From the IMG/VR virus record IMGVR_UViG_3300027876_000001, positions 1 through 56,637 of that record: a stretch of 56,637 bases of DNA; one strand, written 5' to 3'. A model generated the notes under the pieces. The model saw nothing but the letters and a program-made list of their open reading frames with translations. It did not search any database and was not told where the DNA came from. The first letter of the stretch is position 1. Each line of letters starts with the position of its first letter. Source of the DNA: a virus. A program made the position numbers and the translations under genes. Shown one piece after another: positions 1 to 56,637 of the stretch.

Positions 1-396
1 TATGGCTGCCTCCAGTTCAATGGTGCTGTAGGGTTGGGACCCAAGCTCGACGCGGATCATGGCATCCATCAGGCGGCGCAGGGTGAGCTTGTCGTTGAGG
101 TCGATGATACCGTCAGGATCGACGCCCATGGACTTTGCCACCGTGGTGATATAGGCCGCGGTGTCGTTGCCGTCGCTGCTCGGAGCCCAGGCGGTGACGA
201 TGGCAGAGACGGTTTTGCGCTCGTACCGCCGATAGTACGTCAGCAGGTTCTTGGCGGCGGCGCGCAGGCCGTGGAAGCTGGTCTGGAACTGAACGAAGCC
301 GGGGTCCGTCTGCTCCGCGCGCATGCCGATCCACTTGTCTCCGGAATGCCGGAGGTTCATCGGGTTGTTATTTCTCAATCCGAGGGATGTTACCAT
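1..396 (-). CDS. P5-like muramidase/virion protein, 3' end beyond window
   Basis: Partial gene: the reading frame is open from ATG at 396 through base 1 (132 codons) and continues out of the window. The N-terminus has RNNNPMNLRHSGDKWIGM, then DPGFVQF, a WAP near residue 75 and AAYITTVAKSMGV. This pattern (NNPxNxR..W.G....FVQF..........WAP....YI..V) is that of the phage structural protein P5-like family, often annotated as virion-associated lysozyme or endolysin. A peptidoglycan-cleaving role is inferred from the family and from the neighbouring membrane-protein genes, which look like a lysis or envelope module. The catalytic residues cannot be judged because the C-terminus is missing. Confidence 0.75.
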   Translation of the reverse strand, partial: MVTSLGLRNNNPMNLRHSGDKWIGMRAEQTDPGFVQFQTSFHGLRAAAKNLLTYYRRYERKTVSAIVTAWAPSSDGNDTAAYITTVAKSMGVDPDGIIDLNDKLTLRRLMDAMIRVELGSQPYSTIELEAAI

Positions 397-424
397 TGTT
401 GTTTACCTAACATTGCCAAAATGA

Positions 425-901
425 TCATTTAAGCCTGTCCGGGATCGGCAGGTTGATCAGCGGGGCGTCCATTTCGATGGGCCAGTATTCCTGGAGGGGA
501 TTGCAGTACCAGGTAAAGCGAACACTGAGGACGATGTCCTCTCCACTGTTTTTCATCGCTTCCGGCGGGATCGGGATCGACTCGGCCCATGAGACGGGAC
601 CGGCTCCATCCTTGTTGACGGCGTCCTTGTGAGGCAAGGCGGAGGGTGCCAGATCCATCGCCCTGTCGGTGAAGATCCAGCTCGTGGTCTGGCCGAGGCA
701 GAGCCGACTCCGTTCCGCCATCCACTTGATCTTGACGATCGGCGGGTCCAGGCTTTCCCATTGGATGAACTGACCCATCAGGTGCCGGATCGGCGGCGTT
801 CGGTCGAGCGCCCAATAGACGATCAGCGCTGCCGGGATCAGCGTCAGGATGGCAAGGCAAAAGGCCGCGATCGAGAATGATGCGGCTATCATGTCTCTCA
901 T
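425..901 (-). CDS. small membrane protein, third of three tandem paralogues
   Basis: 158 aa. I start at the ATG at 901, preceded by GAGGGAAAA; the frame is open further upstream but that part overlaps the next gene and is unlike protein. An N-terminal hydrophobic segment (residues ~5-30, rich in A/I/L) is followed by an exported-looking domain. Two cysteines are shared with both upstream neighbours: one in RLCLGQTTSW and one in WYCNPLQEY. This is the most diverged copy: it lacks the SDDSWV and YYVSTGH motifs of the other two. Topology suggests a single-pass inner-membrane protein with a periplasmic, probably disulfide-bonded domain. I do not recognise the family; location suggests lysis, envelope modification or superinfection exclusion. 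Confidence 0.7.
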   Translation of the reverse strand: MRDMIAASFSIAAFCLAILTLIPAALIVYWALDRTPPIRHLMGQFIQWESLDPPIVKIKWMAERSRLCLGQTTSWIFTDRAMDLAPSALPHKDAVNKDGAGPVSWAESIPIPPEAMKNSGEDIVLSVRFTWYCNPLQEYWPIEMDAPLINLPIPDRLK

Positions 902-921
902 TGGACGGTTTTCCCTCTTTT

Positions 922-1482
922 TCACCGGACGCTGGACGGCTGCTTGCTGAGCGTTTTTGGGATCTCTTCGGGCATGTCCTTGACGGGAAGGGTAAACTCG
1001 ACGGCCGGTGGCACGTAGGAGATCGGGAAGATCCGCTCCTGGAGGGGATTGCACGAATACAGGAAGCGGGCGCGGTAACGTCCGGAGATGTGGCCGGTGG
1101 AGACGTAATAGCTTGGGACGTGGACCGGAACCTCCCAATGGAATTCCTTGTCGAGTTCGATCGGTTCGGTTTCCGCCGGATAGGGAATGTCGGCCAGCGG
1201 CAGCCGGAAGCCATCAACGATCCATCGGTTGGAGATGCCGCCACAGCGCCGCTTCAGGATACCGTACCACCTAACGACGAAGACCCAGGAGTCGTCAGAC
1301 TGTTTCTGGTACAGCGTAACCTCTCCGCGCAGGACGTCGATGGGAACTCGTCGGTCTAACACGGTCCAGTAGATGCAGACGGACAGACCGGCCAGGATAC
1401 TGGCGGTCGAGAGGGTCATTCCCCACTTGACGAAGGCGTCCCGCTTCGGCATGTGATGGGGACTGTGAATGAAATCCATCAT
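922..1482 (-). CDS. small membrane protein, second of three tandem paralogues
   Basis: 186 aa, single N-terminal transmembrane segment (about residues 22-42, after FVKWGM) and a ~140-residue extracytoplasmic domain. Clear paralogue of the gene at 1479-2045: both have FVKWGM, SDDSWV, DIPYP, YYVSTGH and a CNPxQE block near the C-terminus. Conserved cysteines occur in RRCGGISNRW and YSCNPLQER. Its ATG overlaps the stop of the upstream paralogue (ATGA), so the two are probably translationally coupled. Function unknown; no enzyme motif is visible. Confidence 0.8.
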   Translation of the reverse strand: MMDFIHSPHHMPKRDAFVKWGMTLSTASILAGLSVCIYWTVLDRRVPIDVLRGEVTLYQKQSDDSWVFVVRWYGILKRRCGGISNRWIVDGFRLPLADIPYPAETEPIELDKEFHWEVPVHVPSYYVSTGHISGRYRARFLYSCNPLQERIFPISYVPPAVEFTLPVKDMPEEIPKTLSKQPSSVR

Positions 1483-2045
1483 TTTTCCGGACCTTTCGGC
1501 GGGGCTGCCCCGAGGTCTCCCATCTGAAGACGTTTCATCGGCATGTCGGTCGGAATAACGAACGGAATTGGGTTTGGCTCGACCGTAATCGGGAACAGGT
1601 ATTCCTGGATCGGATTGCAGGCATAGAAGATCCGGATCGCATACTTACCGCTGACATGGCCGGTACTGACGTAGTAGGGCGGGATGTGGATCGGCACTTC
1701 CCAGGTGAACTTCCCGAGTTCCTGCTGCGGTCTCTCCGGCGGATAGGGAATGTCTGGCAACGGCAGGAACAGGTCGCCGGAAATCCAGCGCTTCGAATTG
1801 CCCCAGCACTGGCGATGGCGAACACCATGCCACTTGACGATCATCACCCAGGAGTCGTCTGACTGATGCTCGAAGCGGATGACTTCGCCATAGTCGACGG
1901 TGACCGGAATTTCCCGGTCGATCGCCATCCAGTAGAAGACCACCGTCAATCCAGACAGGATGATGGCGGTGCAAATCCTCATTCCCCATTTGACGAAAGT
2001 ATCCCTCGACGGCAGGGTGGAGGTTCGACTGCTGAACTTTATCAT
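1479..2045 (-). CDS. small membrane protein, first of three tandem paralogues
   Basis: 188 aa. One N-terminal transmembrane helix (about residues 22-43) follows FVKWGM; the rest should be periplasmic. Shares SDDSWV, DIPYPPE, PPYYVSTGHVSGKY and CNPIQEY with the next gene, and the paired Cys blocks (RQCWGNSKRW and YACNPIQE) with both paralogues. Its start overlaps the stop of the coiled-coil gene 2042-2452 by ATGA and its stop overlaps the next start the same way, so four genes form one coupled unit. Function unknown. Confidence 0.8.
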   Translation of the reverse strand: MIKFSSRTSTLPSRDTFVKWGMRICTAIILSGLTVVFYWMAIDREIPVTVDYGEVIRFEHQSDDSWVMIVKWHGVRHRQCWGNSKRWISGDLFLPLPDIPYPPERPQQELGKFTWEVPIHIPPYYVSTGHVSGKYAIRIFYACNPIQEYLFPITVEPNPIPFVIPTDMPMKRLQMGDLGAAPPKGPEK

Positions 2046-2452
2046 CCTCCTGGAACTCCCGGCATTGAGCCATTGGTGATTGCGAAAAGGGCTCCGATGA
2101 ACAGAGTCGCCACAAGACAGAGCCCTCCCAGCAGGAAGGACTCTATTCTGGAGGTTCTTTTATCGAAATCCCCTTCCATTTCCTTGACCTTCTTCTCCAT
2201 ATCTTCCATGATTTCTTTGTCTTTTTTCTCAATATGGGCCGAGATTTCTTTTATTTTTTTGTCCAAGGTATCCGCCAGTTCCTGAAACCGCTTCTGGATA
2301 GCCTCGTCGAGATCCCTGTACTTGCGATCCGCCTGCCCCCGGAACACCCGCATCTCCCGCTCCAGGGCTTCGATCCGATACTCAAGAAGATCGGCGTTGC
2401 TGGACATCTTTACTTTTCTCGGGGGAACGTCCTCTTCGTAATCATTGGCCAT
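2042..2452 (-). CDS. XhlA-like coiled-coil protein with C-terminal membrane anchor
   Basis: 136 aa. Residues ~18-105 are highly charged and heptad-like (many E/K/D, no proline), typical of a long coiled coil. Residues ~108-130 are a single hydrophobic span (FLLGGLCLVATLFIGALF), leaving a short tail. This tail-anchored layout resembles haemolysin XhlA-type or phage lysis-accessory proteins. It leads a coupled unit with three membrane paralogues and lies just before a muramidase-like gene, which fits a lysis or envelope module. No holin-type multi-helix topology is seen. An internal ATG at 2407 is an alternative start. Confidence 0.7.
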   Translation of the reverse strand: MANDYEEDVPPRKVKMSSNADLLEYRIEALEREMRVFRGQADRKYRDLDEAIQKRFQELADTLDKKIKEISAHIEKKDKEIMEDMEKKVKEMEGDFDKRTSRIESFLLGGLCLVATLFIGALFAITNGSMPGVPGG

Positions 2453-2486
2453 TCCAGGTACACTCCCACCGTTTGCGCGCCCCTGA

Positions 2487-4562
2487 TCAGTCGTAGCTCA
2501 CGAGGCTGTTGAAAATGTCGAGCCACTTCTGAACCCCTTCCGCATCCCCGTGGTTGGGGACCGGGATTCTGCTGCCATCGGGCAGGGTTGCATCCTCCAG
2601 CTTCCGGGTAACCACGGGGTAGCTGGAGAAGCCGCCGACCTGGCTCGGATGATCGACCCAACCGGAGGTCTTGGTGGCTACCTTCTTGATGATCCTGGCA
2701 ACCGAGGCCGGACGCTTAGAGACCTTTGGCATCGGGCCGGAATTGTTGACGATACGGTCATGGATATCGTTGGCGCTCAGCGCCTTGATGGTGGTGCCCG
2801 GCGGTTCGATCGGCGACTTTGAGACCCGAACCTTGGTGTTGTTAGATCCCTGGACCGGCTGTCCCCGGCTGAAAGTAACGTTGGTGCCCGGCGTGATCGC
2901 GCCGTTGGCGCCCTTCCAGCCGTACAGGTTGGAGACGTAGACCGCCGAGCCGGACGGCCATTTGTCGTGGTAGGAATGGAAGCGAAAGCCGGTGGCATCG
3001 CTGCTCTGCGGACCGGAGATCACCAAGATTCCCTGGCAGTTGACCAGGCAGGCGGCGGTCGGCTTCGGCGAGCGGTTCTGCTGGATCGTGACGCCCATCC
3101 TGACGTTCATCAGGATATTATTGGCGATGACACTCGTGGTGCCGTGGTCGATGAATGGGCAGCGCATGTACATGTCGGAAAACAGGCAGTGCTGGATGTC
3201 TACCTTCTTGGTGTTGAAGCCGATTAGGACGCCGTAGTTGTGCTCGCTCTGCTTGCCCGCCTTGACCTTTTCGTGCGGCGCGTAGCCGAGCTTCTGCGGG
3301 CGCCACATCGGCTCGGAGAACAGGCAGTTGGTGAAGGAAACGTTGGTCAGTTTGCCCGATGCTGGCCATATTTCGACTGTCTCGTCCATCCCCCACATGA
3401 ACGAGCAGTGGTTGAAGTGGACGTTAGAGCGGGACCAGCGACTGCTGTCGGCGCCGGGGTTGACCTTGACGCAGTCGGCATTGCCTAGATTACTGGGATC
3501 ATGACCGCGCTCGAAATTGATGTGCTCTATCCGGATGAAGGATGCCTTGATCACCAGTTCCTTGGCCTGGATCGTGATGCCGCTGCCCGGTGCGGTCTGA
3601 CCGGCGATGGTGATGTTGTCAGCATCGATCAGCAGCGTGCTCTTAAGCTTGATGCAGCCGCCGACCTCAAAGACGATCATCCGATTGCCGCCCCTGGTGG
3701 CTTCCCGCAGAGAACCGGGACCGCTGTCGTTGAGGTTGGTCACCCGGTAGAACGGCTTGCCCCGTCCGGCGGCCATGGCGGTGGCAAAACCGACGGCGCG
3801 CGGATACTTACCCGTCGGGGCGCTCGGTACCGTGCCGTCACCAACCGGTGGCTCTTCCCCCGGCGGCGGGTTGGTCTCCGGGTTCTCGATGATGGTGATC
3901 TCGGACTTGCCGTTTCCGATCACGCAGTTGACCGGGTCCTTGACGTAGATGTTCAGGATCTCGTCTGACTCCGGGGCGGTATCGGCCAGCAGCGGCAGGG
4001 TTGCCATGACCTGGGACTGGTCCTCGGCGAAGGTGACGACCAGCGGTGTCTTGTAGCCGGTGTAATCCTCCAGCGTTTGGGCGGTGTCCCCAGCCGTCAC
4101 GAGGCTGACCTGGCAGGCTCCCGTGCCGGTCTTGGTCAGGGGAATGGCAAGGTCCGTTCCTTCCAAACCGCTGACCTTCTCCGCGATGCTGACGGTCGGC
4201 AGCTCGGCGTCTGGCGGCGGCTCCGGCAGGGCGGTCTTGTCGATGATGGTGACTTCGCAGCGAGGCTGCATGATGACACAGTTTTCGGCATTTAGCGCCC
4301 ACACCGTGAGGATCTCCTGACCTTCGATCAGTTCGTCCGGTAGGGTGACCAGTAGACCGACGTTCTCCATCTGGGTGTCTGTGAAACTGACGACATGAGG
4401 ATCACTGACGTCCTCGTAGTCTAGGGGCGTCGTCGCGGTGATGCCGGATGTCCTGAGTTGAACGGAGCAAGCGCCGATACCGGTCTTGGTCAATGGGATC
4501 TTGACAGACTCGCCCTCGTTGACGACGAGTTTCTGGGGGAGGCTGACGGTGATGAGGGACAA
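2487..4562 (-). CDS. tailspike: Calx-beta domains plus PL1-like pectate lyase beta-helix
   Basis: 691 aa, probable TTG start at 4562 with AGGA upstream; no ATG is available at this end. Two Calx-beta-like domains (about residues 1-110 and 125-225, each with a KTGxGACxVxLxT strand and an E-rich turn) precede a right-handed beta-helix from ~250. The helix opens with FATAMAAGRGKPFYRVTNLN, DSGPGSLREAT and NITIAGQTAPGSGI, the signature of the PL1-like pectate lyase group, and contains MRCPFIDH in the position of the family R-x-P block. Likely a receptor-binding depolymerase acting on an acidic surface polysaccharide. Close paralogue of 4642-7119. Enzymatic activity is inferred from fold, not demonstrated. 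Confidence 0.82.
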   Translation of the reverse strand: MSLITVSLPQKLVVNEGESVKIPLTKTGIGACSVQLRTSGITATTPLDYEDVSDPHVVSFTDTQMENVGLLVTLPDELIEGQEILTVWALNAENCVIMQPRCEVTIIDKTALPEPPPDAELPTVSIAEKVSGLEGTDLAIPLTKTGTGACQVSLVTAGDTAQTLEDYTGYKTPLVVTFAEDQSQVMATLPLLADTAPESDEILNIYVKDPVNCVIGNGKSEITIIENPETNPPPGEEPPVGDGTVPSAPTGKYPRAVGFATAMAAGRGKPFYRVTNLNDSGPGSLREATRGGNRMIVFEVGGCIKLKSTLLIDADNITIAGQTAPGSGITIQAKELVIKASFIRIEHINFERGHDPSNLGNADCVKVNPGADSSRWSRSNVHFNHCSFMWGMDETVEIWPASGKLTNVSFTNCLFSEPMWRPQKLGYAPHEKVKAGKQSEHNYGVLIGFNTKKVDIQHCLFSDMYMRCPFIDHGTTSVIANNILMNVRMGVTIQQNRSPKPTAACLVNCQGILVISGPQSSDATGFRFHSYHDKWPSGSAVYVSNLYGWKGANGAITPGTNVTFSRGQPVQGSNNTKVRVSKSPIEPPGTTIKALSANDIHDRIVNNSGPMPKVSKRPASVARIIKKVATKTSGWVDHPSQVGGFSSYPVVTRKLEDATLPDGSRIPVPNHGDAEGVQKWLDIFNSLVSYD

Positions 4563-4595
4563 AGGATGACTTCCTTTTGCACGGGAGGGAGGAAC

Positions 4596-4617
4596 GCGCG
4601 CCCGCTGCCGGGCACGC
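4596..4617. other. GC-rich hairpin between two tailspike genes
   Basis: A 9-bp stem (GCGCGCCCG pairing with CGGGCACGC, one G-T wobble) with a 4-base loop lies in the 79-bp gap between the paralogous tailspikes. There is no run of U on either strand, so it is not a standard Rho-independent terminator. It could attenuate or stabilise the late transcript. Confidence 0.4.
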
Positions 4618-4641
4618 CCTGTAGCGCCTCTGTGACGTTTC

Positions 4642-7119
4642 CTAGTCGTTCTGGACTTGGTCCAGGTGCTTGCGCAGCCACGCCTTCATGGTGGCCTTGC
4701 TGGTGGCCGTAGCGGGCTGCGGTTGGGCCGGGATGTCACCGATCAGGGTGCCGTCCGGAAACTTGGCGGTGGCATTCAGAGTGCGGGTGACCTTGACCGG
4801 GGCGTAGTAGCCGCCGACCTGGGTTTCGTCTTGGTGATTGACCCAGCGGCCGGTCTTATTTTTCAAGTTTGTGACGGAACGGGCGACATTGTGGTTCCCG
4901 ATGGCGCCGGTCTTCTTGTCGATCAGGTTACGGATCTCCTTGGGCCGCGGACCGACGTTGAGGACGGCACGGTCGAAGATCTCCTGCGCCTCAAGACCAA
5001 CGGTCGGTGTCGGCGTGTCGATCGGCGGCGTCGTGACCTCGACGGCCACCTTGGTGCCAATGGCGTCGAGCCAGTAGGGCTTACCCTTGACGTCGTTGTA
5101 ACCGGCTGCGGTACTACCGTAGGTGACGTAATCGTTCGGCTGCATGTAGGTGCTGTTGGAAGTGCCGCCCTTCCAACCGTACAGTTTTTCGACGAAGACC
5201 TTGGAGTTGGCGGGCTGCGGTAGGAGGTAGCTGGTAAAGCGGAAGCCGCCGTAGACAGAGGTTATCGTGTCCGGTCCGGAGATCGCCAGGTAGCCCTTGC
5301 ACGTGACTTTGTAGGTATAGGAATCAGGAAGTGGCTTTGACTCCAACGTGTTGGTCGTCGTGTTGAGAACCATGTACTGGTTTTGTTGGATCGTAGCGCC
5401 ATTGCGGCAGTTGTTGGCAATGTTGTTGGCGATGACGATTTCTGTGCTGTGGTCGATGAACGGACAACGCATAGAAATCTCGGAAAACAGGCAGTACTGA
5501 ATGTCTGTCTGTTTGGTGTTAAAGGCACAGATCATGCCGTAATTGTGGTTAGACTGATTGTACGGAGAATAGAGTTTGACGTGGTTGAGTAGGGTCGAGT
5601 CATAGATGGACGGCTTGTAGAGCGGTTCCGTGATGATGCAGTCGTGATAGCTCGCACTCAGGGTGTGGGAGTTCCACGGGAACATTTGGACCGTCTCATC
5701 CATACCCCAGTAGAAGGCGCAGTGGTAGATGTGGATGTTTGTGTAGGCCGTTTTCGGCGTGTAGTCCGGCAGGGTGGTGGCGGATACGGAACTGCCCGTA
5801 CCGATCTTGGCAACGTCGCCGTTGTCCCGGTAGAGGTCTGAGTTTTCGTACCCCCTTTCGAAGATTATGTGGCTGACTCGAACATTGCTGTTCGTGATGA
5901 CCAGTTCTTTTTTTTGGATGGTAATGCCTGGCGGCGGTGCGGTTTCCCCAGCAATAGTGATGTTCGCGGAGGGGCGGATATCCGTTGACAGGATGATCCG
6001 CCCGGCGACCTCGAACACGACCATCCGGCCGGAACCGGAGACGCAGTCCCGCAGGGAGCCAGGTCCGCTGTCGTCAAGGTTGGTAACCTTATAGACCGGA
6101 TAACCGAGACCGCAGTCGGCGGCGGAGGCAAATCCTGATGCCGGGGTATAGGCGGTCTGGACCGGCACTTCCGGACTGTTGGCGTCCAGGAGCGTGACCT
6201 TGCAGGAGCCGGTCGTGACCTTACAGTTGGCCGGGTTCTCGATGAAGATGTAGAAAAACTCGTTGCCCTCGACCAAGGCATCTGTAAGGGTCTGCACCGT
6301 GATCGTCTTGCTGGTCTCGGCTGAGGTGAAGTTCAGCGTCGTGGCGCTGACACCGGTATAGTCTGAGGACAGGACAGTGGCGGTGTCAGGGGAAGTTCTC
6401 CACGTCACCGAGCAGGCCCCGCTCCCCAGCTTCGTGACAATGACGGAAAGGACATTCCCTTCCTTGACACTGGCCGTAGTCGGAACCGATATCCGGGGCG
6501 GTTCCGTGATGGTGATGACTCCGTTTGAATTTCCGAGGGTGCAATCCGTAGATCCGGCCAGACTCAGCTCGATCTTCAGCGTCTGGTCCGGATCGTCTTC
6601 CGTGTCGGCGATCGTGACCAAGGGGACGGTCACGACGGTGTCGTTGGCGCCGAATGCGACGGGCAGGAGGAAGCCGGTATAGTCGGTCGGCGTCACGGCG
6701 CTGACCCCAATGGTGCGTAGCTGTACGGTGCAGGCTCCGGCTCCTTCCTTGGTGACGGGGATCTGTAGGGTTTCTCCTTCCTTGACCGTCAGCGCGGGTG
6801 GAATGCTGACGACCGGCTTGACGGTCTGCGGAGTAACCTGGACGTAGTTGAGGTCGGCGGAGACTGGCAGGGCATGGCTATCGACCAGCGGGAAAGTCCA
6901 GCCGGAGACCTGCTCCATCAGGAAGGTTCCCGGATCGTAGCCATTGGGTTCTGTGGCGCCGAAACGCAGGCTAGCGACGGTCAATGTCGTGGACAGGGTC
7001 TTGCTGCCGACCTGTTGCTCTGCAATTTTGGTCCCGCCGCTGAACAGGGAGATCCGGTCCGTGCTATCGACCGTCATGAGGACGGTGACCGCGTCTCCAC
7101 GTGGCGCTAGGTTGGACAT
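4642..7119 (-). CDS. tailspike: Calx-beta domains plus PL1-like pectate lyase beta-helix
   Basis: 825 aa; ATG at 7119 with AGGATTTTAGAG upstream. An N-terminal ~100 residues resembles the end of a LamG-like sandwich. Calx-beta-like domains follow (about 110-205 and 210-310; KEGAGACTVQLRT and KLGSGACSVTWRT). The pectate-lyase-like beta-helix starts near 330 with CGLGYPVYKVTNLD, DSGPGSLRDCVSG and NITIAGETAPPPGI, and carries MRCPFIDH. The catalytic part is homologous along its length to 2487-4562, while loops differ, so the two are duplicated and diverged receptor-binding proteins. Probably trimeric and virion-associated, cutting or binding a host polysaccharide. Confidence 0.82.
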   Translation of the reverse strand: MSNLAPRGDAVTVLMTVDSTDRISLFSGGTKIAEQQVGSKTLSTTLTVASLRFGATEPNGYDPGTFLMEQVSGWTFPLVDSHALPVSADLNYVQVTPQTVKPVVSIPPALTVKEGETLQIPVTKEGAGACTVQLRTIGVSAVTPTDYTGFLLPVAFGANDTVVTVPLVTIADTEDDPDQTLKIELSLAGSTDCTLGNSNGVITITEPPRISVPTTASVKEGNVLSVIVTKLGSGACSVTWRTSPDTATVLSSDYTGVSATTLNFTSAETSKTITVQTLTDALVEGNEFFYIFIENPANCKVTTGSCKVTLLDANSPEVPVQTAYTPASGFASAADCGLGYPVYKVTNLDDSGPGSLRDCVSGSGRMVVFEVAGRIILSTDIRPSANITIAGETAPPPGITIQKKELVITNSNVRVSHIIFERGYENSDLYRDNGDVAKIGTGSSVSATTLPDYTPKTAYTNIHIYHCAFYWGMDETVQMFPWNSHTLSASYHDCIITEPLYKPSIYDSTLLNHVKLYSPYNQSNHNYGMICAFNTKQTDIQYCLFSEISMRCPFIDHSTEIVIANNIANNCRNGATIQQNQYMVLNTTTNTLESKPLPDSYTYKVTCKGYLAISGPDTITSVYGGFRFTSYLLPQPANSKVFVEKLYGWKGGTSNSTYMQPNDYVTYGSTAAGYNDVKGKPYWLDAIGTKVAVEVTTPPIDTPTPTVGLEAQEIFDRAVLNVGPRPKEIRNLIDKKTGAIGNHNVARSVTNLKNKTGRWVNHQDETQVGGYYAPVKVTRTLNATAKFPDGTLIGDIPAQPQPATATSKATMKAWLRKHLDQVQND

Positions 7120-7153
7120 CTCTAAAATCCTGGAAAAGTGAAGTCTGCGCTGG

Positions 7154-10100
7154 TCAGCCGAGGAAGCGGATATCGACCAGGGAACCGGCCCGCGGAGACT
7201 CGGGGAAGGCCAACTGGGTTCCCAAGACGCTGTAGGCGCTGACGGGCTGGATCACACCATCGACGGAGACGATGAGGGAGGAAGCCCCAGCCGTCACCGA
7301 GACGGGCATGGTGATGGTATTCGAAAGTGCTGAAAAGGCCGTTTCATGGGCCAGCGTCTCTGACGGCAAACCACGCACACTGACGATGGCATTAACGGGA
7401 GGTGCTTCGCTGAGGATCAATTGATCCAGCAGGATACTGTAGCTGCTTGGCGCCTGGACCACACCGTCCACTGCAACGAGCAGGGAGGCAGCCAGTCCGG
7501 AAATCTCCACCGGCAAGATCCACGATGTCTGGTTGCCGGTCCCGAGGCTTTCCATCAATCCGGTCAGAACGGAGATACCCCGAATGCTTACCAGGGAGCC
7601 GCTCGGCGGTGGATCGCTGAAAACAAGGGTATTGCCGGTCAAGGTATAGGCCGCAGCCGATTGGGAAACGCCGTCAATGGCAATGACGAGATTATAGCCT
7701 CCGGCATCCGTTTTGCTGTCGGGCAATTCCCAGGTCGTTTGTCCACCGGAGGCAATCACGTCCAGTGACAGCAGAGGACCTTCTCCGACCAGGTCGTAGT
7801 CGATCAGTCCGTTTCTGATCGAGACGCCGTTGACAGCCCCGACGATATCCTTTGCCATCCATAAGCGCTGGTTCTCGGGAGAGTCCTTCAGCCGCCTAAA
7901 GCGCACGCCCAGGGAATAGGACTGGCGCTGATACCAGGTTCCGGACGCCTTCAGGACATCTGCTGCCCTGACTGTTGCGGCAGTAGCCCCCGTGACGATG
8001 ATCGGGGACGATGCCAGGGACCCGGCCTCGATCTGCACATGCGCGATGTCGAAGCCGCTGCCCGTCGATCCCGCCATGACGGTATCCCCGGAAGATGTCG
8101 CGCAGCAGATTTCCAGGGCTGCGGAGACACCTACACCACTGAACTGGTTGCGACACAGGGCAACCCAGTACCATTGGCTGCGAAACGGGTCCGCTTCAAT
8201 GGACCATGAGATATCGCTTTCCGCCGTCGTGACGGTTCCTGAGCTGGACAGGGTCAGGATCAGTGACTTTGTTACGTTGTCCGGCGCCTTAACCGAGAGC
8301 AGGAAGTTTGTCCGGGAGACCGGCCGGATCAGGATCAAGGTGGTGAACTGGCCGGTCGGCAGGGCGCTGTTTGTGGACACCAAGGCGGTTGCCAGCTTGT
8401 GCTGGCTGGTAGAGGTTGCCTCCCTGAACTGGATAAGCTTCGTGCCAGTCGGCGTATCGCCATTGGTAACGATTGTGCGGGTTCCGCCAGTGGCTAAGAA
8501 GGCGGGATCTACGCTGTCGAACAGGCATTGCTGTGCCGCTGCCGGTTCAAGCAACAGGCCAGAGTTTCCTGGGGAAACGAAGTGCTGGCGGTTGGTGTTC
8601 GCCGCCACCTGGGTCCAGACGCCGGTGCTGTTGCGGGTCCAGGCCGGGGAAGCCCTGGTCAGGGTGAGGCCCTCCGGCAGGGTTGATCCAAAGTCCAGCT
8701 TGGTCGAGGCTGGGCCGCCCTCTGGGACCTTCCTCAGCAGCAGGACATCGCAGACGCCGTTGTCAATGGCCGCACCGGTGGCGCTGCTCAGGACGATCTT
8801 GAAGGTCTTGTCCTCCAGGAAGCCCCTCGGCATCAGGGAGATGGTGATGGTACCGGACATCTCCCCGACCGGGATGGTGAGGCTGCCCGTGCCGCCGACA
8901 TAGTCCACCCCGGCCACGGCGGTGCCGTTGACCGTACCGTAGGTGACGGTGGTTCCGACTGGATCTCCGGTCACGACGACCAGCAGTGAGACGACGTCGT
9001 AGGAGGCTGTGATCGTCATCGTGGGCTGGATCGTGACGCCCGTTTTCTTGCCGGTGGTGAATTCCTGGGTCAGGTCGTCGGAGTAGGAGACGGCGGCATC
9101 CTGAGACAGAGCCTCTGACCAGTATTTGAGCAACCTGAGACGCATCGGCTCTGCGCCGAGGCCATTCGGTCCACTGCCGAGCCTCAACGTGGAAAGCGCG
9201 TTGGGAACGCTGACTCCGCTGTTGTCGTTACCAACCACCAGGCCGTCCTGGGTCAGCAGGGAGCTTCCGACCGCCAGGGTGAAGACAACCGTCCTCTCGA
9301 TCCCGACGACTGGCGACGATGCCGTGATCGAAACCATCTGCTGGCCTCCGACCATGGCAGCCAGGGAAACGGTATTCAGGCTGTTCCTGAGGTCGATCTG
9401 ATCGGTTCCGGAGATGTTCAAGATGGTTGCGGGGCTTCTGCCCAACGGCACATAGGTCAACCCGAAGGTCTTGGAGCCGGTTTCCACCCATTGGGCCGAG
9501 GAAGTCAGGACGTCTGCTGGCCTGGCAATCGGGTTCGTCCCCGTGTTGATAATGGGGGAAGTGGCTTCCGTACCGATCTCGGCACCGATATAGGCCAGGT
9601 AAAAGCCGCTGACGCCATCCCCAGCAAAGGTCTGAGACCCGGTCTGGTCGTGGAACCCGGCATTGAAGGCCGCAGTCGTGGTTCCGGCGCCAAAATTGTT
9701 GATGATGGTGATGCTATAGAACTCGTCGGTGTCCCTGCTGACCTCGGCGTGGATGATCCCGGCGCTGGAGACGACGATGCCGTTTCCCTGGAGGGATATC
9801 CGAACAGACGAATAGATGCCGGTCTTGTTCAGCAACAGGAAGGTGATGTCTGTATAGGAGCCGGTTGGCTTCATGACGGCGGTCAGTGCCACGGTGGTGT
9901 TGTCGGACAACGCCGTACCGTGGGTCGAGGTGCCGAAGAACAGGTTCCAGCCGTGAGTGGTGCTAATGGCATTCGGGACGTAGAGAACGGACCCGAGCCC
10001 AAATGGTGTTTGGACGCCGGTATCGATGCTGGAGACGGACTGAATGATGGTCGGTGTCGGCTGCCGCGTGTGGAAGAGAAGTTGGGTTCTTTCCGGCTCT

Positions 10101-10312
10101 ATCAGGGTATAGGGGTGGGATAGGGTGACCGGATTGTACCAGGACCTCGGCGTGTCTGCGGGAAAGGCCACCCATCTGCCGGTGCTGTTGCGGCCCAAAG
10201 CAGTGCTGCTTGCCCGAGAGATGCTGAAGGACGATGGTAGGGCCGCACTGAAGTCGAAGGTGCTGTCCGCCGGTGGCAGCGGCGCTCCCGTCGCTTCCTG
10301 AAAGAACCACAT
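7154..10312 (-). CDS. large tail fibre with LamG-like, Calx-beta and C-terminal repeat domains
   Basis: 1052 aa. Two copies of a phage sugar-binding-like module start FDFSAALPSSFSISRAS (near residue 18) and LDFGSTLPEGLTLTRAS (near 540), each followed by NSTG and a LLEP-type segment. A Calx-beta domain lies near 440-525 (GTTVTYGTVNGTAVAGVDY). The C-terminus (about 870-1052) has three copies of a repeat with VDGVxQ...SYxxLxxQLxxxxxPxxxxxVxxRG, common in phage fibres. No catalytic motif is seen. Placed directly after the neck-proximal fibre 10316-11809, it is probably a distal side-fibre or adhesin subunit. Confidence 0.72.
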   Translation of the reverse strand: MWFFQEATGAPLPPADSTFDFSAALPSSFSISRASSTALGRNSTGRWVAFPADTPRSWYNPVTLSHPYTLIEPERTQLLFHTRQPTPTIIQSVSSIDTGVQTPFGLGSVLYVPNAISTTHGWNLFFGTSTHGTALSDNTTVALTAVMKPTGSYTDITFLLLNKTGIYSSVRISLQGNGIVVSSAGIIHAEVSRDTDEFYSITIINNFGAGTTTAAFNAGFHDQTGSQTFAGDGVSGFYLAYIGAEIGTEATSPIINTGTNPIARPADVLTSSAQWVETGSKTFGLTYVPLGRSPATILNISGTDQIDLRNSLNTVSLAAMVGGQQMVSITASSPVVGIERTVVFTLAVGSSLLTQDGLVVGNDNSGVSVPNALSTLRLGSGPNGLGAEPMRLRLLKYWSEALSQDAAVSYSDDLTQEFTTGKKTGVTIQPTMTITASYDVVSLLVVVTGDPVGTTVTYGTVNGTAVAGVDYVGGTGSLTIPVGEMSGTITISLMPRGFLEDKTFKIVLSSATGAAIDNGVCDVLLLRKVPEGGPASTKLDFGSTLPEGLTLTRASPAWTRNSTGVWTQVAANTNRQHFVSPGNSGLLLEPAAAQQCLFDSVDPAFLATGGTRTIVTNGDTPTGTKLIQFREATSTSQHKLATALVSTNSALPTGQFTTLILIRPVSRTNFLLSVKAPDNVTKSLILTLSSSGTVTTAESDISWSIEADPFRSQWYWVALCRNQFSGVGVSAALEICCATSSGDTVMAGSTGSGFDIAHVQIEAGSLASSPIIVTGATAATVRAADVLKASGTWYQRQSYSLGVRFRRLKDSPENQRLWMAKDIVGAVNGVSIRNGLIDYDLVGEGPLLSLDVIASGGQTTWELPDSKTDAGGYNLVIAIDGVSQSAAAYTLTGNTLVFSDPPPSGSLVSIRGISVLTGLMESLGTGNQTSWILPVEISGLAASLLVAVDGVVQAPSSYSILLDQLILSEAPPVNAIVSVRGLPSETLAHETAFSALSNTITMPVSVTAGASSLIVSVDGVIQPVSAYSVLGTQLAFPESPRAGSLVDIRFLG

Positions 10313-10315
10313 CGC

Positions 10316-11809
10316 TCAGGTGCTTGCGGTGGCGATGGAAAATAGGAAATCCTCCGTTGTCACGGTCTGAGGAGACAGCTTCAGGCTCAGCCGGGACCCG
10401 GCCGGGACCTGCAACGGGTCCTGCGGGATGGTGTCGGAGACAATACCGGCATTGGCCGTTCCGGAAATCTTGGAGAGCAGGGTGTCATCAAGCTCTGCCC
10501 CCAGGAACAGCGTGAAGTTGATCTGTCCGCCAAAGCAGGTTGTCGTGATGTTGCTGATGCTAAACGGATGAGCAGATTGGAGCATCAGGGTGTAGATCTT
10601 ATCCTTGGGCCGCTCGATCATACCGCTCAGGGTTCCGGCAACGCCGACGATGCGTTTCCCGGCCGTTGCCAGGTCTCCGCCGAGCTTCGGCGTCGGATCT
10701 GCCTGGAGACTGGCGATGCCGGGTGTCGGCATTGGCTGGCCGCGCCAGATCTTATCGCTTTCCAGCCGTAGAATATGGCCGGGAATAGCGTTGACGAGAT
10801 CCGTGTCCGGACTGTCCGACAGTTTTTGGCGTTTTAAGGAGATGGTATACTGGCCGCTTGTTTCACCAGCCACAGTGAAGTGGTCAATGTTGAACAGGAT
10901 CGTGCGGAAGCGCAGTGCCGTGGCAACTTTGTCGGCGTAGATGCGGACCACGTTGGTTCCGGCAGCGCCGATGTTCTCCCCGATGTTGGCCTCGCCGCCA
11001 GTAGTACCGCCACCGCCGCCGGTGCCGCTGCCGCTGATCACGATGTCGTTGAGATCCCGGACGACGGTAACGCCGTTGATGCCGCGCAGGCCGTAGGTGT
11101 TAAGGGTGGTTCCAGTCTTCGGAGCGGCGATGGAGACTGACGCGGTGTTTGCCAAACTGCCCAGCGTGTTGACTTCACCGACTGGCGGTACTGTGATGGT
11201 CAGCCGATCGCTGTTTTGCGTCAGAGTTCCGTTGACAACCTGGATGCCGCGGAACTGGTGGGCTCCGCTGGCATTGGCTCCAGCATAAATCAGTCCGGTA
11301 TCCGCACTCTGCGCCGCCATGTTGACGAGGGTGATGCTCAGGGCAGCAGGTGACGAGAAGCCGTAACTGCCGTCCGCCAGCTTGGTCAGAACCTGCCCGG
11401 TCAGAGCGGTGGACGAGTTGAGATCCTTGATGCTGGAGACCGTGATGCTGGCAGCACCCCCTATGCCGCTTCCCAGGTTCTTGGTCATGTCGGCATCGAT
11501 GTCATAGATCGCCCGGCGGACGATCATGGTGGCCTCAACGTCGTTGGGTCCCGGAACTGCGTACCCTCTGGGCGTAAAGTCGGTGTGCAGGAGATAGTAG
11601 ACGCCGACTTTTGAAATGCCCTGGTAGGCAGCGCTCAGGACAATCTGGTCCTCCGCCAACACGGCTGCGACGGTATAGGTGACACCCTCGTCCCTGACCG
11701 TGAACCAGTGACCGGGTTCGATGCCGGAGGTAACCCAGGTCGTACCAAGACCGAAGATAGTGGCAGAGTTGGTCGTGACCGTCACGGTGCCGGTGCGGTA
11801 TTGCGCCAT
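10316..11809 (-). CDS. tail fibre protein, tail-attachment type N-terminus
   Basis: 497 aa. The N-terminus (MAQYRTGTVTVTTNSATIFG, then GIEPGHWFTVRDEG, YTVAAVLAEDQIVLSAAYQG and DFTPRGYAVP) is the module that starts many siphophage fibre proteins encoded after J. A central Gly/Thr-rich stretch (around residue 265) links to a C-terminal beta-rich domain. It is likely the adaptor fibre that joins the J tip to the distal fibre at 7154-10312; only 3 bases separate the two genes. The exact receptor is unknown. Confidence 0.72.
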   Translation of the reverse strand: MAQYRTGTVTVTTNSATIFGLGTTWVTSGIEPGHWFTVRDEGVTYTVAAVLAEDQIVLSAAYQGISKVGVYYLLHTDFTPRGYAVPGPNDVEATMIVRRAIYDIDADMTKNLGSGIGGAASITVSSIKDLNSSTALTGQVLTKLADGSYGFSSPAALSITLVNMAAQSADTGLIYAGANASGAHQFRGIQVVNGTLTQNSDRLTITVPPVGEVNTLGSLANTASVSIAAPKTGTTLNTYGLRGINGVTVVRDLNDIVISGSGTGGGGGTTGGEANIGENIGAAGTNVVRIYADKVATALRFRTILFNIDHFTVAGETSGQYTISLKRQKLSDSPDTDLVNAIPGHILRLESDKIWRGQPMPTPGIASLQADPTPKLGGDLATAGKRIVGVAGTLSGMIERPKDKIYTLMLQSAHPFSISNITTTCFGGQINFTLFLGAELDDTLLSKISGTANAGIVSDTIPQDPLQVPAGSRLSLKLSPQTVTTEDFLFSIATAST

Positions 11810-11860
11810 AGCCTCAAGGCTCCAGAAGTAGGGAAATCCGCGCGAGGCGCGGCTGTTGGC

Positions 11861-12307
11861 TCAGACCTGTCTGGCCTTGGGAACGGTGGGCGGCTTGTCA
11901 CCCAGAACGTCGAGGATTACCTGGGTCTCTGACACGATTTCGGAAATTGCCTGCTGGTGCAATGCCTCTCCAATCCTGATCTTGGCCCCCATGGTGATTT
12001 CCTCGATCAGGGCGGAGACGCCCTTCCAGGCTGCGTCCATGGCAACCCACATCGAGGCGAGGTCTACCATAGTGGCGGCGGACAGGCCGGTCTCTGCCGC
12101 CAGGTAGGGATATCCGGAGGCGTCCGGCTCTCCCCCGGCATCTATTTCGGCCAGGAAGCGTTGGGCTTCCTCGCGTTTGTCCGCATAGATCTGGTACTTC
12201 TCCAGGGTGGCAAAGCGGGCGCGAACCTCATTGGCCTTTTGGTCGATCTCGACCTGCCCCCGATATCTCAAGAGGGCCGTGTTCTTGCTTGCGGTTATCC
12301 GGATCAA
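11861..12307 (-). CDS. small tail-fibre-associated protein, helical
   Basis: 148 aa, mostly alpha-helical, with EAQRFLAEIDAGGEPDASGY, PYLAAETGLSA and a WVAMDAAWKGVSALIEEI segment. This arrangement (EA..FL......YPYL.AE.G) is seen in small phage proteins encoded beside J and fibre genes, perhaps chaperones or fibre-assembly factors. No defined domain is recognised with certainty. Its ATG overlaps the stop of 12304-12825. Confidence 0.65.
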   Translation of the reverse strand: MIRITASKNTALLRYRGQVEIDQKANEVRARFATLEKYQIYADKREEAQRFLAEIDAGGEPDASGYPYLAAETGLSAATMVDLASMWVAMDAAWKGVSALIEEITMGAKIRIGEALHQQAISEIVSETQVILDVLGDKPPTVPKARQV

Positions 12308-12825
12308 TGGCCGAACTCATAGGAGAAGTCTGTTGAAAAATCGCTGTTTGCCGCGCCGACCGGGGAGATCGCGGTGATCTGGAAGGTAAGCGGCAGAAAC
12401 GGAAACTTGCTGATCTGGATTGTATAGACGCCGATCGTGTCGGCGGAAAACTCAAATCCGCCGCCGGTGACGGTTTCCGTGACGGTCTCAACTAGGGGGT
12501 CAGGATCGTCTATTACGATTGTGCAGGGATCGTGGAGGCCGCTGATCGTGACAAAATCGACGCCGTTGGCGGCGACGGTTGATCTGTCTATCTTATACGG
12601 GACAGGCGGCCTTTCCTGGATCTGAGGTATGCCGTCCTGTATTGAGACATAGTGGATTTGCGGATCTGAGGCAACGTCGAGGACACCATAATCGCTGCCG
12701 AAGGATGCCAGGGTATTCGCAATGATGACATCCTTGTGAATGGCTTCGCAGGCATGATAGGTCCCGTACTTGATCTCCCCGGTGGATTTCAAGTAAATCG
12801 TGAGATTGAACGAAATATCTGTCAC
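12304..12825 (-). CDS. J-associated beta-rich tail protein
   Basis: 173 aa. N-terminal ~85 residues contain MTDISFNLTIYLKSTGEI, and the C-terminal half looks like a small Ig-like or beta-sandwich domain (VTISGLHDPCTIVIDD ... ETVTGGGFEFSADTIGVYTI). Overlaps the 3' end of the J gene's stop by ATGA and the next gene similarly, so it belongs to the tail-tip unit. Likely a minor virion protein that decorates or assembles the tip; function unknown. Confidence 0.65.
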   Translation of the reverse strand: MTDISFNLTIYLKSTGEIKYGTYHACEAIHKDVIIANTLASFGSDYGVLDVASDPQIHYVSIQDGIPQIQERPPVPYKIDRSTVAANGVDFVTISGLHDPCTIVIDDPDPLVETVTETVTGGGFEFSADTIGVYTIQISKFPFLPLTFQITAISPVGAANSDFSTDFSYEFGH

Positions 12826-15800
12826 TTGCGATATTCCACAGCCAGGATCGTACTGGATAAGATATTGCCTGATGTGGTGCTTACGACCTTGATTGTATGG
12901 GAGCTTCCTCCTGCCCAGGCGATCACGAAGTTCATCGGAATGGCATAAGGACCCGTGCCGGTATAGGTATTTGATATCACATTATTGCCATCTAGCGACA
13001 GTTGGATCGTATCTGTGCTCTGTGTAAGACCCGGCGTCGTGGTATAGCCACCGAGAATGACGCGAGCTATCGCGTGGATGGCGGTCAAGGTGTTTTGACC
13101 GGCGATACCGGTCCCTTGCGGCGTCCAGTTCAATAGTCCACCGCTGTTGGAACTGGCGACCTGGGTTATCGAACTGTTTCCGATGTTCGCCGATCCGGCA
13201 ACCTCGACACCGAGTCCGTTGGCAGTCAGGATGGCCTTGCCATTCATGTCATAGACATAGAGCCCGTCGAGTTCCTTGGCCGCAGTTTTGTTCGGTCTGC
13301 CGATCAGAACTCTTCTGACACCAGCAGGCTTCTGACCGTCATAGAAGGCGAGATGCCGGTATCCATCCCTGGACTCAATCGTAATGAACCCGCCGCCATC
13401 GGCCCTGTCACCAACATCGATGTATTTTGAATTGATCATGCCGCTGGAAATGCGGTCTGCCGACAGGTTGGTGATGAAGGCGTTAAGAATAGTGCCGTTA
13501 GCAATATGAGCATCGTTGATGACGCCTTGGGAGATCTGGGCCTTCTGCGTGATCAGGTTGGTGGCGCTGAGCTGGGTCGCGGTGATCGAGTTTGCCTGGA
13601 TGCGGTCCGCCGCGATTGTCCCCGTCCTGATGGTCGATCCATCGATCACGGTTCTGGCGTATGTCATCTTGAGCAAGGCACCGCCAAGATAGGTTCCCAG
13701 GACGACTGAGTTGTCCGAGGCCGTCATATTGGCGTCGGTTGTTCCGCTGATGATGCCCGATCCAACCTTCCAGAACAGATAGTCGGTACCACCCTGCCAA
13801 GTCCAACTACCCGCAGAAATGCTCTCCGTTGCATGCTGTCCGGCGATAGAACCTGGATACTTGATGGTTCCAGCGGTCCAGATGACGCGTGCCTCTTCCT
13901 TGATCGCGGTGAACTCAATGCCAACCAGCTCAACACCGCGGAGACCAATTACGACCTTATTGGCGCTGATGGTTGAGGCCGCGATGTTGCCGCCATCGAT
14001 CTTGGTCTGGTCCGGCCCGTACAGCATGCTCTGGAGGGTTGTGCCGCCGGACAGGATGATTTTTCCCGGCAGGATCTGGGTGGTGCCTTTGTTGATCATT
14101 GCCGCAGGATCGCCGGTCGCCTGGGTAGCCGCAGACAGGGTCTGGCCAGTGCCACCGATAATGACCTCTCCGGACAAGATGCTGCCGGCTACGATCTTTT
14201 TGGCGTCAAGGCTTAGGATCTTGGCATCGTCGATGGCGCCATTGGCGATAATGGCGTTGGTAATGCTGAGTTCCTGGTAGTCCGCCTCCTCGACCTTTTT
14301 CGTCTTTCCGCCGATGCCACCACTCAGCGAAGCCGGGAAGAAGGCGCTCATGTTCCTCGACCGGTCCACCGCCCTGATCCAGTAGTAGACCTGCTGGCCG
14401 CCTGCTAGTCCTTCCCGAATGAAGGTGGTGCCGGTCGCATTGCCGATATAGACAGCCTGAGAGCGGTCGTTGGCCGGAGCCTCATGGATTTCCATGTGAC
14501 TGAAATCTGGATCTGGATGCTGAGACCACTTGAGCCAGATCGACTTGAAGGTTGGCGTAATGATCAGATCGGTTGGGGCAGATGGCGGTGTGTCGTCTGC
14601 CGCGACGAGGTGGCTGACCTCAGCACTATAGCTAGAAGCGTTGGACTCCTTGTCGTGGGAAGCCAAGCGCACCCGGTAGGTAGTTCCGGCCTGAACGATC
14701 CAGGTGTAGCGCGTCTTGTTGGTCTGGTAGTACAGGAAGTTTCCACCTTCCTCTGCGATCTCGACCGCGTATCCCGTCAGGTCCCCTTCCGTGTTAGCAG
14801 TCCAGGTCGCTTCCAGTTCGTAGAATTTGGTGCCGTCCTCTGCGGTCTTGACGCTATCCGTCAGGGACAGGCCGGTCGGAACAGCGGGCGGCAGGAAGTC
14901 GGCTGGGGCAACACCGACAGACCTGACCTTGATCTCTGCGGAAAGATTGAGGTTGGTCTTACCAAAGCTGTCATAGGCGGCGACCTGTACAAAGCGGTCC
15001 ACCTCGACCGGTGTCTGGATCACGATGAAGCGGTTTGGACCGTCATAGACGACGGTTTCCGGCCCTGCCTTGACGCCGGATTTGTCGCTCATGTAGACCA
15101 GGGTGCCTTCCCAGTCCAAGTCCTTCGGTTCATCGAACTTGATCATGATCGAGCCGAAACCGCCCATCACCTCCAGGCCGGTAACGGCAGCGGGGGCCGG
15201 GTTCTGTACCTCGATCGCAGCGGGCAGGCTGTAATTGCCCCAGCGGTCGCGCATCACCACTTCGAACTTGAAGGCACGGTGGGGACCGCCGGGAGCCTGG
15301 CTGTTGACGTCGAACGAGAACATGTAGCGGTTGATCGGCGTGTGGTCGACGAAGACCAGGACGTTCTTGGTATTGTAGACACGGATTTCGTAGTCCCGGA
15401 ACACACTGTCCAGGAAACCGGCGCCGACCGCCGGTTCCGCGCCGATATCGTAGGCCCCGCTCAGGCCAGTGCCGCGCCAGACAAAGACCGGGTCACGGCC
15501 CTTGAAGTCGTGATCGTTACCTTGGTTTTCAATTTCCAGGCCGGTCGGCCGGATCAGGGTGATCGGGGAGTTGTCCGGGATGAAGATATCTAGGATGGCC
15601 GGACGGCTCTCAACCTGGGCCAGATTGACGGCCTGGACGTGGAAGGTGAAGGTCCCGGAGGTTTCACCGTAGATCGTGTGCGTAGAACCGCTGACATCGG
15701 CAATGGATTGGAAATTGCCGTTGTTGCGCCTGTAGCGGATCGTGTAGCTCTTGACGTAGGCGTCCGGGCTGGGGTCCCAGGACAGTTGCAGGGCGGTAGT

Positions 15801-17801
15801 AAAGCCGCCGGAGGTGTTGACGTATTGCCGATCGACCCGGACGTTGGCAGGCGGCTGGACGATGCCGGGGTTGGGAAGCTTGGAGACCGGCGGCAGCTTG
15901 ATGTTGATGCCACGCTCGACCCTGGCGTAGATTGTCGGATCGTAGGGTACGGCGGCGATGGTGTATTCCAGGTCGCCATCGTCGGAAACGCCCATGACGC
16001 GGAACTGGCGCGGCCTGAGGTCGCTAACCTCCAGGACCCAGGAAGCTTCCGGCATAGGGGACAGCGCCAGGGCCTTGTCGAAGGAAACGCTGCGGGTGGT
16101 GCCGGGAGAGGTGGTGACCTTGGCCTGGGCCACGGTGCCGTCTGGCAGCGTGACGTGCAGCGTATAGCCCTTGCCGCCCTGGATGGTGATATCACGGTCG
16201 AGCACGGCGCCAGAGGTAGAGGCGCTGACGATACGCCCTCCCAGGTCTGCCCCAACAATGCTCTTTTCCGTCATGACAATGACGTCGCCGGGCTGGGCGT
16301 GCAGGTGGTCTATGCTCGCCTTATAGGTAAGGGTGTCCCCCAGCTTGCCGGTCTCTATGTACCACTTACCAAGCCTCTTTGCCTGACCCTTCGACTTACA
16401 CGCGAAAGCGGTAATACTTTCTGGTTGCCAGCCATATTTCTTGATGAGGTCGAAGTCTTCGTAGATCTCCATGTTGGGCCGGTCAAGATCGTCTGGGTCG
16501 AGATAGCTGACCAGGGCCACGGTCTTGATGGCGCGGACCGCCGGACCGGAGAACTCGAAGCCGCCGATTGTCTGGCTGGCGGTGACGGCGAACAGGGGAT
16601 CTCTGGGAGCGTCGGCCACGACGGTGACGGCACCGGCGGCCCAATAGGCCATGGCTCTGAATGACGAGGCCAACGCGTTAATAATCGCGTAGGCTTCCTG
16701 GCGGGTGTTGTGATTGAAGTGCGCTTCGAAGCGCGGCTCCAGGATGTCTGAGCCGTCCGGGTTCTTGTAGCCGCTGGGAACCTTCTCGTCGCAGTACCGG
16801 CCGCAGGCGTAGATGGCGCCGCTGTCGACGGCGCTTTCCGGTAGGTCGCATCCGGCGCGGTGGGTCAGCAGGGCTCGGAACAGGTATGCTGGATTGGACG
16901 TGAAGGCGTTCTTCCAGGCTCCGTTCCATACCCCGTTGTAGGTCCGGCTGATTGGATCGTAGTTGGATGGCACCTTGACGATCCAGGTATCCCAGCGGCT
17001 GGTGACGGTTGGCATCGAACTGCCAAACAGCTTGCCGTCGAAGGTCAGGGCCAGCAGGGCGGAGTTTGGATACCGCATCTTGCGGTCGATGATCTCGGTA
17101 TAGGAGGACCATGACATCCCGTTGTTCAGGCTGGAACGGTCGCTGTCTGGCGTCATGCGCTCAACCATGACATCCCAGGGACCTTCTCCGGGAAGGCCGA
17201 GGCGGTACTGTTCCTCGTAGGTACTGACCGTCTTGCCGATGATGGCGATCGGGTATTCCGCTTCCCAGAAGGAACGGCCCTGCCTACGAATGCGGATCAC
17301 GAAGTCTAGGCGGGTGCCCCTGGCGTCACCAGTCTTGACGTTTTGGTCAACCAAGGCCGGGGTTGAGATAACGACCCGGATAGCATTGGCATTGACGTTG
17401 GTGATCGAGCGTATGGCCGGACTGGAACGCTTGATTTCGACCGGCAGGCCAACATCACCGGAGTGTGTATTCTCGACCGCCGGGAAACCCTCGATCCAGG
17501 ACTGGTCCGGGGTTCCCACCCGATAGTCCCACGTGACACCCTGGAAGTTCAGCGTGCCGTCCGCATTCATCAGCGGTGTGTCGTTGAGGAAGATGTTCTT
17601 GGCACCGTTGGCATAGCCACCGACGATCCCCTGAAACGGCCCTTCTCCCAGGCAATAGAGAATACGCCCGGTGGCGCGACTCTGTAGGGTGTTTGGGTCT
17701 TCAACCGGAGGCGGTGGAGACTTTGGTGTGTCGCCACCCTTGGCCCCATGGGCACGGGAGACATGGAGCGTGCCAGGCTTGAGTTCGTCCGTGATGCTCA
17801 T
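12822..17801 (-). CDS. J: tail tip/central fibre protein, lambda gpJ family
   Basis: 1659 aa (lambda J is about 1130). N-terminal part matches the gpJ hub: RATGRILYCLGEGPFQGIVG, IFLNDTPL, FQGVTWDYRVGTPDQ, followed by the baseplate-hub-like domains containing RAGCDLPE and NTRQEAYAIINAL. From ~640 to ~1190 there are about four fibronectin-III-like domains (for example LSWDPSPDAYVKSYTIRYRR and LKWSQHPDPDFSHMEIHE). The ADYQELSITNAIIANGAIDD region and later text match the DUF1983-like central straight fibre; the last ~300 residues are the probable receptor-facing end. Position after I and K is the lambda order. Determines host recognition and closes the tail tube. Confidence 0.93.
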   Translation of the reverse strand: MSITDELKPGTLHVSRAHGAKGGDTPKSPPPPVEDPNTLQSRATGRILYCLGEGPFQGIVGGYANGAKNIFLNDTPLMNADGTLNFQGVTWDYRVGTPDQSWIEGFPAVENTHSGDVGLPVEIKRSSPAIRSITNVNANAIRVVISTPALVDQNVKTGDARGTRLDFVIRIRRQGRSFWEAEYPIAIIGKTVSTYEEQYRLGLPGEGPWDVMVERMTPDSDRSSLNNGMSWSSYTEIIDRKMRYPNSALLALTFDGKLFGSSMPTVTSRWDTWIVKVPSNYDPISRTYNGVWNGAWKNAFTSNPAYLFRALLTHRAGCDLPESAVDSGAIYACGRYCDEKVPSGYKNPDGSDILEPRFEAHFNHNTRQEAYAIINALASSFRAMAYWAAGAVTVVADAPRDPLFAVTASQTIGGFEFSGPAVRAIKTVALVSYLDPDDLDRPNMEIYEDFDLIKKYGWQPESITAFACKSKGQAKRLGKWYIETGKLGDTLTYKASIDHLHAQPGDVIVMTEKSIVGADLGGRIVSASTSGAVLDRDITIQGGKGYTLHVTLPDGTVAQAKVTTSPGTTRSVSFDKALALSPMPEASWVLEVSDLRPRQFRVMGVSDDGDLEYTIAAVPYDPTIYARVERGINIKLPPVSKLPNPGIVQPPANVRVDRQYVNTSGGFTTALQLSWDPSPDAYVKSYTIRYRRNNGNFQSIADVSGSTHTIYGETSGTFTFHVQAVNLAQVESRPAILDIFIPDNSPITLIRPTGLEIENQGNDHDFKGRDPVFVWRGTGLSGAYDIGAEPAVGAGFLDSVFRDYEIRVYNTKNVLVFVDHTPINRYMFSFDVNSQAPGGPHRAFKFEVVMRDRWGNYSLPAAIEVQNPAPAAVTGLEVMGGFGSIMIKFDEPKDLDWEGTLVYMSDKSGVKAGPETVVYDGPNRFIVIQTPVEVDRFVQVAAYDSFGKTNLNLSAEIKVRSVGVAPADFLPPAVPTGLSLTDSVKTAEDGTKFYELEATWTANTEGDLTGYAVEIAEEGGNFLYYQTNKTRYTWIVQAGTTYRVRLASHDKESNASSYSAEVSHLVAADDTPPSAPTDLIITPTFKSIWLKWSQHPDPDFSHMEIHEAPANDRSQAVYIGNATGTTFIREGLAGGQQVYYWIRAVDRSRNMSAFFPASLSGGIGGKTKKVEEADYQELSITNAIIANGAIDDAKILSLDAKKIVAGSILSGEVIIGGTGQTLSAATQATGDPAAMINKGTTQILPGKIILSGGTTLQSMLYGPDQTKIDGGNIAASTISANKVVIGLRGVELVGIEFTAIKEEARVIWTAGTIKYPGSIAGQHATESISAGSWTWQGGTDYLFWKVGSGIISGTTDANMTASDNSVVLGTYLGGALLKMTYARTVIDGSTIRTGTIAADRIQANSITATQLSATNLITQKAQISQGVINDAHIANGTILNAFITNLSADRISSGMINSKYIDVGDRADGGGFITIESRDGYRHLAFYDGQKPAGVRRVLIGRPNKTAAKELDGLYVYDMNGKAILTANGLGVEVAGSANIGNSSITQVASSNSGGLLNWTPQGTGIAGQNTLTAIHAIARVILGGYTTTPGLTQSTDTIQLSLDGNNVISNTYTGTGPYAIPMNFVIAWAGGSSHTIKVVSTTSGNILSSTILAVEYRK

Positions 17802-18418
17802 ACCGGTATTTTCTCGACCGTGACGCCAGCGCTGATGACAATACCGCCGAGGATGTTACGGCCGCCGCAGATCGGGACCGGGTGGCCCTGTTCAACCACG
17901 TTGACGGCACCGCCCAGCAGAAAGCTGGGACGATCCTCCGGCCTCTCCTTCTGGCTCATGTCCGGCGACTTGGGCGTGGGCGTCAGCAGCATGGCGATGC
18001 CGCTCAACGCCATGGAGGCACCGATCATGGCAACAGAGCCCCACCCGGCGGCTCCCATGCCCAGGGCCGTGCCGGTGGCCCCCAGGGCGAAGCCGCCGGT
18101 TGCCACGGCCGCCACCGCCAGGATAGCCACACCGATGATGATCTTGCCAGTGCCTCCCTTGGCGCCGCTAATGGTCGGGATGATGTGGATAGAGTCCTTC
18201 TCCGGGAAGATCATGGGCAGTTCCTTCTCTTCCAGGTGCCGCCCCTTCCGGCGCGAGCCGACGATCACCCGGTAGCTGCCCTTGGCGATGAAGGCCGGGA
18301 AGTCCGGGAAGTTGGCGACGAGCAGGCGCACCGCCTCTGCCGTGCTCTGGCAGTAGAATTCGAAGGGACCACCAAAATTTTCCCTAAGGTTGCCATGTAA
18401 AAATACTTTTCTCGGCAT
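17798..18418 (-). CDS. I: tail assembly protein, lambda gpI family
   Basis: 206 aa. N-terminal ubiquitin-like/TAPE domain (MPRKVFLHGNLRENFG, with FAVEAVRLL-type helix AEAVRLLVANFP and KGSYRVIVG), then a Gly/Ala-rich hydrophobic stretch (residues ~95-150, IIIGVAILAVAAVATGGFAL) and a C-terminal GxxVPICGG segment. This is the standard gpI layout. gpI is needed for tail-tip assembly but is not found in mature lambda tails. Stop overlaps the J start by ATGA. The hydrophobic middle may deliver it to the membrane or fold in the initiator complex. Confidence 0.9.
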   Translation of the reverse strand: MPRKVFLHGNLRENFGGPFEFYCQSTAEAVRLLVANFPDFPAFIAKGSYRVIVGSRRKGRHLEEKELPMIFPEKDSIHIIPTISGAKGGTGKIIIGVAILAVAAVATGGFALGATGTALGMGAAGWGSVAMIGASMALSGIAMLLTPTPKSPDMSQKERPEDRPSFLLGGAVNVVEQGHPVPICGGRNILGGIVISAGVTVEKIPV

Positions 18419-18427
18419 AGTTGCACC

Positions 18428-19222
18428 TCAGAAATAGCTGGACAGTTCGATGGGCGGCAGCGGCGGCAGGCCCTCGAAGCTGCCGTGCCGCAGTGCCTGG
18501 ACGGCGTAGGGGCGCCAGCGGCCGATCGGCTCACGGACGCTGAGCATCTGCTGCGGGTGGTGGTACATCAGGCCGTCGTCGAGGATGATCACGGCATGGT
18601 TGGGAACCGGTGAGCGCAGTTGAGCTAGAACCACGTCTCCCGGTGCCACCTCGTCCATCTCTATCTTGATGAATCCGGCCTTCTCGAAGTTGTCCTCGTA
18701 GAGGTTCCCACCGTCGCGCCACCAGTTCCAGTCGCGCGGGCAGTCCGGCAGCTTGATGCCGTAGATCTGCCAGTAGAAGCTCAGGATGGCGTTGCAGCAG
18801 TCGGTCACCTGAGGGATGAACTTGCGGCCAAGCAGGGGGGTATCCAGGACGAAGTCACCCCAGTAGATCGGGTCCTCGGCTACGCGGTTGATCACGCCGA
18901 TCAGTCCCCAGGTGCATTTGGTCGCGATCTGCTGCTCCATGTCTGTCTTGGACGGACCGATCAACGGGGCCTCAATCTCACCCTTGCCGTAGCACTCTGA
19001 ATGGATGATGGCGGACACCTTGCAGTTGCCGTCATCATCCAGTGTTGCATACTGGAAGTCGTCCTCCTCGGACAGACAGAATGTCTCTGTGGGGGTAGTT
19101 GAGACATTTTTTAGCGGTATATACTCACCATCTAAGGTTATAACGCCGACACACTCGTTCGGGTACTCTGACTCTGCATGACGCATGGCCGCAGTGGAAG
19201 CGGCGGGGAACATTTCGGGCAT
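18428..19222 (-). CDS. K: tail assembly protein, lambda gpK family (JAMM-like plus NlpC/P60)
   Basis: 264 aa. N-terminal half aligns with the Mov34/MPN (JAMM) domain: NECVGVI near residue 23, HSECYGKGEIE and PSKTD. In JAMM peptidases the motif is HSHP...S..D; here the second His is Glu, so zinc-peptidase activity is doubtful. C-terminal half is NlpC/P60: TDCCNAILSFYW (catalytic Cys after Asp), PGDVVL and NHAVIILDDGLMYHHP (His). It probably cleaves peptidoglycan crosslinks or processes tail proteins at the tip. AGGA lies 9 bases before the start. Immediately upstream is the TnpB insertion, which separates K from its usual partner L. Confidence 0.9.
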   Translation of the reverse strand: MPEMFPAASTAAMRHAESEYPNECVGVITLDGEYIPLKNVSTTPTETFCLSEEDDFQYATLDDDGNCKVSAIIHSECYGKGEIEAPLIGPSKTDMEQQIATKCTWGLIGVINRVAEDPIYWGDFVLDTPLLGRKFIPQVTDCCNAILSFYWQIYGIKLPDCPRDWNWWRDGGNLYEDNFEKAGFIKIEMDEVAPGDVVLAQLRSPVPNHAVIILDDGLMYHHPQQMLSVREPIGRWRPYAVQALRHGSFEGLPPLPPIELSSYF

Positions 19223-19262
19223 CAGGGGGTCCTGAACTGTGGCAGGCGGCGGAAAACGCGGC

Positions 19263-19314
19263 CAAGTTTGGCAAATCTTCTCAAGGTTTTTCTCCAGGAG
19301 ATTTGCGAAACTTG
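19263..19314. repeat. 16-bp imperfect inverted repeat upstream of K
   Basis: CAAGTTTGGCAAATCT (19263-19278) and AGATTTGCGAAACTTG (19299-19314) are reverse complements with a single mismatch, separated by 20 bases. In the K mRNA this would fold into a long stem-loop about 40 bases before the start codon. No U-run follows on either strand. It may be an operator, an RNA stabiliser or a relic of the inserted DNA; it lies outside the direct repeat at 19381. Confidence 0.6.
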
Positions 19315-19380
19315 AAACGCTAAGTGATTGAAATTCCTCAATTCACCAAAAGCTACAGCTTTCTGTTAGCTTTCTCTCAG

Positions 19381-19397
19381 CTTAAGCACTTAAACTT
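19381..19397. repeat. 17-bp direct repeat, left copy
   Basis: CTTAAGCACTTAAACTT occurs here and again at 20703-20719, bracketing the TnpB element. It is preceded by CTCTCAG; the right copy is preceded by GTTCAC. IS200/IS605 elements do not make target duplications, so this copy needs another explanation. Confidence 0.85.
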
Positions 19398-19432
19398 AAA
19401 CGTAAGTAAGAAAGAAAGTAACCCCCCCTTAA

Positions 19433-19448
19433 TCCCCCTCCAGGGGGA
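19433..19448 (+). repeat. left-end subterminal hairpin
   Basis: TCCCCCT and AGGGGGA form a perfect 7-bp stem with a 2-base loop, about 50 bases before tnpB. Subterminal hairpins of this sort are recognised by Y1 transposases in IS200/IS605 elements. Confidence 0.6.
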
Positions 19449-19501
19449 AAATTGTAAGGAGAGGTGTTGACAATTAAACAATGATGCTCCATGTTTAACC
19501 T

Positions 19502-20686
19502 ATGTTGAACGCAACCCGTATCCGCCTCCACCCAACTCCTGCACAGCAGCAAAAACTTGCTGTGCAGTTCGGCTGTGCAAGGTGGGTATGGAACAACGCT
19601 CTCGATCTGACGCAGCAGACCTACCGGGAAACAGGCAAAGGGCTTGGCTATCATGCGCTGAATCTTCGACTCCCTGACTTGAAGAAAGAGTTTGAGTGGC
19701 TGAAAGATGCGGATAGCCAAGCGCTTCAAATGTCTTTGATGAATCTGTCCGCATCGTTTGATAACTTCTTCGCCAAGAGGGCAAAGTACCCTCGCTTCAA
19801 GTCGAAGCACGGTCGTCAGTCTATCCAATATCCGCAGCGGGTGAAACTGGACGGAAACCGCATCTATCTGCCGAAGGTTGGTTGGGTGAAGTGCATCGTT
19901 CATCGTGAGATCTTGGGCAAGATCAAGACGGTGACGATCAGCCGGAACGCCTGCGGTCAGTTTCATGCGGCTGTCCTGACTGATGACGCCATGCCCCTTC
20001 CGTCCGTCAGCACCGAAGGCAATGCCCTCGGTATCGATGTTGGGTTGATCGATCTGGCGGTGACCAGCGACGGTTCCAAGTTCGCCAACCCCCGCCACAT
20101 CAAGGCGGCGGAACGCAACCTGAAGCGCAAACAGCGCAAGCTGGCGCGCAAAGTGAAAGGCTCCAATAGCCGGGCCAAGGCACGCCGCCTTGTCGCCCGC
20201 GCCCATCAACGTGTCTCTGATGCGCGGCGCGATCATCTACACAAAGTCTCCCGCAAGTTGGTCAACGAAAACCAAATGATCGTTGTGGAAGACCTGCATG
20301 TGAAGGGCATGGTGAAGAACCCCAATCTGGCGAAGGCGATTTCCGACGCTGGATGGGGAACGCTAACCCGCTTCATCGAATACAAGTGCGAGCGTGAGGG
20401 GAAAGCCTTCATCAAAACCAACCGCTGGTTCCCATCCAGCAAGGCGTGTTCCGCGTGCGGACACGTTTGTGACAGGATGGGTTTGGAGGTTCGGCATTGG
20501 ACCTGCTCTCACTGCGGCGCTTCGCATGATCGGGACGTGAACGCCGCGAAGAATATCCGCGACGAAGGATTGCGTATGTTGGCCTCGGGAACCGGGGCTT
20601 CTGCCAGTCGAGGGACGATAAGTCGGAGAAAGAAGCTAGCTTCTAGATCCGCACGTGCCAATGAAGCTGGAAGCCCATCCCTTTAG
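19502..20686 (+). CDS. tnpB: TnpB RNA-guided nuclease (IS200/IS605 OrfB)
   Basis: 394 aa, full length for TnpB. Start at ATG 19502; ATG codons at 19481 and 19484 run into a stop. N-terminal OrfB helix-turn-helix region begins RIRLHPTPAQQ. The split RuvC nuclease is intact: GIDVGLIDLAVTSDG (Asp179), VVEDLHVKGM (Glu263) and HDRDVNAAKNI (Asp345). A Cys4 zinc finger (C316, C319, C335, C338; CSACG and CSHCG) lies between. TnpB cuts DNA next to a short TAM, guided by the reRNA (omega RNA) made from the element's right end. A TTGACA at 19467-19472 is a candidate -35 box, with only a weak -10. All key residues present, so activity is plausible. Confidence 0.95.
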   Translation: MLNATRIRLHPTPAQQQKLAVQFGCARWVWNNALDLTQQTYRETGKGLGYHALNLRLPDLKKEFEWLKDADSQALQMSLMNLSASFDNFFAKRAKYPRFKSKHGRQSIQYPQRVKLDGNRIYLPKVGWVKCIVHREILGKIKTVTISRNACGQFHAAVLTDDAMPLPSVSTEGNALGIDVGLIDLAVTSDGSKFANPRHIKAAERNLKRKQRKLARKVKGSNSRAKARRLVARAHQRVSDARRDHLHKVSRKLVNENQMIVVEDLHVKGMVKNPNLAKAISDAGWGTLTRFIEYKCEREGKAFIKTNRWFPSSKACSACGHVCDRMGLEVRHWTCSHCGASHDRDVNAAKNIRDEGLRMLASGTGASASRGTISRRKKLASRSARANEAGSPSL

Positions 20687-20702
20687 GGGTGGGAGTGTTC
20701 AC
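20560..20702 (+). ncRNA. predicted omega RNA (reRNA) scaffold at right end of tnpB
   Basis: In TnpB elements the guide RNA scaffold overlaps the 3' end of tnpB and runs to the right end. Here the region contains a palindrome (AGAAGCTAGCTTCT, 20631-20644) and an 8-bp stem (CCCATCCC with GGGGTGGG, 20674-20693) whose loop holds the tnpB stop codon, then AGTGTTCAC. The guide would start at 20703 and reads CTTAAGCACTTAAACTTG. The 5' boundary is a guess. This RNA is antisense to the late operon transcript. Confidence 0.5.
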
Positions 20703-20719
20703 CTTAAGCACTTAAACTT
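20703..20719. repeat. 17-bp direct repeat, right copy; presumed TnpB guide segment
   Basis: Second copy of CTTAAGCACTTAAACTT, beginning on the first base after the presumed right end TTCAC. In TnpB systems the 16-20 bases at this position become the guide of the omega RNA. Confidence 0.8.
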
Positions 20720-20792
20720 GCTTCCGGTATCTCCAGATGGTCCGAAGCAAAACGACGTAAAGTACGATAACGATCTTGAACAGCATATCCAA

Positions 20793-21500
20793 TCAACTTC
20801 TGCCCATCCCAATTCCCGGAAACGCGCCCATGGGAAGTGGAGCGAACTGACCAAAGCGTAAGATACAATCTTCAATTCCCTTCCCGCACTTGTCGAGAGC
20901 AGGATTGCTTACCTTTACACCATCCTCGTTGTAATAAGAGTTTCCAGCGAAAGGGCAGGTTGCTCTCGAATAATCAAACTTACTACCATTCCAGGTACGA
21001 TACCGCCACATGCAAACACGTTGTGTTGCTGGGCGTCTTGGCACCATATCCCCCCAGAGATCGAGCCCCGTGGACAACTCCCACTCGATAATGCCGGTCG
21101 AGGTGTTATGCCGGGTCTTGCGCTGGATCATGTAGATTTCGGGTGGGAAGTAGCTGTCGTAGGGGGTGGCGCCGTTGTCCAGGTTATCTTCGTAGACCTG
21201 CCAGCGGGTAACGCGGGCGCGGCGCAGGTCATCCAGGGAGATGATGCTGGCGATGATAAGCTGGGTGGCGGGCATGGACAGGGTTGGGGTCGGCTGTTCT
21301 CCGCGTCCCTGCTTCTCGAAGCCGCTGGCGGTGATTGGCAAGGGCTCGTAGGTAACGCCTTTCCAGACTGGCTTTTTGCTTCCCAAAACACCGGGGGTAA
21401 AGTGGTAAACGCCGCCGCCAAGTTCGGACATGTTGATGTCGAAAAGATCGATCAGCGTTCCGGGCGTGAGTTGTTGGGAACGGGCAAGAGGTGCTGGCAT
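20793..21500 (-). CDS. L: minor tail protein, lambda gpL family (4Cys, Fe-S type)
   Basis: 235 aa, about the length of lambda gpL (232). N-terminal LTPGTLIDLFDINMSELGG and YEPLPITASGFEKQGRGEQPTPTLS are typical. The C-terminal domain carries four conserved cysteines: RVCMW, ATCPFAG, DKCGKGIEDC with ILRFG. Lambda gpL has been shown to bind an iron-sulfur cluster through these. Part of the tail-tip initiator complex with M, K, I and J. Its 3' neighbour K is now about 1.57 kb away because of the TnpB insertion. Confidence 0.92.
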   Translation of the reverse strand: MPAPLARSQQLTPGTLIDLFDINMSELGGGVYHFTPGVLGSKKPVWKGVTYEPLPITASGFEKQGRGEQPTPTLSMPATQLIIASIISLDDLRRARVTRWQVYEDNLDNGATPYDSYFPPEIYMIQRKTRHNTSTGIIEWELSTGLDLWGDMVPRRPATQRVCMWRYRTWNGSKFDYSRATCPFAGNSYYNEDGVKVSNPALDKCGKGIEDCILRFGQFAPLPMGAFPGIGMGRS

Positions 21501-21528
21501 TTTTAAAGTATTTCCTCGATCTTACGTG

Positions 21529-21882
21529 TCATCCCACGATGTCCACGACTTCCTGGAAGCTCAGGGTCATTCGGTCGTGCGTCCGGCTGATGGCCTCCCG
21601 CGTCCATCTTTTGCAGATGAACTTCTTCGGCGTCGTATGGCGAGGCGGAAGCCACCAGAACCAATCGACGCCACCATGAAGGGCCAGGAATCCCTCGACT
21701 ATATTGGCGTTCTGGATCGTAATGGCATTAATCGGGATCTCCCAGGTCTGGAGGTCCGCGTTCATGCCGCGCTTCATGCGCAGGCTGTATCCGTTGTCGT
21801 CGAAGCGGATTTCCGTGATGCGGGGTTCACGGGTTTGAGTCGGCGCGTAGGAGACCTCCGCGACGTTGAACGTCTGTGCCAT
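21529..21882 (-). CDS. M: minor tail protein, lambda gpM family
   Basis: 117 aa (lambda gpM is 109). Contains RITEIRFDDNGYSLRMKRG, a conserved WFWWLPP block and HDRMTLSFQEVVDIV at the C-terminus, as in phage minor tail proteins of this family. Caps the tape measure and links it to L in tip assembly. Sits 3 bases after the tape measure gene and 28 bases before L, the lambda order H-M-L. Confidence 0.9.
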   Translation of the reverse strand: MAQTFNVAEVSYAPTQTREPRITEIRFDDNGYSLRMKRGMNADLQTWEIPINAITIQNANIVEGFLALHGGVDWFWWLPPRHTTPKKFICKRWTREAISRTHDRMTLSFQEVVDIVG

Positions 21883-21885
21883 TGG

Positions 21886-24800
21886 TTAGAACCCGGACTG
21901 ATTGCGAATGCCACCCGGCCGGAAGGCGCGGTTGATCCGTTCATCGACCATGCCCTGCATCTCCCGGACGATGCCCTTGCCGAATTTTTGTCCCTGCTCC
22001 TCCGTGGCTCCCTGAGGCTGCGTAACGTTGATGGTGGGAGACAGGACCACGGTGTTGCTGTTTGCGGCGCCAGCGGGTGCCAGACTGGCCATTTGGGCGG
22101 GTGTGAAAACGCCTTCGTCCCGCTTGAGGATCGCAGGCATCTCCCCGGCTTTGAGGGCTGGTTCCTTCGCCGCTCCCGGCTTGCCTGTATGGAACCGGGG
22201 GGCCGTGGAGAAGGTCGAGCTTGGCACGGATCTGATGGGGGCCGTATCCTGTCCCACGATGCCACCGGTGTGGAACGGCATGCCGCCACCCATTGCCATG
22301 CCACCGGCCATCGCGCCACCACCAGCCATGGCACCACCCATGAACATGCTATTCAGACCCATGGCGAGCGGGATGGTGATGGCCTGGCGGACAGCCATAC
22401 GAGCAAGATCCGCCGCGATGGATTTTGCCATCGAGGCAAAGGCTTCCTTGACGCCCTTGGTCCCGGTGATGATGTCCACCAAGGCATCCTCGAACGACAT
22501 CAAACCGTCATGGGACAGGGAGCGCATCTGTTCGTTAAGCGTCAGGCCGCTGTCGGCAAGGCCACGCAGGGAGTCGTTCTGGCGGTTGAGTTGGTCCGTG
22601 GCAACAGCCGTATCACCGGCCAACTGGATCATCTTCTGACTATACTCGTCGGTGGCCGCCCCGTTCTGCTCAATCAGTTGGGCTTCCATCTGGAGTTCGG
22701 CGCTGCGCCGGACATAGGCTTCACCGAGCAGGCTGAGGGCACCCGTCTGGTTCTCGATGGCAACGATGCCGCGCTCTGAGCTGCCGATGGCCCGTTCCTG
22801 GGCATCGCTGTATTCGGCTATCGCCCGATTACCGCCACTCTCCACGAAGGCATCTGCTCCCTTGGTGTTGCGCGGAGTTCCCTGAGAGCGCAGTTCCTGT
22901 TCCGCCTGAAGCTCTCCCAGCCTGCGGATGCGCTCAACGCCGACCAGCTTGAGGGCTTCACGCTCCTCGTTGAGTTCATCAATGGTATCCCGGTTGGCGC
23001 GGGTGCCTTGGGCAATCTCCTTCTCCTGGTTGGCCCTGAGGCGCGCCGCCATCAGTTCTTCCAGGCTTCTGATGGCTTCATCGTTACCGACGACACCAAG
23101 CTCGATGGCCCGCTGCCTGGCCTCCTGAGCGAGGGCTTCCATGTTGGCTGCTTCGGCACTCTTGAGTTCTGCCTGCGCCATCGCCTCGATCTGGCTGATC
23201 TCATCCCGCAGATCCATCTTGGCACCCTCGAAGGCGGAGGCCGTCTTGGCGTCGTACAACGTGCCGATCAGTTCTTCCAGCTTGGCCTTCTGCCCGGCCG
23301 TCAGCTTCTCGGACAGGGCATGGACCTGGTTCATAATGGCCTGCTTGCGGGTCTGGTTCTCGACCGCCGCGGCACCTTCGTTCTGGGCCGAGGCCAGTTC
23401 CCGCTCAGCCGTGATACTTTCGGACAGTTCCCGAAGCTTTTCTCCGTAGATGTCCTGTGGCCCGGCGCGGCCGACCCGATTGCCCTGATTAATCTTGAAC
23501 TGCTCGACCGATTCCCGCCCCTTCAGGGCGACGTATTGCTTGTCCTCTTCGGACAGATCCTTCATCTCGACATTGCCGAGCTTGCTGCGCAGTTCGATCA
23601 GCCCTCTGAGTTCACCCGCCTCCTTGGCCTTTTTCTCGGAGCGACCGCGCTCCAGGGCCGCCAGCTTACCCATGGTATCGACCTGGAGTTCCAGGGCGGC
23701 GTTCTCCCGCTTGCGCTCCTCCGTGGTCTTGGCGACCTCCTGGCGGGCACCGGCCTGAATAGTCGCCTGAACCTCGGCGTTGAACTTAGTTGGCCTCTCG
23801 TCATCTGGATTGATGCCTTTGGCCCGGAGGTTCTCTGTTTCCTGGAGAGCGCCGAGAAGGGCGATGCGCGGCGTTCCGGCTTCGTTGACCAGGACATTCG
23901 TCCGGCGCTGCTCATCCTGGATATTCTGATCAATCTCGGCACGCCGGGCTGACAGCATCTCAGATTTGGCGGCCTCATCATGGGCCTGGGCCAGCCTGAA
24001 GATTTCGTCTGCCGCAGCTCCGCTGATGCGGATACCGGCTTCCACGGCCTTGTTACGGGCTTCCTGGGCTATCCGCTCGGTGTTGGCGGCATCACCGCCC
24101 CGGTTGTGGGCACTGGACAGGGCATCCAGGTCCGCAATCGACTGACGCATCTCCTGGAGGACCGGACCGGCGGCGACCTGCTCCTTGACGTCGCGCAGTT
24201 CCTGGTACTTGGCCTTGAGCTGTTCCAGGCCCTCTGCGCTGACCTTGCCGTCGAATTCCTTGATCTTGGAGGCCATCTCCAGTTCGGACTTGATCTCGGC
24301 GGCAGCGGCGGCACTGCGGGTGAAGGCTTCCGCCAGCTTTTGTTGCTCCGAGATCAACCGTTCGACTTCCGCCAGGGACTTGCGCAGGTTGTCGGCCATC
24401 GGGGTGTCGTTGATGGCGCTCTGCGTTCCGGCATTGGTCATCCCGCCGGTAAAGCCGGTTTGGCCGACCATCAGGGCACGTTGGGCCGCGCGTTCCCTCT
24501 GGCGGGCAAGCTCCATCTCCCGCTTCTGCTTCTCGATGCTTTCTCCGGCGCCCATGCCGAACATACTGGCGATATCGGTTCCGAGACCGCCAAACTCGGC
24601 GCCGAGGCCGGTGGCGGCCATGGCTTCTTCGTACTTGCTGAGTTCCTTGGCCTTCTTGATGTTGTCGTCGTAGCGCTTCTGTTCTTCCCTGGCTCGGTCC
24701 CGGATGGCGGTGATGGCGGCACGGTGCTCGGCGATCTCTTCCTTGTTGCCAGATGGTGTTGCCTTAAGCTTCTCCTGGAGGGACTTCAGCTCCTTCATCG

Positions 24801-26349
24801 CCTGATTGTGTTCAAGCTGGGCCTTGGTCGCCTGGCTCACCGACTTACTGTAGACATAGATCGCAGCCGCTCCGGCCAGCGCCACGGAGGCCAGTGCGAA
24901 CAGCGGATTGAGCATCATGAAGCGGGCGAGCAGGGCGAACTGGACGGCAAGCTCTCCGACCGCCGCCGCAATGCCCATGACCCAGCGCGTCACGCCGATA
25001 CCGACCAGGCCGATGAACGCCGCCTTGGTCAATTCTGCATTCTCGACCAGCAGCTTGAAGCCTCCGATCAAGGTATCCACGGCACTCTTGAGCGCCCCTC
25101 CGAGCTGGTTGGCGGTTTCCTTGCCGATATCGCTTTTGAGGAAAGTCGAAAGCTCGTCCGCGCCGTCCGCCAGGGCCTTGAGGAAGCCGCCATTGGCAAT
25201 GGTGGCCTTGATCTCGAACAGGGCGTTGTTGAAGCGCGTGAAGGCAGCAGTAGCAGTATCGACCTTATCTCCGGCAATCGCAAAATCACCCCGGATGGCA
25301 TCACCAAAAACGGCGAATAGACGGTCGGCGCTGACCGCACCATTCGCCATCGCTGTGCCAAGTTCTTGAGCACTCATACCAAGTGACTTGGCGGCAATGG
25401 CGAATGCACCTGGAAGTTGTTCCGCGAGCTGACCTTTCAGCTCTTCGGACATTATTTGCCCTTTTGAGGCAAATTGTTCTAAAGCTTTAAAGGCTCGTCC
25501 GGCCTGTTCCGGACTTCTGCCGAGCAGGGCCATGGCCTGGGCGACGGCGAAGAAACTGTCCTTGGCCTTGTCAGCATCGACATTGCCGCCCTTGATGGCT
25601 GCCGTGAAGTTGACGTATTCCTTGCCGGTGTGCTGGAGGTCCACACCAAGGCGATCCGTTTCGGTGCGCAGCCGCTCCATCTCGACCTTGCCCTGCGCGC
25701 TGGAGCCGGTGGCGACGTCGAGGCCCTTCTGTAGGTTCTCCATCTCCATGCCTGCCTTGGCGATGCTCTGTCCGACCGCAACGATACCGATCCCGGCGAT
25801 CATGCCGTTCATGCTGGTGAACGAGGCGCCAACCTTGCCGAAGGCTTCTGACAGCTTCTGCGCGTGCTTGACCGCCAGGCTGGTATCGAAGACTGGCATT
25901 GCCAACCGGGACAGCTTCTTCATCGACTGTTCTATGGCGACAGAGGCGTCATAGGTCGATGCCCTGGAAGTGGCCAGCCGCTGGGTTACCTGCCTCCGGG
26001 TTTCCGGCATCGGGCCAACGAATGCTGGGGAACTGGGCGGTGCCACCATGGACCGGCGTTGCTGCTCTGCACGCGCGGTCTGGGACTGGGCCTGTCGAGA
26101 AGCACGGTCCCTGGCCCGGTTCTCCGCTTCTGCCCGAATAGCCGGGGCCGCCGTCTGGGCCGCGGTCGGTCCGCTGGCGGGTGCCCGCGTGGTGGTGACG
26201 CCCCGCTTGGCTCCCAGCTTGTCAAGCGCTCCCTGAGTCCGCTCAGCCTTGTCGGCAAGCTTCCCCAGCGCCGCTTCCAGGGCCGTGATGCCGGAAAGGG
26301 CCTTAGAGCCATCGACCAGAAGCTGAAGATGGGCGTCTCTCTCTGTCAT
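21886..26349 (-). CDS. H: tape measure protein, lambda gpH family
   Basis: 1487 aa. N-terminal tape-measure domain (about 190-380: VATGSSAQGKVEMERLRTET, LKGQLAEQLPGAFAIAAKSL, ADRLFAVFGDAIRG), a hydrophobic region (about 450-515), then ~750 residues of charged helix with Gln/Glu/Lys/Ala. The C-terminal part has SFEDALVDIITGTKGVKEAF, LARMAVRQAITIPLA and a Gly/Met-rich stretch, as in lambda gpH. It fixes tail length and helps deliver DNA across the envelope. At roughly 0.15 nm per residue this suggests a tail near 220 nm (inference). ATG overlaps the T-frame stop by ATGA. Confidence 0.93.
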   Translation of the reverse strand: MTERDAHLQLLVDGSKALSGITALEAALGKLADKAERTQGALDKLGAKRGVTTTRAPASGPTAAQTAAPAIRAEAENRARDRASRQAQSQTARAEQQRRSMVAPPSSPAFVGPMPETRRQVTQRLATSRASTYDASVAIEQSMKKLSRLAMPVFDTSLAVKHAQKLSEAFGKVGASFTSMNGMIAGIGIVAVGQSIAKAGMEMENLQKGLDVATGSSAQGKVEMERLRTETDRLGVDLQHTGKEYVNFTAAIKGGNVDADKAKDSFFAVAQAMALLGRSPEQAGRAFKALEQFASKGQIMSEELKGQLAEQLPGAFAIAAKSLGMSAQELGTAMANGAVSADRLFAVFGDAIRGDFAIAGDKVDTATAAFTRFNNALFEIKATIANGGFLKALADGADELSTFLKSDIGKETANQLGGALKSAVDTLIGGFKLLVENAELTKAAFIGLVGIGVTRWVMGIAAAVGELAVQFALLARFMMLNPLFALASVALAGAAAIYVYSKSVSQATKAQLEHNQAMKELKSLQEKLKATPSGNKEEIAEHRAAITAIRDRAREEQKRYDDNIKKAKELSKYEEAMAATGLGAEFGGLGTDIASMFGMGAGESIEKQKREMELARQRERAAQRALMVGQTGFTGGMTNAGTQSAINDTPMADNLRKSLAEVERLISEQQKLAEAFTRSAAAAAEIKSELEMASKIKEFDGKVSAEGLEQLKAKYQELRDVKEQVAAGPVLQEMRQSIADLDALSSAHNRGGDAANTERIAQEARNKAVEAGIRISGAAADEIFRLAQAHDEAAKSEMLSARRAEIDQNIQDEQRRTNVLVNEAGTPRIALLGALQETENLRAKGINPDDERPTKFNAEVQATIQAGARQEVAKTTEERKRENAALELQVDTMGKLAALERGRSEKKAKEAGELRGLIELRSKLGNVEMKDLSEEDKQYVALKGRESVEQFKINQGNRVGRAGPQDIYGEKLRELSESITAERELASAQNEGAAAVENQTRKQAIMNQVHALSEKLTAGQKAKLEELIGTLYDAKTASAFEGAKMDLRDEISQIEAMAQAELKSAEAANMEALAQEARQRAIELGVVGNDEAIRSLEELMAARLRANQEKEIAQGTRANRDTIDELNEEREALKLVGVERIRRLGELQAEQELRSQGTPRNTKGADAFVESGGNRAIAEYSDAQERAIGSSERGIVAIENQTGALSLLGEAYVRRSAELQMEAQLIEQNGAATDEYSQKMIQLAGDTAVATDQLNRQNDSLRGLADSGLTLNEQMRSLSHDGLMSFEDALVDIITGTKGVKEAFASMAKSIAADLARMAVRQAITIPLAMGLNSMFMGGAMAGGGAMAGGMAMGGGMPFHTGGIVGQDTAPIRSVPSSTFSTAPRFHTGKPGAAKEPALKAGEMPAILKRDEGVFTPAQMASLAPAGAANSNTVVLSPTINVTQPQGATEEQGQKFGKGIVREMQGMVDERINRAFRPGGIRNQSGF

Positions 26350-26729
26350 GCGGGCGGCACCTCAGGGGACTTGTCTCTATCGCCGAAACGCTCTCCGGGA
26401 ACCTTCCCGGCTGGGAACTGGAGCAGCGCGTTCATCAGGTTGCGGCTCATCTCGGGGTCCGGCCCGGCTGCCGTCTCAACGGCTTCCTTGGCTTTGACCT
26501 CGATCTGGCGGGATTTGCGGTAGGGCGCCAGCATCTCGGACAGGCGGGGCATGTCCTTGACGCGGCTGAAGTAGCCGACATGCCAGGCGGTGTGCATGAA
26601 AAGCTCATTCTCATCGAGCCGGATTTCGTTATAGGCTTCGACGCAGAGCCGGGTCTCGAAGGGGGTCTGTTCCCAGAATGCGGCAGTCGGGACACCGGCC
26701 CGGTAAGCCGTCCTGAGGACGCCACTCAC
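26346..26729 (-). CDS. tail assembly chaperone T-domain, read through -1 frameshift
   Basis: 127 codons open, probably not translated alone: the first in-frame start is a GTG overlapping the G stop, and it lies directly after a slippery heptamer. Product helical, with FWEQTPFETRLCVEAYNEIR, AWHVGYFSRVKDMPRLSEML and PYRKSRQIEV, the pattern of phage T-type proteins (PFETxxxxxA...R....LAW...aL.R..k.mP.L..ll). Expressed as the tail of GT, it binds the tape measure and recruits tail-tube subunits. Small enough to be an independent ORF, but the context argues for fusion. Confidence 0.82.
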   Translation of the reverse strand: MSGVLRTAYRAGVPTAAFWEQTPFETRLCVEAYNEIRLDENELFMHTAWHVGYFSRVKDMPRLSEMLAPYRKSRQIEVKAKEAVETAAGPDPEMSRNLMNALLQFPAGKVPGERFGDRDKSPEVPPA

Positions 26730-26735
26730 CCCTTT
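26709..26735 (-). promoter_or_regulatory. programmed -1 ribosomal frameshift signal for G-T fusion
   Basis: Slippery heptamer A-AAG-GGG (26729-26735) is in the G frame immediately before its TGA stop (26726-26728). Slipping back one base continues into the T frame as AAA-GGG-GTG. Seven bases downstream is a 5-bp hairpin, CGTCC-TCA-GGACG (26709-26721), a suitable stimulatory element. The same design makes gpGT in lambda (GGGAAAG). Confidence 0.82.
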
Positions 26736-27082
26736 GTCGCCGCCTTCCTGGGAGGGTTTTCCGCTTCAGGCTCCTTCTGCTCCTTCTCCGGAGGCAGCTT
26801 GGCGCCGAACCAAGAGTAGTTGATCATGTCAGAGACCTTCTCGATCGCAGGCTCGATCGCCGGAGCCTCGTCCATGATCCTGTCCGGCGTCATGTCGTCA
26901 TGGCCATGCAGACAGATCGAGATGATAGTCGCCAGCGTCTTGACGTCCATCAGGTCGTAGCCATCGGGATAGAGTTCCCTGATCTGGGCGATACCATGCC
27001 AGTTCAGGCGCATGACGTAGGTGGCGCCGCCGATCTCGATCGGAACGGTGCCACGGACAGGGTTGTCCGTCTTGTCGGGCAA
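26726..27082 (-). CDS. G: tail assembly chaperone, gpG-like
   Basis: 118 aa from a TTG at 27082, preceded by GAGGGA at 6-base spacing; a TTG at 27121 gives 131 aa but has no ribosome site. Contains VPIEIGGATYVMRLNWHGIA, QIRELYP and a CLHGHDDMTPDRI segment, typical of phage tail assembly chaperones. Charged Glu/Lys/Pro tail ends at the slippery site. With GT it shields the tape measure during tail polymerisation and leaves before maturation. Located directly upstream of T and H as expected. Confidence 0.85.
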   Translation of the reverse strand: MPDKTDNPVRGTVPIEIGGATYVMRLNWHGIAQIRELYPDGYDLMDVKTLATIISICLHGHDDMTPDRIMDEAPAIEPAIEKVSDMINYSWFGAKLPPEKEQKEPEAENPPRKAATKG

Positions 27083-27124
27083 GGTTTGTCCCTCAGGAGG
27101 TTGAAACGAAAAGGAAAGCAAAGA

Positions 27125-27328
27125 TCAGCGGACAGCCATACGACGGCGCAGGGCAGACCGGAGTTGACCGTGGAGATGACCCCGAACCCGCTTCGGCATC
27201 CGGACCCACAGTTCAGACAGCCTGACGGCTTCCTGGTGCTCGGCAGCCGTCGCCATCAAAGCCTCATCAATGGCTTCCCACAGTTCCGGATATCCAACTT
27301 CGGAAAGCCACTTCGAAGCGGTCGTCAT
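27125..27328 (-). CDS. small tail-operon protein of unknown function
   Basis: 67 aa from ATG at 27328 with GAGG 5 bases upstream; an ATG at 27352 (75 aa) is possible and would overlap the previous gene. Helical, basic C-terminus (GHLHGQLRSALRRRMAVR). Contains WLSEVGYPELWEAIDEALMA. Lies between the tail-tube region and G, where small accessory genes are common. No homologue recognised. Confidence 0.6.
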   Translation of the reverse strand: MTTASKWLSEVGYPELWEAIDEALMATAAEHQEAVRLSELWVRMPKRVRGHLHGQLRSALRRRMAVR

Positions 27329-27335
27329 CGCGGCC

Positions 27336-27734
27336 TCATCTCGCGTAGGCATACAGTTTCCAGGCGGGCATCACGAAGACATAGTGATGCTCGACGCCGC
27401 TGAACATCTCAGCCGGATCGAGATCGCAGGCCACCTCAACCACGGCATCCCGAAAATCCTCATCGTCGGTCGGCGGCACAATGTCAGTGATTGTGGCAGC
27501 CCGGCCGAAATAGGTCACCCGCTGTTCCAGTCGGTACGGCAGGATCGGGTCCGCCGCGACCATGGTATTCTCCATCGTCATCGCCATGATCCGGTTGCCA
27601 TCCTCGCCGCGCTGATCCATCAGGACGCGATAACTGAAGTCAACAGGACCGCCATAGACATCATGGACGGTCCCGAGACCCTTGGGGTCACCATGGACGA
27701 CGGTGACCCGCTGACCGAGCAGGAACTGGGACAT
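27336..27734 (-). CDS. small SH3/KOW-like protein of unknown function
   Basis: 132 aa. First half GQRVTVVHGDPKGLGTVHDV and later LEQRVTYFGRAATITDIV look like two small SH3-barrel or KOW-type beta repeats. ATG at 27734 shares a base with the stop of the upstream gene; GTG at 27737 is also possible. Tail operon position suggests an accessory or virion protein; no firm family. Confidence 0.62.
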   Translation of the reverse strand: MSQFLLGQRVTVVHGDPKGLGTVHDVYGGPVDFSYRVLMDQRGEDGNRIMAMTMENTMVAADPILPYRLEQRVTYFGRAATITDIVPPTDDEDFRDAVVEVACDLDPAEMFSGVEHHYVFVMPAWKLYAYAR

Positions 27735-27946
27735 CACTTGTCCGCAGCCCCTGGCTCGATGTAGATCCGCGCCCTGACCATGCAGTCCTTGGCCTCCAGG
27801 AGCTTGCGCAGGCCCACCGTGCGCTCGGGATTGCTCGGCAGGGTGTCCACCATCTCCTGGGCTATTTCGTTGAAGCGCTGGCTGATGCCCTGGAGGTGCG
27901 GCGGTAGGTGGGCATAGCCGAAGAACTGCAACATACGGTCATACAT
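27734..27946 (-). CDS. small helical-hairpin protein, possibly Acb2/Tad1-hairpin type
   Basis: 70 aa, with GGAG at 8-base spacing before the ATG at 27946. Core PHLQGISQRFNEIAQEMV followed by LPSNPERTVGLRKLLEAKDC and MVRARI. This is a widespread small phage family (HLPxxLQ...LPxxPERTxALRKLLEAKDxxVRA). Its second half resembles the P-x3-E-K/R-S/T-x-A-L-x-K-L-x-E-A pattern of Acb2/Tad1-hairpin proteins, some of which sequester CBASS or Thoeris signal nucleotides. The link is by pattern only. It lies directly behind the GIY-YIG cassette terminator. Confidence 0.65.
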   Translation of the reverse strand: MYDRMLQFFGYAHLPPHLQGISQRFNEIAQEMVDTLPSNPERTVGLRKLLEAKDCMVRARIYIEPGAADK

Positions 27947-27966
27947 GCAAAGCTCCGGACATGGAA

Positions 27967-27992
27967 AAGGGCGGCTCCGAAGAACCGCCCTT
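27967..27992 (-). terminator. Rho-independent terminator after the GIY-YIG gene
   Basis: Minus-strand stem AAGGGCGGTTC / GAGCCGCCCTT (11 bp, one U-G pair) with a UUCG tetraloop, followed by two further U. Located 22 bases after the endonuclease stop. It would end the endonuclease transcript, and phage late transcription must read through it. Confidence 0.75.
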
Positions 27993-28013
27993 GGGATTTC
28001 ATGGTGAAGATGG

Positions 28014-28826
28014 TTAGAGGAGAGAAGGTTGATCCTGGTCGGCGATGGGATGGGTGGGAGTGGCTGCGGCGTGTCTAACGCACCAATTTCTCGCTGTTAC
28101 GGCGCTGACACCGTACTTTTTCCCAAGTGGTCTGTATTCCATTCCAGCAGCACGGTCGGAGATCAGTGCAGAGATCTGTTCCGGTGTCAGGATCGTGGAT
28201 TTGCCGCGCGTCTTGTCGTTAAGAGCGCGGAGGTGGTCATGGTGCGCGAGGTTGGCTTTCATTTCTGCTGACTTTTGCGCGCGACGTTCTTCAGAGTGCT
28301 TCTTTCCTCTGTTTGCCGCAGCCGCCATGCGCTGTATTTCTGGTGTCATTGCGCCACGCCTTATATTCGCCTGACGTATCTTCTCTCCTGTTTCCGCTGT
28401 GAATGCCGCAGATCCAGCGTATTTTCGAAGGATCTCCTTATGAGCCTCAGACCTTGTGCGCCCCCTATTGGCTGCTCCAATCTTGGCAGCCTTTTCTGGA
28501 CTGCAAGGAATGCCCAAAGTAGATCCTGCTACCTTGGAGATATTGTACCCTATATCTGGATTGTATGCGGTGAAACGATCCAGATATTCTTGTTCTGTTT
28601 CTATCAGAAGACTCTCAGAAACGCGAACCTGGATGTCGAAGCAAAAAGCGCCTGATCCATATTTCCTCCAGGCGCTTTGCAGGTGGCGGTTAGGATGAAG
28701 ACCTCTTTCAAGGTTCCATCGGTGGTCTAACCATCTTTGACCAAGGTTAACAGCACTTCCTATGTAAATCTTGCCATTAACCGCGTTGGTGATTTTGTAT
28801 ATGCCGCTGTCACGTTTTCTTTTCAT
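28014..28826 (-). CDS. free-standing GIY-YIG homing endonuclease with NUMOD3-like repeats
   Basis: 270 aa. N-terminal GIY-YIG nuclease: SGIYKITNAVNGKIYIGSA (GIY at 8-10, YIG at 21-23), catalytic Arg31 in LGQRWLDHR and Glu78 in ETEQEYLDRF. Middle has NUMOD3-type DNA-binding repeats (SPEKAAKIGAANRGRTRSE, RGKKHSEERRAQKS). The C-terminus is a helix-turn-helix (LTPEQISALISDRAAG, GKKYGVSAVTARNW). Such genes spread by cutting alleles lacking them. It has its own promoter and terminator and sits just 3' of the tail-tube gene, whose frame is uninterrupted, so it is free-standing, not intronic. Confidence 0.92.
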   Translation of the reverse strand: MKRKRDSGIYKITNAVNGKIYIGSAVNLGQRWLDHRWNLERGLHPNRHLQSAWRKYGSGAFCFDIQVRVSESLLIETEQEYLDRFTAYNPDIGYNISKVAGSTLGIPCSPEKAAKIGAANRGRTRSEAHKEILRKYAGSAAFTAETGEKIRQANIRRGAMTPEIQRMAAAANRGKKHSEERRAQKSAEMKANLAHHDHLRALNDKTRGKSTILTPEQISALISDRAAGMEYRPLGKKYGVSAVTARNWCVRHAAATPTHPIADQDQPSLL

Positions 28827-28832
28827 GCCATG

Positions 28833-28860
28833 ATTATAGCATCACGGTGATGAATGTCCA
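28833..28860 (-). promoter_or_regulatory. sigma-70-like promoter of the GIY-YIG gene
   Basis: -35 TGGACA (28855-28860), 16-base spacer, -10 TATAAT (28833-28838) preceded by TGC, giving an extended -10. Five of six and six of six consensus matches. Predicted start is about 28826, at or within a base or two of the ATG, so the mRNA may be nearly leaderless. CATCAC-G-GTGATG (28840-28852) in the spacer is a perfect palindrome and could be an operator. Confidence 0.6.
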
Positions 28861-28893
28861 GACAATAGGCGGATATACTTGATTTTTACTGGC

Positions 28894-29328
28894 TTATGGA
28901 CCAAGTCCAGCGAAATCCCAAACCACGCTCCCCGTGATTTCAAGTGTAACTGTTGCAGTTGTAAGTGCATCTACGCCGCCGCCGATGGTAAAGCCCATCA
29001 CGTAAGCGGCGAACGTTGCCGTACTGTTCGCTGCATTGCTGAACGTGATCTTGAAGTTTTTCTTAATCTGCGCTGCACGGTCAGCAAGTAGAGCCTGTTG
29101 TCCGGTATCCCCAGGAACAAAATTCAACTCTAGCGTGAGCTGACCTTCGTCCTGCAACCCTAAGACCTTTTCCTTCCCTGTACTCAGCAACGTAGTGGCA
29201 TCAATGACTGCCGCACTACCACCTGGGCCTGAAAAAGAGCGAATTTCCGCAAGGGAAGTGTATGTGCCAGGAGTCGTACCCTCTCGGGCGATGATCGTTC
29301 CCTGGGCGTTGAACGCATTACTGGCTAT
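28894..29328 (-). CDS. V: major tail tube protein, lambda gpV-like, apparent AUA start
   Basis: 144 aa if started at ATA (29328). The frame is closed upstream by TAG at 29340 and contains no ATG, GTG or TTG before codon 47 (TTG at 29190), which would delete a third of the protein. The ATA is followed by ASNAFNAQGTIIARE, a proper tail-tube N-terminus, and preceded by a perfect AGGAGG at 5-base spacing. Rest includes GSAAVIDATTLL, LEDEGQLTLELN-like text, FKITFSN and VTLEITGSVVWDF. This should be the most abundant tail protein, polymerising around the tape measure. Flanked by two endonuclease cassettes. A sequencing error changing ATG to ATA cannot be excluded. Confidence 0.8.
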   Translation of the reverse strand: MASNAFNAQGTIIAREGTTPGTYTSLAEIRSFSGPGGSAAVIDATTLLSTGKEKVLGLQDEGQLTLELNFVPGDTGQQALLADRAAQIKKNFKITFSNAANSTATFAAYVMGFTIGGGVDALTTATVTLEITGSVVWDFAGLGP

Positions 29329-29339
29329 TGTAGCCTCCT
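29326..29339 (-). promoter_or_regulatory. strong ribosome site before AUA codon of tail tube gene
   Basis: AGGAGG at 29334-29339, 5 bases before ATA at 29326-29328. It is among the best Shine-Dalgarno matches in the window, on the gene with the worst start codon. The pairing decides the start. Confidence 0.7.
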
Positions 29340-29371
29340 ATGTAACAGAGATGTTGAAGAGTGGGCAACAA

Positions 29372-29395
29372 AAAACCCCGCCGAAGCGGGGTTTT
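29372..29395 (-). terminator. Rho-independent terminator after the HNH gene
   Basis: Perfect 10-bp stem AAAACCCCGC / GCGGGGTTTT with a UUCG tetraloop and a run of six U on the minus strand. It lies 24 bases after the HNH stop and about 45 bases before the tail-tube start. Four U on the plus strand make it weakly bidirectional. Confidence 0.88.
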
Positions 29396-29419
29396 AGATC
29401 TCTGCCTAGTGGCAGGATT

Positions 29420-30244
29420 TTATATGACGTGTTTCCACCGTCTGTTTTTCCGAACGCCTTGTATCAAGCCGTGTGAAACGCCGTATTTTTCAGCCAACTC
29501 CCTGTCTGAATACAATCCAGCATCCCGTCTGATGGCTCTAACATCATCATCTGTTAGCTTAGCGGAGACATGATCAACGCCTCTGCAATTTCTTTCCTTG
29601 GAAACCATATCATCAACGTTGTCCTGATGGGTTCCTAGGAAGAGATGGTCTGGACGGACACATGCAGGATGGTCGCATTTATGAAGCACAAACTGACCAT
29701 CTGGAATCGGTCCATTCTCCAACTCCCACGATACGGCATGGGATGTTGTAACATCACTGGCTTTTGAGCCGGACATGTTGATCATCCCATAGCCGAACTT
29801 ATGCAAGGCTCCGGTGAAGACCCAACAATCCCCATTCGGCCCATGGCCAGCGGTTTTGTCCACCTTGCTGTAGAGTTTGCAACGGTTCGAGCAGTAGCGT
29901 GCCCGAGATGCCCTCTGCGCACCAGGCTTCAGCGTCGGCGCCGGAATAGGGGTCTGGCAGTTCTGGCACAGAACTACCCGGCTCTGCCGCTTCTTCTCCA
30001 CCCGCTTTTCTCGATTGACCTCTTCGCTTTTAGACCACGTAGCCTTAGCACGCTCAGGATCTGCCTCCCGCCACTTGGCGGCGTTTTCCCTTACACACTC
30101 CACGCACGCACCGGAATTCACATTGCGTTCAGCAATATGACCGCGAGAACATGCTTCACCTGTGAAGTATCTCTTAGATCCGGAAGCTATCGCCTCGTCT
30201 ATCGTGACAAGCGGACGGTTTTCGGGTATGAATTCGGTAGCCAT
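29420..30244 (-). CDS. free-standing HNH homing endonuclease
   Basis: 274 aa from ATG at 30244, with AGGA close upstream. Cys pairs near the N-terminus (CSRGH, CVEC) and CQNCQ with YCSNRC (residues 93-122) look like zinc ribbons. HNH core near 185-212: FVLHKCDHPACVRPDHLFLG and THQDNVDDM, matching the HNH_3 group of phage endonucleases. C-terminus is a helix-turn-helix (LTDDDVRAIRRDAGLYSDRE, LAEKYGVSHGLIQ) similar in pattern to that of the GIY-YIG protein. Own promoter, 5' hairpin and UUCG terminator. Inserted between the three small paralogues and the tail-tube gene. Confidence 0.92.
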   Translation of the reverse strand: MATEFIPENRPLVTIDEAIASGSKRYFTGEACSRGHIAERNVNSGACVECVRENAAKWREADPERAKATWSKSEEVNREKRVEKKRQSRVVLCQNCQTPIPAPTLKPGAQRASRARYCSNRCKLYSKVDKTAGHGPNGDCWVFTGALHKFGYGMINMSGSKASDVTTSHAVSWELENGPIPDGQFVLHKCDHPACVRPDHLFLGTHQDNVDDMVSKERNCRGVDHVSAKLTDDDVRAIRRDAGLYSDRELAEKYGVSHGLIQGVRKNRRWKHVI

Positions 30245-30275
30245 TTTTCCTGGTCCTTTCAGGAGTTGATGGTAA

Positions 30276-30310
30276 GGACCGGTCAGGTGCTTGAGACACC
30301 TTTCCGGTCC
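30276..30310 (-). promoter_or_regulatory. 5' stem-loop of the HNH transcript
   Basis: Arms GGACCGG / CCGGTCC (7 bp) and inner AGGTG / CACCT (5 bp) with a 2-by-2 internal loop and a 7-base terminal loop. It begins at the expected transcription start (about 30310) and ends 31 bases before the ATG. No U-run follows, so it is probably an mRNA 5' end element and not a terminator. Confidence 0.6.
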
Positions 30311-30316
30311 GCTCTC

Positions 30317-30325
30317 AGTATAGCA
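30317..30325 (-). promoter_or_regulatory. extended -10 promoter of the HNH gene
   Basis: TGC-TATACT on the minus strand is an extended -10 (TGnTATAAT, one mismatch). No good -35 box lies 16-18 bases upstream. It resembles the TGCTATAAT of the GIY-YIG gene. Confidence 0.5.
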
Positions 30326-30330
30326 CAAAA

Positions 30331-30495
30331 TCACGCCACCGCCACCGGCAACCCGGCCACCAGCCTCAGCCAGTGCTTGCCGTCTGAGTAGGCAACGCAG
30401 GGGGCGCCGACATTGCCGTCCGTCACGCGGACGAGCCAGTCCTTGTGGGTTGTGGCGTCTGGCAGGGTTTCGACAGTGTAGCAGGGCAGAACCAT
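30331..30495 (-). CDS. small WLRL-type virion-like protein, third of three paralogues
   Basis: 54 aa from ATG at 30495. Contains VETLPDATTHKDWLVRVTDG, NVGAPCVAYSDGKHWLRLV. The block VTdGnxGaPCxAxSdGxxWLRL is shared with the two genes upstream. Similar short beta modules end many phage fibres, where they help trimerise or cap; here they are separate proteins. Probably a structural or decoration protein of the tail or neck. Confidence 0.68.
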   Translation of the reverse strand: MVLPCYTVETLPDATTHKDWLVRVTDGNVGAPCVAYSDGKHWLRLVAGLPVAVA

Positions 30496-30508
30496 GGCGT
30501 GGCGAGCC

Positions 30509-30733
30509 TTAGGTGGCGGCGACGGCGGCACCAGGAACGATGCGGAGCCACGAGGTTCCGTTCGACACCGCGATGCAAGGAGCGCCAGCATTACCGTTGG
30601 TGACCCAGATCAGCCGGTTGGGGTGGCCTGCGGCGGATGGCAGGGTAGTGGTGGTGTAGGTCGGCAGGGTGTGGGTCTTGTTGGCGGCTTCCGCACCCAT
30701 GCGGCCGGGCTGTGCATCGTTAGACAGGGCCAT
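30509..30733 (-). CDS. small WLRL-type virion-like protein, second of three paralogues
   Basis: 74 aa. N-terminal 25 residues (MALSNDAQPGRMGAEAANKT) are unique; the rest (LPSAAGHPNRLIWVTNGNAG, APCIAVSNGTSWLRIV) matches both neighbours. Thr-rich TYTTTTLPS linker. Stop lies 13 bases before the next start. Function unknown, probably virion-associated by location between tail terminator and tail tube. Confidence 0.7.
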   Translation of the reverse strand: MALSNDAQPGRMGAEAANKTHTLPTYTTTTLPSAAGHPNRLIWVTNGNAGAPCIAVSNGTSWLRIVPGAAVAAT

Positions 30734-30763
30734 GGCTGTTCTCCGTCGTGGTGGGTGGCGTGA

Positions 30764-31075
30764 TCAGGCGGCGGGAGGTTCCGGAGGCGTCTGAGGCTCC
30801 GGTGCCTTCGGCTTGTCCGGAACAGGAACGGTGGTATCGAAGGTCAGGGTGCGCCACTCGATGCCATCGGAGAAAGACAGGCAGAGCACGGAGCCGTCCG
30901 CACCGGTCACGGCAACCAGCCGGTTCGGATGGTTGGCCGGGGGCGGCATGAATTCCAGGGGGATGGACGGAACGGAGAAGGGCTTGTCCGGCTTTTCCGG
31001 TTTCTCAGGCTTCTCGAACTTGTCCGTCTTGTCCGGCTTGCCGGGCTTGTCGTCCTTGAAGAAGGGGGATGGCAT
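30764..31075 (-). CDS. WLRL-type protein with Lys-Pro repeat linker, first of three paralogues
   Basis: 103 aa from ATG at 31075, directly after the stop at 31078. Residues ~7-35 are a charged KPxKPD/E repeat (KPGKPDKTDKFEKPEKPEKP), then the shared module HPNRLVAVTGADGSVLCLSF and SDGIEWRTLTF, then a Pro/Lys tail. Extended, probably unstructured arms on both sides of one small beta module suggest a tether or decoration protein. Family not recognised. Confidence 0.7.
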   Translation of the reverse strand: MPSPFFKDDKPGKPDKTDKFEKPEKPEKPDKPFSVPSIPLEFMPPPANHPNRLVAVTGADGSVLCLSFSDGIEWRTLTFDTTVPVPDKPKAPEPQTPPEPPAA

Positions 31076-31077
31076 GG

Positions 31078-31464
31078 CTAGACCTCGTCCTGGTGCTGGT
31101 ACGGCTGAGACGCTGGCAGCCAATCTCCGACCGGCTTGCCGTCCCTAAATTCGAGATCGTCCACGTAGGTCATCGGCAACTCATCGATGCCGTCGTAATA
31201 GGGAACGATCTGAAAAGGGATGCGCTTGATCTGGGTGACAAGCTCGTCAAGTTCCCGGTGGACGAGCCAGCGCGGTTTATCCGGCGTGGACAGGACCTCA
31301 TCCCGACACAGAACCCGCAGCCATCCCTCGTCGTCGTTGAATTCAGTGACCCCGGAAATGATAAAGCCAGTGCTGGGATCGAGCGCGCGGTAGGGGCAGA
31401 TTACTTCCTCATCCGGATGCTCTTCCACGAAAGCGCGTGTCCATTCGGTAACTTTGAAGTGCAT
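31078..31464 (-). CDS. conserved neck/tail-operon protein, function unknown
   Basis: 128 aa from ATG at 31464 (upstream ATGs would overlap the tail-terminator gene deeply). Text MHFKVTEWTRAFVEEHPDEE, GFIISGVTEFNDDEGWLRVL, RWLVHRELDELVTQIKRIPF and QIVPYYDGI. Acidic, mixed alpha/beta. Position between tail terminator and tail tube is typical for small connector or tail accessory proteins. No motif gives a function. Confidence 0.65.
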   Translation of the reverse strand: MHFKVTEWTRAFVEEHPDEEVICPYRALDPSTGFIISGVTEFNDDEGWLRVLCRDEVLSTPDKPRWLVHRELDELVTQIKRIPFQIVPYYDGIDELPMTYVDDLEFRDGKPVGDWLPASQPYQHQDEV

Positions 31465-31468
31465 GGCG

Positions 31469-31873
31469 TCAGGCCGCTTTCTGTTCATCGTAGGAGAAGA
31501 CGATGCGGACCTGGGTCTGGTCCTTGGCATCATCCCCCTGACCGACCTCCAGCAGGCTGCCGGTGCCGGTGGTGAGATTGCCGAAGATCTTGCCCTCCAG
31601 GATGTTCAGGACCATGTGGGACAGATCCGAGGAGGCCCTGGTGCCACTTCCCAGAGGCACGAAGATCTGCACGAAGCAGATGCCACGCCGCTCGAAGTTC
31701 ATGATGTTGCCGGACCAGGAGCGCAGGCGGGATTCCGCATGGATGATCGTGAAGCGGACCCATTGGCTATCCGGCATGGGTGGCGTGGTGTTGCCCCACG
31801 CAATCGGCGTGGTGTTGCCCCAACCGTTCTTGAACGCGGTTTCCAGGATGGCCTTGGCCTCACTTGGGGACAC
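31469..31873 (-). CDS. U: tail terminator protein, gpU-like (DUF4128 type)
   Basis: 134 aa from a GTG at 31873. Pattern WVRFTIIHAESRLRSW, GICFVQIFVPLGSGTRASSD, LSHMVLNILEGKIF and VRIVFSYDEQ is that of DUF4128-type phage tail terminators, analogous to lambda gpU. It caps the finished tail tube as a hexamer and provides the head-binding surface. Order Z-like gene, then U, then V agrees with lambda. Confidence 0.82.
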   Translation of the reverse strand: MSPSEAKAILETAFKNGWGNTTPIAWGNTTPPMPDSQWVRFTIIHAESRLRSWSGNIMNFERRGICFVQIFVPLGSGTRASSDLSHMVLNILEGKIFGNLTTGTGSLLEVGQGDDAKDQTQVRIVFSYDEQKAA

Positions 31874-31881
31874 CTAGGCGG

Positions 31882-32298
31882 TCACTTCATCTCTTGGAGG
31901 GCGGCATCGACGGCGAACGACATCATGCCGCCGGGAGCCTGCGTGCTGCTGCCACCTTCTAGCGTCTCGATATAGTGGACGTTGTTGCGGATGAAGATCA
32001 TCTGGGCAAAGCGGTAGGCGGCGGCGACGGCAGCGATGTTGCCTTCGTTGATCTGGATCGCCTCGGCACGGGTGCTGCCCTTGGAGCCCGCGGTATAGTC
32101 TGGCTCTATCATGGAAGGCGAGTTGATTTGGGCGACCCAACCGCTCATGGCGCGGGATGTGTCTATGGGCGTGTGCTGGTAGGCGGCGCGGTGGGCCGCC
32201 GCCGCGACCCGCTTGACCCAGAGCGTATGCTGGAGTCGAACGTCCCGTGTGAAGTTCCGCAGTTGATCCCGGAACAGGCGGATGGTTTGGCGGGCCAT
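31882..32298 (-). CDS. tail completion/neck protein, HK97 gp10 or gpZ-like
   Basis: 138 aa. Contains VKRVAAAAHRAAYQHTPIDT, SRAMSGWVAQINSP, AAVAAAYRFAQMIFIRNNVH and YIETLEGGSS. This is the signature arrangement of HK97-gp10-like/lambda gpZ neck proteins (R....a.....TPvDTG.l...W...........i.N..pYa..lE.G.S). Needed to make tails competent for head joining. ATG overlaps the upstream stop by ATGA. Confidence 0.85.
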   Translation of the reverse strand: MARQTIRLFRDQLRNFTRDVRLQHTLWVKRVAAAAHRAAYQHTPIDTSRAMSGWVAQINSPSMIEPDYTAGSKGSTRAEAIQINEGNIAAVAAAYRFAQMIFIRNNVHYIETLEGGSSTQAPGGMMSFAVDAALQEMK

Positions 32299-32486
32299 CA
32301 GTTGCGGCCCTGGCGAGACGGCTCCTCGTCCCTTTCACTGAGGATTTCGAGCCAGTGAATCCACGGAGAGATGGACAGGCCGATGACGATGCAGAGCCAT
32401 GCCTTGATGAGATAGGCGGGCGACTTGGCGGTTGCTTGTGAAGAGACCGGCTCCGGGGTGCGCGGCCGAAATTGTAGAACTGTCAT
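32298..32486 (-). CDS. small single-pass membrane protein
   Basis: 62 aa with one hydrophobic span (AYLIKAWLCIVIGLSI, about residues 24-45) and polar ends. Both ends overlap neighbours by ATGA (start at 32486, stop at 32298-32300), which supports it being translated. Function unknown; possible small lysis or envelope protein inside the neck operon. Confidence 0.6.
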   Translation of the reverse strand: MTVLQFRPRTPEPVSSQATAKSPAYLIKAWLCIVIGLSISPWIHWLEILSERDEEPSRQGRN

Positions 32487-32692
32487 GGGAAACTCCGCCC
32501 AGCGGAAAAATCGGCCTGGATTGGCCGTTCCTTGATCGGTGTGGTCGTTTCTGTGACTGTGCCCGTGTGGGGAGGGGCATCAGCCCCGGCTCGCAATGAG
32601 CGATTACAGACCCACCTGTGCGGGATTGGGTATACCGCAAAGGGCAGCAGTAGTCCAGCCCTATCACGATTGTCGTATATCTGGTCTGCCAT
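32483..32692 (-). CDS. small hypothetical protein
   Basis: 69 aa, MADQIYDNRDRAGLLLPFAV and a Thr-rich GTVTETTTPIKERP segment. Supported by its ATGA overlap with the next start and by filling the 210-base gap between head closure and the membrane protein. No Shine-Dalgarno is obvious. Function unknown. Confidence 0.5.
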   Translation of the reverse strand: MADQIYDNRDRAGLLLPFAVYPIPHRWVCNRSLRAGADAPPHTGTVTETTTPIKERPIQADFSAGRSFP

Positions 32693-32713
32693 GAGCAGGA
32701 GACAGGGTGGGAA

Positions 32714-33082
32714 TCAGCGGCGAAGCATGAGTTCATGATAGATCGGCGGATCATACAGATCCCCGGTTGCTCGCATAACGCGCCAGACCTGTCCGGTGGG
32801 CAGGGTGACGCTGTCTCCCTGCTCGGGGCGGAACGAGATGTCTTTGCCCCGGATGATGCACTGAAGATCTCCGACCCGGATGTCGGTGCCGTCGATCAGT
32901 TCAGCCTGGAAATTGGTCAGGACGCAATCGACCGTAGCGGCCAGGACGTTGTCCGTAGTGGTGCCGGTTTCCGGACTGTAGACGCCGCGCGTGATGCGTC
33001 TGACCGTGACAGACTGCTTAAGGTCTCCGAGTGCGGCCCAGCCGGTATCGAGGGCGGCGCGCACGCTGTCGAGGACGGTCAT
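32714..33082 (-). CDS. head closure (stopper) protein
   Basis: 122 aa. Beta-rich, with VTVRRITRGVYSPETGTTT, CVLTNFQAELIDGTDIRVGD and LPTGQVWRVMRATGD, ending YDPPIYHELMLRR. This pattern (tRxt.G.Yd..tG......... ...Di......v.....V..p.G.......g.....g..a.y.l.lR) is typical of phage head closure proteins of the gpFII/gp16-like group. It docks on the adaptor ring and plugs the portal. ATGA overlap with the gene before. Confidence 0.72.
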   Translation of the reverse strand: MTVLDSVRAALDTGWAALGDLKQSVTVRRITRGVYSPETGTTTDNVLAATVDCVLTNFQAELIDGTDIRVGDLQCIIRGKDISFRPEQGDSVTLPTGQVWRVMRATGDLYDPPIYHELMLRR

Positions 33083-33357
33083 CAGGAACTTCCCATGCGG
33101 TGGGAGAGGGTAAGGGCGCCGCTGGCGAGTTCGTGGTAGTGGGTTCCGTCATCGCTGATCCAACCGGTCCCGACCGTTCCACGGGGATTAACCGTGACCA
33201 TGCCGAAGGCGACCAGATCTCCGTGACGTGCTCGATCCAGCAGATTGATCAGCAGGGAGACGATTTCCTGGTTGCCGGTCTGTCGGTTTTCCAAGACGTG
33301 AAGCTCGGCACCGCCTTTGACCTTGATCCTGCCGATACGGCACCCGTTGCTATTCAT
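33082..33357 (-). CDS. conserved small neck-operon protein
   Basis: 91 aa: RIGRIKVKGGAELHVLENRQ, QEIVSLLINLLDRARHGDLV and AFGMVTVNPRGTVGTGWISD. The second half resembles small phage proteins that follow head-tail adaptors in alphaproteobacterial phages. Coupled by overlaps on both sides. No known function. Confidence 0.65.
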   Translation of the reverse strand: MNSNGCRIGRIKVKGGAELHVLENRQTGNQEIVSLLINLLDRARHGDLVAFGMVTVNPRGTVGTGWISDDGTHYHELASGALTLSHRMGSS

Positions 33358-33601
33358 GGCCGGACTCTCCCCTGACGATCAGTTCAGATTCAGTCTCAAC
33401 CCAGACTCTGGCCCCGCATGACAGCGGCTTGCGCCCAGAACCGTCCCCGGCGTAGACGACCCTGGACGGCCCCAGGATCACGACTTCGTGGGCGTAACGG
33501 TTGAGCTTGCCGCTCTTGACCGTCAGGACCGGATTATTTTCCCCGCTTTTGTGGTTCTTTTTAATGATTGCCTGATTAACGTGGATGCGGTGCGTTGTCA
33601 T
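33350..33601 (-). CDS. conserved small phage protein (YAHEVVIxGPSRVVY type)
   Basis: 83 aa with RIHVNQAIIKKN, NNPVLTVKSG, YAHEVVILGPSRVVYAG and PLSCGARVWVETE. This short beta-rich protein recurs beside the adaptor gene in many phages but has no assigned function. A structural role is inferred from location. Starts by ATGA overlap with the adaptor gene. Confidence 0.7.
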   Translation of the reverse strand: MTTHRIHVNQAIIKKNHKSGENNPVLTVKSGKLNRYAHEVVILGPSRVVYAGDGSGRKPLSCGARVWVETESELIVRGESGHE

Positions 33602-34170
33602 CGGATCAGCCTCGCGCTGCCGTAGCCGAAGCGGGGAATGCCGTAGTCAAGCAGCCAGGCCACGACGCTGCGCGGGATGACCGGGACGGAGGCGCTTGAG
33701 GTGGTGGTGCCACTGCTGCTGGTCGTGCTTGATCCACTGCTGAGAGTCAGCGCGATTGGTCCGACCTGGATCTTCTCGACCGTACCGGCGCTGCTGCCCT
33801 GGTCCGCGCTGCTGCCGGTAGCGCTGCCGCCCGCATCAACGCGCTCTCCCAGGATGCGGGCCAACTCGGCGGTGGCGCATTTGATAAAATTGGGCAGGGG
33901 GGCGGTTGGCATGACGAAGCCGTCACGGTCCTTGACGCCCCAGCGCGGAAACTCCAGTCCCTGGAAACGGGAGATCCGGCGGCCATGAAAGTCGAAGGAA
34001 TTATCCAGCGTCTGGGACGCGGTTATCAGCCTGATCTGCTTATCTATCAAATCGAGGTCGATCCAGTTCTGACCATCGACTTGCATCTGATTAAAGGCAT
34101 CTGCAAATTCGACTGTACAGTAAGAATTGGCAGACTCAACCCCGAAGCCGGTTTCAACGACGAACGGCAT
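33598..34170 (-). CDS. head-tail connector adaptor (DnaT-like annotation family)
   Basis: 190 aa. MPFVVETGFGVESANSYCTV, EFADAF, LITASQTLDNSFDFHGRRIS, QGLEFPRWG and LARILGER define the family annotated as putative DnaT-like ssDNA-binding protein, which is really a connector adaptor in phages (YCT..yaday.......W.......k...L..At..ld......G......Q.L.wPR). Residues ~115-165 are a Ser/Thr/Gly-rich low-complexity linker. It ends RSVVAWLLDYGIPRFGYG. First gene of the neck block. Confidence 0.85.
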   Translation of the reverse strand: MPFVVETGFGVESANSYCTVEFADAFNQMQVDGQNWIDLDLIDKQIRLITASQTLDNSFDFHGRRISRFQGLEFPRWGVKDRDGFVMPTAPLPNFIKCATAELARILGERVDAGGSATGSSADQGSSAGTVEKIQVGPIALTLSSGSSTTSSSGTTTSSASVPVIPRSVVAWLLDYGIPRFGYGSARLIR

Positions 34171-34173
34171 GGG

Positions 34174-34410
34174 TCAACTCCTATGAAAACCATTGATTAG
34201 GCCGAAGACGAGGAGCAAGAAACCGGTCAGGATGACGCAAACCTGTATCGCCCTAGTCAGTCTTGGATAGAGTTTGCTGCTAAAGAAACCGGCCAGGGCC
34301 AGCCACAGCGCCGTTGAAACAACTACAGCCAAGACCCAGGGAAAGTTCATCTGAACAGTAATCCGGGAGACACCGTTTTTTACCGCAGATGAGATCGGTT
34401 TGAGCCTCAT
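34174..34410 (-). CDS. small membrane protein with two transmembrane helices
   Basis: 78 aa from ATG at 34410; a GTG at 34455 would add 15 residues and overlap the previous gene. Two hydrophobic spans: FPWVLAVVVSTALWLALAGF and AIQVCVILTGFLLLVFGLIN, with a short KLYPRLTR loop. Holin-like size and topology, but it is in the neck region next to another small membrane protein. Function unknown. Confidence 0.6.
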   Translation of the reverse strand: MRLKPISSAVKNGVSRITVQMNFPWVLAVVVSTALWLALAGFFSSKLYPRLTRAIQVCVILTGFLLLVFGLINGFHRS

Positions 34411-34423
34411 CAGGTCCACAGGA

Positions 34424-34618
34424 TTATCCCAAATGGATGCTTCTGGTGCCGACACCCGTCATGTTGAGAAACGAGATCACCAGCCAGAGCAGAACGAAAA
34501 TGATGACGGCAATATTTAAAATGCGCTTTATGTTGGGTTCCATTGGAACGTAAGCGTTGATCAGATAGAGCGCGATGCCGACGAAGACGAGGACGACAAT
34601 GAGGGTGATCAGGTCCAT
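34424..34618 (-). CDS. small two-helix membrane protein, Thivi_2564-like
   Basis: 64 aa, AAGGAG 8 bases before the ATG. MDLITLIVVLVFVGIALYLI, NAYVPMEPNIKRILNIAVII and VLLWLVISF match a small bacterial and phage membrane-protein family (MDLxTLIVVLxVxGVxLWLINTYIPMxxxIKxILNxVVV). Both helices are separated by NAYVPM. The family has no settled function. Pairs with the membrane protein that follows. Confidence 0.75.
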   Translation of the reverse strand: MDLITLIVVLVFVGIALYLINAYVPMEPNIKRILNIAVIIFVLLWLVISFLNMTGVGTRSIHLG

Positions 34619-34620
34619 GG

Positions 34621-34986
34621 TCAGGCTCCTTGGGGAATGGGGGGTTTGATCAAGGCTTTTTTGATTTCGAAGCTTCCAGTGAAGACTGTGGTAACATCGT
34701 CACTGGCATCAATTGTTTCCAGTTCATGATAGAATATACCACTTAAGAAAAGGGTATCTTCTGGAGACAAAACGACCGTGACCAGACCGTTGAGGTCGTC
34801 GTCGATCTCGATGCCGCTCTCTTCCGTCTTTGATAAAATCGGGGTTGAGGAAAACTGACCGGGAGCCTTGAGCCGGGAGGCTTGCCAACGAAGCTGGGCG
34901 CCGACCAGTTCCAGGGGGGAGCCATCCTCCTTCTTGAGCGCGAAATGGATGTATTTTGTATCTCCCTGGTGTAGAGAGAAATCCAT
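34621..34986 (-). CDS. beta-rich fibre-operon protein, Ig/BppU-like
   Basis: 121 aa from ATG at 34986, preceded by AGGAGGATTCT. Contains FSLHQGDTKYIHFALKKEDG, LVGAQLRWQASR, IEIDDDLNGLVTVVLSPEDT and FYHELETIDASDDVTTVFTG. Phage proteins with G.......t.vdLtGa.....v.......G.v.v.L.p.dT..l....Y..el...d...T...G.f.I are N-terminal-type fibre or baseplate attachment domains (BppU-like). Could anchor fibres to the particle. Only 17 bases after the repeat protein. Confidence 0.65.
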   Translation of the reverse strand: MDFSLHQGDTKYIHFALKKEDGSPLELVGAQLRWQASRLKAPGQFSSTPILSKTEESGIEIDDDLNGLVTVVLSPEDTLFLSGIFYHELETIDASDDVTTVFTGSFEIKKALIKPPIPQGA

Positions 34987-35003
34987 AGAATCCTCCTGGA
35001 GGT

Positions 35004-38000
35004 TCACTGAGAGACGACGAGAAGCTCGCTCTCAAGGTAAACATGCGGGGCGGCCTGACCGATCTGATCTGCCACGAGATAGACATGCGGGGCAGACTGG
35101 CCGATCAGGGTGACGGGACCAGGCGCCACGGCCTCCAGGAATACCTCCCCGATGATGGTGATGGCACCGGGAACGATAGTTCTGCCGGTAGCTGCTTGGG
35201 AAAGCCGCGGCAGCGTGACATTGCTGACGGCATCCCTGGTCGGCAGGACGACCAATCCATCTGCTGTAAGGCCGAGCGGCTGCCATCGGATGGCACCGAA
35301 GCCGGAGCGGACAGGTAGGGTGTAAGATGCCGCTGCCTCTGCATGGAACAACGGCAGGGAGGTTTCGCTGGTGCCATAAATGCCGGGAGGCATAGCCTGA
35401 CCGGCGGAAGCGTGACGTAGCAGGCGCAGAGAGACAGATCCGACGCCTTCCCGCGCGGGCGCCGTCCGGGTGCCTGCCGACACACCGGATACCGCCTTGA
35501 AGCGAACGGTAGAAACGGCCGTCCGGACCGGGATGGTCCTGGTGCCTATAGAGACGGCATCGAGCTTCTCCAGCCGAAGCGCCGAGACTGCATTGTTGGC
35601 CGGAGGAGACGCTGAGCCGGTAGCGGCATGGCCCAACCGGGGCAGGCTGGCGAAACCGGCGGCGGTGCGCTCTGGAATGCCGCGCTGTCCGACTGCGGCA
35701 GCACGGACGAAAGTCAGCTTTACCGAGGATACGGCGGTGATGGCCGGAACACTGCGGGTTCCCGAACCATCTCCGGTCAGGCGGGGCCAGACCAGCAGGC
35801 TGATCCCATCCAGGCCACCGATGCCACGCTGACCGGCAGCGACATGGACCGGCAGCCGTAGCGTCACAGCCGATGTGGCGGTCCTTTGCGGCGACGTGCG
35901 GCTGCCGGTTCCGTCTGAGATCGGCCGAGGCAGGGAGACGCTGCTGAGCGCCACGATATCCGGAGGCTGGCGCGTTGCGCTGCCGGTGGCGGTCAGCTTG
36001 GTCCAGAGCACCGCACCGCTGGCGATCCGGTCCGGGATCGCCCGGGTGCCGGCGGATAGCGCCGTAGCTGTCGGCAGGCGGCCGGAGGCGGTGGCGGTGC
36101 GGGCTGGGATCGTGCGGGAGGAGAGGCCGGTGCCGCTCAGTTTGGGCAGGACGGCGGCAGCGGTTCCGGTTCTCTCCGGGATGGTTCTCTGCGCCGCCGC
36201 CTGCACCGACAGCTTCGGGAGGGTGGCGGTGGATGAGGCCACTCTGTCCGGGATGGTGCGGCTCGCCGTGACGCTCGTGGCCAGCGGGCGTAGGGTGACG
36301 GCGGAGGTGGCGATCCTTTCTGCGATCCACAGGAAGTGGCCGGACACGCTTGGACGCGGTGCAATCAGCGTCGCGGACAGGGTTCTCTGCGGAAAAACCT
36401 GGAGTGCCGTAGAGGAGAGAGTCGGCTTCGGCGCCTGCAATGCCGCTGCCAGGCTTCTGGCCGGGAAAGTCTGGGTTGCGGTGACAGCGGCCGTGGGCTT
36501 CGGCGAGACAAGGGCCGCCAGCAGGGTCTTTGCCGGGAAAGTCTGGGTCGAGGTCGCGACCAGGGTCGGCTTTGGGGAAACCAGCGCAGCCACGCCGGAC
36601 TGCGGAGCGATTGCGGACTGGCTTGCCAGAGCCGTGAACGACGGCTTGGGAGCAACAAGGGCTGCGGACAGGGTCCTGGCGGGAAAGACCTGTTGTGCTG
36701 TCGACAGGACAAGCGGTTTTGGCGCCGTGAGGGCGGACGACAGGGACCTTACGGGAAAGACCTGGATCGATGAAGCGGAGACCGTTGGTTTCTGGACCGT
36801 CAGCGCCGCAGCGGCAAGACGGGTAGCTTGGGCGATACCGGCAACGACGGGCTTGGGAGCCACCAGGGCGGACAGCAGGGACCGGGCCGGAAAGACCTGG
36901 GTAGAGAGCGCCGACACGGTCGGCTTTGGAGAAACAAGGGCGCCGGATACCGAGCGAGAGGGAACCGCGGCCTGCTGGACGGAGACCGACACAACAGGCT
37001 TCGGAGAGACGACGGCGGCAACGACATTCCGCGTAGGAAATACCTGCGTTGCCGTGGATGTCAGGGTTGGCTTAGGCGAGAGGAGGGACGCCGTTGCCCT
37101 GCGGGTTGCGGTGGCGGTAGCCGCGACAGTTGGCTTCGGAGAGACAAGGGTGGAAGAGAGGGACCTTGCGGGGAATGTCTGGGTTGAGGTTACCGCAATC
37201 GTCGGCTTTGATGAGATCAAAGCGGCCGTAACGGACCTGGTCGGGAAAACCTGGGTGGATGTCGCAGAGATCGTCGGCTTTGAGACACTGACCGCAGCCG
37301 TCAGGGTCCGGGTGGGAAATGTCTGCGTTGCCGTGGACGCTAGGGTTGGCTTGGCCGAGACCAGGGTTGCCGTCGCAACGCGCGTCCTGTTGGCCGTGGC
37401 GGAGACGGTTGGCTTGGAGGCAATGAGAGCCGCAGAGACGGTGCGGGTTATGGAAGTTTGTGTCGCCGTCGCCGCAATCGTTGGCTTCGGGCATGTCAGG
37501 TCTGCCGTAGCGTAACTGGTCGCGGCAGGTGCCCTACGCGCATCCAGGCCATTGGTGTAAATGCTCGCAATCTGGTCGTCGGTCAGCGCCTGATCGAAAA
37601 TGAAAAGCTCGGCCAGGCCGCCGTCAAAATTTGATTTGAACGTGGCGTTACCGACAAACATGTCGGTGGTCCACGTATTTCGTGTGGCGACCGTATCAAC
37701 CCGTGACTGCTTGACGCCGTTGACAAAAAGCTCAACTACGCCGGTTGCCGATGTCCAACGGCCAACACAATGCTTCCACGTCCCATAAGACAGGTTCGCA
37801 TCATCATAAGAATAGGCTGTCGCGCCGTTGCCGGATGAGAAAGCCCGGAAAATTATCGTGCCTTCGACAACAAACTGAAAATTGGTGTCCTTGCTCCAGA
37901 TACCACCGTCGCCACTCGTCTCGCTATCGACGCGCATCCAGCCGCCGAGCGTGATATCCCCATTTGTGACGCCGTTTTTGCCGGGGAAGCCAGCCGACAT

Positions 38001-38291
38001 GGCGGAGTCGGCCAGAGTGAACTGCTGAGAATTGGCTTTAACGAATTCGGCACTGTAGTAGTCATGCGGCCCGGTGCCGCGCGTCGGGGCACTGGCACTA
38101 GGGACTAGAACATCGCTGGACCCGGCAGAACTGGCACGATTTCCGCTGGTTTCAGCAAAGTACCACCAAGCGACCGGCTTTGCCCCCGTGCCGTCTGTAA
38201 AGTTCTCCGCCGAGGCAGCAGGCTCCAATAGCAGACTCGACCCGTCTTCAAGCAGGAGTGTATCCCCGCTTTCAAGTAAGATCATGTCCAT
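35004..38291 (-). CDS. giant repeat fibre with N-terminal LamG domain
   Basis: 1095 aa. Residues 1-28 repeat LLLESGDTLLLEDGSSLLLE, a short peptide seen at the start of other proteins here. A LamG/concanavalin-like domain spans 29-249. From ~258 to ~1045 about 33 tandem copies of a ~24-residue unit follow: first ~17 of KPT-type (xALVSPKPTVSATATQxFPA, RSL) and then ~16 of an RTIP-type (VxLPxLxxxAxGxRTIPxRT). Each unit is one to two beta strands with a turn, fit for a long fibrous stalk. C-terminal ~50 residues (IGQSAPHVYLVADQ) contain a small duplicated IGQ.APHVYL unit. Probably a long appendage tipped by a lectin-like head. No enzyme motif. Confidence 0.8.
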   Translation of the reverse strand: MDMILLESGDTLLLEDGSSLLLEPAASAENFTDGTGAKPVAWWYFAETSGNRASSAGSSDVLVPSASAPTRGTGPHDYYSAEFVKANSQQFTLADSAMSAGFPGKNGVTNGDITLGGWMRVDSETSGDGGIWSKDTNFQFVVEGTIIFRAFSSGNGATAYSYDDANLSYGTWKHCVGRWTSATGVVELFVNGVKQSRVDTVATRNTWTTDMFVGNATFKSNFDGGLAELFIFDQALTDDQIASIYTNGLDARRAPAATSYATADLTCPKPTIAATATQTSITRTVSAALIASKPTVSATANRTRVATATLVSAKPTLASTATQTFPTRTLTAAVSVSKPTISATSTQVFPTRSVTAALISSKPTIAVTSTQTFPARSLSSTLVSPKPTVAATATATRRATASLLSPKPTLTSTATQVFPTRNVVAAVVSPKPVVSVSVQQAAVPSRSVSGALVSPKPTVSALSTQVFPARSLLSALVAPKPVVAGIAQATRLAAAALTVQKPTVSASSIQVFPVRSLSSALTAPKPLVLSTAQQVFPARTLSAALVAPKPSFTALASQSAIAPQSGVAALVSPKPTLVATSTQTFPAKTLLAALVSPKPTAAVTATQTFPARSLAAALQAPKPTLSSTALQVFPQRTLSATLIAPRPSVSGHFLWIAERIATSAVTLRPLATSVTASRTIPDRVASSTATLPKLSVQAAAQRTIPERTGTAAAVLPKLSGTGLSSRTIPARTATASGRLPTATALSAGTRAIPDRIASGAVLWTKLTATGSATRQPPDIVALSSVSLPRPISDGTGSRTSPQRTATSAVTLRLPVHVAAGQRGIGGLDGISLLVWPRLTGDGSGTRSVPAITAVSSVKLTFVRAAAVGQRGIPERTAAGFASLPRLGHAATGSASPPANNAVSALRLEKLDAVSIGTRTIPVRTAVSTVRFKAVSGVSAGTRTAPAREGVGSVSLRLLRHASAGQAMPPGIYGTSETSLPLFHAEAAASYTLPVRSGFGAIRWQPLGLTADGLVVLPTRDAVSNVTLPRLSQAATGRTIVPGAITIIGEVFLEAVAPGPVTLIGQSAPHVYLVADQIGQAAPHVYLESELLVVSQ
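35157..37520 (-). repeat. ~33 x 72-bp coding tandem repeat in fibre gene
   Basis: Diverged tandem repeat encoding about 33 units of ~24 residues (units vary from 22 to 26). Two subtypes occupy separate halves. Base identity between units is moderate, so recombinational expansion is old or under selection. Confidence 0.75.
37545..38207 (-). other. LamG-like sugar-binding module, copy 1
   Basis: Codes for residues 29-249 of the giant repeat fibre. Near-identical modules occur at 42765-43427 and 54826-55461 in other fibre genes. Shared blocks: SSDVLVPSASAPTRGTGPH, KANSQQF, GGDG/SIxSKxTNFQ and SNFDGxLAE. Confidence 0.75.
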
Positions 38292-38343
38292 GGATCAGGC
38301 TCCCCGGCTATCAGTCATGGCCGGTCTTCGAAATGAGAACAGG

Positions 38344-39318
38344 TCAGATATCTGTTTCGATGTAGATGCGGTTTAGTTGAAGGTTCTGGTTCGTCCCTGC
38401 GACACCGATGCGAGTCTGAACGTGAAAGTTCAAAAACACGGTATTCGTCGGCAGATCCGTAGTGTAAATGGCATTGTCCAGAGCCACCGTCTGCGTGCTC
38501 TGATTGTAGACTCTGACACCGATAAAAGATGCGTTTGCCGGGGCATAGAGGGTAAGATCAAGGACGGTGCTGGTGTCTCTGGGGGCTGCCGCACCAAGAG
38601 ACACCTTTGTGGCGGAACCAGATGCGTCGTTCCGCATAACTTGCCAGCCGTTCACGATGGCGTCTGTGGAGTCATAGCCAATCCCAATCATGTCCGTCAG
38701 CCCCGATGCTTCGCCTCCTAACACAGCGAGAGATCCGGCCAACCCGATGAATGTCTGATGCCCCAGCGCATTGCTGTTCTGACTAAATCGAAAGAATGCG
38801 GTGAATCCGCCAAGGTTCGCGGCATTGCCACGCCAAACCTGAGCAACGTTTCCTCTTATTCCGCAGGTGGTGCCGACCGTTGTCGCCGTAGTGAGCCAGT
38901 TTGTCCGGCGCATCGCCGTTTGCATATTGGTTGAAGCAAGAGCCGGGTTGCTGGCCGTCCCTACAGACGTGACTGTGTTTCCCATGATCGTCCCGGCAAC
39001 GGCTCCCACAGTCGGCTGCCAGAGCATGAGGTTGTTGTTGATCAAGGACGGCTGGAGAAAGCAGTCCGTGCCCGTTTCCCCCATCCATTCTGGCATGACC
39101 CGCCCGGCGTAGGAACGGGAGAACATCTTGATCGTATTGGCAGCAGATGCAGACACAGATCCTGTTGCCTGTGCCGTCATGGTGAACGGCTCCGGCGTGT
39201 TCCGGATATCTGCTGCCGTCGCAACCTTGGTGACTCCACTCTGGACAATCGGGATCTGCGCGGTCCCCGCAACAGGGGTGGTCACTGCGGGAAGGGCGGA
39301 GATCTTGGTATTAGCCAT
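38344..39318 (-). CDS. virion structural/fibre protein, KISALP-type N-terminus
   Basis: 324 aa. MANTKISALPAVTTPVAGTA and QIPIVQSGVTKVATAADI are a common phage fibre start (attachment module), followed by a domain with SRSYAGRVMPEWMGETGTDC and a C-terminal beta sandwich (GFTAFFRFSQNSNALGHQTF, NASFIGVRVYN, TVFLNFHVQTRIGV). It resembles phage proteins with a galactose-binding-like or LamG-like particle-surface fold. No catalytic motif. Confidence 0.7.
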   Translation of the reverse strand: MANTKISALPAVTTPVAGTAQIPIVQSGVTKVATAADIRNTPEPFTMTAQATGSVSASAANTIKMFSRSYAGRVMPEWMGETGTDCFLQPSLINNNLMLWQPTVGAVAGTIMGNTVTSVGTASNPALASTNMQTAMRRTNWLTTATTVGTTCGIRGNVAQVWRGNAANLGGFTAFFRFSQNSNALGHQTFIGLAGSLAVLGGEASGLTDMIGIGYDSTDAIVNGWQVMRNDASGSATKVSLGAAAPRDTSTVLDLTLYAPANASFIGVRVYNQSTQTVALDNAIYTTDLPTNTVFLNFHVQTRIGVAGTNQNLQLNRIYIETDI

Positions 39319-39347
39319 TTATGCAGATCCCTTCAGGGCCGAGTGGT

Positions 39348-39617
39348 TCACTGATCCCCGGTGTTTATCGGAGATATCTCTCCAATCACCGAGAGAACCT
39401 TGCTTAGGTCAGCCGACGCACTAAAAATAGGCGGAACTGTGGTCTGAATGCCGTATGCTATCTTATAATCCATAGTGTCAAGAATTGTCGCGACACCCTG
39501 CCATTGCGGCGTCGATGAAACGGAACTCCAATCTTCATTTCCATTGCTATCGAGAGACACAGTGATGTCTGGGTAAAGGAGCTTAAACAATGCCCCAGTA
39601 TTTCCACGAAACGACAT
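39348..39617 (-). CDS. small paralogue, LLYPDI type, copy 2
   Basis: 89 aa. LFKLLYPDITVSLDSNGNED, PQWQGVATILDTMDYKIAYG. Paralogue of the next upstream gene. Unknown function; placed between fibre genes, so probably structural or a fibre chaperone. Confidence 0.62.
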   Translation of the reverse strand: MSFRGNTGALFKLLYPDITVSLDSNGNEDWSSVSSTPQWQGVATILDTMDYKIAYGIQTTVPPIFSASADLSKVLSVIGEISPINTGDQ

Positions 39618-39640
39618 TTTCTTTTACTCCCAATTGCCTG

Positions 39641-39895
39641 TTACGAGGTGACGGCGGGAACGTCTATCAGGGTTTGCAGCACGGCAGCTTCGTTGAGCGG
39701 CTGAGCCAAAGGATAATTCACCCTCACGCCCTGCAAGATTTTTTGCTCCACCGTCAAGAGCAGGGCTTTCACACCCTGCCACTGAGGAATTTGTTCCATG
39801 GCGGTTAGATCGATAGTCGTTGGATTGGCATAGAGAACCTCAATATCCGGATACAGCAGAGTGAATAGTGTCTCGATATCTACAGGATTTGCCAT
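39641..39895 (-). CDS. small paralogue, LLYPDI type, copy 1
   Basis: 84 aa. LFTLLYPDIEVLYANPTTID, IPQWQGVKALLLTVEQKILQ. Shares LF.LLYPDI.V ... PQWQGV..IL.T...KI..G with 39348-39617. Preceded by AAGGA. No family recognised; the conserved core is the same size in both copies. Confidence 0.65.
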   Translation of the reverse strand: MANPVDIETLFTLLYPDIEVLYANPTTIDLTAMEQIPQWQGVKALLLTVEQKILQGVRVNYPLAQPLNEAAVLQTLIDVPAVTS

Positions 39896-39976
39896 GGAGT
39901 TTTCCTTGAAGAATTGATGTGCGGGGAGGGGGCGGGCAGTGACCCGGAGACCATGCGAATGAAGGTATTTTGGGGA

Positions 39977-40393
39977 TCAGGTCGTCGGCATGGTGACGGT
40001 CAGACCGGTGATATTGATCGGCGCATTCTGGACAATGGGAACGCTGTCGATCGTCATCTCCCCACCGCTGCCGGTCACCGTCACGGTGCCCTGGAACATC
40101 ACCGTGGTGCCGTCAGACTTAAAGGCCCGGAAGTGGGTCGGCGTACCGCCCGCATCGGCGGCGCTGTCACTGGTGATGGCAGCAGCCGTGATGATCCGGC
40201 CGCCGGTCGTAGCACCGGGGGCTCCGAATGCAGTCGCATTGAACCGGGCATCTCCGACCAGCAGTGTGCCGGTAATGGCGGCATTGGCGGTGGCGGGGGC
40301 GGTCCCACTGTAGATCCGGATATAACCGGTATTGCATGAGGTCGAGAAATTGCCAGCGAGCATGGCGTCAGCACCCGCATCAGAAAGGATCAT
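39977..40393 (-). CDS. small virion protein, RIYSGTAPATA type
   Basis: 138 aa; AGGAG 6 bases before the ATG. ADAMLAGNFSTSCNTGYIRI, YSGTAPATANAAITGTLLVG and FNATAFGAP. Paralogous to 43752-44171. Such proteins occur singly or in pairs among phage fibre genes and are probably head or tail decoration. C-terminal beta strands (NITGLTVTMPTT). Confidence 0.72.
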   Translation of the reverse strand: MILSDAGADAMLAGNFSTSCNTGYIRIYSGTAPATANAAITGTLLVGDARFNATAFGAPGATTGGRIITAAAITSDSAADAGGTPTHFRAFKSDGTTVMFQGTVTVTGSGGEMTIDSVPIVQNAPINITGLTVTMPTT

Positions 40394-40415
40394 CTGAGTC
40401 TCCTGGAGTGGTGGT

Positions 40416-43400
40416 TCATTGGCCGAGTTGACGGATCTGGAGGGACACGTCCCTCTCGAAGCGCTGGCCGTCCGTGATATCGATGGTGCAGGTCAGGAAG
40501 TGGGTCTCCCCTGCCCCTTCCCAGTTCGTTCGGTTCTGGTCTTCCGGATCGATCTCCAGCCACAAGGTCACGTTGGAGAAATCATAGCTCATGGCACGGA
40601 TCTTTAAACCGGCCAGGATGGCAAGGCCGGACAAGGCGATGTTAACGGTTTCTATCTTGTTGTCAGCGCTGACCAGTTCTGTGGCACAGTTGATCGTGTA
40701 AGCTTTCTTTTCTCCGGGATCGAGTGGTGAGCGCCAGGAGACACGGGAACTACCGTTACCGAAATCCGCGGTTCTCCAGGTCGGCGCATTGATGTGCGGA
40801 ACGACCTCTGGCTGTCCTGGAAGCGAACGATGGAGGCTTCCGGCATGACGCAACAGCGGCAGCCTGAGCCCCAGGGTTCCGATACGGTTTGGAACCGTCC
40901 GGCTTGCCGTCGCGGTCACCTTGGCCAGCACCAGACGGACGGCGGAGGAACCGATCCGAATGATCTGGGTCTCGAAGGCGCCCAGCGCACTGACCGTAAG
41001 GGCACGCCAGGTGATGGCGGAGGTTGCCGTCCGATTGGGAACCGTGCGCGTCCCAGAAGCTGTTTGCCGTGCAACGATGAGACGGACGGAGGAGGAACCG
41101 ATCCTCGTCGTTGTCGTGCCCACCGTGCCGAGAGCAGTTTGGACCAGAGCGCTCAGCCGGACGGCGGAGGTTGCCGTCCGAATACCGATGGTTCTCGACC
41201 CGGACGCAGCAGCTTTCAGGATGGGCCACAGGACCGCGGAAGAACCGATCTTGGCGGCTTGGTTCTGGACGGAACCGAGAGCCGCCTGGGTAAGCGCGCG
41301 CAAGGCCACAGAGGACGTTGCGGTGCGCGCTGGGATGGTTCTGGCTCCGGCGGCGGTAACCGTCAGCGCCTTCAAGACAACCGCACTGGTGGCCGTCCTG
41401 ACGGGCGCTGCGCGGGTGCCAGCAGCAACGGTGCTGAGGACCGGCAAGCGGACCGCAGAGGTTCCGGTAGCACTTGTCAGGGAGGTAACTTCGAACGCCC
41501 CGATGCTGGGTGTCCCGGAAAACAGGCTTTGGCTGTAATCCAGGGTTCCTGCTGGAATGGCAGTGCCCGCCAGGCGCCCGACCGATCCAGTGGCCAGGTG
41601 ATAGTCCCCAGCAGCGGCATTGACGAAGGTAGGGTTGGTCGAGATCGAGTTGGACGTACCGCCCCAGTTGCTCTCCCAGGCGGACAGGGTGCTGTACTGG
41701 GTACCGTTGGTGTTGAAGAAGTTAGTCCGGTTCGGGCCGATGATATTATGGTCGAATGTGGCAGCACCGATTCCGGTCGCGCCATTATCTGCCAGAACGA
41801 CCCAGCCCGTGGTGGCATAGACGATGTTGTTGTAGAATTGATTGCCGGTGAAGTGGGAGCCGTTACCGTTGGAAATATTGAAACCGCCCTGGCAGTTGAT
41901 CAGGGTATTGTTGTAGACAAGATTGTTGTCGCAATTCCGGATGATTGCGATACCCGGATAGTACAGAGTGTTGATGACGAGGTTGGAGTAGACGCGAACT
42001 GCATTGCAGTCCTCAATCTGGACACCCCAGGATGTCGTCCTCTCAATCTTGTTGCGCCGCGCAATGCAATTGAGTCCAACTGTATCGAACCAGATGCCCT
42101 CTCCGTGGGACAGGTCCCCGTCATTACCCTCGTCGTGGACGTAGTTATCCTCTACGATGCAATCGTTGATTTCCCGACCGATCGGCCTGATGCCCCCAGT
42201 GTAGGAGAAGACACCATTCTCCTTGACGCGGGGCTGCCAGCAATTGCCGTATGTCTCGTTACGCTGGATTCTGATGCCAGCCATGCTGGTGGCATAGTTT
42301 CCGGCGACCGTTATGCCACAGGCGCCATTGTTGTAGCACAGGCAGTTGCTGATCTCGAAACCGGTCGTGCTGAGATTGGTATGGGTATAGACGTGAATGC
42401 CATTCTCAGAAGCATGGGAGAACGTGCAGCGGCGAACAATGCAGTTGTTGTTGGTATCGGCGAAGAAGTTGGCCTTATAGGCTCCCCTGACCCAGATATC
42501 CTCGAAGGTCCAGTAGTTCGATCCCTGGAGGCGGACCGGATAGACGCGGGTGGCAACTTCGACAGTATGGCTCGATGGATTGGCATCGGCCAGGAGCCGG
42601 ATGTATTGGCGGGAGGTGGCAGCATCCCACCATTCCTTACCTGCGACGACGTCTTCCTTGAGTTGGACCCACTGGAGCGGTGTACCATCGACGAAGACGG
42701 CACCCGGTTTCGATCCATAAGACTTGTAGTAGAGCGTCGGCCCACTGGTGACACGGGCGCCATTAAGGCCGGTATTGTAGATCGAAAGGATATTGGCGTC
42801 GGTCATGGCGACGTCGGAGGCGAACAATTCCGCCACGGCGCCATCGAAGTTAGATTTAAAGACGCTGTTGCCGACCATGAAGCCGCCGGTCGAGGTATTC
42901 CGGGTGGCAATCGTGGCCGGGGTTTTCTTTACGCCGTTGACGAAGAGCACCATCTCTCCGGTGCCCTGGGTATAGCGGCAGACATAGTGCCGCCAAGTCC
43001 CGGCGCTGTAGGTCGTGCCCTCCCCGGAGAGACCGACCGTGGCGTTCCCGGAGGAGAACACCCGGAAGATAACCGTCGAGCCTTCGATTATGAGCTGGAA
43101 GTTGGTGTCCTTGCTCCAGATACCCCCGTCCCCGCCGGTGTTGGCATCGACCCTAACCCAACCACCGACCGTGAACGAGGCGTTTGGCGATGTCGATCGA
43201 CCGGGAAAGGTCGAGGACATCGACGACTCTGCCAGATCGAACTGCTGGGAATTGGCTTTGTCGAACTCGACCGCGAACTGACCGTGCGGGCCGGTTCCCC
43301 GCGTTGGGGCGTTGGCCGAGGGCACCAGGCCGTTGCCGCCGCCCGGCGTGCTGGCGCGGGTTCCCGAGGTCTCAGAGAAGTCCCACCAGGCAACAGGACG

Positions 43401-43724
43401 AGTGCCTGTGGCATCAGTGAAATTTTCACCGTTGCCAGAAGCTCCACCACTGACCTCGGCCGTCCATCCGGTGGCGATATCGGAGCCATCGATAATCGGG
43501 GCGGTACCGGTACCGTAGGCCCCGAACACGAGACGCGAAGTGGCGTTGGCCCCGCCGTTGTAATAGGTAAACTGATCCCGCCAGCGGCTGCCTCGCTTGA
43601 ACAGCACGGTGTCGCCGCCGCCGAGGCTCAAGCTCGCGACCTTGCCCAGGGACGCCCAGGCGGTGGCATCCGACAGGCCATCGGCGCCGTCGTTGCCACC
43701 GTTCTTCACATAGTAGGTTGCCAA
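40416..43724 (-). CDS. beta-helix tailspike-like fibre with inserted LamG and repeats
   Basis: 1102 aa. N-terminus MATYYVKNGGNDGADGLSDA, TAWASLGKVASLSLGGGDTV is a parallel beta-helix start (pectate-lyase superfamily). A LamG module (residues 100-320) is inserted between GWTAEV and YYKSYGSKPGAVFVDG, interrupting the fold. The helix resumes (NYWTFEDIWVRGAYKANFFA, NCIVRRCTFSHASENGIHV, FEISNCLCYNNGACGITVAG) to about 760. Then about nine copies of a RTATSAVxLxALxxTAxGxR type repeat like that of the giant fibre, and a C-terminal domain (WRTADFGNG...LSGLAILAG) also encoded as a separate gene (44560-45033). A composite adhesin. Catalysis not evident. Confidence 0.8.
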   Translation of the reverse strand: MATYYVKNGGNDGADGLSDATAWASLGKVASLSLGGGDTVLFKRGSRWRDQFTYYNGGANATSRLVFGAYGTGTAPIIDGSDIATGWTAEVSGGASGNGENFTDATGTRPVAWWDFSETSGTRASTPGGGNGLVPSANAPTRGTGPHGQFAVEFDKANSQQFDLAESSMSSTFPGRSTSPNASFTVGGWVRVDANTGGDGGIWSKDTNFQLIIEGSTVIFRVFSSGNATVGLSGEGTTYSAGTWRHYVCRYTQGTGEMVLFVNGVKKTPATIATRNTSTGGFMVGNSVFKSNFDGAVAELFASDVAMTDANILSIYNTGLNGARVTSGPTLYYKSYGSKPGAVFVDGTPLQWVQLKEDVVAGKEWWDAATSRQYIRLLADANPSSHTVEVATRVYPVRLQGSNYWTFEDIWVRGAYKANFFADTNNNCIVRRCTFSHASENGIHVYTHTNLSTTGFEISNCLCYNNGACGITVAGNYATSMAGIRIQRNETYGNCWQPRVKENGVFSYTGGIRPIGREINDCIVEDNYVHDEGNDGDLSHGEGIWFDTVGLNCIARRNKIERTTSWGVQIEDCNAVRVYSNLVINTLYYPGIAIIRNCDNNLVYNNTLINCQGGFNISNGNGSHFTGNQFYNNIVYATTGWVVLADNGATGIGAATFDHNIIGPNRTNFFNTNGTQYSTLSAWESNWGGTSNSISTNPTFVNAAAGDYHLATGSVGRLAGTAIPAGTLDYSQSLFSGTPSIGAFEVTSLTSATGTSAVRLPVLSTVAAGTRAAPVRTATSAVVLKALTVTAAGARTIPARTATSSVALRALTQAALGSVQNQAAKIGSSAVLWPILKAAASGSRTIGIRTATSAVRLSALVQTALGTVGTTTTRIGSSSVRLIVARQTASGTRTVPNRTATSAITWRALTVSALGAFETQIIRIGSSAVRLVLAKVTATASRTVPNRIGTLGLRLPLLRHAGSLHRSLPGQPEVVPHINAPTWRTADFGNGSSRVSWRSPLDPGEKKAYTINCATELVSADNKIETVNIALSGLAILAGLKIRAMSYDFSNVTLWLEIDPEDQNRTNWEGAGETHFLTCTIDITDGQRFERDVSLQIRQLGQ
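42765..43427 (-). other. LamG-like sugar-binding module, copy 2
   Basis: Residues 100-320 of the beta-helix fibre, starting ENFTDATGTRPVAWWDF and ending near IYNTGL. Same left edge as copy 1 (ENFTDGTGAKPVAWWYF). Confidence 0.75.
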
Positions 43725-43751
43725 TGGGGTTCCCCCGCTTCAGGGGAGGGA

Positions 43752-44171
43752 TCAGGCGGTCGGCATTGTGACCGACATCGAGGAGATCGAAACGACGCCT
43801 CCAGAGACGATGTTGGTGGCAGTCAGGTTGAGTTGCTGGCCGGAGGTGCCGACAGTGCCCTGGTAATACGTCGTGGTTCCGGCCGTGTTGGTGCAGCGAA
43901 AGAAGGTCGCGGTACCATCAGCATCAGCCGTAGTGTCCTGAATCGGCAGAGAGGCAGCCGACATCACCCGATCCGAACCGGACGCAGTGGGCGGCAGGGT
44001 GAAGGCCGGGTTGGCAAACGAAATCTCCGCCAGCAACGTGTTACCAGACAGCGCCGTATTCGCCGTCGCGGGTTCCGTTCCGCTATAGATCCGGATCTTG
44101 CCGCTGTTGAGCGATCCGGCGAGCGTGGTGAGCATCGCGTCGGCGGCTTCGGTGCTGATCTTGAGGGCCAT
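43752..44171 (-). CDS. small virion protein, RIYSGTEPATA type
   Basis: 139 aa. MALKISTEAADAMLTTLAGS, GKIRIYSGTEPATANTALSG, TLLAEISFANPAFTLPP. Common phage structural family; paralogous to 39977-40393 through the IRIYSGTxPATA and ITVTMPT-like C-terminal blocks. Function unknown, decoration likely. A terminator lies 20 bases upstream of its start. Confidence 0.75.
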   Translation of the reverse strand: MALKISTEAADAMLTTLAGSLNSGKIRIYSGTEPATANTALSGNTLLAEISFANPAFTLPPTASGSDRVMSAASLPIQDTTADADGTATFFRCTNTAGTTTYYQGTVGTSGQQLNLTATNIVSGGVVSISSMSVTMPTA

Positions 44172-44189
44172 TCAGGGTCTCCAGGCATG

Positions 44190-44220
44190 AAAAAGCCCGC
44201 CGGGATTTCTCCGGGCGGGC
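44190..44220 (-). terminator. Rho-independent terminator inside the fibre cluster
   Basis: Minus-strand stem GCCCGCC / GGCGGGC (7 bp), one C-C mismatch, then 2 more pairs, 6-base loop, followed by five U. Located in the 74-base gap after 44246-44563. Late transcription must read through it to reach the tail genes. Confidence 0.65.
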
Positions 44221-44245
44221 GGGGTGGTGAAGGGAGGGGAAGGGA

Positions 44246-44563
44246 TCAGGTGGCGGGGTCCGCGACGGCGACGCAGATGAGACGCAAATAGCGCCCCCGC
44301 ATCGTCGGGTCCGCCGCCTTGGGGTCCGTGACCTTGATGATCCGGTAGAATTGACCATCGAAGTTGATGGTCTGACCGGTGATCTGACTGTTGGACACGC
44401 CGGGGATCTTCTCTATGAACGCTTCGTGGCTCGCCCGCAGGGCCAAGGCATCGGCCTCTTTCAGCCGGACAAGGCTGGCGGGCACGGTGCGGTTGAGCAG
44501 GGTGATCTCGCGGCGGCCGGTATCGGCGTAGCGGGCCTGCTGGCGCGGAACTTCGAAGCTCAT
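44246..44563 (-). CDS. small fibre-operon protein
   Basis: 105 aa from ATG at 44563 (ATGA overlap with the gene before). MSFEVPRQQARYADTGRREI, LNRTVPASLVRLKEADALAL, EKIPGVSNSQITGQTINFDG and YRIIKVTDPKAADP. No family recognised. Might be a small attachment or assembly protein for 44560-45033. Confidence 0.6.
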   Translation of the reverse strand: MSFEVPRQQARYADTGRREITLLNRTVPASLVRLKEADALALRASHEAFIEKIPGVSNSQITGQTINFDGQFYRIIKVTDPKAADPTMRGRYLRLICVAVADPAT

Positions 44564-45033
44564 AGCTGGACGATCCTGAGGCTGACGTCTCTCTGGAAGA
44601 TGTGCCCGCCCATCGAGGTGACGGTGACGGTGACGAGATGGGTTTCTCCGGGAGGAGACCATCCCGCTCTGGCGCGATCCGCCTCGTTGATCTCAAACCA
44701 GATGCTGATCTGAGTCTGGTCGTTGGTCACGCCGTAGATCCGCAACCCAGCCAGGATAGCAAGACCGGACAGTTGGACATCAACACTTTGGATTGTGTCG
44801 TTGATGCCGTTCAGTTCTGTGGCGGCGTTGACGGTGTAGATCTTGCGTTCGGAGGGATCGAGTCCGGACGACCAGGACACAACGGTTGTGCCATCACCGA
44901 AGTTTGCGGTTCTCCAGGGGGGCGCCAAGGCATGGAACACGGCTCCTGGGTCTCCTTTGATCAGCAGCTTGCCCGAGGCCGTCCCTCCGGTTTGCAGCAT
45001 CAGGTAGCTGCCGTCCTGGAGTAACAACGCCAT
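44560..45033 (-). CDS. stand-alone SGLAILAG-type fibre domain protein
   Basis: 157 aa. Begins with MALLLQDGSYLMLQTGG, a short peptide similar in type to the LLLEDGSSLLLE start of the giant fibre. Residues ~35-157 (WRTANFGDGTTVVSWSSGLD, LSGLAILAGLRIYGVT, FQRDVSLRIVQL) match the C-terminal domain of 40416-43724, sharing GETHxxTxTI and DxxRxxW. Probably a structural capping or receptor-binding domain used both alone and as a fusion. No catalytic motif. Confidence 0.72.
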   Translation of the reverse strand: MALLLQDGSYLMLQTGGTASGKLLIKGDPGAVFHALAPPWRTANFGDGTTVVSWSSGLDPSERKIYTVNAATELNGINDTIQSVDVQLSGLAILAGLRIYGVTNDQTQISIWFEINEADRARAGWSPPGETHLVTVTVTSMGGHIFQRDVSLRIVQL

Positions 45034-45042
45034 GGCTTCTCC

Positions 45043-46197
45043 TCAGGTGATGATGATGTCGAGCGGCGTCGTCACCGTTGCCGCTGCACCGCTGATCGAT
45101 GGGCCGGGCACCGTGATGATCGAGCCATAGGTGGAGTTTGAGACCAGCGGTGCCGTGGTGGTGATCAGGCTGGCCTCGTTGCCGGTCTCCACCGTCATCG
45201 GCCAGTGATAGATATTGGTCCCGGCCGGAGCGGTCAGACCGGAGACGTCCGCCGGGGCCGTGCCTGCGGCAAGGGCATTGATCTGGCTGTCGCTGGGTAT
45301 CCAGCCGGACGACCAGATCCAGTTGCTGTAGCGCACCGGGGAGAAGTTTGTCCGAGCGGTGGCGACACGGGCACCAAGCTGGAGGAACCGGCAGATCTCT
45401 GTGACGGAAACGGGCGGCAGGGTGGTGCCGATATAGCTTGCACCCTTCTGGGTCCCCAGCCTGACCAGGACATCGGCGTTAGCCAGAGCGGTGACGCCGA
45501 CATAGTACCAGGTATCGACTTCAAGGGTGCTGATGATGTAGTTTTCGCGATAGTTGGTCCCGGTGGTCTCTGCCGTCGAGGCCGCCAACTTCTTGGCGTC
45601 CGGGTCCCATAATAGGCGAATCCGGTTGGCACCGCCCGCTGGGGATGCCGGATCGAGACGGCCGAAGTCCATCAAATAGACCCCGACCGTTGGCATGTAG
45701 GTAAACGCGACGAAGCCACCGATAAACCAGGTCGCATTCGACATCCGGAGACCGGCGGTCTGGACGTCGAGAGAAAAGTATTGGGTCTTGCCGTTGAGGC
45801 GCCGGGCGCTCTTGGCGCTGGCCGGGATCTCCTGGAGGATCGGCACAGACACGATGACGGTGGCGGCCGTGGTTCTCTGGAAACTGATCCAGGTGGTCGT
45901 GCTGATCGCGGTGAATTCGATCTTATTGTCACCGTTGGCCGAGACGTTGGCGCCCCGGATGTCGGCTAGTCCCTCGGCAGAGCCGATCTGGCGGAACATG
46001 ACCTGGGCTGTGTCGTTGCTCCAGGTCAGTTGGTACGATTTGTTGACCTCGGTGGGGACGCCGCGTCGGCAGTAGACCAGGCCGGTGCCGTCCGTCGTCA
46101 TGGTGATCTGGCCGGTCACGGCGTCGATCGAGACGGTACCGGGGCCGCCCGTGATCCAGGCGCCGCCCGGCTTGAGGAGGTTGGTGAAATCCGCCAT
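45043..46197 (-). CDS. fibre protein: carbohydrate-binding-like module plus LamG
   Basis: 384 aa. First ~130 residues hold a module (IDAVTGQITMTTDGTGLVYC, YQLTWSND, FRQIGSAEG, IEFTAISTTTWISFQRTTAA, VPILQEIP) shared with the protein at the right window edge. The rest is LamG-like (ANRIRLLWDPDAKKLAAST, VDTWYYVGVTALANADVLVR). Likely sugar-binding appendage. Stop and start overlap the neighbours (ATGA). Confidence 0.72.
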   Translation of the reverse strand: MADFTNLLKPGGAWITGGPGTVSIDAVTGQITMTTDGTGLVYCRRGVPTEVNKSYQLTWSNDTAQVMFRQIGSAEGLADIRGANVSANGDNKIEFTAISTTTWISFQRTTAATVIVSVPILQEIPASAKSARRLNGKTQYFSLDVQTAGLRMSNATWFIGGFVAFTYMPTVGVYLMDFGRLDPASPAGGANRIRLLWDPDAKKLAASTAETTGTNYRENYIISTLEVDTWYYVGVTALANADVLVRLGTQKGASYIGTTLPPVSVTEICRFLQLGARVATARTNFSPVRYSNWIWSSGWIPSDSQINALAAGTAPADVSGLTAPAGTNIYHWPMTVETGNEASLITTTAPLVSNSTYGSIITVPGPSISGAAATVTTPLDIIIT

Positions 46198-49148
46198 CAG
46201 AGGGCCACGGTCACTTTGCCGCGCTCGTCCCAGGCGTTGGGGGCGCTGGAGGTGTTCTTAAGGTCGAACAGCTTGTTCCTGGCCAGCTTGGTCCGGGCAT
46301 CAGTCGGCGCCACGTAGTGCTGATACATCGACAGGGCGGCATAGACCTGGATGATATAGTTGTTGGCGTCGGGAGAGACGTGGATGCCGGTGCTTAAGGG
46401 ATGCAGGCCGCCGACCGCCGTCCTGACACAAACGCCGACGATATCGGCGCCGCCTGAATTGAAGGTGACAGGAGAGCCTCCGGGGGACAGGGAGATCTTG
46501 CAGGTGTTGCCGGAACACTGGACCGCGTAGTACGGGATGTTGCGGGTCAGCAATCCTGGGATCGGGGCCATGGTGGTGACGGCGAATGGGTCCCCAGCCT
46601 CCCTGGGACCGGTGACCGTGATGATCATGCCGTCCATCATTTCCGTGGTGCCCTGCATCGGTCCGGCAAACCAGAGCGTCTGATTGTCCGCCTTGTAGGT
46701 GCATTCGCTGGTGTTGGACTTCCACTGGCCCAAATGCCAGTAGCGGCGATCCTCGATCGTCGCCCCGGAGCCGCTCGACATCGCCAGGGTGTTGTAGGAG
46801 GCGGCTGTCAGCGGGTCCGGCTTCATGAGGTTGTACTGGGCGCCGACGTCATTGTGGTAGCCGCCGCTCATGACGACCAGGCAATGGGACCACCAGTCGG
46901 CCCGCTCCTTGATCGGCGCGTACTCTGATATCCCATAGGCGTAACTCAAACCGTGTAATCCAAAAGAATGCATCCACAATTTATAACTCGGCTCGTTGTT
47001 CGGCCAGATCAGCTTGAGGTCCTGGAACCGCCTGCCGTCCGTCCGATCGAGCCCGCCGCGCCAGGCATCCTCCTCGATCACGATGGCTTCGTTCATTTCC
47101 TTCCAATGGTCGAACATATCCCGGCACATCACCCAATGCGGGTCTGCCGGATTGCCGAACCCTATGGCATAGGAGATCGGCTTCACGTCATGGCCGACCG
47201 CCCGGATCTGTCCCTTGAACACGATACCGCCATAGGGGATCTTGGCGTAGCCGCTGGTGCCGTAGGTGCCGTAGGGATCGCTATCGAAGAGCGAAGGCAG
47301 GGTGGCTTCGTGATAGGCCAGGTCGAGCCAGTGCTGGTCTCCTTCCGAGAGGTAGGGCCAGTGGGACATCTGGGGAAAGTGGGCAGCATCAAGATTGGCG
47401 ATCTCGACGGCGGAGGCGCCATTGGCCGTCCGGATCACCTGCTGACCGCTCCAGGTGTTGGCGGGCCTGCGATCGACCAGGGCAGCCTTGCCATAGATAC
47501 TGGTGCCAAGCGCCGCCTGGTTGGTCGATTTGGCGGGCGGCAGGTAGCAGATGATCTTGCGGGTGTCCCGGTGCAGGCCAACGCCGGTCATAGCCCCCAT
47601 ACCGAAGCCCCCAACGCGGGCCAGACGCTGGTGGTCGGACAGTTGCTGTGCCGTGGCGCGAGCGTGGGCAGCAATGCACCAGGCCATGGGCTTGGCCGTG
47701 GTCCACCACAGCAAGGCGTGGTCGGAGACATCGTCCTGGATGGGACGCAGCGGGCCGCGCCGACCAGGCAGGTAGGTGCTGACGCTGGGCGTCATCGGAA
47801 ACGAGGTGTTGGTGGTATCGTAGGGCGGAATGAACTTGGTCTCGACACCATAGACGACATTATGGCGATAAATAATCTTTGGTGGTGTCACGAAGCTGTT
47901 GGTGGCGACATCGAACCAATCCATCGATGCTTCGGAACCTGCACTGACAAAGAAACCGCCCTTCCAGCCGTTGACGGCGCCCCAGCCGGTCGTGCCGAGG
48001 GCAGCGCCGCGTACTACAGTGCCGTTGACGCTGAGATTGATATCGACTCGGATGCCCTGCTCGTCGGACGGAAGGTCCGTGCTCCAACCGAAGACGCTGC
48101 GGTAGAGGAACTGGATGCGTTTCGGATTGCCTGCCGTACCGCCCCACGCCCTGGCGTAGAGCAGGCATCCCTGGTTTTCCGTGGCGCTCTTGGTGCCGTC
48201 CGCCTTGGTCGCCATATCGCTGGCCCGCCACTCGGAGCAGACCGGTCCACCCATGATCCGCTCGATCCAGGCGTTGTTGGCGGTCCCCAGCATGTCTGCC
48301 GAGCGGAAGCGCTTTGGGCCTCTCTCCTCGGTCAGGACGTTGGCCGAGGTCCTCCCCTTCCAGGAGGTGAAGGTGTATTCCAACGTCACCTTAGACGTGA
48401 TCGCAGTCGCAGCAGTGTGGAGCGGCGTGTCGGTCGCAGTCCAGGACCCGGCCTCCCGAAGCCAGGTCACGGTCTTGAACCCACCGGCGGCAATCTGGGG
48501 CATCAGGAACCGCACCTGGGCGAGCTTCAGGCTGCCGTCCGTCCAGGTCGTTCGATTGGATATCTGCTGCGGGATGCGGATGCCGTCCACCGTGATCGCG
48601 GCGATGCTGCCGGTCGGCACGTCCCCTTTCTTGAACCACTGGGCAATCGAGATCTCCTGGTCTGTCCAGGAGGATACGGTGTCGAAATTCTCGACCTTGG
48701 CCGTGAACAGGGTGGCCCCGGTCACCACCGCGGCGGCATCGACCTTCATCGAAATGGTATGTGTTTCCGGAAAGCCGCTGACCTGGACCTGGACGGTGTA
48801 GGTCCCGGCAGTCAGTGCCGCTGACCCAACGACCAGTTTGTAGCCAGTATCCCAGTCTCCGGTCAGGGCAACCCGACCGCCCGCGTTGGAGAGCAGGGTA
48901 GCGGTATAGCTGACACCGGCGAATTCGTTGGTAAACTCGAAGGTAAAGGGAGATACCGTCGAGGCCGGATATCCCGTGAAGACCAGGGAGGCAATCACCG
49001 TCCCGGCAGTCGCACTGTCCTGGACCGTGACGGAGGTAGGCGTCATTGTGCGATCCGCGACGACCGCCACCACCTCACCACTCCGCATAGCCTTGTTGCC
49101 AGGACTGCGAACATAACCGCCGCCCGGTCTGCGAATGATGCCTGCCAC
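46197..49148 (-). CDS. large virion protein with rhamnogalacturonan-lyase-like domain
   Basis: 983 aa. N-terminal MAGIIRRPGGGYVRSPGN leader, then an Ig-like/cadherin-like domain (to about 135). Residues ~150-260 (VSSWTDQEISIAQWFKKGDV, RIPQQISNRTTWTDGSLKLA) resemble the N-terminal domain of PcRGLX/YetA-type exo-rhamnogalacturonan lyases. A long helical-toroid-looking region follows (HWPYLSEGDQHWLDLAYHEA, WRGGLDRTDGRRFQDLKLIW, WSHCLVVMSGGYHND), consistent with an alpha/alpha-barrel polysaccharide lyase or hydrolase. C-terminal beta domain with GLLTRNIPYYAVQCSGNTCK. Probable depolymerase on the particle. Substrate inferred only from remote similarity. Confidence 0.68.
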   Translation of the reverse strand: MAGIIRRPGGGYVRSPGNKAMRSGEVVAVVADRTMTPTSVTVQDSATAGTVIASLVFTGYPASTVSPFTFEFTNEFAGVSYTATLLSNAGGRVALTGDWDTGYKLVVGSAALTAGTYTVQVQVSGFPETHTISMKVDAAAVVTGATLFTAKVENFDTVSSWTDQEISIAQWFKKGDVPTGSIAAITVDGIRIPQQISNRTTWTDGSLKLAQVRFLMPQIAAGGFKTVTWLREAGSWTATDTPLHTAATAITSKVTLEYTFTSWKGRTSANVLTEERGPKRFRSADMLGTANNAWIERIMGGPVCSEWRASDMATKADGTKSATENQGCLLYARAWGGTAGNPKRIQFLYRSVFGWSTDLPSDEQGIRVDINLSVNGTVVRGAALGTTGWGAVNGWKGGFFVSAGSEASMDWFDVATNSFVTPPKIIYRHNVVYGVETKFIPPYDTTNTSFPMTPSVSTYLPGRRGPLRPIQDDVSDHALLWWTTAKPMAWCIAAHARATAQQLSDHQRLARVGGFGMGAMTGVGLHRDTRKIICYLPPAKSTNQAALGTSIYGKAALVDRRPANTWSGQQVIRTANGASAVEIANLDAAHFPQMSHWPYLSEGDQHWLDLAYHEATLPSLFDSDPYGTYGTSGYAKIPYGGIVFKGQIRAVGHDVKPISYAIGFGNPADPHWVMCRDMFDHWKEMNEAIVIEEDAWRGGLDRTDGRRFQDLKLIWPNNEPSYKLWMHSFGLHGLSYAYGISEYAPIKERADWWSHCLVVMSGGYHNDVGAQYNLMKPDPLTAASYNTLAMSSGSGATIEDRRYWHLGQWKSNTSECTYKADNQTLWFAGPMQGTTEMMDGMIITVTGPREAGDPFAVTTMAPIPGLLTRNIPYYAVQCSGNTCKISLSPGGSPVTFNSGGADIVGVCVRTAVGGLHPLSTGIHVSPDANNYIIQVYAALSMYQHYVAPTDARTKLARNKLFDLKNTSSAPNAWDERGKVTVAL

Positions 49149-49151
49149 AGA

Positions 49152-52100
49152 TTAGACCTCGTACCCGACGAAAGTGACCTGAACGCCCTTGGCTCCGGCC
49201 CCGGCGGCGTCGATATCGAAATCCAGCACAGCGCCCTGTGTGATGATGCCGCCACTGGCAACACTGAAGCTGCTGGTGCTTGCTGTAGAGGTATTGCCCG
49301 CAACCGTGATCGGCGCCAAGAGCAAAGAGACACCGGCCAGGTTGACATCGATCGTGGTAGCGGTAGTTCCGGCAAATGGGATGAACACCCGGAGGGATGT
49401 CAGCTTCAGGGACAATGGCATCGAGATCCGCCTAACGGTAGCGCCAACCGTTAGAGCGACGCTTTCGGCAACGACTGGCACCAGCATGGTGCGCGTCATT
49501 TTGACGGCGACCGCATTGCCGGAGGCATCGAACCCCATGACCTGCCCGATGGTGCCGGTCAATTCGTTGGTCTGGGCGAAGGCGTTATAGGCTTCCTTGG
49601 TCCGCGCCGGGTTCATTGCCGTGGTGGTCGAAGTCCCGGCAACGGCCTCCGCGGTGGTGGCATAGACGATCTCCGCGCCGCTACCACCGCCACCGCTGGT
49701 CGCCAGCGAGCCGGGCACCATCGTCCAGTTGCTGCCGTCGAACACGACCAGGACGGACTGGTTGGTGGCAAGACCGACGATACTGGAGCCGGTATGGTTG
49801 GCGACGGTCAGGAGAGCGGCACCGGTCGAGGCGGTTGTCCGAGTAATCCGCATGGTAGCACCGCGCACGGTGCGCGGCGCGCTGAAGACGGCGCTGGCGT
49901 AGGCCCGGTCGATCTGGCGCGAAATCGTGACGGTGCGCTCGACGGTGAGCGGCTGGGTGCATTGGATGTGGCGGCCGTGGACGGCGGGATAGGCGGTCAG
50001 GCTTTCGTCACCGGAGGTATAAAGGCTGCCGGTGACTTCGCCGAGAACGCTGTTGTAGGACAGCATCGGCCCCATCAGGCTGTCGCTGGTCGGGTCCACC
50101 GTCGCCACGGAAAGCTCGTCGATCCGGTGCGGCGAGGCAGAATTGATGTCGAGGCGGACCTGCTGGAAGGTGCCGCTCAGGTTCTTGGCGGCGGCGGCGG
50201 AAGTGTGCCCGAGCAGGGAAAAGCGGGTTCCTGCATCCTTGGTCGTGCCGCTGACCGACAGGTTGGCGACCAGGAAGGCGCAACCGTCCTCACCGCCGAA
50301 GATGCTGGCCTCCGGCAGGCTCTGTCCAACCGCATCGAGGATGGTGCCGCCGACATGAATGCCGGTCAACTGGATCATCGATCCGGTCGAGCCATGGACC
50401 ATGATGCCGTAGCCGCCGATCGCGCGGGGACGGATATTGGTGAGAACCCCGCCGGTAACGGTGGCGGCGCGGACGCCGACAAACGACATGGCGCGCTGGG
50501 CATCCAGCGACTCGCAGACGAAATTGGTGAAGGCAAGCTGATCGACTGCTGCGATATAGGCGCCGCCCGTCACGCTTTGGGACGCGGCGGTGCCGGAGAT
50601 GCGCAGATTGATGAAATTGTTGCCGTTGCCGCCGCGATAGACGACACCCCAGGACTGGCCGGTCGTCATGTTGACGCGACAGTTGATGAAGGTGTTGGAG
50701 AAGGAGCCGCCACCGCCGGACAAGCCGATATGGACCCAGGCGTTGCGCGTATCGAGATCGGAGAAGCGGCAGTTGGTGACAGCGTTGAGGCGCAGGGCGG
50801 CGATATAGGTGTCGCCGGTCACCGGGTCCGCCCCGGTCGTCTGGTTGGTCTGGTAGGCCAGCATGAACCCGGCCGTGGTGATCTGGGACACGTTGGTCAG
50901 GGAGATCACCGGAACACCGCTCTGGAACTGGCGAAGGGTACACCAGTCCCCCTCGATCCTCAGGTTGCTGACGCCGCTCAGAGTGAGCGGTCCATAGATC
51001 TCCCAGACGCCGCCGCCCATGTCGACCCGTCCCTTGATGGTGGCGGCCTGGGACCAGCAGGTGTTGATGGCGGTGGCGTTGGACTCGCGCTGCTGTTGGG
51101 TCAGTCCGGCACCCCGGATGGCGCCGTAGGTTTCCGGCCGGAACGAGTTGTCGGCGCTGCCGCCGGAGGACTCCGCGGAGATCGTGCCGTCCGGCGCAAT
51201 GGTGATGTTCTGGCCCTGTTTGACGCCGCCGAGCGTGTTGACCCCGGCGGGCGGCAGGGTATAGGGCGTCGCGTTGGGGTTGCTGAGGACATCCCCGGAG
51301 ATGATCAGGCCGCTGCCGACCCGGATGCCGCCGCGCACGGCATCTGTGGCGGGCGGCAGGATGTAGGAGGTGCCGGTCGGCGTCACCGACAGAATGCCGG
51401 TGGCCTGGTCGTAGGTGAAACCGTTGCCGATCCGGATGCCGCCGAGCGTGGTGCTGCTGGCGGTTGGCAGAGTGTAGGAGGATGAGGACAGCAGGGAAAG
51501 CCTGACCTTGCGCAGCAGGCCGGACGAGCTGTCGTGGGTCATAACAAAGTCGGCGGAGGTATCCGGAGCGGTGTCCTCGCTGAGACCGGGGATATCGACA
51601 GACAGATTGCGGTTGGCGGTCAAGTTGCCGCCGCCGATCAATCCGGCTCCGGCGCTGATCGAGATGGTGCTGGACGCCAGGCCGCTCGCCAGCCAGCGTA
51701 CCGTCTTGGCAGCGGCATCGGTCTGGATCTGGATATTGGCCCCGGCCGTAAAGTTGAGGGTTTCTCCGGGCGTGGTCGCGGAGACCGTGGTTTGTCCGGG
51801 AGAAGAGACGGCAGCGATGCTGGGACCGCTGACCTCGCTGCCGGTGCCGGTGCCAGTCGAGGCCACCCGGCTCATCTTCACCTTGCGCGGCAGGCCGGTC
51901 GAGATATCGTGGCTAAGCAAAAAATCGTTGACGAGATCGGGAGACAAGTCCTCGCTCAGGCTATCAATGTCAAGTTCCAGGGACCTGTCCGTAGCCAGCG
52001 TGCCGCCGCCCTTGATGCCGTTGAGAGTGCTGATCTGGCGACCGGTTGGAGTACGAGATGCCAGGGCGACGGCCAGCTTCATCCGGATTGAGTTGCCGTT

Positions 52101-52175
52101 GCGGGTGGCGTAGAGGTTGTCGGTATCCTCGGCGCTGGTGCTGTCGGTGAGCTGGTCAAGGGTTTGATCAGGCAT
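49152..52175 (-). CDS. tailspike/fibre with duplicated attachment modules and beta-helix
   Basis: 1007 aa from ATG at 52175. The N-terminus (MPDQTLDQLTDSTSAEDTDN, LYATRNGNSIRM) is a capsid/tail attachment type. A module LDIDSLSEDLSPDLVNDFLL ... GLPRKVKMS is repeated once (VDIPGLSEDTAPDTSADFVM). Then three copies of TLPxAxxxTLGGIRxGxGxxx. A right-handed beta-helix follows from ~340 (YGAIRGAGLTQQQRESNATA, INTCWSQAATIKGRVDMGGG, LSGVSNLRIEGDWCTLRQF), typical of phage tailspikes. C-terminal ~250 residues include a DGSNWTMVPG fibre module and a beta-sandwich. Probably binds or digests surface glycan. Confidence 0.75.
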   Translation of the reverse strand: MPDQTLDQLTDSTSAEDTDNLYATRNGNSIRMKLAVALASRTPTGRQISTLNGIKGGGTLATDRSLELDIDSLSEDLSPDLVNDFLLSHDISTGLPRKVKMSRVASTGTGTGSEVSGPSIAAVSSPGQTTVSATTPGETLNFTAGANIQIQTDAAAKTVRWLASGLASSTISISAGAGLIGGGNLTANRNLSVDIPGLSEDTAPDTSADFVMTHDSSSGLLRKVRLSLLSSSSYTLPTASSTTLGGIRIGNGFTYDQATGILSVTPTGTSYILPPATDAVRGGIRVGSGLIISGDVLSNPNATPYTLPPAGVNTLGGVKQGQNITIAPDGTISAESSGGSADNSFRPETYGAIRGAGLTQQQRESNATAINTCWSQAATIKGRVDMGGGVWEIYGPLTLSGVSNLRIEGDWCTLRQFQSGVPVISLTNVSQITTAGFMLAYQTNQTTGADPVTGDTYIAALRLNAVTNCRFSDLDTRNAWVHIGLSGGGGSFSNTFINCRVNMTTGQSWGVVYRGGNGNNFINLRISGTAASQSVTGGAYIAAVDQLAFTNFVCESLDAQRAMSFVGVRAATVTGGVLTNIRPRAIGGYGIMVHGSTGSMIQLTGIHVGGTILDAVGQSLPEASIFGGEDGCAFLVANLSVSGTTKDAGTRFSLLGHTSAAAAKNLSGTFQQVRLDINSASPHRIDELSVATVDPTSDSLMGPMLSYNSVLGEVTGSLYTSGDESLTAYPAVHGRHIQCTQPLTVERTVTISRQIDRAYASAVFSAPRTVRGATMRITRTTASTGAALLTVANHTGSSIVGLATNQSVLVVFDGSNWTMVPGSLATSGGGGSGAEIVYATTAEAVAGTSTTTAMNPARTKEAYNAFAQTNELTGTIGQVMGFDASGNAVAVKMTRTMLVPVVAESVALTVGATVRRISMPLSLKLTSLRVFIPFAGTTATTIDVNLAGVSLLLAPITVAGNTSTASTSSFSVASGGIITQGAVLDFDIDAAGAGAKGVQVTFVGYEV

Positions 52176-52203
52176 GGTGGCGTCTCCCGGCGACCGTAAT
52201 CGC

Positions 52204-55200
52204 TCAGCCGTTGGGCATAAAGGTGGGGCCGGAAACCAGGGTGGCGGTCCCGCCGCTCTGGGTGGCGGTGTTGCCATTGCCCGAGAGATCCGTCAGGGTG
52301 GCCGCCGTGCTGGTGAACTTATGGTACCACTTCGGATTGATCCCAAGTGAGGTCTTGAGATCCTTTCCCCTGGCGATGTCCTGCATCTGAGCCTGGGTCA
52401 GCCTGCCGTCCATCTGGAAAGCCAGGTGCATCTTGCCGCCAAAGTAACGGGTCGCCGGAGTATCCTGCCGGGTGCCGATCGTGATGGTGGTGCCGGGAGG
52501 CTGCAAGGCGCCGAGCGCGCCGGACAGGATGGCATCGTGGAACAAGACGCGGGTGCCGTTGATCGGCGTATAGTAGATCTTGATCGAGCCGGACGAGGCA
52601 TCCCGCTCGATGGTCCACAGGTAGTATTTGCCATCGACCAGAGACGTCACCGTGGGGGTAAAGATCTCCTGGTCCAGGGAAGCGGCGCCATCGTCGAAGG
52701 AGAACGAGAAGCGGTTTGCGGCAGTCCCAGCGTAGCTGGCCTCACCGAGGAAGAAGTTTACGCATCCAGCGGCGAAGAATGCACCGGTGCTGTAGATGTA
52801 CTGTGCCACTGTTCCGACATTGTCGTCGAACGCCATGATGAAGCCAAGGGTCCACTCTCCGGCGGGTAGAGTGTGGCTAGCAGTCTTGGTCATGGTGTAG
52901 ATCAGTCCAGTTTCGTCGAACTGAACGGCGTTGGTCAGGACGGGGAACTGCGGGCCGGATGTCAAGGTAACGCCGCCAATGACCGAGGCAGCGCCATTGC
53001 TGGCGGAACCGCTGTTGGCAATCGGCGTCGTCAACGTGTTGAGCTTGGTGTAGATATCTGGTGTCTTGGAAAGGTCTGTAACCAGGTCGCTGCCGCTGGC
53101 GATCTGCTGCATCTCTGTCGCGGTCAGCAGCCCATTCATCCTAAAAGAGCTGTAGAGGGAACCGGCCAACCAGCGATCGTTACCGCCAACAGGCGGCGCG
53201 CGAGTGCCAAATGCGACCGGTGTGGTGGGAGCCACGGCCCCCAGGCCGGTAACGCTGCCGCTGATATAGAGCGTCCTCGTTCCTCCGGGAGAGACATGGT
53301 AGATGTTAATGACTTCCGTGGCCTTGACACGCTCGACGATGAACAAACGCCAGGACGTATCGAGGAAGGAAGCATTGGCAGCTCCCGAAATCGTTAGAGC
53401 GGTGGCCCCGGCTCCCCGAATAACCATCTCGACCGCGCCGGGCTTGGCTGTCGCCCCGGTGACACCTGCCTCGTAGATTAGCAGGTTGAAGGTCTGGACG
53501 CCGCCGTAGGGGCCGCAGGAGATAAGGTACTGGGATGCTGTTCCAGCCGGATTGTCTATCCGCGCCCAGATGCCCATCGTCCAATCTGCATCCGGCAGGT
53601 TCCAACCGCCGGTGAGCGCGTACCGGATGTGGCCGGTAGCATTGTCGAGGGCGAGGGCGGGATTGCTGATGACCCCGGCTTCCAGGGCCGTCTGGACCGG
53701 AGACATCAGCGGCTGGAGGGCATTGCCGACCGTGCGTCCGAGGGCGGCTGTATTATCGTAGACCGGAGATGAGCCGTCGAAGCGTCCCCACTGATAGTAG
53801 ACATCGACCGGACCGGCCGGGTCAGTCGCCAGAACGAGAGAGATTGTGTTGGTGCCGAGCGTGACACTGGAGATCGGCAAGGCCGCGGCATCACTGTGGA
53901 CGGCGTCCCTGGGGAAGACCTGGAAGCCGGTCGCAGGACTGCCGGTGTTGGTCTTGAGCGCACTGCCCGCGCGGTGCTGGACGGTGAGGGTGATCGTGGT
54001 GCCGGTACGGCTGGCGCCGGTGATCGACGGGCCGAGATTATGGACCGTCTCGGTACCCATGGCGAACAGAAGGGCGTGGGCATAGGCGTAGGCGATCAAC
54101 TCGGAGCCGGAGGCAGTCTGGTTGATGTCGTCGGACAGCGGCACATCCGGCACCCAGCCGAGATTGACCACGGTGGAATTTTCCGCCAGGTACTCGTAGT
54201 GGGCGCGGCGGGTTTCTTGGGTAAAGAAATCGCTGTCGGCGGTGTTGCTGCGGTTCATCAGGGGGAAAACGCCGAAGCGCTGGACGGTGGCGGCACCGCT
54301 CAGTCCAGTACGAAGAGCGGCCAGCCGGGTCTTGTAGTCCGCCTTGGTGATGGTACCGATACCGGTGCCGCCCTGATTCCACAGGATGCCAGAGACAGCG
54401 CCGAGCGAGGTCAGGCGGGTGACGGCGGTGAGGTAAGCCGGATCTCCGGCTTCCCAGTCAGTGATCGCGGTGTCATCGACGCTGACCTGGACGACGGCCT
54501 GCGGCACCGTGGTATATGAGACCATCAGGTTGAGAAAACGCACGACGCCGTTGCCGCCAGTTCCGGCGACGACGCCGGGCAGGGTCCAGTCGGCAGCGCC
54601 GGTATAGTAGGCAGTCCTATCATCCGGTGTCGGCGGTGCGTTAACCAGGATCGACATGCGGTTCTGCTGGGACTGCCCAGCAAGCATCCAGACATCCCCG
54701 ACCGCAACGGTGTTAGCGGCGGTATAGACGGCGGCGGGATCTTCGTCGAGACGGTACTGGAGTTTGTACCAGCCGCCCTGCGGCACGGTCAGCGTGCCGT
54801 TCCAGACACCGTTGCCAGACGATCCAAGGCCGTTGGTGTAAATGTTGGAGATTTCGCTGTCGGTCAGGGCGCTGGCGCAGACAAAGACCTCTGCCAGTGC
54901 CCCGTCAAGGTTTGGCTTGAAAGGGGACGCCGCGAGCAGAAAGTCTCCCGTTCCGACCTTGCGGGTCGCAATCGTGACCGGTGTCTGCTTGACGCCATTG
55001 GCGAAAAGAGCAACCTCACCGGTGGATTGGGTGTACCGGCCGACATAGTGTTTCCAAGCACCCGAGACATAGGTCTGCGCATCGGTCGAGAAAACCACCG
55101 TGTCCGTACTGGAGTGTATCCTGAACTGGACAGCACTTCCCTCGATGAGAAGCTGATAGTTCGTCGCCTTGGACAGGATGGAGCCATCTCCGCCGGTTTC

Positions 55201-55698
55201 ACTGTCGACCCTGACCCAGGCCCCGACCGTTACCGAGTCATTGGTGACGGTCGATTTTCCTGGAAACCCGGCAGACATGTCAGTCTCCGCGAGTGAAAAC
55301 TGCTGGGTGCTGGCCTTGACGAAGTTCACGGCATCCTTGCCGCTGGGTCCCGCCACTTTGGTCGGGGCGCTGGCGGATGGCACGAGGATATCGAGAGAAC
55401 TGACGGAACTTGCCCTGTTCCCGGATGCCTCCGCGAACAGCCACGATGCCACGACGGTTGGCCCAGATGCACCACTGGCAACGGCGGTCCAGCCGAGCAC
55501 TTCCGTAGAGGTCTCCGCATTGATGATACGGGCGGAGACGCCGGTGGTGGTGCCGGTATAGGTCCCGGAGAGAGAGAGGACGGCGGTTCCTCCGGTGCGC
55601 TGGAAGACGCGCCGCGACGGCAGTTCGGCTGCGGCAACGCGGATAGCGCCACCACTCGCCCGACGGCGCGCGGTGGAGACGATACTGCCTAATGTCAT
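52204..55698 (-). CDS. fibre with SGNH-esterase-like and LamG modules
   Basis: 1164 aa from ATG at 55698 (ATGA overlap). N-terminal ~75 residues beta-rich, LamG module (80-291) inserted after LGWTAVASGASG, then GGWYKLQYRLDEDP and a SGNH/sialate-O-acetylesterase-like domain: VGDVWMLAGQSQQN (nucleophile Ser343), ILWNQGGTG (440s) and PLSDDINQTASGSELIAYAY (520s). In active family members the last block holds Asp-x-x-His; here it is Asp-x-x-Asn, and the usual WxQGE is WNQGG, so activity is doubtful. Two further LamG-like domains (WTMGIWARIDNPAG, WTLGFIMAFDDNVG) end the protein. Likely a sugar-binding appendage derived from an esterase. Confidence 0.75.
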   Translation of the reverse strand: MTLGSIVSTARRRASGGAIRVAAAELPSRRVFQRTGGTAVLSLSGTYTGTTTGVSARIINAETSTEVLGWTAVASGASGPTVVASWLFAEASGNRASSVSSLDILVPSASAPTKVAGPSGKDAVNFVKASTQQFSLAETDMSAGFPGKSTVTNDSVTVGAWVRVDSETGGDGSILSKATNYQLLIEGSAVQFRIHSSTDTVVFSTDAQTYVSGAWKHYVGRYTQSTGEVALFANGVKQTPVTIATRKVGTGDFLLAASPFKPNLDGALAEVFVCASALTDSEISNIYTNGLGSSGNGVWNGTLTVPQGGWYKLQYRLDEDPAAVYTAANTVAVGDVWMLAGQSQQNRMSILVNAPPTPDDRTAYYTGAADWTLPGVVAGTGGNGVVRFLNLMVSYTTVPQAVVQVSVDDTAITDWEAGDPAYLTAVTRLTSLGAVSGILWNQGGTGIGTITKADYKTRLAALRTGLSGAATVQRFGVFPLMNRSNTADSDFFTQETRRAHYEYLAENSTVVNLGWVPDVPLSDDINQTASGSELIAYAYAHALLFAMGTETVHNLGPSITGASRTGTTITLTVQHRAGSALKTNTGSPATGFQVFPRDAVHSDAAALPISSVTLGTNTISLVLATDPAGPVDVYYQWGRFDGSSPVYDNTAALGRTVGNALQPLMSPVQTALEAGVISNPALALDNATGHIRYALTGGWNLPDADWTMGIWARIDNPAGTASQYLISCGPYGGVQTFNLLIYEAGVTGATAKPGAVEMVIRGAGATALTISGAANASFLDTSWRLFIVERVKATEVINIYHVSPGGTRTLYISGSVTGLGAVAPTTPVAFGTRAPPVGGNDRWLAGSLYSSFRMNGLLTATEMQQIASGSDLVTDLSKTPDIYTKLNTLTTPIANSGSASNGAASVIGGVTLTSGPQFPVLTNAVQFDETGLIYTMTKTASHTLPAGEWTLGFIMAFDDNVGTVAQYIYSTGAFFAAGCVNFFLGEASYAGTAANRFSFSFDDGAASLDQEIFTPTVTSLVDGKYYLWTIERDASSGSIKIYYTPINGTRVLFHDAILSGALGALQPPGTTITIGTRQDTPATRYFGGKMHLAFQMDGRLTQAQMQDIARGKDLKTSLGINPKWYHKFTSTAATLTDLSGNGNTATQSGGTATLVSGPTFMPNG
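54826..55461 (-). other. LamG-like sugar-binding module, copy 3
   Basis: Residues 80-291 of the SGNH-like fibre, aligning along its length with copies 1 and 2 (SSLDILVPSASAPTKVAGPS, KASTQQFSLAETDMSAGFPG). Confidence 0.75.
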
Positions 55699-56111
55699 GG
55701 AGCGGTATCGCCGCTCAGGACGATCTGGGGAGCGGTTCCGGCGTTGGCCGTGCAAACCAGAAAGGCGATGGCGTATTGACCGGCGGTTCGGGTGTGGGTG
55801 CCCCTGGACACCAGGGTTCCGCCGGTGACCTGGACCACGGCGGCTCCGGCGCCCATCTGGATGAGGGTCAACTCGAACCCAACCGGCGTCGTGTTCGGCA
55901 AGGTGACGGTGACGGCTGTTGCGGCGTTTACCACGATCTTACGCCGGTTGTCAGCCAGGCCGACGCCGTAGTTGGCCGTGGCTGTGACGAGGGCCTGGGT
56001 GGTGCGATCTTCCAGGGTGTCCACGATATCATGGAGATCCTGGACGGATGTTCCGGCAGCCGTGCCGAGCGGCATCTTGGCCTTGAGCCCAGCAATGGTA
56101 TCGACGGCCAT
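55695..56111 (-). CDS. small fibre-cluster virion protein
   Basis: 138 aa. Helical start (MAVDTIAGLKAKMPLGTAAG, VQDLHDIVDTLEDRTTQALV) then a beta module NRRKIVVNAATAVTVTLPNT, FELTLIQMGAGAAVVQVTGG. The NRRxxVVNxxxxVTVTLPN ... IQxGxG block is a common phage fibre domain. Likely trimerising structural subunit coupled to the next fibre. Confidence 0.72.
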   Translation of the reverse strand: MAVDTIAGLKAKMPLGTAAGTSVQDLHDIVDTLEDRTTQALVTATANYGVGLADNRRKIVVNAATAVTVTLPNTTPVGFELTLIQMGAGAAVVQVTGGTLVSRGTHTRTAGQYAIAFLVCTANAGTAPQIVLSGDTAP

Positions 56112-56168
56112 AGGATGCCTCCGGGAACGTGAGAGATCTTGGGAAAGGCTGGGATCTGGACAGCGGCC

Positions 56169-56637
56169 CTAGGACCCCTGGATTTCCTGGATCTGGATAT
56201 CGGAGACGACGGCCGTGCCGGTGGCGGCGCGCTGAAACAGGATCGAGGACGTGGTGGTGGTAGCGCGGAACTCGTAGGTCCGGCTGCCGACCGCATCGCT
56301 CGACGTGGCGGCCTTCATCTGCTGACCACCGCTGACAGAACCGATCAAGCACATGGTCGTGTTGGTATTGTTGACCCAGCGTAGCCGGTAGAGTTTGGCG
56401 GCGACGGTGGTGCAGACTTGGCGCGCCGCGAGGGTCGTGCCGGTTGCCGGAATGGTGATGGCGCCGGTGGTGGTATCGACCGTCACTCCGGCAGAAAGAT
56501 TGGTCCAGGCAGTCGGGGAGACCAGGGCGGTATCAACCCAGGTGACTTCCGGGATCTCCTGGATCTTGAGGTCTGAGATGGTGGTGGTCCCGGCGGCGGT
56601 GCGCTGGAACGTCATGTGCAGCGTCGTGGCGGTGACG
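56169..56637 (-). CDS. fibre protein with tandem carbohydrate-binding-like modules, 5' end beyond window
   Basis: Partial: the frame stays open through base 56637 (about 155 codons in view, with VTATTLH before the first Met). Two tandem copies of a ~125-residue module are visible: the end of one (TFQRTAAGTTTISDLKIQEI) and a full one (VTVDTTTGAITIPATGTTLA, LYRLRWVNNTN, MCLIGSVSGGQQM, ILFQRAATGTAVVSDIQIQE). The module recurs in 45043-46197. A sugar-binding jelly-roll is likely; its upstream part is not visible. Confidence 0.7.
   Translation of the reverse strand, partial: VTATTLHMTFQRTAAGTTTISDLKIQEIPEVTWVDTALVSPTAWTNLSAGVTVDTTTGAITIPATGTTLAARQVCTTVAAKLYRLRWVNNTNTTMCLIGSVSGGQQMKAATSSDAVGSRTYEFRATTTTSSILFQRAATGTAVVSDIQIQEIQGS

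What the first reader, a model, noticed from the sequence alone, without database searches (positions are those of the whole stretch)
27734..27946. Possible cyclic-nucleotide sponge (Acb2/Tad1-hairpin type) inside the tail operon
The 70-aa protein has the P-x3-E-R-T-x-G-L-x-K-L-x-E-A pattern that resembles the second helix of Acb2/Tad1-hairpin proteins, which block CBASS and Thoeris by binding their signals. It is next to the moron-like GIY-YIG cassette. If right, a whole group of widespread small phage proteins with PERTxALRKLLEAKD would be candidate anti-defence factors.
Basis: inference. Interest (0 to 1): 0.5.

Follow-up and report, generated by a model that had tools for sequence, protein, structure and literature searches.

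The report
Widespread phage cousin of Acb2 sponges
A 70-residue phage protein found in very different phages is a distant, uncatalogued cousin of proteins that soak up bacterial alarm molecules, so it may be another way for phages to silence host defences; the soaking-up itself has not been tested.

Summary
The ORF is real: 70 aa, minus strand 27734-27946, motif exactly as described. It belongs to a large, strongly conserved phage family with no Pfam or NCBIfam family, found in at least 349 of 50,697 phage records.

Direct comparison with canonical Acb2 (T4 Vs.4 and relatives) is negative. A second subfamily of certified Acb2/Tad1-hairpin proteins (PF24729, 'HPP' type) links the two: own family to bridge, hhalign E 8.7e-7 (0 of 100 permuted alignments as good); bridge to Acb2, E 4.8e-11. 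A profile of the own family alone, searched in 1,400 ORFs, returned bridge proteins as its first 61 hits. AlphaFold2 (pLDDT 94) gives a short N-helix plus a long two-helix hairpin, the published Acb2 protomer layout.

Gene position is not conserved (265 neighbour clusters for 314 immediate neighbours). In 5 of 161 loci it lies directly beside a Tad2-like gene.

Most likely it is an oligomeric sponge for a nucleotide-type immune signal. Kinship is shown; oligomer, ligand and anti-defence effect are inferred. The family fails the PF24729 cut-off and has its own invariant residues (H13, E41, K53, D54, R58), so I file it as a sister branch, not a member.

The parts
27734..27946 (-). 70-aa Acb2/Tad1-hairpin-like protein (the finding)
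   Evidence: intact ORF; phrog_1761 6e-27 and phrog_5120 2e-20, both unknown function; AlphaFold2 pLDDT 94.4
27920..27937 (-). short N-terminal helix, residues 4-9
   Evidence: predicted structure
27893..27928 (-). N-terminal conserved segment, residues 7-18 (QFFGYAHLPPHL); F9, H13 and L14 invariant in 123 of 123 non-redundant sequences
   Evidence: conservation; aligned with the F-x-Y-H-P-P segment of bridge PF24729 proteins
27842..27901 (-). long helix 1 of the hairpin, residues 16-35
   Evidence: predicted structure
27767..27829 (-). long helix 2 of the hairpin, residues 40-60; E41, L49, L50, E51, K53, D54, R58 invariant in 123 of 123
   Evidence: predicted structure; conservation; aligned with helix 2 of PF24729 proteins
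27336..27737 (-). 133-aa gene directly downstream, overlapping stop and start (TGATG); conserved beside the family gene in the syntenic contig L002 (55% identity); no PHROG match
27125..27352 (-). 75-aa gene of the same operon, also in L002 (57%); no PHROG match
28014..28826 (-). GIY-YIG homing endonuclease directly upstream; context, not part of the system
   Evidence: phrog_314 1e-27, phrog_5123 8e-11
28894..29190 (-). major tail protein piece (context)
   Evidence: phrog_158 6e-19
21886..26349 (-). tail tape measure protein (context)
   Evidence: phrog_23940, 339 and 1716 on its C-terminal 700 aa

Best explanation
The gene encodes a small helical protein that is a remote homologue, and a sister branch, of the hairpin domain shared by the phage sponges Acb2 and Tad1. 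Each subunit is a short N-terminal helix plus a long antiparallel two-helix hairpin (predicted). By analogy with Acb2, subunits pack into a compact oligomer whose pockets are built from the N-terminal segment and the C-terminal helix of neighbouring subunits (inferred). These pockets hold a nucleotide-type alarm molecule made by the host's defence (CBASS, Thoeris or a similar system), so the effector is not triggered (inferred). The gene is an accessory cargo gene that different phages carry at different places, here inside the late tail operon (shown for position, inferred for role).
For: Homology. (a) 69 of 71 family members match phrog_1454 (best 9.9e-6), and 3 of 12 canonical Acb2-type proteins match the same phrog_1454 (best 1.2e-4). 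(b) All 10 of 10 bridge proteins collected around phrog_1454 are above the PF24729 cut-off. (c) A profile of those 10, with no own-family sequence in it, searched in 11,955 ORFs of 161 loci: ranks 1-134 are all own-family ORFs, the first other hit is a true PF24729 protein, 151 of 161 family ORFs are listed at E<=10 (best 3.2e-4). (d) Reciprocal: an own-family profile in 1,400 ORFs of 74 bridge loci: ranks 1-61 all bridge proteins, 69 of 73 listed, best 1.9e-5. (e) hhalign own family vs bridge: prob 91.5, E 8.7e-7, score 33.7 against 10.1 +/- 2.2 for 100 column-permuted alignments (max 18.7); bridge vs canonical Acb2: prob 97, E 4.8e-11; over 61 columns. (f) Bridge profile in the PDB: 'Acb2 homolog 43' (9ptq) 8.1e-9 and Tad1 2e-4. 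Fold. Own model H4-9, H16-35, H40-60, pLDDT 94.4; bridge model H4-10, H20-41, H46-69, pLDDT 90.5, whose best PDB match is T4 Vs.4 (Acb2) with cGAMP, prob 0.98. [quoted passage not shown] In the BFVD list of the own model, 14 of the 50 rows shown bear the name Acb2/Tad1 hairpin. Conservation is highest in the N-terminal segment (mean 3.1-3.2 bits) and helix 2 (3.7), lowest in helix 1 (2.4); [quoted passage not shown] Cargo gene: 314 immediate neighbours fall into 265 clusters. Five of 161 loci have a Tad2-like gene directly adjacent on the same strand, upstream in two and downstream in three (chance of 5 or more of 7 by random placement 1.8e-4).
Against: No member reaches the PF24729 cut-off: 2 of 71 match at best E 0.05; the window protein alone has no Acb2 match in Pfam or the PDB. 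Direct profile comparison with canonical Acb2 is null. Foldseek of the own model in the PDB lists no Acb2 or Tad1, although the bridge model does find them. The position I recall as Acb2 ligand lysine K26 is mostly G/C/H/A/S in this family, and the Trp of helix 2 (WAN or WGN in 62 of 68 bridge proteins) is absent; all 154 family sequences have KD there. The very strong conservation is unlike a fast arms-race protein. The oligomer was not modelled. The Tad2-like link was looked for after one example was seen, concerns 7 of 161 loci, and the window record itself holds no Tad2-like or PF24729 gene. Weak competing matches exist: archaeal DPS models in 53 of 71 members, best 7e-4.
Confidence: 0.55

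Rival explanations
1. It shares the Acb2/Tad1 hairpin ancestry but has another job, for example binding one fixed host protein or metabolite to retune the cell, or working as an oligomerisation module (it is fused to other small domains in some phages).
For: Conservation is far stronger than expected of a sponge under diversifying selection: H13, E41, L49, L50, E51, K53, D54 and R58 are invariant in 123 of 123 non-redundant sequences from several phyla. In some phages the domain follows an N-terminal zinc-ribbon-like, P-loop-like or SH3-like segment (names are my reading of the letters).
Against: Both named relatives with known function, Acb2 and Tad1, are signal sponges; five loci pair it with a Tad2-like gene.
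Confidence: 0.27
2. It is a small tail or virion protein, or a tail assembly factor, because it lies in the tail operon.
For: Lies between the major tail protein and tape measure genes; same place in contig L002.
Against: Elsewhere it lies beside head-tail connectors, portal, major capsid, lysis, terminase, RecT, integrase or early genes, with no conserved neighbour.
Confidence: 0.07
3. It binds nucleic acid (conserved R47, K48, K53, R58) and acts as a small transcription or mobility factor of the neighbouring homing endonucleases.
For: Conserved basic residues in helix 2; GIY-YIG and HNH genes nearby.
Against: Syntenic L002 lacks the GIY-YIG gene between major tail protein and this gene; invariant acidic residues too (E41, E51, D54); no DNA-binding family match.
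Confidence: 0.06
4. The resemblance is a chance likeness of amphipathic helices; the real relative is a ferritin-like DPS protein or nothing known.
For: NCBIfam archaeal DPS models match 53 of 71 members (best 7e-4); DPS chains rank 2 and 3 in the PDB profile search (E 0.12-0.13).
Against: The DPS match covers 36 residues and the protein is too short for a four-helix ferritin; the PF24729 link is reciprocal, covers up to 61 columns and beats reversed and permuted controls.
Confidence: 0.05

Closest known systems
Acb2 / Vs.4 (canonical anti-CBASS 2 sponge; T4 Vs.4 7uq2, PaP2 p26 8h2j)
   Same: short N-helix plus long antiparallel hairpin; helix 2 in register with T4 Vs.4, 35% identical over 23 residues (itself not significant); an aromatic at position 11 as Y11 of p26 (my reading)
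   Different: no significant direct similarity; K26 of p26 replaced by small or variable residues; own invariant or nearly invariant set H13, R47, K48, K53, D54, R58
'HPP'-type PF24729 proteins of actino-, Paenibacillus and environmental phages (phrog_1454), with the solved 'Acb2 homolog 43' 9ptq
   Same: reciprocal profile matches, same predicted fold, F-x-Y-H-P-P start and P-x-x-x-E-R/K-T/S-x-A helix-2 start
   Different: bridge proteins have WAN/WGN (62 of 68) where all 154 family members have KD; helix 1 begins about four residues later in the bridge model
Tad1 C-terminal hairpin (Thoeris anti-defence 1, 8kbh, 7uav)
   Same: bridge profile matches it (1e-4); a profile of own family plus bridge lists it at 0.13
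   Different: Tad1 has an N-terminal beta-sheet domain (passage of PMC12043709); the 70-aa protein has none
Tad2-like domain (PF11195)
   Same: found directly beside the gene in 5 of 161 loci; presumed same kind of role
   Different: unrelated sequence; Tad2 contains beta-strands (passage of PMC12043709)

Membership tests
PF24729 Acb2_Tad1_hairpin as defined by Pfam | score above the curated cut-off of 27 bits | tested here: not met
   window protein: no PF24729 match at E<=1; 2 of 71 members match at best E 0.05; genome-wide PF24729 search finds nothing in the window
Acb2/Tad1 hairpin superfamily (homology, wider than the Pfam model) | common descent with certified PF24729 proteins, by reciprocal profiles | tested here: met
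   only through the bridge subfamily
Acb2/Tad1 hairpin superfamily (homology, wider than the Pfam model) | protomer of short N-helix and two long antiparallel helices | tested here: met
   predicted, pLDDT 94.4; same layout predicted for a certified member; Foldseek of the own model against solved structures did not list Acb2
Acb2 | direct sequence similarity to canonical Acb2 (Vs.4, p26) | tested here: not met
   (own-family profile vs 12 Acb2-type: prob 0.1; 50 of 100 permuted alignments as good)
Acb2 | cyclic-dinucleotide residues Y11 and K26 (recalled, not from a call) | tested here: inconclusive
   position 11 is Y/F/W in 121 of 123 sequences; position 26 is not K-conserved; equivalence of positions is by eye
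Acb2 | compact homohexamer | not testable with these tools
   only single chains can be predicted
Acb2 / Tad1 sponge | binds and sequesters cyclic oligonucleotides or gcADPR; blocks CBASS or Thoeris | not testable with these tools
   needs purified protein and phage assays
Tad1 | N-terminal antiparallel beta-sheet before the hairpin | tested here: not met
   no strand in the model
DPS / ferritin-like | four-helix bundle in one chain (recalled as the ferritin-like fold) | tested here: not met
   70 aa with two long helices; local 36-residue match only

The most novel reading that the evidence does not exclude
A third, very widespread branch of the Acb2/Tad1 hairpin superfamily, carried by phages and prophages of many bacterial phyla, with a nearly frozen pocket that captures one chemically invariant signal that neither Acb2 nor Tad1 is tuned to, possibly the messenger of a defence system not yet described.
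Probability: 0.2. Interest if true: 0.8.

Novelty: new variant of a known kind. Interest (0 to 1): 0.55.

Why it matters
[quoted passage not shown] If this branch also binds signals, the hairpin sponge type would be far more widespread: the family occurs in phages of Vibrio, Erwinia, Mycobacterium, Acinetobacter, Brevibacterium, Gordonia and Ruegeria, and in genome records of Proteobacteria, Actinomycetota, Planctomycetes, Chloroflexota, Bacteroidota and others. In the phage records listed it is nearly always a 'hypothetical protein', and no Pfam or NCBIfam model covers it. Its invariant residues make a short list for mutants, and the protein is small enough for a quick binding screen.

Tried and rejected
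Direct routes that failed: Pfam, NCBIfam and PDB with the single protein; own-family profile vs 12 Acb2-type proteins; BLASTP against the most similar-looking bridge protein. Foldseek and VIA-align of the own model in the PDB list only assorted helical proteins, no Acb2 or Tad1; short helical hairpins give weak hits there, so I rely on the sequence bridge and on the control model, which does find Vs.4, p26 and Tad1. Rejected: tail protein (position not conserved), homing-endonuclease partner (absent at that place in L002), DPS (partial local match). Looked for and not found: a tRNA, Rfam RNA families at gathering score, and, in 4.5 kb around the split-looking tail gene, an intron (seven matches at E<=1, all below their gathering scores, none an intron family). 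No paper found with the motif strings or PHROG numbers (0 papers) or 9PTQ (0); Acb2 searches gave no paper whose listing names this family. Papers seen: passages of PMC12043709, PMC11722364, PMC10419184, PMC12657218 and PMC13348362; all others only as listings. One viral-contig scan returned no relative and one returned only its own contig.

Rows dropped before counts: L036 (frame interrupted) and duplicate proteins in A1 (74 distinct proteins from 79, of which 70 plus the window went in); 154 unique of 161 core sequences; of 80 bridge loci I listed 74 and used 72 distinct sequences for the profile and 68 for A6. Neighbour scan A5 took 25 of the 80 bacterial loci, chosen by large contigs. The whole-record searches for PF24729 and PF11195 took 43 of the 80 IMG/VR records besides the window, and 20 and 27 of the bacterial genomes. 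Gene calls are crude.

Full report
OBSERVATION. The window is an IMG/VR virus record of 56,637 bases. The gene lies in a minus-strand tail operon: tail completion (31882-32298), tail terminator (31469-31873), HNH endonuclease (29420-30334), major tail protein piece (28894-29190), GIY-YIG homing endonuclease (28014-28826), this gene, a 133-aa gene that overlaps it (TGATG), a 75-aa gene, two small genes, tape measure.

FAMILY. The protein belongs to phrog_1761 (6e-27) and phrog_5120 (2e-20), both of unknown function. tblastn finds 349 of 50,697 phage records at E<=0.01 and 368 at 0.1. A GTDB scan gave 207 of 534 stretches, in records of Proteobacteria, Actinomycetota, Planctomycetes (Pan216 complete genome), Chloroflexota (Leptolinea complete genome), Bacteroidota (Flavilitoribacter) and, as metagenome bins, others. 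In 123 sequences under 80% identity, F9, H13, L14, E41, L49, L50, E51, K53, D54 and R58 never vary.

LINK TO ACB2/TAD1. The Pfam model PF24729 does not recognise the family: 2 of 71 members at best E 0.05. Against 12 canonical Acb2-type proteins, profile comparison is null. The bridge came from PHROGs: 69 of 71 family members match phrog_1454 (best 9.9e-6), as do 3 of 12 Acb2-type proteins (best 1.2e-4). A profile of these ten, holding no family member, was run over 11,955 ORFs of 161 loci. Its first 134 hits are all family ORFs, the 135th is the one true PF24729 gene in the set, and 129 family ORFs but no other ORF lie at E<=1. The window gene alone scores E 0.72. Because the family members resemble each other, these hits are not independent; the best single value is 3.2e-4. 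With a larger bridge profile, 124 family and 4 other ORFs (one of them the true PF24729 gene) lie at E<=1. In the other direction, the family profile over 1,400 ORFs of 74 bridge loci returns bridge proteins as its first 61 hits, best 1.9e-5. Shuffled and reversed controls stay lower: median real score 12.6 bits, 99th percentile of 2,887 shuffles 3.5 and maximum 10.4; 116 of 154 real sequences exceed every shuffle, the window sequence (9.9) does not. hhalign gives E 8.7e-7 for family to bridge and 4.8e-11 for bridge to canonical Acb2, each better than all of 100 permuted alignments. The bridge profile finds the solved 'Acb2 homolog 43' at 8.1e-9 and Tad1 at 2e-4.

FOLD. AlphaFold2 predicts helices 4-9, 16-35 and 40-60 at pLDDT 94.4. 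A certified bridge protein is predicted with helices 4-10, 20-41 and 46-69 at 90.5, and its best PDB matches are T4 Vs.4 with cGAMP, then Tad1. [quoted passage not shown] The own model finds no Acb2 in the PDB. In BFVD, after its own relatives, 14 of the 50 rows shown are named Acb2/Tad1 hairpin, each with a weak E-value (0.16 to 4.5); the base rate of that name was not measured.

WHAT IT MAY DO. [quoted passage not shown] In this family the N-terminal segment and the C-terminal helix are the most conserved parts (3.1-3.2 and 3.7 bits against 2.4 for helix 1), so a pocket in the same place is plausible. Its residues are its own, though: all 154 sequences have KD where 62 of 68 bridge proteins have a Trp motif. 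I therefore expect the same working principle with a different or narrower ligand. That is inference.

CONTEXT. The gene is cargo, not part of a fixed operon. 314 immediate neighbours in 161 loci fall into 265 clusters, the largest cluster of +-2 neighbours having 6 of 619. In 25 bacterial loci, neighbours include portal, terminase, lysis, RecT, integrase and head genes, and a Tad2-like gene. In named phages it sits between head-tail connectors (Gordonia Ruthy), just downstream of major capsid (Vibrio 1.237.A), between portal and major capsid (Acinetobacter Gln), near terminase (Phayonce; Ochrobactrum OH) or among early or metabolic genes (Adawi, Ruegeria V17, Acinetobacter W16, Clawz). Following the Tad2-like hit, 7 of 161 loci have a Tad2-like ORF in the fetched flanks, and in 5 of these it is the next gene on the same strand: upstream in L066 and L136, downstream in L003, L102 and L113. 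Random placement among called genes gives 5 or more of 7 with probability 1.8e-4; the three loci not used to build the search profile alone give 0.002. The loci are not fully independent (L113 and L136 are both sphingomonads), and 154 of 161 loci show nothing of the kind. One virus record carries this gene, a true PF24729 gene about 1.1 kb upstream and a Tad2-like gene farther off.

VERDICT. Homology to the Acb2/Tad1 hairpin superfamily: about 0.92. Sponge for a nucleotide-type immune signal: about 0.55. I file it as an unrecognised sister branch because the Pfam cut-off and the direct Acb2 comparison were tested and not met.

Noticed in passing
window 28894-29340: The window's major tail protein matches only positions 67-159 of phrog_158, while the syntenic contig L002 has a 149-aa version; the missing N-terminal part seems to lie in another frame (44-aa ORF 29184-29318), so the window copy may carry a frameshift.
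   Followed up: partly
L039 4686-4943 and 6001-6195: One virus contig carries a certified PF24729 gene and, about 1.1 kb downstream, a member of the present family, plus a Tad2-like gene elsewhere on the contig: up to three candidate sponges in one phage.
   Followed up: partly
L179 765-1133; L187 3758-4186; L186 3680-4192: The domain is fused behind other small N-terminal segments: two CxxCxG repeats (Ochrobactrum OH, labelled anti-TRAP), a GPVGVGKS P-loop-like stretch (Erwinia Alexandra), and an SH3-like stretch (Gordonia Clawz). Domain names are my reading of the letters.
   Followed up: no
L081 1563-2081; L142 around 5193: Members with long C-terminal extensions, in L081 a coiled stretch that I recall as resembling the crAss001_48-related phage proteins (recalled, not tested).
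   Followed up: no
window 27336-27737: The overlapping 133-aa gene downstream is conserved beside the family gene in L002 (55%) but has no PHROG match; its two halves look like SH3-type repeats by eye.
   Followed up: no
genome of L116 (Xenorhabdus szentirmaii): Seven Tad2-like (PF11195) matches in one genome record, one about 2.3 kb from the family gene.
   Followed up: no
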